In this document: positions 1 through 43,406 of the stretch, one piece after another
Layout: each line of letters starts with the position of its first letter
How positions within the stretch are numbered: the first letter of the stretch is position 1
Assembly: GCA_026195255.1 (NCBI GenBank)
Contig: JAPHSS010000013.1
Span: forward strand, 1 to 43,406
Length of the DNA: 43,406 nt
Reading direction: 5' to 3'
Origin: Gammaproteobacteria bacterium
GTDB lineage: Bacteria; Pseudomonadota; Gammaproteobacteria; SZUA-229
Translations under genes and position numbers: made by a program
The notes under the pieces: generated by a model
The model's database searches: none
Told to the model about the DNA's origin: nothing
The model's input: only the letters and a program-made list of their open reading frames with translations

Positions 1-54
1 GGTAGCGCCGGTGAAAGTAGCGGCTATTAATGCGAATAGATTATATATATCCAT
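1..54 (-). CDS. Possible 5' end of a membrane protein gene, cut by window edge
   Basis: An ATG at 52-54 (minus strand) opens a frame that stays open for 18 codons to the window edge. The residues are MDIYNLFALIAATFTGAT, which read like the start of a signal or membrane segment. There is no clear Shine-Dalgarno sequence, only CTGAAA just before the ATG. It would be the next gene after the YeeE/YedE transporter on the same strand, separated by a hairpin. Too little is visible to assign a family, and it could be chance. Confidence 0.3.
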   Translation of the reverse strand, partial: MDIYNLFALIAATFTGAT

Positions 55-132
55 TTTCAGAGTGTATCACTGTTTGTGATTTGTGTGACGGGAGTGGTAA
101 TTAAATTGAGGGTTACTCTAACTGCAGGGAAA

Positions 133-160
133 ACTAGCGGGAAAAAATTTTCCCGTTAGT
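133..160 (-). terminator. Candidate intrinsic terminator after the YeeE/YedE gene
   Basis: Arms 133-145 and 148-160 are inverted copies matching at 12 of 13 positions, with a GC core of CGGG/CCCG. Read on the minus strand the hairpin is followed by a short T run. It sits 13 bases after the transporter stop codon. The T tract is short, so efficiency is uncertain. Confidence 0.45.
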
Positions 161-172
161 GAGTGTAATGAG

Positions 173-1375
173 TTACAGGTTCTCAAGTGATCGCAGTTTG
201 GATGGCAGTAGTTTTAGATCGACTAAAGAGCTGATAAGCGCCTTGATGAATGTGGCTTCATCTTCGTGCAACATTTTGTAATATTGTATTTTCATGGTTA
301 GCGCACTACCGAAAACAATAGAAACAAGAGCCAGCATAGAACCTATAGATAAAGTGGATACACCGGTTATACCCTGGCCAATTGTGCAGCCCATCGCTAA
401 TACGCCGCCTATGCCCATTAGTGTGGCACCTATCAGATGTTGTAATGCATCGCCAACGGATGAAAACCACTCAATGCGAAAACTTCGGCTGATAACAGCA
501 TAAACAAAAGAGCCGGCAATGACGCCTGCGAGGGCCGCCATACCAAAACTAATTAATAAGGTATTCGTTGGTGACATTGCGTAGAAAAATGTTTCACCCA
601 TAGGGTTAATAAAAGTAAATGACTGGGTTGCAACACCTATTGGAATTTCATCAAGGAACTCAGCAGTTTCTTTCCATTCATCACCCATGGAACCGCCGGT
701 GAAGTACCAGGCAGCAGCGACTGCGCCACCGACAACTAAACCGCTAATAATATTTTCGTGTTGTTTTCTGAATTCAGCAGATTTAAAAATAATAACAACC
801 AGAAGTGTCGCGAAAATTGCCCCGATGAAACTACGGCTTATACCAACTTCTTCACCTGTTATGGCGGCAGTCAGTGACCCCAGATCCTGAGCGCTAACAT
901 TATATGAGCCAAGATCAATTGTCGTAGCAACAACCCAAGGATGGAATAGGACTTCATAAAAAGCCGTTTTTGACATGAAGTAAGCAAACATACCGGCAAT
1001 AATCAGTACAAAGACTGATTTTACATTACCGCCGCCAATGCGAATCAGTGTTTTATTTCCACAGCCAGAAGCCAGGGTCATGCCAATGCCAAAAAGCATG
1101 CCGCCTACAATGAAGCGTAACCAGGCAAAGCCCTGAGCGCGATAGGGAGGAAGGGTTGAGTCAACACTGGCTAAACCAGTGCCTTCGAGTATTAGTACGC
1201 CAATCAATGCCACTGCAATTGCCAGCATCCATGCGCGGAAACGGTTTTTATCACCCATATTGACCCAGTCTGAAACTGCGCCCATTGTGCAAAAATTGGT
1301 TTTATTAACAACTGCTCCCATTACAAAGGCAATGCCAAATGCAATAAGTAACATATAAGTGGTAATTTCCATCAT
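173..1375 (-). CDS. YeeE/YedE family sulfur-compound (thiosulfate-type) transporter
   Basis: This is a 400-residue inner-membrane protein with many hydrophobic helices in two related halves, the size of the full-length YeeE/YedE (DUF395, TsuA-like) family. Three family cysteines are visible in their expected settings: Cys29 in TNFCTMGA, Cys105 in ASGCGNKTL and Cys330 in AMGCTIGQG. In characterised TsuA such cysteines relay thiosulfate through the membrane. Two ATG codons lie in tandem at 1375 and 1372 behind a GAGGAAAG ribosome site, so either may start. The gene stands alone on the minus strand with an 8-base palindrome upstream. The exact substrate (thiosulfate, or another sulfur or selenium compound) is inferred from the family only. 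Confidence 0.9.
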   Translation of the reverse strand: MMEITTYMLLIAFGIAFVMGAVVNKTNFCTMGAVSDWVNMGDKNRFRAWMLAIAVALIGVLILEGTGLASVDSTLPPYRAQGFAWLRFIVGGMLFGIGMTLASGCGNKTLIRIGGGNVKSVFVLIIAGMFAYFMSKTAFYEVLFHPWVVATTIDLGSYNVSAQDLGSLTAAITGEEVGISRSFIGAIFATLLVVIIFKSAEFRKQHENIISGLVVGGAVAAAWYFTGGSMGDEWKETAEFLDEIPIGVATQSFTFINPMGETFFYAMSPTNTLLISFGMAALAGVIAGSFVYAVISRSFRIEWFSSVGDALQHLIGATLMGIGGVLAMGCTIGQGITGVSTLSIGSMLALVSIVFGSALTMKIQYYKMLHEDEATFIKALISSLVDLKLLPSKLRSLENL

Positions 1376-1689
1376 CTTTCCTCATTAATAAATGCACAGA
1401 AATGGCCTGAGCAAATACGTTAGATAGTGTGTAACTATCTACATAAAATTTAGGGTAAACCATGCTGATGATAGATTAAACAGGCCATTATCTGATCTGT
1501 CTATACCTCAAACTATATGAGGTTTATTAAATAAGAAACAGGCCAATCTATGTTGACTCAGTGTAAGTGTCGAATGATACCTGTAATAAATACTTTATTG
1601 CAAGTATATGTCATGGAATTTTGTCCGATTTAAGCAATAGTGTTTAAGTGTTTGCTAATATTTAATGATTTAGCTCTACAGGGCGGCAA
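1376..1689. other. Intergenic stretch, YeeE promoter region and sortase 3' side
   Basis: No gene is visible in these 314 bases. They should hold the promoter of the YeeE/YedE gene and the 3' end of the sortase transcript. Structures seen are the palindrome at 1421-1441, a small hairpin at 1505-1523 (ACCTCA / TGAGGT) with no T tract on the minus strand, and a nine-base direct repeat AACAGGCCA near 1476 and 1537. None is assigned a function. Confidence 0.5.
1421..1441. promoter_or_regulatory. Perfect 8-bp inverted repeat, possible operator of the YeeE gene
   Basis: TAGATAGT at 1421-1428 and ACTATCTA at 1434-1441 are exact inverted copies with a five-base spacer. The site lies about 46 bases upstream of the transporter start, where a dimeric repressor or activator would bind. 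The regulator is not identifiable from the window. Confidence 0.35.
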
Positions 1690-2298
1690 TCAAATACTAT
1701 TTATATTAGATTGATTAGTATTGTGCGTATGTGCAATAGCGGTAACGATATAACGCTGAGAGCCACCCGGTGTGATTGAATCAAAAGGGTAACAGGTAAC
1801 AAGGTGAATATATGCGCTAGATTTATCATCTATAAAGCGTGCATCATCCATATCAACTATTCGTGTAGAAATAACTTTAAATAATTTGCTCTCTTGCTGT
1901 GCGGTTTCTATAAAAATACTGTCATCTTTTTTTAGATTTTGTAAAAAATTAAAATGCGTATCACGGTGTGCGCTAATTAAACTATTGCCATTATTTCCAG
2001 GAATAGCCGAGGCAAAATTATGCCCTGGCCCAAATGCCAGGGTCCGCCCACTATCACCGGCTAAAACAATTAAGTCTATATCGAGCCTGGGTACCTTAAG
2101 TCGAGCAACTGGCCAGGTATCGGCCCAGGGCCAGGGTTTGCTTTGCGATTTTCCCTGTTTGACGTCGCTCCAGGCCTGTTCAAGTAAATTTTGGGCAAGC
2201 AGGGCTTTTGCGTGAATATAAGACCCCTGGCCGATAAACCAGCAGCCAGGAATAAATAAAAATACAATGATATAAGGTTTTTTATATTTTATATTCAT
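1690..2298 (-). CDS. Class GN sortase of the proteobacterial dedicated sortase system
   Basis: This is a 202-residue cysteine transpeptidase with one N-terminal membrane segment (about residues 8-28), so the catalytic domain faces the periplasm. The sortase triad is visible: His111 (SAHRD), Cys169 (LVTCYPF) and Arg182 (SQRYIV). The tryptophan-rich stretch PWPWADTWPVARL before the core is characteristic of the Gram-negative marine sortase group. Its start overlaps the stop of the upstream substrate gene by four bases (ATGA), so the two are translationally coupled and the sortase has a single dedicated substrate. The enzyme should cleave the C-terminal sorting signal of that neighbour. What it joins the substrate to in a Gram-negative envelope is unknown. 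Confidence 0.93.
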   Translation of the reverse strand: MNIKYKKPYIIVFLFIPGCWFIGQGSYIHAKALLAQNLLEQAWSDVKQGKSQSKPWPWADTWPVARLKVPRLDIDLIVLAGDSGRTLAFGPGHNFASAIPGNNGNSLISAHRDTHFNFLQNLKKDDSIFIETAQQESKLFKVISTRIVDMDDARFIDDKSSAYIHLVTCYPFDSITPGGSQRYIVTAIAHTHNTNQSNINSI

Positions 2299-4499
2299 AG
2301 TGTTTCAGGCTCATTATTAGTTTGATGTGAGGTTTCTAATTCAGAGCCGCGTAATAAAACAGTCAGCGCTAATCCCAGCATTAATAATGTAAACCCACAT
2401 ATGATATTTAATTCAGCAGTGGTGGCGGTTTGAGCTAGTTGTCCAAATATTTTTTGTGCGTTTTGTCCATGCGGAAGGTTTACAGGTATATTGCGTTTAT
2501 CAAGTTGAGCTTCATCTGCTCGTGAGGGTGTTTTATCAACAGCAACAAGACTGGTGTGTTTGCTTACCAGGTGGTGAGTAAGTGCAACATCAATAATATC
2601 AGTGCGCACCTGTTCTTTATCAGCACCCTCGTGGATGCTGTCCATAAGAGCGCTAATTTTTTTACGCGCCCAAAATGTAGCAATGCCTTTACTTGATTTA
2701 TTGATGTTTAAATTTAATTTAGCTGACCACGGTGCCAGAGCACGTGAGCCCGTTATATTAATATAAGGTAGTGGTTTCGCCGATTTTATGGCCAGAATAA
2801 GGGCTTCTCCCTGGTATAGGTCTGGTATGCGTTGCGGCCAAACTTCTGCAGTTTGGGAGCCGTCAAAACTTAACTTAATATCAGTCATTAGCGGGCTTTC
2901 AAGTTTGCTGAATAAAGCAGACATTTTTTCATTCACTTCATTAACACTGCTGATATATGTATAACTACCGCGGCCAAATTGCGCAGCTTTACGCATAAAA
3001 TAACTGTTAGGAGCTGAACCGATACCAATCGTAAATAAACGACTATTGGCTAACTTGTTGTGAAGAATATCGAATAATGCTGCTTCGTTTCCTACGCTAC
3101 CATCAGTAATAAAAATTACCTGGTGTACAGTGTTGTCGTCTGATTTGCCTTTTAGTGCTAAATTCAGTGCAGGGGCCATTTCGGTACCGCCATCGGCACT
3201 AAGCTGATTTACATATTTTTTTGCGATTAAAATATTCTCAAAGCTAGCCATTTGAGAATCAGAAAAAATCTGCTCTGTTATTGAGTTAAACTGAATAATA
3301 TTAAACTTGTCATGTAAACGAAGCCTGTCTAAAGCCATAAGTAAAGAAGCCTTGGCCTGTTGCATGGATGTGCCGTGCATAGAACCTGAAGTATCAATAA
3401 TATAGGTAACGTCACGTGCTAATGGTTGACCGTTATACGCGCCGCTATCGGGGGGCACAATCATTAACATCTGGTAGTTTTCGGATTTTAAAGCCTCATT
3501 AAAAACCGCCGCTTTAGGAATGTGATTAAGTTGAGGCGTCCAGACAAGTTCGAAGTCTCGATCTGAGGGGGTAACGCCATCAGCCAGTTTTATATGATAA
3601 GTATCACTCACCTGTTGCTTGATAATATTATGATATCTACTCGTTAAGTTCTGTAGTGGAAATCCTGCATTCAATTTAATATTAATAGACACGGGATTAA
3701 TTAAAGACTTGCTCGAATTTACGTGAGGTGTAATTCGGTTTGCATCAATAACTTCATGCGTATTTTTTGCCCATCCCGAATTTGAGAGTGAAATTGATTC
3801 ATTTATAGCTTTGCCAGGAATATATCGTGGCGTAATTGCCATGGGGAATCGTAAACTAAAACTGCCCTGGTCGTAATGCAGGGTTTGCTGGTATTCAATT
3901 TCTACACTTATGCTTTCTCCAGGAGCAATATTAGCAACCGTATTAGTGAAAAGGTTAGGTCTTTCCTGCTCAACTAATGCTGCTTTTTTACCTTCTTGTT
4001 TAGCTGCTTTATAAATTCTTTTGGCTTCCGCTTTTTCCTTTATCACACCTTCAATTACCCGTTCACCAATTAACATGCGCATGTGATCTACCGCGGCCAT
4101 TTCAGGTAAAGGGAAAACATATACAGCCTCAACCCAGTTGTTACTGGTGTTTTTAAACTGTTGTTTAATATGACTGCGTACAATCATGCCGGATACGCTC
4201 ATATCTACAGAGGTTTCTAATAAAGGTATCTGATTGTACAAACCTGAGTTGGCATTTTTGATAAGTAGACTGCCGTTACTTACATGATCAAGAGAAACCT
4301 GAGGAAAATTATCAGATGAAGAATCTGCTTTTACTATGTCACTCAATAACATTAAAAATAAAGTTATTACAGTTATTAATATGAATATAATCAGGCGCTG
4401 TAACCAGGTCATTAAATTAGATTTATGTGGTTTGTATTTGTCATGCAAATATTCACGACGAGGTCGGCGTTTAAATATATTTTTATTTAAAGATAACAT
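2295..4499 (-). CDS. Dedicated sortase substrate with VIT and VWA domains
   Basis: This 734-residue protein matches the marine proteobacterial sortase target family. A long basic N-terminus leads into a membrane or signal segment at about 31-53. A VIT domain (about 86-215) precedes a von Willebrand A domain (about 364-530) with an intact metal-binding set: Asp369-x-Ser371-x-Ser373, Thr439 and Asp466. The C-terminus has a hydrophobic segment (about 698-716) followed by Arg717. The sorting motif expected just before it reads LAQTA (688-692), lacking the usual proline. An LPHGQ at 675-679 is less well placed. The protein is probably exported and anchored at the surface for adhesion or protein binding. 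Sortase follows with a four-base overlap. Confidence 0.92.
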   Translation of the reverse strand: MLSLNKNIFKRRPRREYLHDKYKPHKSNLMTWLQRLIIFILITVITLFLMLLSDIVKADSSSDNFPQVSLDHVSNGSLLIKNANSGLYNQIPLLETSVDMSVSGMIVRSHIKQQFKNTSNNWVEAVYVFPLPEMAAVDHMRMLIGERVIEGVIKEKAEAKRIYKAAKQEGKKAALVEQERPNLFTNTVANIAPGESISVEIEYQQTLHYDQGSFSLRFPMAITPRYIPGKAINESISLSNSGWAKNTHEVIDANRITPHVNSSKSLINPVSINIKLNAGFPLQNLTSRYHNIIKQQVSDTYHIKLADGVTPSDRDFELVWTPQLNHIPKAAVFNEALKSENYQMLMIVPPDSGAYNGQPLARDVTYIIDTSGSMHGTSMQQAKASLLMALDRLRLHDKFNIIQFNSITEQIFSDSQMASFENILIAKKYVNQLSADGGTEMAPALNLALKGKSDDNTVHQVIFITDGSVGNEAALFDILHNKLANSRLFTIGIGSAPNSYFMRKAAQFGRGSYTYISSVNEVNEKMSALFSKLESPLMTDIKLSFDGSQTAEVWPQRIPDLYQGEALILAIKSAKPLPYINITGSRALAPWSAKLNLNINKSSKGIATFWARKKISALMDSIHEGADKEQVRTDIIDVALTHHLVSKHTSLVAVDKTPSRADEAQLDKRNIPVNLPHGQNAQKIFGQLAQTATTAELNIICGFTLLMLGLALTVLLRGSELETSHQTNNEPETL

Positions 4500-4689
4500 T
4501 TAAGTCTCCTGTTGAGTTAGGCATCTTCTTGATAGATATTAAGCCCTAGAAGAGTGGCGAATCAGAGTGGAGAAAATGGCAGTTTAAATATGAAATGTGA
4601 TGAATTATGACAATATGAGTAAACAGCTGAATAAGCGCAGGGTAATATGTTAGTGTAAGCAAAAAAGTTAATTAGTTAATGGGGGTGAA

Positions 4690-5382
4690 ATGTCACAGCA
4701 TATAGCGATAGTAGAGGATGAGCCATCTATTCGGGAAAATTATGCAGATGCATTTAAGCAGCAGGGTTACAGGGTTTCAATATATGGCAGCCGCAGCGAA
4801 GCAATTAAAGCGTTTGAGTCACGCTTGCCTGACCTGGCATTGTTAGATATAGGTCTGGAAGACGATGCCGAGGGTGGTTTTGAAGTTTGTCGTATATTAC
4901 GTAATAAATCAGAAACTGTGCCCATTATTTTTTTAACAGCAAGAGATAGTGACCTGGATATAATATCAGGCTTGAGATTAGGAGCAGATGATTACCTCAC
5001 TAAAGATATTAGTTTGCCCAACTTGTGTGCAAGAGTTGCGGCTCTTTTCAGGCGTATAAGTGCAATTACATCAAGTCCTGCAGAAGAAGACATATTTGAA
5101 CGCGGTCCATTAACAATGGATATGAATAGATTCATTATTGACTGGAATCAACAGCGAGTTGACCTGACGCTTACAGAATTGTGGGTGGTGCATACGTTGG
5201 CAAGGCATCCCGGGCATGTTAAAAATCGTGATCAATTAATGGAAGATGCGCGTATTGTTGTTGATGACGCTACAATTACCTCACATATCAAACGAATAAG
5301 AAATAAGTTTTTAAAAGTAGATGCTGATTTTAACTGCATTGAAACAGTATATGGTATGGGTTATCGCTGGCTTGAAAACTAA
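4690..5382 (+). CDS. pdsR: Dedicated sortase system response regulator
   Basis: A 230-residue OmpR-type response regulator. The receiver domain has Asp10 in the acidic pocket, the phospho-acceptor Asp53, Thr83 and Lys105. The C-terminal winged helix (about 130-228) ends in the usual VYGMGYRW turn. GGGGGTG lies just before the ATG. It is divergent from the sortase substrate, and its 3' end overlaps the sensor kinase PdsS, so the pair forms one operon. It probably controls the substrate-sortase pair and pdsO through the shared intergenic regions; this is inferred from position. Confidence 0.93.
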   Translation: MSQHIAIVEDEPSIRENYADAFKQQGYRVSIYGSRSEAIKAFESRLPDLALLDIGLEDDAEGGFEVCRILRNKSETVPIIFLTARDSDLDIISGLRLGADDYLTKDISLPNLCARVAALFRRISAITSSPAEEDIFERGPLTMDMNRFIIDWNQQRVDLTLTELWVVHTLARHPGHVKNRDQLMEDARIVVDDATITSHIKRIRNKFLKVDADFNCIETVYGMGYRWLEN

Positions 5383-7495
5383 ATTTTCCATCCGTAGTAA
5401 ATTGCTGCTGATTTCAGCTGTTTTATTTATAGTGCCGTGGATTGGTGTGCAATACATTCAAGATATGGAAAACTTTCTAAGAATAAACCAGCAGGATAAT
5501 CTACTAGGCAAAGCACAGATTGTAGCGGCTGTTTTGCAGGGTCAGGAGAATGTATTTAAATATAATTCAGGGGCTGCTGATAATGTAGAGTCGTCAGGTG
5601 GCATCATAAATAGTTCAACACACATATATGTGCGTCCAATAAAAAGAGCTATTCAATTAGATGGATATATAGATGACTGGCTTGATTATGATGAAAAATC
5701 AAAAGTATTAAAATCAGATAAGCCTGAATCACTAGAATACAAATACTTTATGGCTAGTTATAAAAACTATTTATATATGGTGCTTGAAATAAAAGATGAC
5801 CGGGTGGTCTATAGAAAAGCCAATAGTTTAAGTTTAAATGAAAATGATCATTTAATAATAAAGCTCAGAAATAAAAAGGCGGAGTTAAAAACATATTTTA
5901 TTGCTACACAATCTCCCGGCTGGATTAATGCGCATCGCATGGAGTTTCAAAATGAAAAGTGGGTGGCGGTAGCGCCAGAACTTCGTATTAAAGGTGAATG
6001 GCAGGAAACAGCCGATGGTTACAATATTGAACTTAGATTGCCGTTATCTCTTTTTGAAAATGGCTTTTCATTTTTTGTAGCTGATGTTGATGATAATAAA
6101 ACGAGACAAACTGAATTTATATTAGGAGAAGGGAATATTGGCGATGAATTAGGTTCCATTATTATACCTTCGGTGAAAGTAGAGGAGATGTTAAAACGAA
6201 TCGTTCGACCCGAATCCCGCACCTGGATAATTGACCAGGGTTATAGAGTGTTAGCGGTAGCTGGAGATATTAAACAGGGTGGACAGACGAATACCGGCAT
6301 TCATGAAAAACGTAGTTTTGCCAGTAAAATGGTTAGTTTATTTTACCATTTGTTATTAACTCAGCCCGCGCAAAATTTTAAAGATGATTTATCCAGTGTA
6401 TCGTATTTAAGAGGCGAGGTGGTGCAGTCTGCTTTGAGCGGAGAGCCATCGACCAGTTGGCGAGATACACCAGACAAACGAGCCAGGATATTAACGGCGA
6501 GTTACCCTGTTATCTTAAATAATAAAGTCTTAGGCGCAATTGCAATAGAGGAAACCAGCAACTCAATACTTATTTTACAAAATCGTGCAATGGAGATTTT
6601 GATAAATTTAAGTGTACTTACATTTTTAATCACGGTGGTGGTTTTATTGAGTTATGCAACTCGATTATCTGTAAGAATAAGAAGATTACGTGATGAAACT
6701 GAACAAGCTATATCGAATGAGGGGCGAATTGAGAAATCATTTAAAATAACAGACTCATCGGATGAAATTGGAGATTTATCAAGAAGCTTTGCAGATATGT
6801 TAACGCGCCTGAGTGAGTATAATCGTTACCTTGAAACAATGGCTGGCAAGTTATCACATGAGTTGCGCACGCCGATAACGGTTGTCAGGTCGTCTCTGGA
6901 AAATATGCAGGTGGCGAACAACGAGAGTTCAAGGCAGGTATATATACAAAGAGCCAGTGAAGGCATGGCGAGGTTAAGCGATATCTTAACTCGGATGAGT
7001 GAAGCGACCAGGCTTGAACAAACACTGCAATCTGAAGTTATACAACCGGTGAACCTGATTGAATTGCTAAAAAGCTGTTTGGCGGGTTATAAACTGGCTT
7101 ACCCCAATGTGGTTTTTGAATTAAGTATAAAAACAGTTGAGAAGGAAATTATACAGGGTGTGCCAGACCTGCTAGCTCAAATGCTTGATAAAATAATTTC
7201 AAATGCCGTCGATTTTCATAAACCGGCGACACCCATAACTATAAATATAAAGCAGCACAAACATACTCTTCAGCTAAGTATTATTAATAAGGGTGAAATC
7301 TTGCCTGAATCAATGCGAGATAACTTATTTGAATCAATGGTGTCTGTTAGAGAAAAGCGAGGAGACTTGCCACACCTGGGTTTGGGCTTGTATATAGCCA
7401 GAATGATCATTGAGTTTCATCATGGCAGTATACAGGCAACTAATCTGCAAGATAAATCGGGTGTTGAAATAAAATTAGAAGTGCCATTAAAGTAA
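5351..7495 (+). CDS. pdsS: Dedicated sortase system sensor histidine kinase
   Basis: A membrane histidine kinase of about 714 residues, partner of PdsR. An N-terminal membrane segment is followed by a large periplasmic sensor. Part of this sensor (starting near IQLDGYIDDW) resembles a DOMON/CBM9-like sugar- or heme-binding fold. A second membrane segment lies near 6590-6660, then a HAMP-like linker, the phospho-acceptor His503 in LSHELRTP, an N box (ISNAVDFH) and the G box (LGLGLYIA). The start is uncertain: ATG 5351 gives a usual length, TTG 5372 and ATG 5321 are alternatives, and none has a good ribosome site. It overlaps pdsR, which suggests coupled translation. Confidence 0.9.
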   Translation: MVWVIAGLKTKFSIRSKLLLISAVLFIVPWIGVQYIQDMENFLRINQQDNLLGKAQIVAAVLQGQENVFKYNSGAADNVESSGGIINSSTHIYVRPIKRAIQLDGYIDDWLDYDEKSKVLKSDKPESLEYKYFMASYKNYLYMVLEIKDDRVVYRKANSLSLNENDHLIIKLRNKKAELKTYFIATQSPGWINAHRMEFQNEKWVAVAPELRIKGEWQETADGYNIELRLPLSLFENGFSFFVADVDDNKTRQTEFILGEGNIGDELGSIIIPSVKVEEMLKRIVRPESRTWIIDQGYRVLAVAGDIKQGGQTNTGIHEKRSFASKMVSLFYHLLLTQPAQNFKDDLSSVSYLRGEVVQSALSGEPSTSWRDTPDKRARILTASYPVILNNKVLGAIAIEETSNSILILQNRAMEILINLSVLTFLITVVVLLSYATRLSVRIRRLRDETEQAISNEGRIEKSFKITDSSDEIGDLSRSFADMLTRLSEYNRYLETMAGKLSHELRTPITVVRSSLENMQVANNESSRQVYIQRASEGMARLSDILTRMSEATRLEQTLQSEVIQPVNLIELLKSCLAGYKLAYPNVVFELSIKTVEKEIIQGVPDLLAQMLDKIISNAVDFHKPATPITINIKQHKHTLQLSIINKGEILPESMRDNLFESMVSVREKRGDLPHLGLGLYIARMIIEFHHGSIQATNLQDKSGVEIKLEVPLK

Positions 7496-7645
7496 ATATT
7501 TCTGATTATTTTAAATTCTTATACCAGGCATGAGCTCAACTGGATGATAATGAAGGTTTTGTCATATTTCATAATAATTGAGCTGTAAACTAACATATTC
7601 CTGTCCTCAGTAAATCATATTCCTGCAGCATACTTATCTTCAAGT

Positions 7646-7665
7646 TAACAACAAAACAGTTGTTA
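7646..7665. promoter_or_regulatory. 7-bp inverted repeat upstream of pdsO, possible operator
   Basis: TAACAAC at 7646-7652 and GTTGTTA at 7659-7665 are exact inverted copies with a six-base spacer, ending 35 bases before the pdsO ATG. This could be a regulator site or a 5' leader hairpin. No matching copy was found upstream of the sortase substrate, so a PdsR site is not supported. Confidence 0.3.
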
Positions 7666-7700
7666 GTACTTAAAAACTTAAATAACTTGAGGAAAGTATT

Positions 7701-8330
7701 ATGAAAATTTCAAATAAAATCACCAGTCCAGTTGCTTTGGCAATTAGTCTTCCATTATTGATATTAGGCGGCTGTGCTAATAATGACACGGTAAAGTTGA
7801 TGCCTGATGAAACACTGGTATTTGAACAGGTGTTAGATGCAGATGAAATAGCTGTTGAAAATAAATCAGATATAGATGGCTTTGTAAGTATTGAAGCTGA
7901 AGAGTCAATAAATGTGATTGAACCTGTAGAGTCGTTAATAGAAAATCCGCTCGATAAAGATGAAACAGCTGATAATGTGACACCTAAACCAGATGAAAGC
8001 ATGATCGGTTTCGCATTTGATCAGTCTGATATTGATGCTCAATATGGGGAATTACTTTGGCAACATGCTCAGTACCTCAAAGAGAATAAAAATTTGATTC
8101 TAAATGTAAGTGGTCATACCGATAGTTCTGGTGCACGTATTTACAATGAGTTTTTAAGTAAGAAGCGTGCCGAACAGGTGGCTAAAATTCTGCTGGATTT
8201 TGGTGTGCCGAAAGAGCGTATTAAAGTAACTGGAAATGCAAGCGATCAACCATTAACCGGTGCAGTTACTAATAAAGAGCATCGTAGAGTTGAGCTGGAT
8301 TATCAGGACCAGCAAATAGTTAGTAATTAA
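7701..8330 (+). CDS. pdsO: Sortase-associated OmpA-like lipoprotein
   Basis: A 209-residue exported protein. A signal peptide ends in the lipobox LGGC, with Cys25 the likely lipidated residue. An acidic, low-complexity linker (about 30-105) follows, then an OmpA-C-like peptidoglycan-binding domain (about 108-205) containing FAFDQSDID, SGHTDSSGA and the EHRRVEL end. A strong GAGGAAAG ribosome site precedes the ATG. It lies 205 bases after pdsS on the same strand. The family is the OmpA-like partner of Gram-negative dedicated sortase clusters and would tether the outer membrane to the wall near the anchored substrate. Its exact role with the sortase is unknown. Confidence 0.88.
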   Translation: MKISNKITSPVALAISLPLLILGGCANNDTVKLMPDETLVFEQVLDADEIAVENKSDIDGFVSIEAEESINVIEPVESLIENPLDKDETADNVTPKPDESMIGFAFDQSDIDAQYGELLWQHAQYLKENKNLILNVSGHTDSSGARIYNEFLSKKRAEQVAKILLDFGVPKERIKVTGNASDQPLTGAVTNKEHRRVELDYQDQQIVSN

Positions 8331-8352
8331 AGAAAAGGAGGTGGTGCGGTGA

Positions 8353-8387
8353 GGTCCATTAATTCGGGTTGGGTTAATGGGCCTTTT
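8353..8387 (+). terminator. Intrinsic terminator after pdsO
   Basis: Arms GGTCCATTAA (8353-8362) and TTAATGGGCC (8374-8383) pair over ten positions with one G-U, then TTTT. It lies just past the pdsO stop and closes the pds operon. Confidence 0.75.
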
Positions 8388-9271
8388 GAATGCATTGAAT
8401 TGTTAGTTAAAACATAAAACCAATATCAAAGCCTTATAATAAAATGCGGTTGTGCATATCTGATCTTACAAAGATAGTTTATGTTGTGACTTAATAGGAC
8501 ACTATTTTTATCATACAAAAAAACCTTATGAGAACCTGGGTTCTGAGGTTTCGCCTTTGTGGCTACTCACTTTTTTGCCTGCAGCCCATGTTTATAGGTT
8601 TGGAAAAGTAAGCAAAAAATAGCCCCCCTTTATTAGCTAGTTCTCATCAAAAAGCGATGAGAACACCCAAAAAACTAATGTTATTAAAAGTTATTACTCT
8701 ATGCTGTGTGATTTCTACTCTGTTCCCGGGGCGTTCAGATGCGCCACCCAGGCTTACAGAGCTTCCAAGTTAATAAATATGGCACATCCCTGTGATTTTA
8801 CCCCTCGATGGAAACATTTGTTGGTTAACTCAAGAGGGAATTAAAATCAAAACCAGTCAGAACTGATATCTCAATGCAGTACCTGAACTTCACAATCTTT
8901 TTTGAGTTTTATATCTGGCTTCGGCCCGGGCGAACTTTAGTATCACTCAGAGAGATTATATTATCAGTGAGTTTTGATGAGGGAAAAGAATAATAAGATA
9001 TAACTAATTGAATATATTGAATTATTCTGTGTTGGGTTTGTCGTATGTGAAGGTTATGGGTAGCGAGTATTGTAATGCACCGGTTATTGGAGTGATGTGA
9101 AAAATGGGTATACAATAATCAATAGTTATTCATTAGATAAGACTGGTTTAGAGTAGATGTTTTAATGTTTGCTCGGCGCAAAAATTAAAATTGATGGTTT
9201 AGCTGGCGTGTAGAATATTAATTCATCTTTATCTGCTGCATAAATAACGAAATAATTTAAGGATGTATAAA
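8388..9271. other. Gene-free stretch with several hairpins
   Basis: No credible coding region is seen in almost 900 bases, the longest empty stretch in the window. It contains a nested hairpin at 8522-8550 (AACCT/AGGTT around AGAACC/GGTTCT), and a pair of partly inverted T/A-rich segments near 8559-8630 ending in GGCTA and TAGCC. A perfect 9-bp stem lies at 8640-8664 (GTTCTCATC/GATGAGAAC), and a GC-rich 44-base stem-loop at 8718-8761 closed by CTCTGT/ACAGAG. It could be repeat debris, an RNA gene or decayed genes; the sequence does not decide. The last part should contain the promoter of the DUF4136 gene. Confidence 0.5.
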
Positions 9272-9832
9272 ATGTGTTTCAATAATTTTAAAATATTACT
9301 TGTGCTGTTTTCTATTTCGCAGTTTGCTGCTTGCAGTGCAACAAAAAATACATTTGATTATGATAGTAGTGCTGATTTTAGCCAGATTAAAACATACCAA
9401 TGGGATTTTCAGGTGTCAGAGGCCTTTTCTAAAGCGAATCCTTTAATAGATAAACGTATTGTAAAAGCAATTGAAGATAATTTAAGTCGTAAAGGAGTAG
9501 TAAAAGCGAAATCCGCAGACATTACAGTCAGTTATAATGTTGATTTTGAAAAGACACTTAAAACAGGCGGATTGTCTGCGGGCATTGGTATGAGTATTGT
9601 CAAGTTTAATCGAGGGCATATTAGTCTAAGCAGTGGTAGTCAGTTAAAGCAAGCGCTTGAAGGGACTTTAGTTATTGATATGTTAAACACAAAAAGTGGC
9701 AAGTTAATCTGGCGATCTACAACGGTTCAACCTGTTAAAGCTAGTGACGCATCACCGGAAGACTCTAAAAAAAGAATTGCCAGGCTGGTTTCTCAGATGT
9801 TTGAAAACTTTCCGCCAAAAAAAACCAGGTAA
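9272..9832 (+). CDS. DUF4136 family lipoprotein
   Basis: An exported lipoprotein of 186 residues. The N-terminal hydrophobic signal ends at FAAC, with Cys21 as lipidation site. The rest follows the DUF4136 pattern: an early FDYDSSADFSQIKTYQW segment, then a mixed region and a C-terminal stretch rich in SGKLIWRSTT. The ATG at 9272 is preferred over an in-frame ATG at 9263 because AAGGA lies at proper spacing only for the former. It is a single gene, not obviously in an operon. Function is unknown for the family; an outer-membrane location is inferred. Confidence 0.82.
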   Translation: MCFNNFKILLVLFSISQFAACSATKNTFDYDSSADFSQIKTYQWDFQVSEAFSKANPLIDKRIVKAIEDNLSRKGVVKAKSADITVSYNVDFEKTLKTGGLSAGIGMSIVKFNRGHISLSSGSQLKQALEGTLVIDMLNTKSGKLIWRSTTVQPVKASDASPEDSKKRIARLVSQMFENFPPKKTR

Positions 9833-10071
9833 TGTAAAGAAAACACAACTATTCAGTGTCTCTGGCAGCTTAAAGATGAAAAAGAGATGATTAAAAAAAT
9901 GAAAAAGCTATTATAAAATAAACATTTTTTAGTAGAAACGATTGGTTTTCTGTTATTTATAATCGTTTATGCCCTACGCATGAAAAACTATCATTGTATC
10001 TGGCGCTCACAGCAACCTTATTGTTTATGTAGAAATAAAATCCAACTTTAACTAACCATCTGAGACATGAA

Positions 10072-10848
10072 ATGAAAAAGCTTCTAGATATTATGGCGGC
10101 ATTAAGAAACCCTGAAAGCGGCTGCCCCTGGGATATAAAACAAACGTTTAAAAGCCTTGTTCCTTATACGCTTGAAGAGGCTTATGAGGTGGCAGATGCT
10201 ATTGAAAATGCTGACATGAACGAGCTTAAATCTGAATTAGGTGATTTATTGTTTCAGGTTGTGTTTTATGCACAAATGGCAGAAGAACAGGGTGATTTTA
10301 ATTTTAACGATGTGGTGGATGCGGTCAGTGATAAATTAGTCAATCGACACCCTCATGTTTTTGCAGATGTGGATTGTAAAGATGAAAAATCACTTCATGA
10401 GGCCTGGGAAAAAACAAAGTCAAAAGAAAGGAATTTACTGGCAAATACTGAAAAGGCATCTATACTTGACGGAGTAGCCAAAGCACTTCCGGCATTAAAA
10501 CGCGCACAAAAGCTTCAGAAGCGGGCTGCTAGAGCTGGATTTGACTGGCCTGATATAGAACCGGTATTTGATAAACTGGAAGAAGAAGTTGCCGAGTTAA
10601 GAGTCGCTATAAAAGATAATGACAAACCTGCCATGTTTGAAGAAACAGGTGATGTTTTATTTAGCTGCGTTAATATAGCTCGTCATCTGCAAGTGGATGC
10701 AGAAGAGTCATTAAGAGGCTGTAATCAGAAGTTTGAAACGCGGTTTGGTTATATTGAAAGTTTGTTAAACAAATCAGATAAATCATTTCAAAGTTGTTCT
10801 CTAAAAGAGCTGGAAGCTCTGTGGCAAGAAGCCAAAACTAAATGTTAA
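10072..10848 (+). CDS. mazG: Nucleoside triphosphate pyrophosphohydrolase MazG
   Basis: A 258-residue cytosolic enzyme that hydrolyses NTPs and dNTPs to monophosphate and pyrophosphate, clearing damaged nucleotides. Two MazG domains are visible. The first has CPWDIKQTF, the metal-binding EEAYEV and ELGDLLFQVVFYAQM. The second starts near WPDIEPVFDKLEEEVAEL and has EETGDVLFSCVNIARHL. Length agrees with the two-domain E. coli type. Spacing to its neighbours suggests a monocistronic gene. The ribosome site is weak. Confidence 0.96.
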   Translation: MKKLLDIMAALRNPESGCPWDIKQTFKSLVPYTLEEAYEVADAIENADMNELKSELGDLLFQVVFYAQMAEEQGDFNFNDVVDAVSDKLVNRHPHVFADVDCKDEKSLHEAWEKTKSKERNLLANTEKASILDGVAKALPALKRAQKLQKRAARAGFDWPDIEPVFDKLEEEVAELRVAIKDNDKPAMFEETGDVLFSCVNIARHLQVDAEESLRGCNQKFETRFGYIESLLNKSDKSFQSCSLKELEALWQEAKTKC

Positions 10849-10881
10849 AAATAAAATAATACGAATGGTAAAAAAATATAC

Positions 10882-10908
10882 TAACTACCCTCGTTTGGGG
10901 GATGGTTA
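10882..10908 (+). terminator. Weak hairpin after mazG, possible terminator
   Basis: An imperfect stem runs from TAAC at 10882 to GTTA at 10908 with ten pairs, some G-U and one mismatch, and a GTTT-centred loop. It is followed by a T-rich but interrupted tail. It may terminate mazG or lie in the leader of the next gene. Confidence 0.3.
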
Positions 10909-10968
10909 ATATGTTGTTTTGTACCACAATATAAATATAAATTTAATGTTGGTTTAAAGGAAATTATA

Positions 10969-11349
10969 ATGAAAAATTATCTATTAATTGTGGCTTCAGT
11001 ACTTGGCCTTGGTTTGTTATCAGGCTGTAGTGATTCTGTTACTGATTCTATCACGGGAGGTACCTCTTGTGTTGATACCTATTATTGTGCAAATGATAAC
11101 TCGACAATGGAGACTTGCTGCTCGTCAAGTAGCTGTAGTTATGAAACGGGTACCAGATCGTTTAGCTGTAATGGAACAGATTGTTATAGTGCCGCAGATA
11201 GTGTTGCCACCTTCTGCCTGAGCAAGACGGCTTCAAAAGCTGAATTTGATCTGGCGTCTAAGTTGGGCCTTGAAAAAGCGGATAATATCGTTCTTAAAAA
11301 ATCAATCGACGATATGTATATTGATTTAGGTAACGAAGTTCAGAAATAA
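10969..11349 (+). CDS. Small cysteine-rich lipoprotein of unknown function
   Basis: A 126-residue protein with a clear lipoprotein signal ending in LSGC (Cys20) and a good AAAGGA ribosome site. The mature part has eight further cysteines at 34, 40, 50, 51, 56, 67, 72 and 83 in a Ser/Thr/Asp-rich stretch, enough for four disulfides in the periplasm. The last 40 residues are cysteine-free and look helical. I recognise no family. A strong shared terminator follows, so it is a short transcript of its own. Base use does not differ visibly from its neighbours. Confidence 0.8.
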   Translation: MKNYLLIVASVLGLGLLSGCSDSVTDSITGGTSCVDTYYCANDNSTMETCCSSSSCSYETGTRSFSCNGTDCYSAADSVATFCLSKTASKAEFDLASKLGLEKADNIVLKKSIDDMYIDLGNEVQK

Positions 11350-11370
11350 GGTTTCCAAAAACTTTTAATT

Positions 11371-11402
11371 AAAAAGCCGAAGCCGGGATGCTTCGGCTTT
11401 TT
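11371..11402. terminator. Bidirectional terminator between convergent genes
   Basis: A 13-bp perfect stem (11371-11383 with 11390-11402) has GC-rich GCCGAAGC, a loop of CGGGAT, and A and T runs on either side. It can stop both the cysteine-rich lipoprotein transcript and the opposing transglycosylase transcript. Confidence 0.92.
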
Positions 11403-11427
11403 AACTGGCTTTAATTTATGTCAGGCC

Positions 11428-13530
11428 TTAATCCTGGGCGAGTCGTATATACGCCCGATATCGACTACGAATCTCTCGAACATAATTAACCGGCTCCCGG
11501 CCCCTGACATAACCATGACGGGCCTTTCGATAAAACTTTTTGTTTGCTAATAACAACATGGCTTTTTCCACATGATCAAACCATTTGTCCGGGTTCAAAC
11601 CCTGCTGCCTTGCCAGCCTGCGCGCATCTTTTACATGTCCTTGCCCTGCATTATAAGCCGCCAGTGTAAACCACATTCTATCTTTAACGTTTAACTCCGG
11701 CTCAAACCTGTCGCGTACCCAGTCTAAATACTGAACCCCGGCTTTTATGCCAGATTCAGGTTGTTTCAGATTACCTATTCCCATTTCTTTTGCGGTGCGT
11801 GGCATTACCTGCATTAAACCCTGTGCGCCGACCCATGATTTTGCTTTAGGGTTAAAGCGGCTCTCCTGATACATTTGAGCAACTATTAACCGCCAGTCAA
11901 ACTCAAACTTTAAAGCGTATTTTTTTACTAATGTATCGTATGGAGATAAAGTGCCATCAGGGTTCAGATCGATTCTTTGATCGCGATGTTTTTTTATATT
12001 TCGGGCATTTTTAAAGTATTTATCATAGGTAACATTATAAAAAAGCGATCGATACTGTTTTTTAATAAATTGATTCACGGCACTGACAAGTAAAGGGTTA
12101 TTGTTACGCATAGCCCATGCGTTTTCACGTATTTCACCTAATACCAGCGCGGCCTGTATATCGTCTCTCCAGGTAAGTTCTATGTCTAACAGATGGTTGT
12201 CAGCGAGGGTCAGGTCGTATTTTCCTTTAGCTACCTGAGATATGATTTCTTCTGTTTCCATGTTCTCGGGTGCAGCGAGTAATTTAAATTTAAGTCCCGA
12301 CTCCTTAAGTGCCTGTAGCGTGTCCCAATAGGCACTGGATTGTCTGACAAAAATGCTACGTCCTGCCAGGTCTTCGACGGTTTGAATGCTATTGTCATCT
12401 GCACGAGTTACAATTATTTCAGATGCTTTATGGTGAGGGGTGCTAAAAACAACACCAAGATCTTCGCGTTTCTCGGTAATGGTTAAAAAGCTGGCAATAA
12501 TGTCACCCTTGCCTTCGAGTAACATGGGGATCTGTGCTTCATGACTCGGTGCGCTGATAATTTCTAAACGTAATTTGTGCTGTTTGGCAAAAGCTTTGAC
12601 TAATTCATATTCAAATCCAAGCAGTTCACCGCGCCAGAGAAAATATGAAGCCGCATTATTACGTGTAATAACGCGTAATGTTTTGCGTTTTTTTATACCA
12701 TCAAGGTCATCAGTAAAAATACTTTCATGTCTTTCTGTTAATTTTTCATGGGTTAGAAATTGATTGACTGAATTAAGTAATTCGGGATTGTCTTTGCGAA
12801 TCCCCCATGCAAGCGGTCTGTCTTTAGATAAAGCAAGGCTACCTTTAAAATCATCTCTATAACCCGCCAGTACGTCTAAAACATTACTATCCATTATGGC
12901 CAGGTCTATTTTTTTACTAACTAACTGATCAATGATCTGTTCTGAACTGAGGTGCCCGGGCAGCACCCGGGTTTTAATGTTGGTTTGTTTTTTCTGTAAG
13001 TTCTCGACCGTTTCCTGAAACGATGATTTTTCACGAAAAGCGATGGTTCGTCCATTCAGGCTTTCACGACTGGTTATTTTACTGTCATCAATGCGAGTAA
13101 CAATTCGCTCAATGCTATGCGCGAGAGGTACAGTGAACTGTATGTTATCTTTACGAGTTTCTGTTATTGTCAGATTGGCGGCAATTAAGTCACCTAGCCC
13201 CTGATTTAATTTAGGAATAAGGTCTTCAAAGTTTTCAACATGAAGGAACACAGCTTCGAGACCTAACTGGTCTGCCAGTTTAATTGCCATTTCCTGTTCG
13301 GCATTAAAAGAGCTGCCTTTTCTGGGCAGCCAGCTGTCATCCAGCGGCATAACTAATATACGTAATTTGCCGTGTTTTTTTATGGCCGCTAAATCACCGG
13401 TTTCGATGTAACTTTGCTCGGCGGGGAGTGTGTATTCGGGTGAGTTTGGCGATTCTTCAGTACAGCCATATAAACTGCTCAAAAGACATAAAGAGAGAAA
13501 AAAATTGAAAACTCGAAAAAATAGTGACAT
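11428..13530 (-). CDS. MltF-like lytic transglycosylase with two solute-binding domains
   Basis: A 700-residue envelope protein. The signal peptide ends at LYGC, so Cys23 is probably lipidated. Two tandem SBP_bac_3 domains follow (about 45-285 and 285-520); each starts with a KHGKLRILV- or KRKTLRVIT-type strand. The C-terminal SLT domain (about 535-680) has catalytic Glu556 in YQESRFNP, then GLMQVMPRTA and LAAYNAGQGH. It would cut peptidoglycan to 1,6-anhydro-muropeptides at the membrane, with the binding domains sensing muropeptides or amino acids. E. coli MltF has only one such domain and about 518 residues, so the repeat is notable. It is divergent from gspA. Confidence 0.9.
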   Translation of the reverse strand: MSLFFRVFNFFLSLCLLSSLYGCTEESPNSPEYTLPAEQSYIETGDLAAIKKHGKLRILVMPLDDSWLPRKGSSFNAEQEMAIKLADQLGLEAVFLHVENFEDLIPKLNQGLGDLIAANLTITETRKDNIQFTVPLAHSIERIVTRIDDSKITSRESLNGRTIAFREKSSFQETVENLQKKQTNIKTRVLPGHLSSEQIIDQLVSKKIDLAIMDSNVLDVLAGYRDDFKGSLALSKDRPLAWGIRKDNPELLNSVNQFLTHEKLTERHESIFTDDLDGIKKRKTLRVITRNNAASYFLWRGELLGFEYELVKAFAKQHKLRLEIISAPSHEAQIPMLLEGKGDIIASFLTITEKREDLGVVFSTPHHKASEIIVTRADDNSIQTVEDLAGRSIFVRQSSAYWDTLQALKESGLKFKLLAAPENMETEEIISQVAKGKYDLTLADNHLLDIELTWRDDIQAALVLGEIRENAWAMRNNNPLLVSAVNQFIKKQYRSLFYNVTYDKYFKNARNIKKHRDQRIDLNPDGTLSPYDTLVKKYALKFEFDWRLIVAQMYQESRFNPKAKSWVGAQGLMQVMPRTAKEMGIGNLKQPESGIKAGVQYLDWVRDRFEPELNVKDRMWFTLAAYNAGQGHVKDARRLARQQGLNPDKWFDHVEKAMLLLANKKFYRKARHGYVRGREPVNYVREIRSRYRAYIRLAQD

Positions 13531-13614
13531 ATATTAACCTGGCGGCTGAGATTATTTGGCAGCATAACAAATAATCAGCTATTCGAGATAGCTGTATTCT
13601 GGAATAAGTTTATA

Positions 13615-15342
13615 ATGGCGGCCATGTATCTTGAACATTATGGGCTTCTTGAAGCCCCATTCTCTATCGCACCAGATCCACGTTATCTGTATATGAGTGA
13701 GCGCCATCGTGAGGCGTTGGCTCATTTATTATATGGCATGGAGTCAGACGGTGCCTTTATCCTGCTTACTGGTGATGTTGGTACGGGTAAAACTACCGTA
13801 AGCCGCTGCCTGCTTGAGCAGGTGCCAGATAATACCCATCTTGCGCTGGTTCTGAATCCAAAGTTAAGTTCTATTGAGTTATTACAGGTTATTTGTGACG
13901 AGTTACGTATTGGTTACGAAAAAACCGATTTATCGGTTAAAACATTAGTCGATTATCTAAACCGTTATTTATTGGCTGCGCATGCGCAGGGTAAAAAAAC
14001 CGTTGTCTTAATTGAAGAGGCGCAAAACCTCGATCTAGATGTGTTAGAACAATTGCGCTTGTTGACTAATCTTGAAACCAATGAGCGAAAGTTAATGCAG
14101 GTAATATTGCTTGGGCAACCTGAGTTTCTGGATGTGCTCGACCGTCCTGAATTGTCACAGCTTGCGCAACGTATAACCGCTCGTTTTCATTTGTCACCTT
14201 TAAAGTTAAATGAAGTTGAAGAGTATGTGTCTCATCGACTGGCAATAGCTGGCTGCAGGCGGCCGCTATTTGCGCGCGGCGTTATTAAACTTCTTTATAA
14301 TTATAGTGGTGGAGTGCCGCGTTTAATTAATGTGATTTGTGATCGAGCATTGTTGGGTTGTTATGTGCAAAATAGACATCAGGTTGATAAGCCGACTCTG
14401 ATAAGTGCGGCTAAAGAAGTTTTAGGTAGAAATAAAGCGGCGACAATAAAATCACAAGTTATGCCGCGTTATAAAAATATGTTTGCACTAGCGTTTGTCG
14501 TCATTTGCCTGATAGCCATTACAAGTTATTTTTTTGATGTAAAACTCAAGCGTGCTACTGATGTTGATGAGTCTGTAAGTGAACCTGTAGAGCAAAAAAA
14601 AAATCTACAAACACCAGAAATACAGCCAGATATTTCACAGCCTCAGGAAATGGGTATTATAAATGACCCGCTAACTGTTAATGTCGTTACAGAAGCGCCA
14701 GGTAACAGGCAAAGTTTAATAGAACAGGCTGTTATTAAGTGGCCAGAAAGTGATCAGCGATTAAGCAGTAATTTGCAGGCGTATCAGACATTATTTGAAC
14801 TTTGGCAATTAAGTTATAACCTGTTAACAGATGGCACACCCTGTTATTTTGCGCAGACTCAGGGTTTGTCATGTTTACATGAACAATCTGATATGCAGTC
14901 TTTGAGGTTGTTAAACCGCCCGGCAATACTAACGCTTTATGATGATTCAAATCAGCTGCAATATGCGACTTTAATGAGAATTAATGAAGATATGGCAGAA
15001 ATAGTTTTATCTGGCGTACTGCATATTATACCTTTAAAACAGTTAGAGTCTTACTGGAGAGGTGATTTTTCCCTGTTTTGGCGAATTCCACCGGGTTATT
15101 CAGAAGTTATAAGACCGGGTGATACGGGTGATGTTGTTTTATGGTTAAGAAAAAAAATGAATAACATTAACGGGTATTCACAGGCAGATGTACGAGCCTA
15201 TTATGACGAAGAGTTAGTAAAACAGGTTAAAGATTTTCAATTACGAGAAGGCTTAAAAAGTGACGGTGTTGTGGGGCTTAAAACTTTGATTCGTATTAAT
15301 CAGATTATTCATAAAGCAACGCCGTTACTGGAGGAAAGTTAG
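13615..15342 (+). CDS. gspA: General secretion pathway protein A (ExeA-like ATPase)
   Basis: A 575-residue inner-membrane AAA ATPase. The N-terminal part has the typical APFSIAPDPRYLYMSERHREAL start, Walker A GDVGTGKTT (53-61) and Walker B VVLIEEAQ. A single membrane helix lies near 290-308. The periplasmic part ends in a peptidoglycan-binding domain (about 505-565, near RPGDTGDVVLWLRKK). ExeA with ExeB helps the type II secretin pass and assemble in the wall. An in-frame ATG at 13624 gives the more usual MYLEHYGL start; the ribosome site does not decide. It overlaps gspB by one base. No other type II genes are present here. Confidence 0.88.
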   Translation: MAAMYLEHYGLLEAPFSIAPDPRYLYMSERHREALAHLLYGMESDGAFILLTGDVGTGKTTVSRCLLEQVPDNTHLALVLNPKLSSIELLQVICDELRIGYEKTDLSVKTLVDYLNRYLLAAHAQGKKTVVLIEEAQNLDLDVLEQLRLLTNLETNERKLMQVILLGQPEFLDVLDRPELSQLAQRITARFHLSPLKLNEVEEYVSHRLAIAGCRRPLFARGVIKLLYNYSGGVPRLINVICDRALLGCYVQNRHQVDKPTLISAAKEVLGRNKAATIKSQVMPRYKNMFALAFVVICLIAITSYFFDVKLKRATDVDESVSEPVEQKKNLQTPEIQPDISQPQEMGIINDPLTVNVVTEAPGNRQSLIEQAVIKWPESDQRLSSNLQAYQTLFELWQLSYNLLTDGTPCYFAQTQGLSCLHEQSDMQSLRLLNRPAILTLYDDSNQLQYATLMRINEDMAEIVLSGVLHIIPLKQLESYWRGDFSLFWRIPPGYSEVIRPGDTGDVVLWLRKKMNNINGYSQADVRAYYDEELVKQVKDFQLREGLKSDGVVGLKTLIRINQIIHKATPLLEES

Positions 15343-16058
15343 TGTCATATATTCTGGATGCGCTTAAAAAATCAGATCAGGAACGTAAGCGTGGTGATGT
15401 ACCAAATTTACAAACGGTACATATACCTATGAATGCAGAACCGCAGACGCCAGTTTTATTGTATGTTTTTATTTTTTTATTGTTAATTGCACTGGCTTTT
15501 GTTATTGGGCTTGTTGTATCAAATCATGAAAGTGGTGATATTCAAATAATAGATACAAATAATCATATGCAGGAAAAAAATGAAGTTAGAAACAAAAATA
15601 TGGAAGCTTCAATACAGAAAAATGAGAAATTAGCTGAAACGGCTGTTATGGAAAAGGCAGTTACAGCTTCAAGTAAAGTGCTTTTACAACAGTCGGCTGA
15701 AGAAGTTAATCAAAAAGCTGCACGGATAAACTTAAAACCAGCGTCTGTAGAAATAGAAAAGGCGAATTCAGAAATTAATAAACCAGTTGTTAATAAAGCA
15801 AATTTAAATGATATACCTTATCTACATGAGCTGCCAGATTATCGGCAACAGTCTGTACCAGAGATGAGTTTTGCAGGGCATATTTACTCGGCTGCTTCAT
15901 CAAGTCGCAGTGTTATCATTAATGGCACAGCAATGTCAGAAGGGGATGTGATTGTGCAGGGCCTTAATGTGGTTGAAATCACCCAAACGGGTGTCGTATT
16001 TAGTTTGCATAATGAGTTATTCAGAATGGATATTTTGCAGGACTGGTCATTTGAATAG
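15342..16058 (+). CDS. gspB: General secretion pathway protein B
   Basis: A 238-residue bitopic inner-membrane protein, partner of GspA. It opens with the family signature SYILDALKKSDQERKRG, has one membrane helix at about 38-60, then a variable charged linker. The conserved C-terminal domain (about 165-238) contains FAGHIYSAASSSRSVIING and ends in LQDWSFE. The start is GTG, overlapping the gspA stop in TAGTG behind a GGAGGAAAG ribosome site, which fixes the start and indicates coupled expression. The pair stabilises secretin assembly. Confidence 0.9.
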   Translation: MSYILDALKKSDQERKRGDVPNLQTVHIPMNAEPQTPVLLYVFIFLLLIALAFVIGLVVSNHESGDIQIIDTNNHMQEKNEVRNKNMEASIQKNEKLAETAVMEKAVTASSKVLLQQSAEEVNQKAARINLKPASVEIEKANSEINKPVVNKANLNDIPYLHELPDYRQQSVPEMSFAGHIYSAASSSRSVIINGTAMSEGDVIVQGLNVVEITQTGVVFSLHNELFRMDILQDWSFE

Positions 16059-16203
16059 AGATAAAAGTTGTTTTAACGGCCTCATAGAGTGTTTTTACTT
16101 TATTTTTTATATATTTAGTCTAATCTTATATACAGCAGAACCATAAAGAGATCTGCAATATTAGGGTTTAATAATTTACACACAGCTTGACGTAGGAAAA
16201 TGC

Positions 16204-16563
16204 ATGGCAAAAATACTCATCGTAGATGATTCACAAACCCAGATTCAATCACTTATGAAGATTCTGGCTAAAAATGGCCATGAAACAATCACGGCTGAAG
16301 ATGGCGACTCGGCTGTGACGGTTGCTCGTGAAGAGCTACCTGATTTAATATTAATGGATGTAGTGATGCCCGGTCTAAACGGGTTTCAGGCAACACGCCA
16401 TATTACAAAAACTGAAGGTACACAGCATATTCCGGTAATTATACTGAGCAGTAAAGATCAGGAAACGGATAAGGTATGGGCTGAAAGGCAAGGTGCTAGT
16501 GGTTACCTTATCAAGCCGGCATCTGAAGCTGAGTTAATCTCGTTGATTAATGAGCTCTTATAA
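16204..16563 (+). CDS. pilH: Single-domain response regulator, PilH-like
   Basis: A 119-residue CheY-like protein with no output domain. Asp8 and Asp9, phospho-acceptor Asp52 and Lys104 are in place. The signature MDVVMPGLNGFQATRHITK and SSKDQETDKVWAERQGA match PilH of the twitching motility chemosensory pathway better than generic CheY. In Pseudomonas PilH acts with PilG downstream of ChpA on the type IV pilus motors. No other pil or chp gene is next to it here. A TAGGA ribosome site supports this start over the upstream ATG at 16200, which is out of frame. Confidence 0.85.
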   Translation: MAKILIVDDSQTQIQSLMKILAKNGHETITAEDGDSAVTVAREELPDLILMDVVMPGLNGFQATRHITKTEGTQHIPVIILSSKDQETDKVWAERQGASGYLIKPASEAELISLINELL

Positions 16564-16592
16564 TCTAATTAGCATTTAAGAATAAATAACTA

Positions 16593-16642
16593 GACAGGCA
16601 TCCTGGCGCGCGTTTTATTAAACAACGCTGAATATACCTGTC
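16593..16642. other. Branched inverted repeat between pilH and lemA
   Basis: An outer pair GACAGG (16593-16598) / CCTGTC (16637-16642) encloses an inner pair GCGTT (16610-16614) / AACGC (16624-16628). It lacks a T tract, so a simple terminator is unlikely. It may form structure in the pilH tail or lemA leader. Confidence 0.3.
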
Positions 16643-16692
16643 CTGATAAAAGTTGAAAATAATATAAAACTAGAAGATTTAAAGGAGTAAAT

Positions 16693-17286
16693 ATGTCAAC
16701 AGGAAGCATGATTACTATAGGCTTAATTGTAGTGTTTGTGATTTACCTGATCACTATTTTTAACAATTTAGTTGCATATAGAAATAAATTTAAAAATGGT
16801 TTTGCAAATATTGATAATCAGCTGCAATTACGTTACGACCTGATACCCAATTTAATTGAAACAGCAAAGGCGTATATGGGGCACGAGAAAGAAACGCTTA
16901 CCCGGGTTATTGAAGCAAGAAACAAAGCCTCTGATGTTTCAAAGGCTGCAGCATTACACCCTGAAGATGCGGCCGCAATGAAAAAATTAGCGGCAGCTGA
17001 AACTGCCCTGTCGGGTTCGATGTTGCAGTTTTTTGCATTGACAGAAAGTTATCCTGATATAAAAGCTAACCAGACTATGGAAAAGCTAATGGAAGAATTA
17101 AGTACGACAGAAAATAAAGTGGCTTTTTCACGTCAACGATATAACGATGATGTAATGCAATATAATACGTATCGGGAGCAATTTCCGAATTTCATTATTG
17201 CGAATAATGGTGGTTTTAAAGAGGCCGCATTATTTGAGGTAGAAAATGAAGAGTATAAAAAACCTCTGCGAGTTGATTTTAACTAA
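16693..17286 (+). CDS. LemA family protein
   Basis: A 197-residue protein anchored by one N-terminal helix (about 7-25), with the rest a long helical domain. The family core is evident in IFNNLVAYRNKFKNGFANID, LRYDLIPNLIETAKAYM and the conserved SRQRYNDDV segment. A good AAAGGAG ribosome site precedes the ATG. It is followed on the same strand by an M48 metallopeptidase, a recurrent pairing in bacteria that suggests shared work in membrane protein quality control. The biochemical role of LemA is not established. Confidence 0.92.
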   Translation: MSTGSMITIGLIVVFVIYLITIFNNLVAYRNKFKNGFANIDNQLQLRYDLIPNLIETAKAYMGHEKETLTRVIEARNKASDVSKAAALHPEDAAAMKKLAAAETALSGSMLQFFALTESYPDIKANQTMEKLMEELSTTENKVAFSRQRYNDDVMQYNTYREQFPNFIIANNGGFKEAALFEVENEEYKKPLRVDFN

Positions 17287-17391
17287 AAAACTGTTTCTTC
17301 GGTTTATTGTTATAACTAGAAACATTATTTGAAATGAGGCCTTGTTCATCTTCATTATTATTATAATTCAGTGTGAATTCAGATGCTAAAA

Positions 17392-19332
17392 ATGGACTTC
17401 TTCAGTCAGCAGGAAAAAGCAAAACGTTATACTAAAGTATTGTTGTTGTATTTTTTTCTGGCGATGAGTTTCATAGTTATAGCTGTTAATGTTGTTATCT
17501 ATTACTTTTTCATGTTTCTTGAATTCTATCCCTATACACCGACAGACTGGTTCTCAGGCGGTGTTGTTTATTATATTTCAGGAGCAACCTGTCTATTAAT
17601 ATTATCAGGTAGTGTGTATCGCTGGTTAAAATTGAAATCAGGTGGTCATGCTGTGGCGGCTATGGTTGGTGCAAAAAGGCTTGATTTGCATACCTCTGAT
17701 AACAAAAAAAGACAGTTAATACATGTTGTGGAGGAGATGTCGATTGCATCAGGCGTAGCCGTTCCGAGTTTATATGTGCTGGAAAATGAGCCAGGTATAA
17801 ATGCATTTGTTGCTGGTTATCTGCCAACTGAAGCGGTAATGGTTGTTACTGAGGGCGCGATAAATAATTTTACCAGAAATGAAATGCAGAGCGTAGTTGC
17901 ACATGAGTACAGTCATATATTAAATGGTGATATGCAAATAAATATTCGTTTAATGTCAATATTGGCAGGAATTTTAATGATTAGCTCGCTTGGTCATTTA
18001 TTAATAAGAGCCGAGAGTCGTTCTTATTCCAGTAAAAAATCAGGTGGTTTGATGGCCTTAGGTTTTTTGTTTTTATTGATTGGTTATATTGGCGTTTTTT
18101 TTGGTCGATTGATAAAAGCAGCGGTGTCCCGTCAGCGTGAATACCTGGCGGATGCGGCATCAGTACAATATACAAGAAATCCTGATGGAATGACGTCTGC
18201 TCTAAATAAAATTAGAGAAGCGAGCGTAGGCTCTTATATGAAAAGTGCCTATGCAGAAGATATGAGTCATATGTGTTTTGCGCAAACATTTAATATGCTG
18301 GTTACCAGCTGGATGGCGACACACCCGCCATTAATTGACAGAATAAAACGAATTGATCCCACTTATGTTGCAAGAATCAAAGCCCGTGATTTAAATAAAA
18401 AATACAATCAAAAAGCAGACGATGATACTGATATGACACCTGCCAGTGGTGGAAAAAATGTACCAGAAAATTCAGTTTTAGGCTCGGTTATGAATTTTTC
18501 TGAGCCTGTTTCAGCGAGTATATTGCTAGATACCGCAGGTACAATAGATGAGCCACACATAGAATTTGCAGCTGAAATTCATAATTCATTTAGCGATGAT
18601 CTGAAGCAGTCAATACATCAGGCTGAAGCAGCAAAGGTAATTGTATTAACTTTGATTCTTGTGAAGATGAATTTCGATGAGGGTATGAGTTTTTTAGGAA
18701 AACATATTAATGAAATTGAGCTAAGCATTATAAACAGATTTAATAAAGAAATAACGGCATTAGAAAACTTTCAGCGATTACCTTTATTTGAGCTTTTATT
18801 GCCAGCACTTAAACAGATGGAAACTGCTGAAAAAACTGATTTTTTAATATTATGCGAAAAGCTCATTAAATCAGATAAGCGATATACTTTATTTGAGTTT
18901 GTATTACTTAGCATGTTAAAGAAAAACCTGTCACCTGATTCAGGTAGAGATATAAAGATAAAATATTATTCTTATAAATCGGTTAATAAAGAGTTACAGC
19001 TGATATTTTCAGTAATGGCTCATAGTAGCCAGTCTGAAGAAAGTATGCGTATTCAATCATATAACAAAGTTAGTCAGGGCTTTTCAATGAACACTACAGG
19101 TGGTAACTTAACCTTACTTGATTTTAATGAAATCACGCCTGCCAGGTTGACGATTGCATTTCAACGGTTGTCACAACTATCACCGATACTGAAACGTAAT
19201 GTTTTAGAGTCAAGTGCAGATATTGCTATGCATGATGGGCAACTGAAATATGCAGAAGCTGAATTACTGCGTGCAATAGCTGATTTACTGAATTGCCCTT
19301 TACCCCCGTTATTGCCACAGGCAGTTAATTGA
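17392..19332 (+). CDS. M48 family membrane zinc metallopeptidase with long C-terminal extension
   Basis: A 646-residue HtpX-like protease. Two N-terminal membrane segments (about 12-40 and 55-72) precede the catalytic domain. The zinc motif is HEYSH (171-175), with the third ligand Glu250 in REYLADAASV. Further membrane segments flank the motif. Beyond about residue 330 lies a 300-residue soluble extension whose helical segments (LPLFELLLPAL, FLILCEKLIKSD, LFEFVLLSML) resemble a TerB-like fold; this is only a resemblance. The ATG at 17392 gives the family start MDFFSQQ; one at 17383 is also in frame. It lies about 105 bases after lemA and probably acts with it on membrane proteins. Confidence 0.9.
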   Translation: MDFFSQQEKAKRYTKVLLLYFFLAMSFIVIAVNVVIYYFFMFLEFYPYTPTDWFSGGVVYYISGATCLLILSGSVYRWLKLKSGGHAVAAMVGAKRLDLHTSDNKKRQLIHVVEEMSIASGVAVPSLYVLENEPGINAFVAGYLPTEAVMVVTEGAINNFTRNEMQSVVAHEYSHILNGDMQINIRLMSILAGILMISSLGHLLIRAESRSYSSKKSGGLMALGFLFLLIGYIGVFFGRLIKAAVSRQREYLADAASVQYTRNPDGMTSALNKIREASVGSYMKSAYAEDMSHMCFAQTFNMLVTSWMATHPPLIDRIKRIDPTYVARIKARDLNKKYNQKADDDTDMTPASGGKNVPENSVLGSVMNFSEPVSASILLDTAGTIDEPHIEFAAEIHNSFSDDLKQSIHQAEAAKVIVLTLILVKMNFDEGMSFLGKHINEIELSIINRFNKEITALENFQRLPLFELLLPALKQMETAEKTDFLILCEKLIKSDKRYTLFEFVLLSMLKKNLSPDSGRDIKIKYYSYKSVNKELQLIFSVMAHSSQSEESMRIQSYNKVSQGFSMNTTGGNLTLLDFNEITPARLTIAFQRLSQLSPILKRNVLESSADIAMHDGQLKYAEAELLRAIADLLNCPLPPLLPQAVN

Positions 19333-19425
19333 ACGCTGTGAGCGTGAGTTAGCCTATATCTGCGTTATTGATATTAGAAGTCGTACCTGCGGTCATACTT
19401 TAATTGTTACCGTTAGTCGTGAGAA

Positions 19426-19443
19426 CTGTGAAGTCACTCACAG
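19426..19443. promoter_or_regulatory. CRP-type binding site
   Basis: CTGTGA-N6-TCACAG is a perfect palindrome and contains both ideal TGTGA/TCACA half sites with the six-base spacer of CRP. A CRP ortholog with the same DNA-reading residues is encoded in this window at 30782-31465. Its centre lies about 60 bases upstream of the start predicted from the -10 at 19482-19487, as for class I activation. Confidence 0.65.
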
Positions 19444-19458
19444 GAGTTTATCTACAGG

Positions 19459-19487
19459 TTAGTTATTCATATTGAGTGGACGATAAT
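19459..19487 (+). promoter_or_regulatory. Predicted CRP-dependent promoter of the 25-codon ORF
   Basis: GATAAT at 19482-19487 is a fair -10 box. At 17 bases spacing the -35 position (19459-19464) reads TTAGTT, a poor match, as expected for a promoter that needs an activator. Transcription would begin near 19494, ahead of the small ORF and dusA. Confidence 0.4.
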
Positions 19488-19519
19488 AGACTTATCGTAA
19501 ATAAAAAAGGGGCAGAAAG

Positions 19520-19597
19520 ATGCAGCTCGCTCAATATGTATTAATTAGCGCAACTTTTTGTGTGTTAGTTCTAGCTTATGCTATTGGAAATCTCTAA
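19520..19597 (+). CDS. Predicted 25-residue single-helix membrane peptide
   Basis: The ORF starts at ATG 19520 and ends at TAA 19595-19597. It encodes 25 residues that are almost entirely hydrophobic after the first few (MQLAQYVLI through VLVLAYAIGNL), enough to span the membrane once. A purine-rich GGGGCAGAAAG precedes the ATG; it is a moderate ribosome site. A CRP-type site and a plausible promoter lie upstream, and dusA begins 44 bases downstream with a promoter of its own. I recognise no known small protein. Short ORFs are often chance, so this rests on its composition and context. Confidence 0.4.
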   Translation: MQLAQYVLISATFCVLVLAYAIGNL

Positions 19598-19600
19598 ATT

Positions 19601-19609
19601 TGCTATAAT
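19601..19609 (+). promoter_or_regulatory. Extended -10 promoter of dusA
   Basis: TGCTATAAT is an exact extended -10 element (TGn plus consensus TATAAT), placed 32 bases before the dusA ATG. No good -35 is seen, as is common for extended -10 promoters. Confidence 0.55.
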
Positions 19610-19641
19610 TGCTTGTCTAAATTGTTAGCAAGTTTAAATAG

Positions 19642-20601
19642 ATGAATCGAAAATTTTCAGTTGCGCCCATGTTGGACTGGACAGACCGGCATGCGCGTTT
19701 TTTTTTACGCCTTATCACCCAGAACTCTCTCTTATATACTGAGATGATTACTACCGGGGCTATAATCCACGGTGATCGCTCACGTCATTTAGATTATAAC
19801 CAGGAAGAACATCCTCTCGCTATTCAATTAGGTGGTAGTAAGCCCGATGATTTAGCAAACTGTGCAAAAATTGCTGAAGATTATGGTTATGACGAAATTA
19901 ATCTAAATGTGGGGTGTCCCAGCAACCGGGTTCAATCAGGTATGTTTGGAGCCTGTTTAATGGCTCAACCTGAGTTGGTTGCTGAGTGTGTAGCGGCGAT
20001 GCAAAATGTCGTTAATATTCCAGTCACTGTTAAACATCGAATTGGTATAGATGAAAATGATTCAGTAGAAGAGTTATTTGAGTTTGTAGAAATAGTATCA
20101 AAATCAGGCTGTAGCTCCTTTATTGTGCATGCCAGAAAGGCCTGGTTAAAGGGCTTAAGCCCTAAGCAGAATCGTGACGTGCCGCCATTACGCTATAATG
20201 TTGTACATGAATTAAAGCGGTCTATGCCACAGCTTGATATAATTATTAACGGTGGAATTTGTGACCTGGAAACAGCTGAAGAGCAGATGAAATATGTTGA
20301 TGGTGTGATGATGGGGCGAGAGGCTTACCATAATCCATATTTATTATCAGAAGTTGACCAGCGGTTTTATGAATCGGAACGAAAGGTGTTAACTCGATTT
20401 GAAATTATTGAGGCGTTATATCCATATATAGAAAAAGAGCTTTCAAAAGGTGTAAGATTGCATTCTGTAACAAGGCATATTCTGGGTTTGTTTAACGGTC
20501 TGCCTGGTGCAAAAAAATGGCGACGGTATCTGTCAGAAAATGCGACAAAACGTGAAGCAGAATTAGACGTTTTATACAAATCTTTAGACTGCCTGAGATA
20601 A
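19642..20601 (+). CDS. dusA: tRNA-dihydrouridine synthase A
   Basis: A 319-residue flavoenzyme that reduces uridines in the D-loop of tRNA (positions 20/20a in E. coli DusA) using FMN and NADPH. It begins with the family motif FSVAPMLDWTDRHARFF. Catalytic Cys92 is in NVGCPSNRV, and the subfamily-defining AWLKGLSPKQNRDVPPL and VMMGREAYHNP place it in DusA rather than DusB or DusC. Length is normal. It has its own extended -10 promoter. The next gene, dinB, starts 125 bases downstream on the same strand. Confidence 0.97.
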   Translation: MNRKFSVAPMLDWTDRHARFFLRLITQNSLLYTEMITTGAIIHGDRSRHLDYNQEEHPLAIQLGGSKPDDLANCAKIAEDYGYDEINLNVGCPSNRVQSGMFGACLMAQPELVAECVAAMQNVVNIPVTVKHRIGIDENDSVEELFEFVEIVSKSGCSSFIVHARKAWLKGLSPKQNRDVPPLRYNVVHELKRSMPQLDIIINGGICDLETAEEQMKYVDGVMMGREAYHNPYLLSEVDQRFYESERKVLTRFEIIEALYPYIEKELSKGVRLHSVTRHILGLFNGLPGAKKWRRYLSENATKREAELDVLYKSLDCLR

Positions 20602-20726
20602 CATCAATTGATTCTAATTAAGTTGACTTTCGCTGTTTAACATTGAGCGCTATGTCTCTGCGGCAAAAATGATAAAATTATTATGTTACTAATAATTCAT
20701 GGGAATCAAACTGGTTTATGTAAAAA

Positions 20727-21797
20727 ATGAATCGAAAGATAATTCATATAGATATGGATGCTTTTTTTGCTGCAGTAGAGCAACGGGATTTTCCCGAGTT
20801 AAGAGGGCAAGCTGTTGTTGTGGGAGGGCGTCCCGATAGCAGAGGCGTTGTTGCAACCTGTAGTTACGAGGCGCGAAAATTTGGTATTCATTCTGCAATG
20901 CCTACTTCCAGAGCATATCAATTGTGTCCGCATGCAAAGTTTGTCTCGCCACGTTTCTCTGCATACAGGCAGGCGTCAGAAGAAATTCATAAAGTATTTA
21001 AACAATACACAGATATTGTCGAACCTTTGTCTCTAGATGAGGCGTATCTTGATGTAAGTGAAACAGATTATTTTAATGGTTCTGCAACACTAATCGCCAG
21101 TGAAATAAGATCTGATATCTATAATGCTATACAGTTAACGGCTTCTGCAGGAATTGCATACAACAAGTTTCTGGCTAAGCTTGCATCAGATCAGAATAAG
21201 CCTGATGGTCAATTTGTGATTAGGCCGGGTGAGGCAGAAGTCTACTTAAAATCTTTACCCATTGGTCGATTTTATGGCGTAGGAAAGGTGACTGAATCAA
21301 AAATGCAGGCGTCGGGGATAAAAACCGGAGGAGATTTAAAGAACAAAACATTAGTTGAGTTGCAAAGACTTTTTGGGAATTCTGCAGAATATTATTATAA
21401 TATTTCACGTGGTATTGACCATCGTCCGGTTTCATCAAACTATGTGCGTAAATCACTGGGTTCTGAAACTACGTTTCAAAATGATATATCTGATACAGAT
21501 CAAATGTTAAAACATTTGGCAGATTTATTACATGAGGTATTGAAAAGTTTGTTAAACAGAAAATTACTAGCGTATACGATTACTATTAAGGTAAAATACG
21601 CCGACTTCACGCAGGTGACGAGAAGTTACACTAGTGACACAGTGATTTCTGTAGATAATAAAGCCAGGCAACTGATTCCAGTTCTATTGGCCAAAACTGA
21701 CGTTAATAAAAGGCCTGTTCGTTTACTGGGAGTGTCTTTTTCAAATTTGACCAGTAGTGACAATGTTTCTGATAGTGGACAGATGTTATTGTTCTGA
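20727..21797 (+). CDS. dinB: DNA polymerase IV (Y family)
   Basis: A 356-residue translesion polymerase. The metal-binding residues Asp9 (HIDMDAFFA), Asp104 and Glu105 (SLDEAYLDV) are present, as is the steric-gate FFAAVE region. The C-terminus ends in QMLLF, a good match to the sliding-clamp binding motif. Length matches E. coli DinB (351). No LexA box (CTGT-N8-ACAG) was found in the upstream 125 bases, so SOS control is not evident. The ribosome site is weak. Confidence 0.96.
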   Translation: MNRKIIHIDMDAFFAAVEQRDFPELRGQAVVVGGRPDSRGVVATCSYEARKFGIHSAMPTSRAYQLCPHAKFVSPRFSAYRQASEEIHKVFKQYTDIVEPLSLDEAYLDVSETDYFNGSATLIASEIRSDIYNAIQLTASAGIAYNKFLAKLASDQNKPDGQFVIRPGEAEVYLKSLPIGRFYGVGKVTESKMQASGIKTGGDLKNKTLVELQRLFGNSAEYYYNISRGIDHRPVSSNYVRKSLGSETTFQNDISDTDQMLKHLADLLHEVLKSLLNRKLLAYTITIKVKYADFTQVTRSYTSDTVISVDNKARQLIPVLLAKTDVNKRPVRLLGVSFSNLTSSDNVSDSGQMLLF

Positions 21798-22078
21798 TTT
21801 AAAAAGTTAATGCATGATTTTTTTCAAATAAAAATACTTTAAACGTTACTTGTCAAGCTTCTGTTGAAATGCTCCTATACTGTGTTAATTCGAGTAATGT
21901 TGATCTACATATAATATCTAATAAATCACTTGGTCAGAATGAGTCTTTATTATGTCAAACATGGCTCTGATGTGTAGATAAGTGCTAAAAACTTGATGAT
22001 AAATCCACTGTAAGTTTAGTCTATTTATTTTAGTTTAAGTTATGCTTTTTTATGGTCTGGGGTGTATTTAATTTAATT

Positions 22079-23086
22079 ATGCGTTTATTAAAACTAATAT
22101 TACTTGTTTTCTGTTTCAATGTGAATTTGGTTTTCGCCGAAGAACTATCTGCCTATGATTCTTGTCTGTTAAAAAAAATACAGAGTGCAGATGAAAATAA
22201 AGCGGCAATTGAAATTGTTAATGAGTGTGGAAAAAATGTTTATATAGCGCAAGGGGCTGGCGAAAATAAAAATCGATATTCAGCGATAGAAGAAAGGCTG
22301 GAAATTGATAAAAGTAATGAGTTTAAACCATTCACGCTGATGGCGTTTAAGCCGAATTATATTATGCCGCTTGTTTATAACCGGTCTGGTTATGATGCTA
22401 GTGTCTACCAGGAGCTACCTGAAAATCAAAACGCGACATTTGATAATACTGAAGCACAGTTTCAAATTAGTATTAAAACACCTTTGGCCGTCGAGCTGTT
22501 TAATAAAGACATAATTCTCTATACGGCTTATACGAGTAGGTCGTTTTGGCAGGTCTATAATAGCAAGTTGTCGCGTCCGTTTAGAGAGACTAATCATGAA
22601 CCGGAAATCTGGCTACAAACAACAAGAAGCACCAGTTTTATGGGGTTTGATAATCGTATAAATATGCTGGGGGTTTCCCATCAGTCAAATGGTCGTAGTA
22701 ATATATTGTCAAGAAGCTGGAATAGAATTTATGCCATATTCAGCTTTGAGAAAGAGTCCTCTGTCTTTGTTGTAAAACTCTGGAAGCGTTATGATGAAAG
22801 CCCTGAGGATGATGATAATCCCGATATAACAGATTATATGGGGCATGGTGAGTTCCGTTATATCTATAAAAAAGACAGTCAAACCTTTAATTTCATGTCA
22901 CGCAATAATATAGAGTCGGGTTTTGAAAGAGGCGCTACCGAGTTAAGCTGGAGTTTTCCAATTGGTAAAAGAAAAGACCTGCGAGCTTATATTCAGGTTT
23001 TTACAGGTTACGGGGAAAGTCTGATCGATTACAATCAGTCAGTTAATAGAATAGGTTTTGGTATATCGCTATCTGACTGGTTATAA
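22079..23086 (+). CDS. pldA: Outer membrane phospholipase A1
   Basis: An outer-membrane beta-barrel hydrolase of phospholipid acyl esters (PldA/OMPLA). With the ATG at 22079 the signal peptide is MRLLKLILL to VFAEE, giving 335 residues; an upstream in-frame ATG at 22052 would add nine residues. The catalytic set matches OMPLA: His201 and Ser203 in HQSNGRS and Asn215 in SRSWNR. The C-terminal end SLIDYNQSVNRIGFGISLSDWL has the alternating pattern and terminal aromatic of barrel proteins. It is normally dormant and activated by dimerisation when the membrane is disturbed. It converges with the DUF3187 gene, only 12 bases away. Confidence 0.94.
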   Translation: MRLLKLILLVFCFNVNLVFAEELSAYDSCLLKKIQSADENKAAIEIVNECGKNVYIAQGAGENKNRYSAIEERLEIDKSNEFKPFTLMAFKPNYIMPLVYNRSGYDASVYQELPENQNATFDNTEAQFQISIKTPLAVELFNKDIILYTAYTSRSFWQVYNSKLSRPFRETNHEPEIWLQTTRSTSFMGFDNRINMLGVSHQSNGRSNILSRSWNRIYAIFSFEKESSVFVVKLWKRYDESPEDDDNPDITDYMGHGEFRYIYKKDSQTFNFMSRNNIESGFERGATELSWSFPIGKRKDLRAYIQVFTGYGESLIDYNQSVNRIGFGISLSDWL

Positions 23087-23098
23087 ATACGAATAAAT

Positions 23099-24100
23099 TT
23101 ATTGATAGTAAATCCACCAGCTTATATTGAAATTTACATCTGGAGATGACGCACTTTTAATGTCTTCAACAACAGCAAAGTCTAATTTGTGTTTTTTATT
23201 TAAATAGTAGGTGCCACCAAAAGTGAGTTGAATTACGTGGCTTAGAAAATCCAGGCTGGAATCGTAGAGTGCGCTATGAAAATCGAGTTGTGTTTTTAGT
23301 TCGATATTATTCCAGGGTTGAAATTTAATACCCGCATTACCGAAAACAGCCCAGTTATTCTGCATAGTTTCTAAAATATCAGTGTCGCTCATATATAACA
23401 GACCGGCCTGGCCATACAACCAGCGAGTATCTGTTAAGCCAAGATCAGTTGTAACCCAGGCGGCAAGGTCTGTTGCGCCACTACCTGTTAATTTGTCTTC
23501 ATCACCCGTAGGTAACTTAAGGCTAAGCCAGTAACTGAGTGCATGCTGTTCTGACTTCTCGGCTTGCCAGGCAATTTGCAGTGAAATATCACCTAAAGAT
23601 TGTTGTCTGGAACTTAAATTAGCCAGGGCTGAGTTGTTATGGCTAAGATTAATGTCGATTTGATCATTTTGAAAATAGGGCCTTATATCCTCAGGCAGGC
23701 CAAGCGCCTGGTGGTATGAATCAATTGCGGCATCAAGAATGCCGCCACTGTGAACAATGTAAGGAAGTTGTAAGCGGAACATCCAGTTTTCTTTAAAAGC
23801 ATAGTCGTAAAGAAAATTTACATGCCATGTTTCAACGTCAATGAATAGTCTATCGGTATTATTAGTTTGAGCGTTAATTGTATTGCTGATATTAAATGAG
23901 TTGATCAGGCGAGAGTTGTTGTTATCGAGCAGTAATGCCGGGCTTGCCAGAGGGAGTCCAAAAATTAATGAAAATGGGCTTTCATTTCTGGTTAACAGGG
24001 GTGAGGGATGTTCTGCAAAACTATTCTGGAAAGTAAAAAACAAAAGGCCTAAAAAAAACCGGCCAGTTATATAACTAGCCGGTTTTTTAGAGTTACACAT
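23099..24100 (-). CDS. DUF3187 family outer-membrane protein
   Basis: A 333-residue exported protein. The signal peptide has KKP near its start, a core of FFLGLLFF and ends near NSFAEH. The mature part has family features such as GGILDAAIDSYHQALGLP and alternating beta-barrel-like strands to the end (NFNISWWIYYQ). The function of DUF3187 is unknown. The ATG lies nine bases after the stop of the cytochrome c gene, with no ribosome site, and codons 5 to 17 coincide with a strong intrinsic terminator. Expression is therefore likely to be low or conditional. No usable later start exists that keeps a signal peptide. Confidence 0.85.
   Translation of the reverse strand: MCNSKKPASYITGRFFLGLLFFTFQNSFAEHPSPLLTRNESPFSLIFGLPLASPALLLDNNNSRLINSFNISNTINAQTNNTDRLFIDVETWHVNFLYDYAFKENWMFRLQLPYIVHSGGILDAAIDSYHQALGLPEDIRPYFQNDQIDINLSHNNSALANLSSRQQSLGDISLQIAWQAEKSEQHALSYWLSLKLPTGDEDKLTGSGATDLAAWVTTDLGLTDTRWLYGQAGLLYMSDTDILETMQNNWAVFGNAGIKFQPWNNIELKTQLDFHSALYDSSLDFLSHVIQLTFGGTYYLNKKHKLDFAVVEDIKSASSPDVNFNISWWIYYQ
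24053..24088 (-). terminator. Intrinsic terminator inside the DUF3187 signal-peptide codons
   Basis: Arms 24053-24063 and 24078-24088 pair perfectly (ACCGGC/GCCGGT with A/T runs), and the inner AGTTAT/ATAACT extends the stem. On the minus strand it is followed by a run of eight T. It is placed to end the cytochrome c transcript but falls within the next gene, making it a possible attenuator. Confidence 0.85.
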
Positions 24101-24109
24101 TAACAAGTC

Positions 24110-24421
24110 TTATTTCATACTTGCGTAATATGCAGCCAGGTTATCCATGTCTGCATCAGATAGTGGCTTAGCCATGGCGTTCATAGTTGGGTCTTTACGA
24201 TCGCCCGATTTGAATGCTTTCAGTTGCTTAACAAAGTAAGCCGCTTTCTGGCCTTTAAGATTTGGGTAAGTAGGTATCATGCTTACACCGTTAGCACCGT
24301 GACAAGCTGCACAGCTTGCTGCTTTCGCCTTGCCTTTAGCTACATCGCCAGCTGCCATAGCTGAAGAAGCTGAAACTGCTAGTACAGCGGCAGCCAGCAT
24401 TGTTAAAACTTGCTTTTTCAT
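24110..24421 (-). CDS. Small periplasmic c-type cytochrome
   Basis: A 103-residue class I cytochrome c. The signal peptide runs to AMAAGD. The single heme site is CAACH, and a methionine in [10 protein letters not shown] is the likely axial ligand. The sequence resembles the single-domain cytochrome c4/c553 type that shuttles electrons to terminal oxidases. ATG 24421 is chosen because GGAGATAACG lies right before it. A 6-bp inverted repeat lies just upstream. The DUF3187 gene follows after nine bases, with a terminator between expression of the two. Confidence 0.92.
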
Positions 24422-24434
24422 CGTTATCTCCAAG

Positions 24435-24450
24435 TCGTGTTATTACACGA
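24435..24450. promoter_or_regulatory. Inverted repeat in the cytochrome c leader
   Basis: TCGTGT (24435-24440) and ACACGA (24445-24450) are exact inverted copies around TATT, immediately before the ribosome site. It could be an operator or a leader hairpin; no factor is recognised. Confidence 0.3.
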
Positions 24451-24790
24451 TTATTAAATTAGCATCAGGATTTTCGCAGAGCAGAGACTTAATGTAAATT
24501 AAGATTTTCTGATATTGCTCATTATAGAATTTATAATGTTAAAATAAGTAAGTAATTCAATGGGTTGAGGGTGTACGGATGGTGCGTCTAAGTATTCTTA
24601 AATATCAATAATAGTGGTCTTTTTCCTGAATATGGTTGTGTTATAGGCCCAAAAGCGGATTAATTTATAAAATTTTGCATATTAGTTGCCCTAAACAAGC
24701 TGAATCAGCTGAAAATCATGTCAGTATCGGGTAAAGTGAGCGGCTTATTTAACTTGGCACCAATTTACTTTAATGGTGAGGAAACGAAAC

Positions 24791-25477
24791 ATGGCTGATT
24801 ATAAAATTGCACCTTCTATTCTATCTGCCGACTTTGCACGCTTAGGCGAAGAAGTCGACAATGTAATTAAATCTGGTGCGGATATCGTGCACTTTGACGT
24901 AATGGATAACCATTATGTACCTAATCTGACAATTGGCCCTCTGGTCTGTGATGCCCTGCGTAAGCATGGTGTTACGGCAGAAATTGATGTTCATTTGATG
25001 GTTAAACCTGTTGACCGCATTATTCCTGATTTTGCCGAAGCGGGGGCGAGTTACATTACATTCCATCCTGAAGCTTCTGAGCATATTGATCGGACGTTAC
25101 AAATGATACGTGAATTAGGCTGTAAATCGGGTTTAGTATTTAATCCTGCAACACCATTAGATTGTTTGAAACATGTAATGGATAAAGTAGACGTGATTTT
25201 ATTAATGTCAGTTAACCCCGGGTTTGGCGGACAGTCGTTTATCCCTGAAACGCTAAATAAGTTACGAGAAGCGCGTAAATTAATTGATGAGTCAGGTTAT
25301 GATATTCGACTTGAAATAGATGGTGGCGTAAAAGTAGATAATATCCGTGAAATTGCCGAAGCGGGTGCGGATATGTTTGTTGCAGGTTCAGCTATTTTTG
25401 GTGCCAGGAATGACGCTGATGCAAATGTATACGATACTGTTGTTGGTAAAATGCGTGACGAATTAGCAAAGGCGTAA
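24791..25477 (+). CDS. rpe: Ribulose-phosphate 3-epimerase
   Basis: A 228-residue TIM-barrel enzyme interconverting ribulose 5-phosphate and xylulose 5-phosphate in the pentose phosphate pathway. Visible family features are [14 protein letters not shown], metal ligands His34 and Asp36 in [26 protein letters not shown] and Asp177 in EIDGGV. The ATG at 24791 is preferred over 24773 because GAGGAAAC lies just before it and the family starts with a short residue set. It heads the rpe-gph-trp order common in Gammaproteobacteria, but a terminator separates it from gph. Confidence 0.97.
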
Positions 25478-25494
25478 TGAGTGCTGAGTACTTT

Positions 25495-25525
25495 AAGGCA
25501 TAGCCTGTTACTGGCTATGCCTTTT
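25495..25525 (+). terminator. Intrinsic terminator between rpe and gph
   Basis: AAGGCATAGCC (25495-25505) and GGCTATGCCTT (25513-25523) are perfect inverted copies with a seven-base loop and a T tail. It ends the rpe transcript 18 bases after the stop. Confidence 0.88.
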
Positions 25526-25556
25526 ACTATAAAGAATGCCCCCGGAAAATTAGAGT

Positions 25557-26228
25557 ATGATGAATAAACCTAAAATGGTATTGATTGATGTAGATGGTAC
25601 CCTGGTAGATAGTGTGCCGGATCTGGCGTATTGTGTTGATGAAATGATGAAGCAGCTTGGCATGCCAGAGCATGGTGAAGTAAAGGTGCGTAACTGGGTT
25701 GGCAATGGTGTAGAGCGTTTAACACGCCGTGCTTTAATTGGTCAGCTTGACGGTGAGCCGGACGAAGCTTTGTTTGAAAAGGCCTATCCTATTTTTCTTG
25801 ATTTATATGATAAGAATGTTTGTGAGCGAAGTTGTTTATACGATGGTGTTCGTGAAGCATTGGACTTTTTAAAAACAACCGATGTAAAAATTGGTTGTGT
25901 TACAAATAAAAACGCTCAATTTACACTGCCTATTCTTGAAAAACTGGGTGTAAAAGATGATTTTGAAATCATAGTATGCGGCGATACTCTGGCAAAGAAA
26001 AAACCTGATCCTTTGCCATTATTACATTCAGCGGAGCAATTAGGCGTGAGACCCGAGGAATCATTAATGCTAGGTGATTCAATGTCTGATGTAAAAGCTG
26101 CGAGAGCGGCCGGTTTTAATATCATCTGCATGTCATATGGTTATAATCATGGTGAAGATATTCGTGATTACAAGCCAGATGCAGTTATTGATTCTATGGC
26201 CGAAATTAAGAATCTGATTAACTGGTAA
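25557..26228 (+). CDS. gph: Phosphoglycolate phosphatase (HAD family)
   Basis: A 223-residue HAD-superfamily phosphatase that removes phosphate from 2-phosphoglycolate. HAD motifs are in order: nucleophile Asp11 and Asp13 in LIDVDGTLVDS, a threonine in GCVTNKN, lysine in KKKPDPLP, and LMLGDSMSDVKAAR with metal-binding aspartates. The cap domain follows motif 1. The place between rpe and trpE is the common gammaproteobacterial order. The substrate assignment rests on this order and on overall similarity, because HAD phosphatases are broad. Confidence 0.93.
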   Translation: MMNKPKMVLIDVDGTLVDSVPDLAYCVDEMMKQLGMPEHGEVKVRNWVGNGVERLTRRALIGQLDGEPDEALFEKAYPIFLDLYDKNVCERSCLYDGVREALDFLKTTDVKIGCVTNKNAQFTLPILEKLGVKDDFEIIVCGDTLAKKKPDPLPLLHSAEQLGVRPEESLMLGDSMSDVKAARAAGFNIICMSYGYNHGEDIRDYKPDAVIDSMAEIKNLINW

Positions 26229-26426
26229 GTTTGAAAAAACAAACATAGAAAAACAGAATTCACAGAGAATGTATTTTCAAAGTGAATGCCTTTATAAAGT
26301 ATGAGAATAAAAGTTTAATACAATGAAATTTTTCAGACAAAAACACAAACATTTATACGCATCCTGGCTATGCTGAACGCTGCTTATTGAAACAACGTGT
26401 ATAAATAATAAAGTCTGGAAAATATC

Positions 26427-27914
26427 ATGACACCTGAAACTTTTGAAAAACTTAAAAATAAAAATCACACCCATGTTCCCCTGGTGCATGAAGTGCTGGC
26501 CGATCTTGATACCCCTTTGAGTGCTTATCTTAAATTAGCAAATGCGCCTTACTCCTATCTTTTTGAATCAGTTCATGGCGGAGAAAAATGGGGGAGGTAC
26601 TCGATTATTGGTTTGCCCTGCACAAAACGGATTAAGATATTTGGTAAAAAAATTATTATCGAAAACGACAATGAAGTTTCTGAAACGATTGAGGTAGAAG
26701 ATCCATTACAGTGGATTGAGGATTATCAAAAAACTTTTGATGTTGCTGAAATCGAAGGCTTACCGAAATTTACAGGTGGTTTAGTCGGCTACTTTGGCTA
26801 TGAAACAATACGCTACATCGAGCCCAGGTTGGCAGGTGTAGAAAAACCAGATGTGATCAACACGCCGGACATACTTTTAATGTTATCTGAAGAAGTCGTT
26901 GTGTTTGATAACTTAAGCGGCAAATTGTACTTTATTATACTTGTAGATCCTGCTCAGAAGAATGCTTATGATGATGGGCAAAAGCGATTATACGAATTAG
27001 AGAAAAAGCTTCATCAGACTGTTCCTGTTTATCATCCTTCAATGAAAAGTATACAGGTAAATGAGGAAGACTTTATTTCCGGTTTTACTGAAGAGGGTTA
27101 TAAAAAAGCGGTTGCAAAGGCTAAACAATATATTGTTGATGGCGATGTCATGCAGGTCGTGTTGTCACAGCGAATGAGTATACCCTTCAGTGCTGAGCCA
27201 TTAGATTTATACCGTTCATTACGTAGTTTAAATCCATCTCCTTATATGTATTTCTTAAACCTGGATGATCACCATGTTGTGGGTTCGTCGCCTGAAATCT
27301 TAGTGCGACTTGAAGATAATGAAGTAACCGTTAGACCAATAGCGGGAACAAGACCAAGAGGTTTAAACGAAGCTGATGATCTGGCATTAGAAAAAGAGCT
27401 GCTTGCGGATCCTAAAGAACTGGCAGAGCATTTAATGTTAATCGACCTGGGTCGAAATGATGCTGGTCGTGTAAGCGAAATTGGCAGCGTAGAGTTAACT
27501 GATAAAATGATAGTGGAGCGATATTCCCATGTTATGCATATCGTCTCAAACGTAACCGGCAAGTTAAAAGAAAAACTGTCTGCAATGGATGTTTTACGGG
27601 CAACTTTTCCAGCGGGAACAGTAAGTGGTGCGCCGAAAATCAGGGCCATGGAAATAATTGATGAATTAGAGCCGGTTAAACGAGGTATTTATTCTGGTGC
27701 TGTAGGTTACCTTTCCTGGAATGGAAATATGGATACGGCTATTGCTATTCGAACAGCAGTTATAAAAGATAAAACATTAAGCATTCAAGCTGGCGCAGGT
27801 ATTGTTTACGACTCTATACCGGAAAATGAATGGGTCGAAACCATGAATAAAGGTCGTGCGGTTTTTCGTGCTGTGGCTATGGCTGAAGCAGGTATTGATG
27901 GAGCGCATAGGTAA
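26427..27914 (+). CDS. trpE: Anthranilate synthase component I
   Basis: A 495-residue enzyme that, with TrpG, turns chorismate and glutamine into anthranilate. The feedback-binding region near 45-48 reads LFES, as in tryptophan-sensitive enzymes (LLES type). The chorismate domain has [29 protein letters not shown] and [19 protein letters not shown]. Five bases separate its stop from trpG, so the two are co-translated. The 198 bases upstream contain no clear attenuator. Confidence 0.97.
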
Positions 27915-27919
27915 ACAAT

Positions 27920-28498
27920 ATGATGTTGATGATTGATAATTATGATTCATTTACTTATAACCTGGTGCAGTACCTTGGTGAGCTAGGTGCTGATGTGCAG
28001 GTGCATAGAAATGATCAAATTAGTTTGCAAGATATAGAAAATTTAAAGCCAGAGCGCATCATGATTTCACCTGGTCCATGTACGCCAAATGAAGCAGGTA
28101 TATCGATGCAGACTATAGAAAAGTTTGCAGGTAAATTACCAATTTTAGGTGTCTGTTTAGGGCATCAATGTATCGGGCAGGTGTTTGGTGGGAAAATCAT
28201 TCATGCAAAAGAAATTATGCATGGTAAAACCTCGCTAATTCATCACAATAATTCAGGTATTTTTTCGGGTCTAACAAATCCGTATATTGCTACTCGATAT
28301 CATTCGCTGGTGATAGAAAAACAGAGTTTGCCCGATTGTTTAGAAATAACAGCCTGGACAGAAAATCAAGATGGCAGTATGGATGAAATCATGGGTGTGC
28401 GTCATAAAGAGTTTAAAATAGAGGGTGTGCAGTACCATCCTGAATCTATACTGACAGAGCATGGGCATGATTTGTTGAGGAATTTTTTACAAACTTAA
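27920..28498 (+). CDS. trpG: Anthranilate synthase glutamine amidotransferase component
   Basis: A 192-residue class I glutamine amidotransferase providing ammonia to TrpE. The Cys79-His173-Glu175 triad is visible in GVCLGHQ and YHPESIL, and the family start [18 protein letters not shown] is exact. It may also serve aminodeoxychorismate synthesis as PabA in organisms lacking a second copy; that cannot be judged here. A decayed mobile-type gene lies between it and trpD, which in related genomes is usually next to it. Confidence 0.96.
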
Positions 28499-28501
28499 GT
28501 A

Positions 28502-28921
28502 TTGCCGCAGAGACACGGAGGTCGTAGAGGTTATGGCGTTAAATAAATTATCTGAAATTATTATTGGTGCGGCTATTGAGTTTCATAGAAACATTGGCTC
28601 CGGTTTGTTAGAGTCTGTTTATAAAAATGTTTGGTGTATGAGTTAGAAGCGAAATGAATTGCAGTCGCTACAGAAGTTAACGTGCCTGCTAAATATAAAC
28701 AGTTGAGGGTCAAAGAGACTTTAGGTTGAATGTTGTTGAAACATTATTATTAAGCTCAGTGCCGTGGGCAGGCTTAATTTAATTTATATAGTACAACAGA
28801 TATGTTGTTTAAAAATGAGTGGTGATCCTCCAGGGTTCTTAATAAACTTCAATGTGCCAATGCGGTACAAGGTATAAAGCGAATAACAGATAAACACCTG
28901 TGACCTCTGCGTCAGTGGCAA
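28502..28921 (+). mobile_element. Decayed element carrying a GxxExxY gene, with inverted ends
   Basis: The insertion begins three bases after the trpG stop with TTGCCGCAGAGACACGGAG (28502-28520). It ends with CTCTGCGTCAGTGGCAA (28905-28921), whose complement is TTGCCACTGACGCAGAG. The ends are clear but imperfect inverted copies. The same end sequence marks the three hairpin repeats in the gat operon. Between the ends lies a broken GxxExxY gene. Its right end leaves the AAGG of the trpD ribosome site intact. The mechanism of movement is unknown. Confidence 0.6.
28533..28877 (+). pseudogene. Broken GxxExxY family gene (PD-(D/E)XK-like)
   Basis: A ribosome site AGAGG precedes ATG 28533, and the first frame reads MALNKLSEIIIGAAIEFHR followed by the defining motif GLLESVY (residues 24-30), then hits a stop after 37 codons. 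Continuing the homology needs a frame change: LVYELEAK, then another frame with IAVATEVNVPAKYKQLRVK. After a deletion the C-terminal family signature LINFNVPMRYKV appears and stops at 28877. The nuclease-like core is missing. The family is related to PD-(D/E)XK nucleases, with unknown function. It is a remnant, and may reduce downstream trp expression through unprotected RNA. Confidence 0.85.
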
Positions 28922-28937
28922 AATAAGGTATATAAAA

Positions 28938-29954
28938 ATGGATATACAATCAGCAATAAAAGCGGTTACTGAAAAACAGGATTTAACCCGTGATGAAATG
29001 ACACAGGTTATGAATTTAATCATGACGGGGCAGGCAACTGATTCACAAATAGGAGGTTTTTTAATTGGTTTACGCATGAAAGGCGAGACTATAGATGAGG
29101 TGACTGCAGCAGCTTCTGTTATGCGAGAGCTTTCTACTAAAGTTTCGGCGGCAGATGAATACCTGGTTGATACATGTGGCACAGGTGGAGATTCTTCAGG
29201 CAGTTTTAATATATCTACCGCCTCCGTTTTTGTTGCGGCTGCGGCAGGTGCGCATGTTGCCAAACATGGGAACCGATCTGTTTCTAGTAAGTCTGGCAGT
29301 GCTGATGTGCTGGAAACTGCAGGCGTAAATTTAAATATCACACCTGAACAGGTTGCAGACTGTATTGAAAATGTTGGAGCTGGGTTTTTATTTGCCATTA
29401 AACATCATGGTGCAATGAAACATGCTATTGGGCCTAGAAAAGAAATGGCGGCGCGTACTATTTTTAACGTGTTGGGGCCGTTAACTAATCCTGCATCGGC
29501 ACCTAACCAGGTTATAGGTGTCTTCAGTAAAGAATGGGTTGAGCCTCTGGCTCAGGTATTAAAAAAATTGGGAAGTCGCCATGTAATGGTTGTTCATGCG
29601 GATGACGGCATGGATGAAATTAGTATTGCGAGTGCGACATCTGTAGCGGAATTAAAAGACGGTGAAATTACTACTTATACTATTCGGCCCGAAGATTTCT
29701 CCATGAACAGAGCCGACTTGTCAGCCATTAAGGCTAAAGACTCAGATGAGAGTTTGCAAATAATCAAATCAGTTTTCGATAATCAGGATGGCCCTGCTAA
29801 AGATATTGTTTGCCTGAATGCGGGGGCTGCTATTTATGTGTCGGGCTTGACTGATTCATTAGCAGCGGGAATCGAAAAAGCAAAAACAGTAATAGCGGAT
29901 GGCAAAGCTAAAGAAAAACTTGAAGCATTAGTCTCTTATAGTAATAACTTTTAA
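28938..29954 (+). CDS. trpD: Anthranilate phosphoribosyltransferase
   Basis: A 338-residue enzyme joining anthranilate to PRPP, the second step of tryptophan synthesis. The PRPP-binding glycine motif CGTGGD (80-85) and [18 protein letters not shown] are present, and so are the MG-binding acidic residues in [10 protein letters not shown]. Length is normal and the protein intact, so the upstream insertion did not damage it. An AAGG site precedes the ATG at ten bases. TrpC follows after 17 bases. Confidence 0.97.
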
Positions 29955-29971
29955 AATAAAGTAGTCGTTTT

Positions 29972-30769
29972 ATGAGCAAATCAGCAGATATTTTACAGAA
30001 AATATTACAGCGTAAAGCTGAAGAAATAACTGAAGCAGTAGCAAAAGAATCATTGGTTGATTTGAGTAAGCGTGCGGAAAACGCTTTGCCTGTGCGCGGC
30101 TTTATTCGGTCAATTGAAGATAGAATTACAGCAGGCCAGGCGGCGGTAATTGCCGAAATAAAAAAAGCTTCACCCAGTAAGGGTGTAATACGTGAACACT
30201 TTATGCCTGCTGAAATTGCAAAAAGTTATGAAAAAGGCGGTGCAGCGTGTTTGTCTATTCTGACAGATCGTGATTTTTTTCAGGGAGCCACAGAGTATTT
30301 AGTACAGGCCCGTGAAGCCACAAGCCTTCCAGTTATTAGAAAAGATTTTATCATTGACCCCTATCAGGTCTATGAAGCTCGAGCGATGAATGCAGATTGT
30401 ATTTTGTTGATTGTTTCTGCTCTCGGCGATGCTAGTTTAAATGAGCTTTTGGCTTTAGCCCATCATTTGCAAATGGATGTGTTAATGGAAGTGCATGACA
30501 GAGATGAGATGGAACGGGCTATTCAAAGTGGTGCGAAGTTAATTGGTGTGAACAATCGAAATTTACGTACTTTCGATGTTAGTCTACAAACAACACTGGA
30601 TATGCTGGATATGTTACCAGACGATCGTATTCTGGTAACAGAAAGTGGTATACATATGCCAGCAGACGTTAAGTTAATGCGTGAAAACAATGTAAACTGT
30701 TTTCTGGTGGGTGAGGCATTTATGAGGGCTGACGAGCCAGGCGAAAAGTTAGCAGCGCTTTTTAATTAA
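29972..30769 (+). CDS. trpC: Indole-3-glycerol phosphate synthase
   Basis: A 265-residue TIM-barrel enzyme that closes the indole ring from CdRP. Signature segments are [16 protein letters not shown] with the catalytic lysine, [33 protein letters not shown]-like [20 protein letters not shown] and VTESGI. It is the stand-alone form with no fused TrpF. It is the last trp gene of this cluster and converges with crp, with 12 bases between the stops. Confidence 0.97.
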
Positions 30770-30781
30770 GCGGCTGCGTTG

Positions 30782-31465
30782 TTAATCTTCTTTAGTCGCC
30801 TCCTTGTGCGCCTTATGTTTGGCTATATGCTCTTCATCGTGTACAACAATGGTTTTTCCATGGGCAGAGATTAGCTTGTCTTCTTCAAGCTCTTTTAAAA
30901 CTCGACCGGCCATTTCACGAGAGCAGCCAACAATTTTGGCAATATCCTGACGAGTTATTTTTATCTGCATACCATCCGGGTGTGTCATCGCGTCTGGTTG
31001 TTCGCTTAGTTCTAATAATGTTCTGGCGATGCGCCCTGAAACATCAAGAAAAATCAGATCTCGTACTTTCTGGCTGGTTCGAATTAATCTATCGAAGATT
31101 TGCCCTGATAATAAAAACAATATCTCAGGATCTTCCTTAACCAGTTTTCTAAACTGGCTATAAGATATTTCGGCTATCTCACAGGACGTTTTGGCAATAA
31201 TTTTAGCGCTGCGATCTAAATCATCTTTAAAAAGACCAGCTTCACCAAAAAAGTCACCGCCATTTAAATATGCGAGGATAATCTCTGCACCATCATCGTT
31301 TTCAGCAAGTACGCTAACTGAGCCCTTAATGATATAGTAGAGGCTATGCGGTTTATCGCCTTCGTGGATTATGTTCTTTTTTGCCGGGTATGTTTTACGG
31401 TGGCAATGATTTAGTAATAAATCTAGCGAAGGGTTTGAATTGTCAACTTTGGGTAACAGGCTCAT
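30782..31465 (-). CDS. crp: cAMP receptor protein (CRP/Vfr)
   Basis: A 227-residue CRP-family activator very close to E. coli CRP. The cAMP pocket residues are present: GEAGL (74-78), Arg85-Ser86 and Thr130-Ser131. The helix-turn-helix has Arg183, Glu184 and Arg188 in CSREMAGR, the set that reads TGTGA half sites. ATG 31465 (with CGGAAA just upstream) is preferred over 31519, which would add an unusual N-terminus. The C-terminus extends about 15 residues beyond the E. coli protein, rich in Lys, His and Glu. An OsmC-family gene is divergent, as crp and yhfA are in enterics. A consensus site for it lies at 19426-19443. Confidence 0.93.
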
Positions 31466-31609
31466 ATTTTCCGTATCACTTTTGATGGGAGCCGTTAAAT
31501 TATAGACGATTTTAAGCATTGCCCATACTATATTCCGTTCTTTACCCCGATTTTTTTCAGGGTTTGAGCAATAATGTAACTAATTCGAAAATTATTTTAG
31601 GTAAAATGT

Positions 31610-32026
31610 ATGAAAGCCAGAGTGAAATGGTTAGATAATATGTCGTTTGTAGGTGAGTCTGGAAGTGGGCATTCGGTTGTGATGGATGGCGCGCCTGACT
31701 CTGGAGGGCGAAATTTAGCGGCCAGACCTATGGAAATGGTGCTGATTGGTATGGGGGGGTGCACGGCGTTTGATGTGGTTATGATATTGAAGAAAGCCCG
31801 GCAGCCTATTAAAGACTGTATTGTTGAGTTGAGTGCAGAAAGATCGGGAGAAATTCCCAGGGTGTTTACAAAAATTCATGCCCATTATATCGTGAAAGGC
31901 AGTGGTTTAAGTGAAAAGCAGGTGGAAAAAGCGGTTAATTTGACCGCTGAAAAGTACTGCTCAGTATCAATTATGCTGGCTGCTACAGCTGAAGTAACAC
32001 ACGACTTTGAAATAATCGAAGAATAA
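31610..32026 (+). CDS. OsmC family protein (YhfA-like)
   Basis: A 138-residue OsmC/Ohr-superfamily protein. The two redox cysteines are at 51 (GMGGCTAFDV) and 117 (EKYCSVS), as in enzymes that reduce peroxides. The place next to crp resembles yhfA of E. coli, whose function is unproven. AGGTAAA is next to the ATG. A DUF885 gene follows 24 bases later and could be cotranscribed. Confidence 0.92.
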   Translation: MKARVKWLDNMSFVGESGSGHSVVMDGAPDSGGRNLAARPMEMVLIGMGGCTAFDVVMILKKARQPIKDCIVELSAERSGEIPRVFTKIHAHYIVKGSGLSEKQVEKAVNLTAEKYCSVSIMLAATAEVTHDFEIIEE

Positions 32027-32050
32027 TTAATCAAAATTAGAATAATTTAA

Positions 32051-33712
32051 ATGCCAAAAAATATTACGCAGGAAACATTTAATAGCCTGCAGGAACAATA
32101 CTATAATGCCTGGTTTCGTTTTCATCCTGAATTGGCAGTTCATGTCGGAGTGACGGGTTATGAGGATCAATTAACGCCATTCGGTGATGAGGATATAGGT
32201 GCCTTAATTTCTTTAAATCAAAAGATTGTTTTTGCTTTAGATGAATTAACTATTTCTGATTTAACAGCAAATCAAAAACTGGATTACAACATTTTATATA
32301 ATGCAGCCAGTATTGAGCTGCAGGAGTTGATTGAGCGTGACTGGCGGTTTTTAATGCCGCAAAAGTATTTACCACTTGAGGCGATACATCAATTAATTAG
32401 TCGTCCGGTTGAAAATATGCATGCGGCATTAAAGCATCGGTTGCAAGATGTTCCAGAATATTTACGATCAGCTAAAAACTATCTATTGCAACAACCCGAA
32501 AAAATTCCCGCGAACTGGGTCAGTGATGCCGTTTCAGGTGCGGCTGCAGGGGCTGTATATATTCGAGATTTAGTTCGTAACCCTGACATCATTTATAAGT
32601 TTAAAAACCCGTCTCGTTTACAGCCGGTATTTGATGCGGCTGCACATGCGATGGAGGATTTTGAAAAGTTTTTACGTAATGACATTCAGCCTCACGCCGC
32701 GGGCTCTTTTGCCTGTGGTGAAAATCATTTCAATACATTATTAAATAACTGGCATTGTTTAGATGTAAGCGCAAACCAGCTTTACAAGTTCGGTGAACGG
32801 CTATTTAATAAAACACAGCAGGAACTACAGGCACTTTGTAACGAGCTGCCTGGTTCTAATGATATTGAAGAGCAGTTAGCGAATATACGAAATCAACACC
32901 CAGACGACAAAGAAGAGTATTTGCTGGATGCTTATCGTACTCGAATGAAAGCAGCATATAATTTCGTGGTAGAGCAGGAACTGGTTACAGTGCCGGAAAC
33001 TCAGTCATTAAAAGTAATTGAAACGCCTGTTTTTCTGCGCCATGAAGTACCCTTTGCGGCGTACGATGAACCCACTTATACCGATCTGGAACAAAAAGCT
33101 TATTATTATGTAACACCTGTTAGCTCGAAAGATCACCTGCTTGAGCATAACTGGACATCAATAGATCTTACCTGTGTTCATGAAGCATTTCCGGGGCATC
33201 ACTTACAGTTTGTAACGGCAAATCGAAATCCTCATAATAGTTTACCAAGACTGTTAAATTCATCGGCTACCTTATATGAAGGCTGGGCATTATATTGTGA
33301 AGATATTATGCAGGAAAAAGGCTTTTTAGGTGAACCAGAGCATCATTTTATTATGTTGCGTGACCGTTTATGGCGCGCACTTCGCATTATGTTAGATGTA
33401 GAGTTGCATACACAGGGTTTAAGTATTGATAAAGCGGCCCAACGTATGTGTGATGTACCCGGTTTTTCAATTGAACGGGCAAAGGCTGATTTAAGCTGGT
33501 ATTCGAGTTCGCCTACTCTGCCTATGGGGTCTGCGACGGGGTGGGCGTTAATAAAAGCACTGCGTGAAGAAGAATCAAAGAAGGCAGATTTTAATTTAAA
33601 GAACTTTCATGATCGGCTGTTGTCAGTAGGTTCATGTGCATTACCTCTAGTTATTAAATCCGAGTTCGGTGATGAGGCCTGGAATAAAGCCTGGGCAAAA
33701 GTTTTTGCTTAG
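32051..33712 (+). CDS. DUF885 family protein, putative metal-dependent peptidase
   Basis: A 553-residue protein of the DUF885 family. The hallmark HEAFPGHH (377-384) looks like a metal-binding catalytic site of zincin type, with a further conserved YEGWALYCEDIMQE downstream. Many family members are exported, but no signal peptide is visible here, so it is probably cytosolic. Peptidase activity is inferred from the motif. It lies in a same-strand series with the OsmC gene and a TerB-like gene, 20 bases from the latter. Confidence 0.88.
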   Translation: MPKNITQETFNSLQEQYYNAWFRFHPELAVHVGVTGYEDQLTPFGDEDIGALISLNQKIVFALDELTISDLTANQKLDYNILYNAASIELQELIERDWRFLMPQKYLPLEAIHQLISRPVENMHAALKHRLQDVPEYLRSAKNYLLQQPEKIPANWVSDAVSGAAAGAVYIRDLVRNPDIIYKFKNPSRLQPVFDAAAHAMEDFEKFLRNDIQPHAAGSFACGENHFNTLLNNWHCLDVSANQLYKFGERLFNKTQQELQALCNELPGSNDIEEQLANIRNQHPDDKEEYLLDAYRTRMKAAYNFVVEQELVTVPETQSLKVIETPVFLRHEVPFAAYDEPTYTDLEQKAYYYVTPVSSKDHLLEHNWTSIDLTCVHEAFPGHHLQFVTANRNPHNSLPRLLNSSATLYEGWALYCEDIMQEKGFLGEPEHHFIMLRDRLWRALRIMLDVELHTQGLSIDKAAQRMCDVPGFSIERAKADLSWYSSSPTLPMGSATGWALIKALREEESKKADFNLKNFHDRLLSVGSCALPLVIKSEFGDEAWNKAWAKVFA

Positions 33713-33732
33713 TTATTATGTGAAAAGTATTT

Positions 33733-34185
33733 ATGATTAAAAAATTACAGTTATTTTTTGAAAAAAACTTCATGATGGTTGGTGTGTCGGCTGTTGTCGA
33801 AGCGCATCAGTTAAATCTTGCCGCGGCGGCCTTATTGATAGAAATGGTTTTGCAAGATGACCATGTGGATAAGACTGAAGTGGTGCAAGTGAAAAAAATA
33901 CTGGTTTCTCAATTTGATCTGTCTGAAGCGGAGATGGAAAGTCTTTATGCTTTGGCGGAAGAAGAGAAACATCAGGCAACGGATTATCACCAGTTCACTA
34001 AATTAATTGCTAATCACTATACACAGCCTCAAAAAATACGCTTAATAGAATCACTCTGGCGTGTTGCCTATGCTGATGAGGTGTTGGATAAGTATGAAGA
34101 GCATATGGTGCGTCGAATCAGCGATTTGATTCATGTGTCGCACAAGGATTTTATTCAGGCCAAACATCGTGTGGAAAATGCTTAA
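33733..34185 (+). CDS. TerB-like (tellurite resistance TerB family) protein
   Basis: A 150-residue all-helical protein. The acidic metal-binding loops of TerB folds are seen at about 36-43 (VLQDDHVDKTE) and 112-121 (AYADEVLDKYEE). Typical neighbours such as terZ or terD are absent, so tellurite resistance itself is not implied; TerB-like proteins mostly have unassigned roles at membranes. It follows the DUF885 gene closely, and a bidirectional terminator ends the unit. Confidence 0.85.
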   Translation: MIKKLQLFFEKNFMMVGVSAVVEAHQLNLAAAALLIEMVLQDDHVDKTEVVQVKKILVSQFDLSEAEMESLYALAEEEKHQATDYHQFTKLIANHYTQPQKIRLIESLWRVAYADEVLDKYEEHMVRRISDLIHVSHKDFIQAKHRVENA

Positions 34186-34247
34186 GCAATATTATATCGA
34201 GCTTTGATTTGAGGTTTTAGAAGCGATCCACATAAAATTAAGGCCAT

Positions 34248-34276
34248 AAAAAAACCTCCTTAAGGGAGGTTTTTTT
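34248..34276. terminator. Bidirectional terminator between convergent genes
   Basis: ACCTCC (34254-34259) and GGAGGT (34265-34270) form the stem, with seven A before and seven T after and loop TTAAG. It serves the TerB-like gene and the opposing small gene. Confidence 0.9.
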
Positions 34277-34301
34277 ATATCACTGGGGGGTGAGTGGTTG
34301 T

Positions 34302-34499
34302 CTATCGCAGGATTGACTGCCTGGTATCGCGGTTTGCATCCCACGCTTCATGTACCTGATCCATTGCATTTTTAATGTGATTGTCAGTGATCTGAATAGT
34401 GTCACCATTGTCGTCTATAATCATGCCGCCTTTAAAGCCGGTTTGAGTAATTGCATATGCGTATTTACCGCAATCGTTATTTTTAGCTGAGTTAGACAT
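34302..34499 (-). CDS. Small hypothetical protein (65 residues)
   Basis: ATG 34499 has GGAG at seven bases, which fixes the start; an extended frame begins upstream but lacks a ribosome site. The protein is soluble, with an N-terminal segment containing one Cys (NNDCGKYAYAI), a beta-like middle (GMIIDDNGDTIQIT) and a helical end (AMDQVHEAWDANRD). I recognise no family. It is a single gene closed by the terminator at 34248-34276. Confidence 0.7.
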   Translation of the reverse strand: MSNSAKNNDCGKYAYAITQTGFKGGMIIDDNGDTIQITDNHIKNAMDQVHEAWDANRDTRQSILR

Positions 34500-34796
34500 T
34501 AAAGTCTCCATATAAAGTAATAAATTCTGCACTTCTAACGGCCTGTATTGTTATTTTTCTACTGGGCGGTTACAGATATAGAATTAACTGAGCTAGTCAT
34601 TCATAACCTCTATGCTGCGTTAGGGGCGCGATTATATAGTAAGTTTATGGTGTTATAAAAGCCCTGATAGAAGTTATTTGATAATTAATTTTACTTATTT
34701 TTAAAAAAACGGATTGAATTAGCCTGTTGATATTATAAGTTATTGATTTATAATTAAATATTCTGATTGTCACAGATGAAAAATGAAGAAGTCCGA

Positions 34797-35576
34797 ATGA
34801 AAAAAAAGCTGATAATACAGTCTAGGAAAGTCCAGTTCAGAGGGTTTGACGGTAGCCTGCTGGAAGGGAATCTGGATTTTCCGCTCGAGATAAAACCTAA
34901 GCAGTATGTCATTGTCAGTCATTGCTTTACCTGCACCAGGCAAATTCTTACTACAGCACGATTAAGCAGGGGTTTAGCACATGCGGGTATGGCTGTATTG
35001 AGTTTTGATTTTACAGGGCTGGGTAACAGTGAGGGTAACTTCGCTGATACACACTTCAGGAGCATGCTGACGGATATAGAGTGTGCTGCCGACTGGCTGG
35101 CCACATTCTATGAACCAGCAAGCATCCTGATTGGGCATAGCATGGGGGGTACGGCTAGCCTGGCGGCGGCTCAAAATGCACATGTTTCATTGTCACATGT
35201 GCAGAAAATTATTACATTAGCCTCTCCAGCTTACCCGTCTCATATTCTGCATCACTTCGGTTCAGCAATGATGAAGCTGCGAAATGGAGAGACTGCACAG
35301 ATCAGGGTGGCGGGGCGTTTTTATGAAGTTAAACCTGGCTTTATTGACGATGTAGAGAGTTATGATATGGATAAGCAAATGCAATCATGTAATCTGCCAA
35401 TTATGGCGGTTAGAGCGGGTGATGATGGGCTGGTAGGGCCTGAAGCAGCGGAACAGATTCTTCGTTATACAGAGGCTGAGCATCAGCTGGTACAGATTGA
35501 TGGGGCCGACCATTTATTCAGTGATCGTGCTCATGCAGCGCAGCTATTAGATACAGTACTAAGTTGGATAGATTGA
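34797..35576 (+). CDS. Alpha/beta hydrolase
   Basis: A hydrolase of about 259 residues. The nucleophile elbow GHSMGG is visible, the core strand motif AVLSFDFTGLGNSEG is conserved, and the C-terminal IDGADHLFS carries the likely catalytic His. It resembles the hydrolase half of proteins fused to OsmC domains, but no OsmC part is attached here. The start is uncertain: ATG 34797 gives the family-like N-terminus, and ATG 34776 is in frame. Substrate is unknown. Confidence 0.86.
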   Translation: MKKKLIIQSRKVQFRGFDGSLLEGNLDFPLEIKPKQYVIVSHCFTCTRQILTTARLSRGLAHAGMAVLSFDFTGLGNSEGNFADTHFRSMLTDIECAADWLATFYEPASILIGHSMGGTASLAAAQNAHVSLSHVQKIITLASPAYPSHILHHFGSAMMKLRNGETAQIRVAGRFYEVKPGFIDDVESYDMDKQMQSCNLPIMAVRAGDDGLVGPEAAEQILRYTEAEHQLVQIDGADHLFSDRAHAAQLLDTVLSWID

Positions 35577-35643
35577 TTTACAGGTTACGATTCACGCCTA
35601 TACTCTTACTTAATATATTTTGAACGATACACAGGAAACTATC

Positions 35644-36501
35644 ATGCTTGAAGTAAAAACATTTTTTGATGAGCAAACATCTACCTTTACGCATCTGGTT
35701 TACGATGCCGATACTAAAGATGCTGTGGTGTTTGATCCAGTTTTAGATCTGGATACGATTGGTTGGCGTACCTATAAAGACAGCTTACACACACTGGATA
35801 GTTTTATCAGTTCTAAGCAGTTGAAACTGCATTATATATTAGATACTCATATTCATGCAGATCATCTGAGCGGAATGCAGTATTTAAAAGAAAAATATAA
35901 AGTACCAGTTGTTATAAATGCAGCCATTACCGTGGTTCAGGAGACATTTAAAGGCGTGTTTAATCTCGGTGATGACTTTGATGTAAGTGGGCGTGATTTT
36001 GATGTGTTAGTAAAAGATGGCGACCAACTCGAAGCAGGATCAATTAAAATTGATGTATTACATACACCAGGTCATACCCCGGCATGTACAACATATAAAA
36101 TAGAAGATAATTTATTTACAGGTGATGCGCTGTTTGTGCCTGACGTAGGTACCGGTCGATGTGACTTTCCAAAAGGTAGCGCAAAAGATTTATATCAATC
36201 TGTTACGAAAAAGTTATATTCTTTTGCAGATGATACAAAGGTTTTTCCGGGGCATGACTATCCTGCTGATCGGGAGTTGCGAACTTTTACTACAATTGGT
36301 GAAAGTAAGTCGTCAAATGTAGATCTGCCTGCTGATAGAAGCGAAGCAGAATACATAAAATTTATGGAAAATCGTGATAGTAAATTGCCTTTGCCGAGAT
36401 TAATTTATCAAAGTGTGCAGGTGAATTTAACCGCGGGTCAGTTGCCGAAAGAAGAGTCAAACGGGCAAAGTTATTTGAAAATACCAATTTATAATGATTA
36501 G
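35644..36501 (+). CDS. MBL-fold metallo-hydrolase, persulfide-dioxygenase-like
   Basis: A 285-residue metallo-beta-lactamase-fold protein. Metal ligands are seen in THIHADH (His69, His71, Asp73, His74), HTPGHTPA, FTGDALFVPDVGTGRCDF and FPGHDY. The GTGRCDF stretch and the overall order resemble ETHE1-type persulfide dioxygenases and related sulfur enzymes more than glyoxalase II. AGGA just before ATG 35644 fixes the start. Next to a sulfur transporter elsewhere in the window this is suggestive, but there is no operon link. The function is a family inference. Confidence 0.85.
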   Translation: MLEVKTFFDEQTSTFTHLVYDADTKDAVVFDPVLDLDTIGWRTYKDSLHTLDSFISSKQLKLHYILDTHIHADHLSGMQYLKEKYKVPVVINAAITVVQETFKGVFNLGDDFDVSGRDFDVLVKDGDQLEAGSIKIDVLHTPGHTPACTTYKIEDNLFTGDALFVPDVGTGRCDFPKGSAKDLYQSVTKKLYSFADDTKVFPGHDYPADRELRTFTTIGESKSSNVDLPADRSEAEYIKFMENRDSKLPLPRLIYQSVQVNLTAGQLPKEESNGQSYLKIPIYND

Positions 36502-36519
36502 TTGTTTTTAGAAATGCAG

Positions 36520-36541
36520 CGGGCAAAAGTTATTGTGCCCG
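36520..36541. other. Hairpin between convergent genes
   Basis: CGGGCA (36520-36525) and TGCCCG (36536-36541) are perfect inverted copies with a ten-base loop. There is no T tract, so it may be a weak terminator or RNA-stabilising stem for the convergent MBL-fold and deaminase genes. Confidence 0.35.
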
Positions 36542-36542
36542 G

Positions 36543-37025
36543 TTAGTATTCCTGTCGTGATAAATTAGAATTCCAGACTTCAAAACTTTTGTTAGCCTCG
36601 TCATGTTCAATGTGTTCTATTGAAATGCTTCGTTGTGAAACGGGTTTTGCAAGTTCATCATAAATAAACTGGTCATCAAAGCCTGCTTTTGCTGCATCAT
36701 GTGCAGTGGCGGCAAAAATCAGTTTAGGAATATGAGCCCAGTAGATTGCTGACATGCACATAGGGCAAGGCTGGCAGCTGGAATAAATTGTGCAGTCGTT
36801 TAACTGGTAGTCATTTAAATTTTTACATGCTTCACGAATAGCCATTATTTCGGCATGTGCTGAAGGGTCGCAATTTTCGGTAACCTGGTTATGCCCCTGA
36901 CCAATAATTTTTCCATTTTTAACAATCACCGCACCAAACGGTCCCCCCTGTTGTTTGGCTGAGGATATGGCGAGGTCTATAGCCTGTTGTAAAAAAGGCA
37001 GATCAGTTGCGTTTTTATGGTTCAT
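36543..37025 (-). CDS. Guanine-deaminase-like nucleobase deaminase
   Basis: A 160-residue zinc deaminase of the CDA fold. The zinc site is HAE (His57, Glu59) with PCPMC (Cys87, Cys90). The region GGPFGAVIVKNGKIIGQGHN, then YQLNDCTIYSSCQPCPMC and AGFDDQFIY strongly follow the Bacillus GuaD type rather than tRNA adenosine deaminase TadA. It would convert guanine to xanthine. The ATG overlaps by ATGA the end of a small upstream ORF and lacks its own ribosome site. No other purine gene is near. Confidence 0.82.
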   Translation of the reverse strand: MNHKNATDLPFLQQAIDLAISSAKQQGGPFGAVIVKNGKIIGQGHNQVTENCDPSAHAEIMAIREACKNLNDYQLNDCTIYSSCQPCPMCMSAIYWAHIPKLIFAATAHDAAKAGFDDQFIYDELAKPVSQRSISIEHIEHDEANKSFEVWNSNLSRQEY

Positions 37026-37255
37026 GGCAAATCAGAAAACAATAAAGTTAACGAAAAAGTTGGCAATGTCCAGTACCTGTTAAATATATTCAGTGTAGTT
37101 ATGATATTGATGTATTGCTCCTTAAAATACCCGAAAAATAGTAATAGTATACCTAAAGCAGAGATGTCTGTATTTTTAGCTTGCTGCAAATAAACTGTTT
37201 TATCTATTTTATTGGTTTGTACATCTCTGCGATCAAGCTTCCGTGTTACAGGCAT
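37022..37255 (-). CDS. Doubtful 77-residue ORF between hslO and the deaminase
   Basis: The frame starts at ATG 37255, 12 bases after the hslO stop, and its stop overlaps the deaminase start as ATGA. That geometry is typical of a coupled operon gene. Against it, the protein is unlike any family I know and its composition is unremarkable: a basic start, then one hydrophobic segment (ISALGILLLFFGYF). An AGAGG lies ten bases upstream. It may only serve to deliver ribosomes to the deaminase, or be chance. Confidence 0.3.
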   Translation of the reverse strand: MPVTRKLDRRDVQTNKIDKTVYLQQAKNTDISALGILLLFFGYFKEQYINIITTLNIFNRYWTLPTFSLTLLFSDLP

Positions 37256-37267
37256 AAAACTGTGCCT

Positions 37268-38161
37268 CTAATGTTGAGACTGTGAAGGTGCTGAATTTGT
37301 GCTCGAGGCAAATAAATTTTCTACATCAATACTATCAAAATCATATTGTGCATTACAAAATTCACAATCAACGTGAACTTTTCCCTGCTCTGAAATAATG
37401 CTGCGCGCTTCTGCCAGGCCAAGTGAAATAATCATTTTACTAATGCGTTCATTTGAGCAACTGCAACGAAAACTCAGGGGGCTGGGGTCAAATAAACGAA
37501 CGTCATCTTCATGAAATAATCGGTGAAGAATTTCTTTGCTGGATAAAGTTAATAACTCTTCTTTAGTTAATGTGTTGCCAAGCGCCTGTGCATGCTGCCA
37601 GTCATTATGATCTTCACCGAGGTTGCTAAGCCTGGTTTCTCTGGTTTCTGGTAACTCCTGTAACAGAAAACCTGTGCATATTTCATTGTTGGCATTTAAC
37701 CAGAGTCGAGTATTTAACTGCTCAGACTGTTTGAAATAATTTTCTATAGCGTCCTGTATGTGTTCACCCTGTAATGCAATGATTCCCTGATATGGTTTAC
37801 CTGAGGGTTGCTCTACAGTAATAACCATTTGTGCATTTCCAAAAATGTTTTTTAGATTATGTGCCGGAACATCATCTCCCCATCGAGCGAGGCCTCGCAA
37901 AGTGCCTTCTGAAGTAGCTTGCACGACTAACAGATGTAGAGGGCCATCACCACGAATTTGTAAAATTAATGAGCCTTCATATTTTATAGTTGCCGATAAT
38001 AGAGCGCAGGCGGCGAAAGCTTCACCGAGAATATTTCGTACATTTTCAGGGTAGTTGTAACGCGCAAGTGCCGCTTTCCAGGTTGCATTTAGATGAACCA
38101 TTTCACCGCGAACACGTGTGTTTTCTATAATGAATCTATGAAGTAGGTCGTTGTCTGGCAT
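37268..38161 (-). CDS. hslO: Redox-regulated chaperone Hsp33
   Basis: A 297-residue cytosolic holdase activated by disulfide formation. The zinc/redox cysteines are in place: Cys233 and Cys235 (CSC) and Cys266 and Cys269 (CEFC). The N-terminal fold shows RGEMVHLNATW, LLSATIKYEGSLILQIRGDGP and the GYQGIIAL-like region. Length is normal. The Shine-Dalgarno is weak. A perfect 20-bp palindrome lies about 60 bases upstream. Confidence 0.95.
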   Translation of the reverse strand: MPDNDLLHRFIIENTRVRGEMVHLNATWKAALARYNYPENVRNILGEAFAACALLSATIKYEGSLILQIRGDGPLHLLVVQATSEGTLRGLARWGDDVPAHNLKNIFGNAQMVITVEQPSGKPYQGIIALQGEHIQDAIENYFKQSEQLNTRLWLNANNEICTGFLLQELPETRETRLSNLGEDHNDWQHAQALGNTLTKEELLTLSSKEILHRLFHEDDVRLFDPSPLSFRCSCSNERISKMIISLGLAEARSIISEQGKVHVDCEFCNAQYDFDSIDVENLFASSTNSAPSQSQH

Positions 38162-38220
38162 GTTTGGCGGTCACCTGATTTTTTGAGTGGTTTTCTAATG
38201 TAACAGCGCACAGACAAAGG

Positions 38221-38240
38221 GTTTATTTAATTAAATAAAC
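38221..38240. promoter_or_regulatory. Perfect 20-bp palindrome upstream of hslO
   Basis: The bases GTTTATTTAATTAAATAAAC read the same on both strands without a spacer. It lies between the gatB tail and the hslO start, directly after the proposed gatB terminator on the minus strand. It may be an operator or a downstream hairpin. Confidence 0.35.
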
Positions 38241-38268
38241 AAAAACCCCGATGTCTGCGAAGCTCGGC
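38241..38268 (-). terminator. Weak candidate terminator of gatB
   Basis: CCGA (38248-38251) and TCGG (38264-38267) can pair; on the minus strand they are followed by GG and a five-T run. The stem is short with a 12-base loop, so this is tentative. Confidence 0.4.
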
Positions 38269-38285
38269 GTCAAAGGTATTGAAAA

Positions 38286-39716
38286 TCAGCTTAACTTATC
38301 TTTAAGCATCTGGTTAACCTGTGCCGGGTTAGCTTTACCTTGAGAGGCCTTCATAACCTGACCAACGAAGTAGCCAAATAATTTGTCTTTGCCAGATCGG
38401 TACTGCTCAAGCTGGTCTGGGCTATTGGCAATAACTTCATCAATAATTGCTTCAATGGCAGAATCGTCAGTGATTTGCTTTAAGCCTTTTTTGTCAATAA
38501 CGGTATCAGCGTCGCCTTCACCATTCCACATACCATTAAAGACATCTTTGGCTATTTTTCCAGAAATAGTGTTATCTTCAATGCGTTTTAGCATGCCAGC
38601 CAGAAGCTTTGATGATACCGGGCATTCTGCGATCGTTAAGTCTTCTTTATTTAGTCGTGCAGACACATCACCAATTATCCAGTTAGCGGTGAGTTTGGCA
38701 TCAACTGACTGACCAATAACAGCTTCAAAAAAGTCAGCGAGTTCTCTGCTTGCGGTAAGAATGCCAGCGTCATATTCACTGAGACCTAAATCGCTAACAA
38801 AACGAGCTGTTTTCTCATCAGGTAACTCTGGAAGTGTTTTACGAATCTCTTCGATATAAGCATCATCAAAAACCACGGGTAGTAAATCCGGGTCAGGAAA
38901 ATAACGGTAGTCGTTAGCTTCTTCTTTTGAACGCATTGAGCGGGTTTCGTGTTTGTCTGCATCATACAGACGTGTTTCCTGAACAACTTTACCACCATCT
39001 TCAATTACATCAATTTGACGTTCGATTTCAAGATTAATGGCGCGCTCAACAAAGCGAAATGAATTAATATTTTTTAATTCTGCACGGGTGCCATATTCTT
39101 TCTGGCCTTTTGGGCGAACAGAAACATTGGCGTCGCAGCGAAATGAGCTCTCTGCCATATTGCCATCACTGATTTCAATGTATTGAACCAGTGAATGAAT
39201 TTTTTTCATGTAAGCAACGGCTTCTTTAGCTGAGCGCATGTCCGGTTCTGAAACAATTTCCAGTAAAGGTGTGCCAGCACGGTTCAAATCAATGCCCGTC
39301 ATGCCCTGGTAATCTTCGTGTAATGATTTTCCTGCATCTTCTTCCAGGTGTGCACGAGTGATACCAATGGTTTTTTTTGTACCATCTTCCAGCTCAATAT
39401 CAATAGCGCCCTCACCTACGATGGGCAGTTCCATCTGTGAGATCTGGTAACCTTTTGGAGAGTCGGGATAAAAATAATTTTTACGTGCGAACACAGAGTG
39501 TTTGCATATAGCCGAACCTGTCGCCAGGCCGAATTTTGTAGCCATGCGGATAGCTTCTGCATTTACCACAGGTAAAACACCAGGCAAGCCTAAATCAACT
39601 GCACAGGCCTGCGTATTTGGCTCGGCACCAAATGCAGTTGATGCAGATGAAAATATTTTACTTTTAGTACGCAGTTGCGTGTGTATTTCTAAACCGATTA
39701 CGGTTTCCCATTCCAT
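38286..39716 (-). CDS. gatB: Aspartyl/glutamyl-tRNA amidotransferase subunit B
   Basis: A 476-residue kinase/amidotransferase subunit of GatCAB, which converts misacylated Glu-tRNA-Gln or Asp-tRNA-Asn to the correct form. The family start [13 protein letters not shown], then [38 protein letters not shown] and the C-terminal YqeY-like tail ([20 protein letters not shown]) are seen. ATG 39716 has AGAGG at proper spacing; a GTG at 39749 in frame lies within a repeat and is rejected. It is separated from gatA by 280 bases holding two repeats and a duplicated gatA tail. Confidence 0.96.
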
Positions 39717-39741
39717 ATTAGAATGCCTCTTTTTTAAAAGA

Positions 39742-39817
39742 TTTGCCACTGAGACACGGAGTGCACAGAGAAGGTTTCATTAAAAAACACTGTGCGCTCC
39801 GTGTCTCAGTGGCTAAA
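39742..39817. repeat. Inverted-repeat element R2 upstream of gatB
   Basis: The left arm starts at 39742 with TTTGCCACTGAGACACGGAG and continues with TGCACAG. The right arm (39788-39817) is its inverted copy, differing by one inserted base and one T/C change. The 76-base element would form a long hairpin. It shares ends with the decayed GxxExxY element at 28502-28921 and with R3 and R4. Confidence 0.8.
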
Positions 39818-39821
39818 ATTA

Positions 39822-39903
39822 CATAAACTATTCCGGTATCGATGGGCTGCATTAAGCAAGCAGTTTTCATCAAAATGTCGGGCAATAATTTGCCAGACAC
39901 CCG
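39822..39903 (-). pseudogene. Duplicated 3' tail of gatA
   Basis: Read on the minus strand the bases encode QIIARHFDENCLLNAAHRY and then NSLCNFSH and a stop. This matches [19 protein letters not shown] at the end of GatA (14 of 19 residues). Over 39840-39891 the DNA agrees with gatA at 43 of 52 bases; about 31 bases present in gatA (near 40017-40047) are absent. The copy is flanked by R3 and R2, so [tail + repeat] is present twice in tandem. Confidence 0.8.
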
Positions 39904-39914
39904 GTCTTTAAAAA

Positions 39915-39996
39915 TTTGTCACAGGGGCACAGCGTGTGCAGAGAAAAATTCATATTAAAGAAAAACTCTGTGTGCTCCGTGTCCCAGTGGCAAAAA
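39915..39996. repeat. Inverted-repeat element R3 directly after the gatA stop
   Basis: The arms 39915-39943 and 39966-39996 are imperfect inverted copies of the same family (TTTGCCAC-GGGACACGGAG type on the minus strand, beginning right after the gatA TGA). The centre is A/T rich. It would give a hairpin at the end of gatA RNA. Confidence 0.75.
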
Positions 39997-41454
39997 TCAT
40001 TTAAACTGTTCTGGTATCTGTTTATGCCAGTCTGTTTTTTGCTGGTATTGATGGGCCGCATTAAGTAAACGGCTCTCATCAAAATGGTTGGCAATAATTT
40101 GTAAACCAACCGGCATGTTTTCACTGAATCCTGCAGGCACGCTCATGCCGGGTAAACCGGCTAGATTCACCGCAATGGTGTAAATATCTGAAAGGTACAT
40201 AGAAATTGGGTCATTAGATTTTTCGCCAATATTAAATGCAGTTTCAGGTGATGATGGCCCCATAATTACGTCTACTTTTTCAAAAGCTTTCGTAAAATCA
40301 TCAGAAATCATACGCCGTAACTGTTGTGCTTTTATATAGTACGCATCGTAGTAACCAGCAGAAAGAGCATAAGTACCAATCATAATACGACGTTTTACTT
40401 CTTCGCCAAAACCTTCACCACGTGAACGTTTGTAGAGGTCTTCAAGGTCTTTCGGGTTTTCACAACGGTGGCCGAAGCGCACACCATCAAAGCGAGATAA
40501 ATTAGATGAGCATTCGGCTGGTGCTACAACATAATAAACAGGCACCGCCAAATGGGTATTGGGCAGGCTAATATCAATTATTTCAGCGCCCATAGATTTG
40601 TATTCTTCTATGGCTTTTTGCACAATTTCATTGGTGCCAGTACTTAAACCTTCGCCAAAATATTCCTTTGGTAAGCCGATTCTTAAACCATCGAGGGGGT
40701 TATTTAAATCTGCAGTATAGTCTGGCACATCTTTTTCAAGAGAGGTTGAGTCTTTTGGGTCAAAACCCGACATGGCATTTAATAATAATGCACAGTCTTC
40801 AGCGCTTTGAGCCATTGGACCAGCCTGGTCGAGGCTTGATGCAAATGCGATCATGCCATAACGTGATACACGGCCATATGTTGGTTTTAAACCGGTTATT
40901 CCGCACAATGAAGCCGGCTGTCTAATTGAGCCGCCAGTATCTGTTCCAGTAGAGGCAGGTGTTAAACGTGCAGCCACAGAAGATGCAGAGCCGCCAGATG
41001 ATCCACCGGGAACGGCCTTTGTATCCCATGGGTTTTTCACATTGCCATAGAAGCTGGTTTCATTTGAAGAGCCCATCGCAAACTCATCCATATTGGTTTT
41101 ACCCAGCATAACGACGCCGGCTTGCTGTAACTTTTCGACAACAGTTGCGTCGTATGGCGATTCGAAGTTGTGCAACATTTTTGAGCCACAGGTGGTTTTG
41201 ACGCCTTTAGTGCAAAAAATATCTTTGTGAGCAAATGGAATACCGGTTAAAGGCCCCGCATTACCTGCCTTACGTTTTTTATCGGCTTCTGCCGCAGCGC
41301 TTAGTGCCTGTTCTGCGGTAACCGTTATAAAACTGTTTAGCTGAGAATCATATTCTTTGATTCGTTGTAAAAAGTGTTCTGTCAGTTGCACTGATGTGAC
41401 TTCACCCGCTTCGAGCATGGTAGATAATTCACTCAGTGTTTTAGTGTGGTACAT
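39997..41454 (-). CDS. gatA: Aspartyl/glutamyl-tRNA amidotransferase subunit A
   Basis: A 485-residue amidase subunit that releases ammonia from glutamine for GatB. The amidase-signature triad Lys77 (FAHKDIF), Ser152 (GGSSGGSAS) and Ser176 ([11 protein letters not shown]) is complete. Length is normal. It lies after gatC on the minus strand with a 98-base repeat R4 between. Repeat R3 begins immediately after its TGA, and a diverged copy of its last coding bases follows. Confidence 0.97.
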
Positions 41455-41485
41455 AGCTTGTCTCTAGTTTTGTTTTATTTCAATA

Positions 41486-41583
41486 TTTGCCACAGAGACT
41501 AAAGAGAAAAACGGTTTTAGTTGCTGCGCAGTAGGCGCAACAACTTCAAAAAACGCTGTGTGCTCAGTGTCTTTGTGGCGAAA
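41486..41583. repeat. Inverted-repeat element R4 between gatC and gatA
   Basis: The left arm TTTGCCACAGAGACTAAAGAG (41486-41506, shown in part here: TTTGCCACAGAGAC) faces a right arm at 41555-41583 whose complement begins TTTTCGCCACAAAGACAC. The centre carries a second inverted pair around GTTGC/GCAAC. It lies 7 bases past the gatC stop on the minus strand. Confidence 0.7.
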
Positions 41584-41590
41584 AAGCACC

Positions 41591-41878
41591 TTATTCAATT
41601 ACCTGTGGTACCAGATAAAGGCCGTCTTTGACCTTAGGTGCAATTTTCTGAAATATTTCTCGCTGGTTTACTTCTAATACTTCATCTGCTCGCAGGCGTT
41701 GTGATACATTCATGGGGTGAGCCATTGGTTTAATACCGGCTGTATCAACTGCGTTCATTTCTTCAACCAGATCCAGAATACTGGACAGGCTATTTGCGTA
41801 TTCCTCGATATTTTTTTCATCTATTTCGAGTCGCGCCAAATGCGCGATGCTTTTCACATCATCGGGTCCCAATGACAT
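41591..41878 (-). CDS. gatC: Aspartyl/glutamyl-tRNA amidotransferase subunit C
   Basis: A 95-residue subunit that stabilises GatA-GatB. It starts with the family MSLGPDDVKSIAHLARLEI and has the helical centre ILDLVEEMNAVDTAGIKPMAHP. ATG 41878 has TGGAGA at proper spacing; the in-frame GTG at 41890 lies inside this region and is rejected. It is the first gene of the gat operon, divergent from mreB, so the promoter lies in 41879-42133. Confidence 0.95.
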   Translation of the reverse strand: MSLGPDDVKSIAHLARLEIDEKNIEEYANSLSSILDLVEEMNAVDTAGIKPMAHPMNVSQRLRADEVLEVNQREIFQKIAPKVKDGLYLVPQVIE

Positions 41879-42017
41879 ATTATTCTCCACGTGAGTTTAT
41901 GTTATTAAGTGGCATCAATATCGATTAGATCTGGTGTTAATTCCAGGTTTGCAATCGGAAAACATCAAATGCGTTAAAAACCGCGCAAAATTAGCATATT
42001 ATGCATGTTTAAGCCAC

Positions 42018-42026
42018 TGCTATACT
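42018..42026 (+). promoter_or_regulatory. Possible extended -10 promoter of mreB
   Basis: TGCTATACT matches the extended -10 pattern, about 108 bases before the mreB ATG, within the divergent gatC/mreB region. No clear -35 was found. Confidence 0.4.
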
Positions 42027-42121
42027 TGCTCTAATCGGTGCTCATTGATAGAGTACGGCTAAATTCCATAGTAAGGTCTAAAGTTATGCTTTTGACTTTA
42101 ATAATATTACAAAAACAATGA

Positions 42122-43183
<1,062 letters not shown>

Positions 43184-43304
43184 ATTATTGCCCTGCTTGC
43201 CTCTGTGGGCTCCCAGCTCTTCGTTAGAAAATGGACATTTACATTTGTAAACTCACATTTTCTGCCTTGATCTGGAATCCCACAGAGGCAAGCAGGACAA
43301 TAAT
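43184..43304. repeat. Long hairpin repeat with 26-bp inverted ends after mreB
   Basis: The ends at 43184-43209 and 43279-43304 are inverted copies matching at 25 of 26 bases (CCTGCTTGCCTCTGTGGG core), and pairing continues inward to about 36 bases with 32 matches. Inside, AGAAAATG/CATTTTCT and TTTAC/GTAAA flank a four-base loop. The whole 121 bases fold as one hairpin. It begins immediately after the mreB stop. Confidence 0.85.
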
Positions 43305-43323
43305 TAGTATTGTTCTGGTGTGA

Positions 43324-43406
43324 GCTCCCAGCTCTTCGTTAGAAAATGGACATTTACATTTGTAAACTCACATTTTCTGCCTTGATCTGGAATCCCACAG
43401 AGGCAA
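43324..43406. repeat. Second tandem copy of the post-mreB repeat, cut by window edge
   Basis: These 83 bases match 43209-43291 without a visible difference, starting at GCTCCCAGCTCTTCG and ending at CCCACAGAGGCAA, at a period of 115 bases. The left outer arm of this copy is replaced by a different sequence (43305-43323). The array may continue beyond the window. Confidence 0.9.

Follow-up and report, generated by a model that had tools for sequence, protein, structure and literature searches.

The window, which is the whole stretch of 43,406 nucleotides analyzed here, corresponds to contig C57 in full of the genome G000. It carries mreB (42134-43183, plus strand; MreB, NF010539, E 1.1e-161), whose stop codon abuts a repeated element. 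The stop ends at position 43183 and a long hairpin begins at the very next base, as a preliminary description of this DNA had claimed. We found that the first unit, taken as a whole element, spans 43182-43306 and lies on the minus strand, defined here as the best-folding or sense strand (134.6 bits, E 5.6e-33 with the covariance model R1). Its two 37-nt arms (43183-43219 and 43269-43305) are 89% complementary and separated by a gap of 49 nt. The inverted repeat comprises a left, mreB-side arm with outer and middle segments (43184-43218) and a right arm (43275-43306). Between them, a conserved core, CAGATCAAGGC...AACGAAG, occupies 43219-43274 of the minus strand according to the core alignment and alignment A1, and encloses a tip hairpin at 43238-43251. 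As RNA, the region 43180-43310 folds with an energy of -65.4 kcal/mol, against -26.95 (sd 3.54) for shuffled sequences (z -10.9), and none of 200 shuffles matched this value. Folded on its own, the first unit reaches -63.6 on the plus strand and -73.9 on the minus strand.

A second unit (43307-43406, minus strand) follows as a direct repeat at a spacing of 115 and runs past the end of the contig. It is 99% identical to the first unit over the 88 nt compared and matches the model at 43319-43399 (80.1 bits), and its left arm is unlike that of the first unit. The coordinates, the 115-base period and the different left arm given in the preliminary description were all correct by the inverted- and direct-repeat analysis. 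Extension to the right led to contig C10, which represents the mreC side of the array: mreC is adjoined there by one full and one cut unit. The cut unit of C10 differs from both units of C57 by a single base (GGAAACCC versus GGAATCCC), hence the array of this genome holds at least three units, or four if the base is real. The repeat thus lies between mreB and mreC, as anticipated. Moreover, single contigs bridge the locus into mreC in the related genomes G002, with two units, and G004, with one, and therefore the repeat is not merely a fault of assembly.

The element is not confined to this locus. Searching the genome at the DNA level returned 18 matches, and R1, built from 39 copies of the window's genus, gave at least 39 matches at E <= 1e-6, many of them being both strands of one copy. 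These collapse to at least 24 distinct places, the two of the window included, so the notion that only two copies might exist does not hold. Two weak matches among the 24, at C55:4022 (61.9 bits) and C47:148536 (48.6 bits), are not relied on. All model counts are lower bounds, as they come from the part of the first-look candidates that was scored (150 of 826 in G000). In G004, a congener assembled in 10 contigs, at least 20 model matches correspond to at least 12 places. Copies also occur in relatives, with DNA matches in 10 of 40 genomes and model matches in at least 19 of 40, and a pattern scan of the GTDB genome set returned 75 stretches from metagenome-assembled genomes titled Sedimenticola sp., Gammaproteobacteria, Chromatiales and Thiotrichales. 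One genome, G033, yielded at least 73 model matches; on the basis of the middle arm, its copies divide into at least two subfamilies, in which changes in one arm are matched in the other. Contigs end in or near copies at L065, L070, L075, L105, L117 and L133, and at C57, C10, C3 and C56 of G000; therefore, draft assemblies break at this element.

Genomes with near-identical, young copies point to the mobile character of the family. Young copies have the ends GTAAC...GTTAC: they begin with GTAACTACTCAG or GTAACTGCTCAG and finish with CTGAGTAGTTAC. In genomes other than the window's genus, exact 8-bp target duplications flank 30 of the 52 testable copies, a count that omits L070 and L133, two of 32 nominally exact rows whose flanks are empty at contig edges. 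Within the window's genus, where the copies look too old, duplication-like matches occur at chance level, with no excess over mismatched flanks, so that insertion there is deduced from the other genomes. Many copies bear an additional left module of about 31 bp that opens with a second GTAACTACTCAG end and lies inside the target duplication, and therefore the element has two possible left ends (L040-L055, L063, L081 and others). The element is about 120 bp long and contains no open reading frame of 100 amino acids. Judged from its sequence, its assignment to the IS66-type MITEs is well supported by the ends, the length of the duplication and the lack of a gene.

Such an element would be mobilized in trans by an IS66 transposase. 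Carriers and candidate partners coincide in G045, which has both a MITE copy (L110) and an IS66 element with matching ends (L139). The latter (925-2413) encodes a 462-aa single-ORF IS66 protein (PF03050, E 5.4e-45; NF033517, E 1.2e-85), is flanked by GTAACTATTCAGC ends with a terminal inverted repeat that is perfect across 14 bases, and has no target duplication. A search of 274 genomes of the class at E <= 1e-60 found relatives of this protein in 8. Ends of the GTAAC type occur at 7 of the 12 IS66 loci examined, four with perfect 8-bp target duplications (L149, L150, L151 and L154) and three without (L139, L148 and L152); the other five (L137, L138, L140, L153 and L155) show neither such ends nor a duplication. 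No IS66 transposase (PF03050) was found in G000, nor in the drafts of G001-G004, G009, G033 and G041, and G040 has a fragment only. Overall, 7 of 14 carrier genomes, which are drafts, gave a transposase match, mostly to fragments, and no intact IS66 partner was found in the drafts richest in copies, the copy-rich G033 having no detected IS66 transposase at all. The ends and the 8-bp direct repeat coincide with those of ISDge4, of the ISBst12 (single-ORF) group of IS66 elements, reported with ends GTGACTACTCAGCA / GTAACTGCTCAGCA (PMC12898284). Thus, as far as the ends are concerned, the early statement that the repeat resembles no known element does not stand. The suggestion of a transposable miniature is supported by dispersed copies, conserved ends, young 8-bp duplications and matching transposase ends.

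Read along the sense strand (minus in the window), the element consists of a variable outer arm, a conserved mismatched motif (CAGGTTGCC versus GGTGAGCTG), a variable middle arm, the conserved CAGATCAAGGC versus AACGAAG, an inner stem and a tip hairpin with a variable loop. Compensatory changes among copies, proposed earlier as a check, are abundant. In alignment A1, which holds the 39 of 59 genus copies that are full length, with a 56-nt core and in register, and which biases the pairing figures upwards, 94.3% of 1871 cells are paired and 36 of 48 pairs have changed on both sides; the covariation score is 0.524, against 0.207 after shuffling and 0.07-0.11 after sliding. One pairing count was restricted to copies with at least 15 paired letters in register, excluding 9 of 56. 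The four-base tip loop varies between near-identical copies in G033, JALSSX and JALULB (e.g., L037-L056), and nine loop types were seen in one 19-copy subfamily of G033.

How the arms stay paired can be approached through the 9-nt motif that is usually mismatched. It is fully complementary in 7 of 71 copies: unit 1 of the window, its G002 ortholog, L085, and the young L065, L116, L125 and L133. At the mreB-mreC locus, the motif is mismatched in G004 and matched in G000 and G002. Compared with their subfamily consensus, L065, L116 and L125 carry three clustered left-arm changes that turn this arm into the complement of the right one, and L133 carries one change in the left arm and two in the right. 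Some arms therefore look as though they had been overwritten by the complement of the opposite arm. RNA hairpins are known to arise and to be maintained through template switching (PMC8794818), and the overwritten arms are the footprint to be expected if hairpin template switching were their cause.

A strand signal is also apparent. Comparison of G000 with G002 (9 loci, 432 pairs) revealed 20 pairs switched on both sides to another Watson-Crick pair, and one-sided steps from or to Watson-Crick pairing which, on the sense strand, involve G-U in 26 cases, A-C in 7 and other mispairs in 7. The sense strand is the complement of the mRNA of the upstream gene, so the best-pairing strand is not the mreB mRNA strand, on which one-sided changes are mostly A-C rather than G-U. 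The sense strand also gives the better fold in 38 of 39 copies (mean -66.9 versus -50.2 kcal/mol). Young copies show 31 G-U to 9 A-C changes overall, unevenly distributed among genomes (19 to 2 in G033, 6 to 1 in JALULB and 6 to 6 in JALSSX), and the excess is 17 to 7 (p 0.06) when each position and change is counted once. On the one hand, four-fold sites of 17 neighboring genes, which on the coding strand have more T than A and hardly any G/C skew, give no support to a mutational cause. On the other hand, a mutational bias could still underlie the signal, since loops lean in the same direction (7 to 1). The signal argues, albeit not conclusively, against selection for the hairpin in its mRNA form.

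In G000, copies lie mostly behind genes. A stop codon lies within 4 nt of the model edge in 17 of 24 rows, always of a gene opposite to the sense strand, and overlaps the last four bases of the element in 7 of these 17. Genes above the NCBIfam cut-off are mreB, trpS, tsf, rplT, groL, ilvC, guaB, grpE, atpG, atpE, a thiolase gene and two genes of the dsrC/tusE family; scores under the cut-off were obtained for a fliL-like gene and those of an iron-sulfur protein and an NAD(P)-binding protein, and a further post-stop protein had no NCBIfam match. Two further copies, in the same orientation, lie about 10 nt 3' of rnpB and of ffs. Across G000-G004, such a stop is found no more than 12 nt away from 48 of 69 copies, and the orientation ratio is 58 to 7; orthologous copies enter these counts, which hence are not independent. 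In 14 groups, at least two genomes have kept a copy at the corresponding locus.

Outside the genus the pattern varies. The survey, its counts for the genus included, covered copies more than 60 nt from a locus end, including 30 copies of G033 (of at least 73 model matches) and part of the Sedimenticola copies, with genes called on ORF length alone. In G011, where 8 of 10 copies have target duplications with at most one mismatch, 7 copies stand post-stop and 9 share the genus orientation; the genes in front include those for a nucleotide-sugar dehydrogenase, purB and pstS. Two of six copies are post-stop in G009 (orientation 3 to 3), to which a closer look adds atpE, and 4 of nine copies of other genomes are post-stop (orientation 6 to 2). 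Elsewhere in the family, the element stands behind rpsR and atpE (G009), nusG (G007) and ccoP (G015). Young copies follow no clear positional rule: 3 of 30 are post-stop in G033 (orientation 12 to 18), 0 of 13 in JALSSX (8 to 3) and 2 of 10 in JALULB (4 to 5).

The history of the mreB-mreC copy can be read from the congeners. There is one unit in G004, two in G002 and at least three in G000; the copy of G001 is decayed, and in G003 a short palindrome of outer-arm letters is all that is left, the core being missing. Inspection by eye of nine genomes of other genera disclosed no recognizable copy at mreB; G009 has a different short hairpin there and G015 a terminator-like one. From this series and the lack of a recognizable copy in those nine genomes, it follows that the insertion is old within the genus and the copy is dispensable in at least two of its species.

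Several known systems share features with this family. At about 100-200 bp, dispersed and with a long stem-loop, the ERIC/IRU, Correia/NEMIS and RUP MITEs are similar to it, but the 8-bp target duplication, the IS66-type ends and the one-orientation placement behind stop codons in the genus set the element apart from ERIC, NEMIS and RUP. ERIC has a short TA-type target duplication; membership in ERIC was rejected, as the duplication here is 8 bp. REP and BIME sequences, associated with a Y1 (RAYT) transposase, are likewise palindromes outside genes, often 3' of them, but the present element is longer and has target duplications. Integron attC sites possess R and L boxes and depend on an integron integrase. 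Rfam 15 gave no match in the window at the gathering threshold and none for 43150-43406 at E 5, and a known structured RNA was rejected on this basis. Regarding published elements, ERIC and NEMIS are reported to affect neighboring mRNA (PMC2229807, part consulted). The intergenic TAACTGA repeats of sulfur-oxidizing Beggiatoaceae have similar letters (TAACTG), but in the accessible part of PMC4679880 they are heptamer direct repeats and not long hairpins. Unlike the ISBst12 insertion sequences with GTAACTGCTCAGCA / GTGACTACTCAGCA ends, the element is geneless, about 120 bp long, and a hairpin over its full length with covarying arms. It is not described in the titles and abstract beginnings of the open-licence literature searched.

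Altogether, the element is probably an ISBst12-type IS66 MITE that was inserted behind mreB, multiplied in tandem and kept as a hairpin with paired arms. An IS66 transposase would have acted in trans on the GTAAC...GTTAC ends, duplicating 8 bp of the target, and an ancestor within the genus would thereby have gained a copy behind the mreB stop codon. Tandem multiplication in the line leading to G000 and G002 would have followed, and the copy would have persisted as a 3'-flanking hairpin. Two processes may each contribute to keeping its arms complementary: hairpin template switching, in which one arm serves as template for the other, and selection for the fold, stronger on the strand complementary to the mreB mRNA. 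Transposition alone does not account for the fixed post-stop orientation, which the young copies of G033 lack. The long retention, the orientation and the pairing of the arms are compatible with a host function, with template switching alone, or with the two combined.

What the old copies do now is less certain. They may be inert remains, their arms paired by template switching alone and their post-stop position marking where insertions survive. This reading, a minority possibility worth keeping in view, draws on the clustered one-arm overwrites, the decay of the mreB copy in two congeners and the role of template switching in RNA hairpins (PMC8794818). It is harder to reconcile with the 26 to 7 preference for sense-strand G-U over A-C, which selection for the fold would produce, with the 58 to 7 orientation and with the 14 groups sharing a locus across species. 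Host use of old copies as 3'-end elements that delay breakdown of the upstream mRNA or lower the output of the downstream gene is possible but doubtful. It presupposes the MITE origin and sees the upstream genes as made in excess of their neighbors, and an effect on expression may be suspected from the 48 of 69 post-stop copies and their orientation, the ten named genes from mreB to atpE, the copies behind rnpB and ffs, the shared loci and the covariation of the arms. Nevertheless, at mreB G001 has a decayed copy and G003 no more than a short palindrome, the mRNA strand has the weaker fold with mostly A-C one-sided changes, and the post-stop position could mirror tolerance of insertions, in counts that include orthologs. 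That the working form instead derives from the strand opposite the upstream gene, either as an antisense or small RNA or as a hairpin of single-stranded DNA, seems improbable. The better sense-strand fold in 38 of 39 copies and the G-U excess of old (26 to 7) and young (31 to 9) copies would agree with it, but the parity in JALSSX (6 to 6), the p of 0.06 for the 17 to 7 count and the similar lean of loops, which a mutational bias might explain, weaken it. We consider it unlikely, albeit somewhat less so, that the family was domesticated genus-wide as a portable, oriented 3'-end hairpin, placed after the stops of housekeeping genes and after rnpB and ffs and maintained by coupled evolution of its arms, with the constraint on the opposite strand and an antisense RNA or single-stranded DNA hairpin of that strand, rather than the mRNA, as its working form. 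Finally, an integron attC site, a REP element, an Rfam RNA or an assembly artefact is scarcely credible: an imperfect palindrome with conserved mismatches and a contig that terminates inside the repeat could suggest as much, but there are 8-bp target duplications, no Rfam match, copies dispersed over many contigs and genomes, and contigs of G002 and G004 that span the locus.

The probable IS66-type MITE family described here, partly present in named public metagenome-assembled genomes, can be traced from its young stage, when target duplications flank the copies, to an old one in which they stand oriented behind core genes. Overwritten arms, two-sided changes and the G-U/A-C strand signal can be counted in common copies, so that the roles of selection and of template switching in maintaining paired arms can be tested on natural material. 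Should the old copies act on expression, one transposon would have changed the 3' ends of numerous core genes simultaneously. The copy 3' of trpS (L003) is followed downstream by serial stretches similar to the outer arms of the element (CCTGAG...ATTACC), which look like decayed copies.
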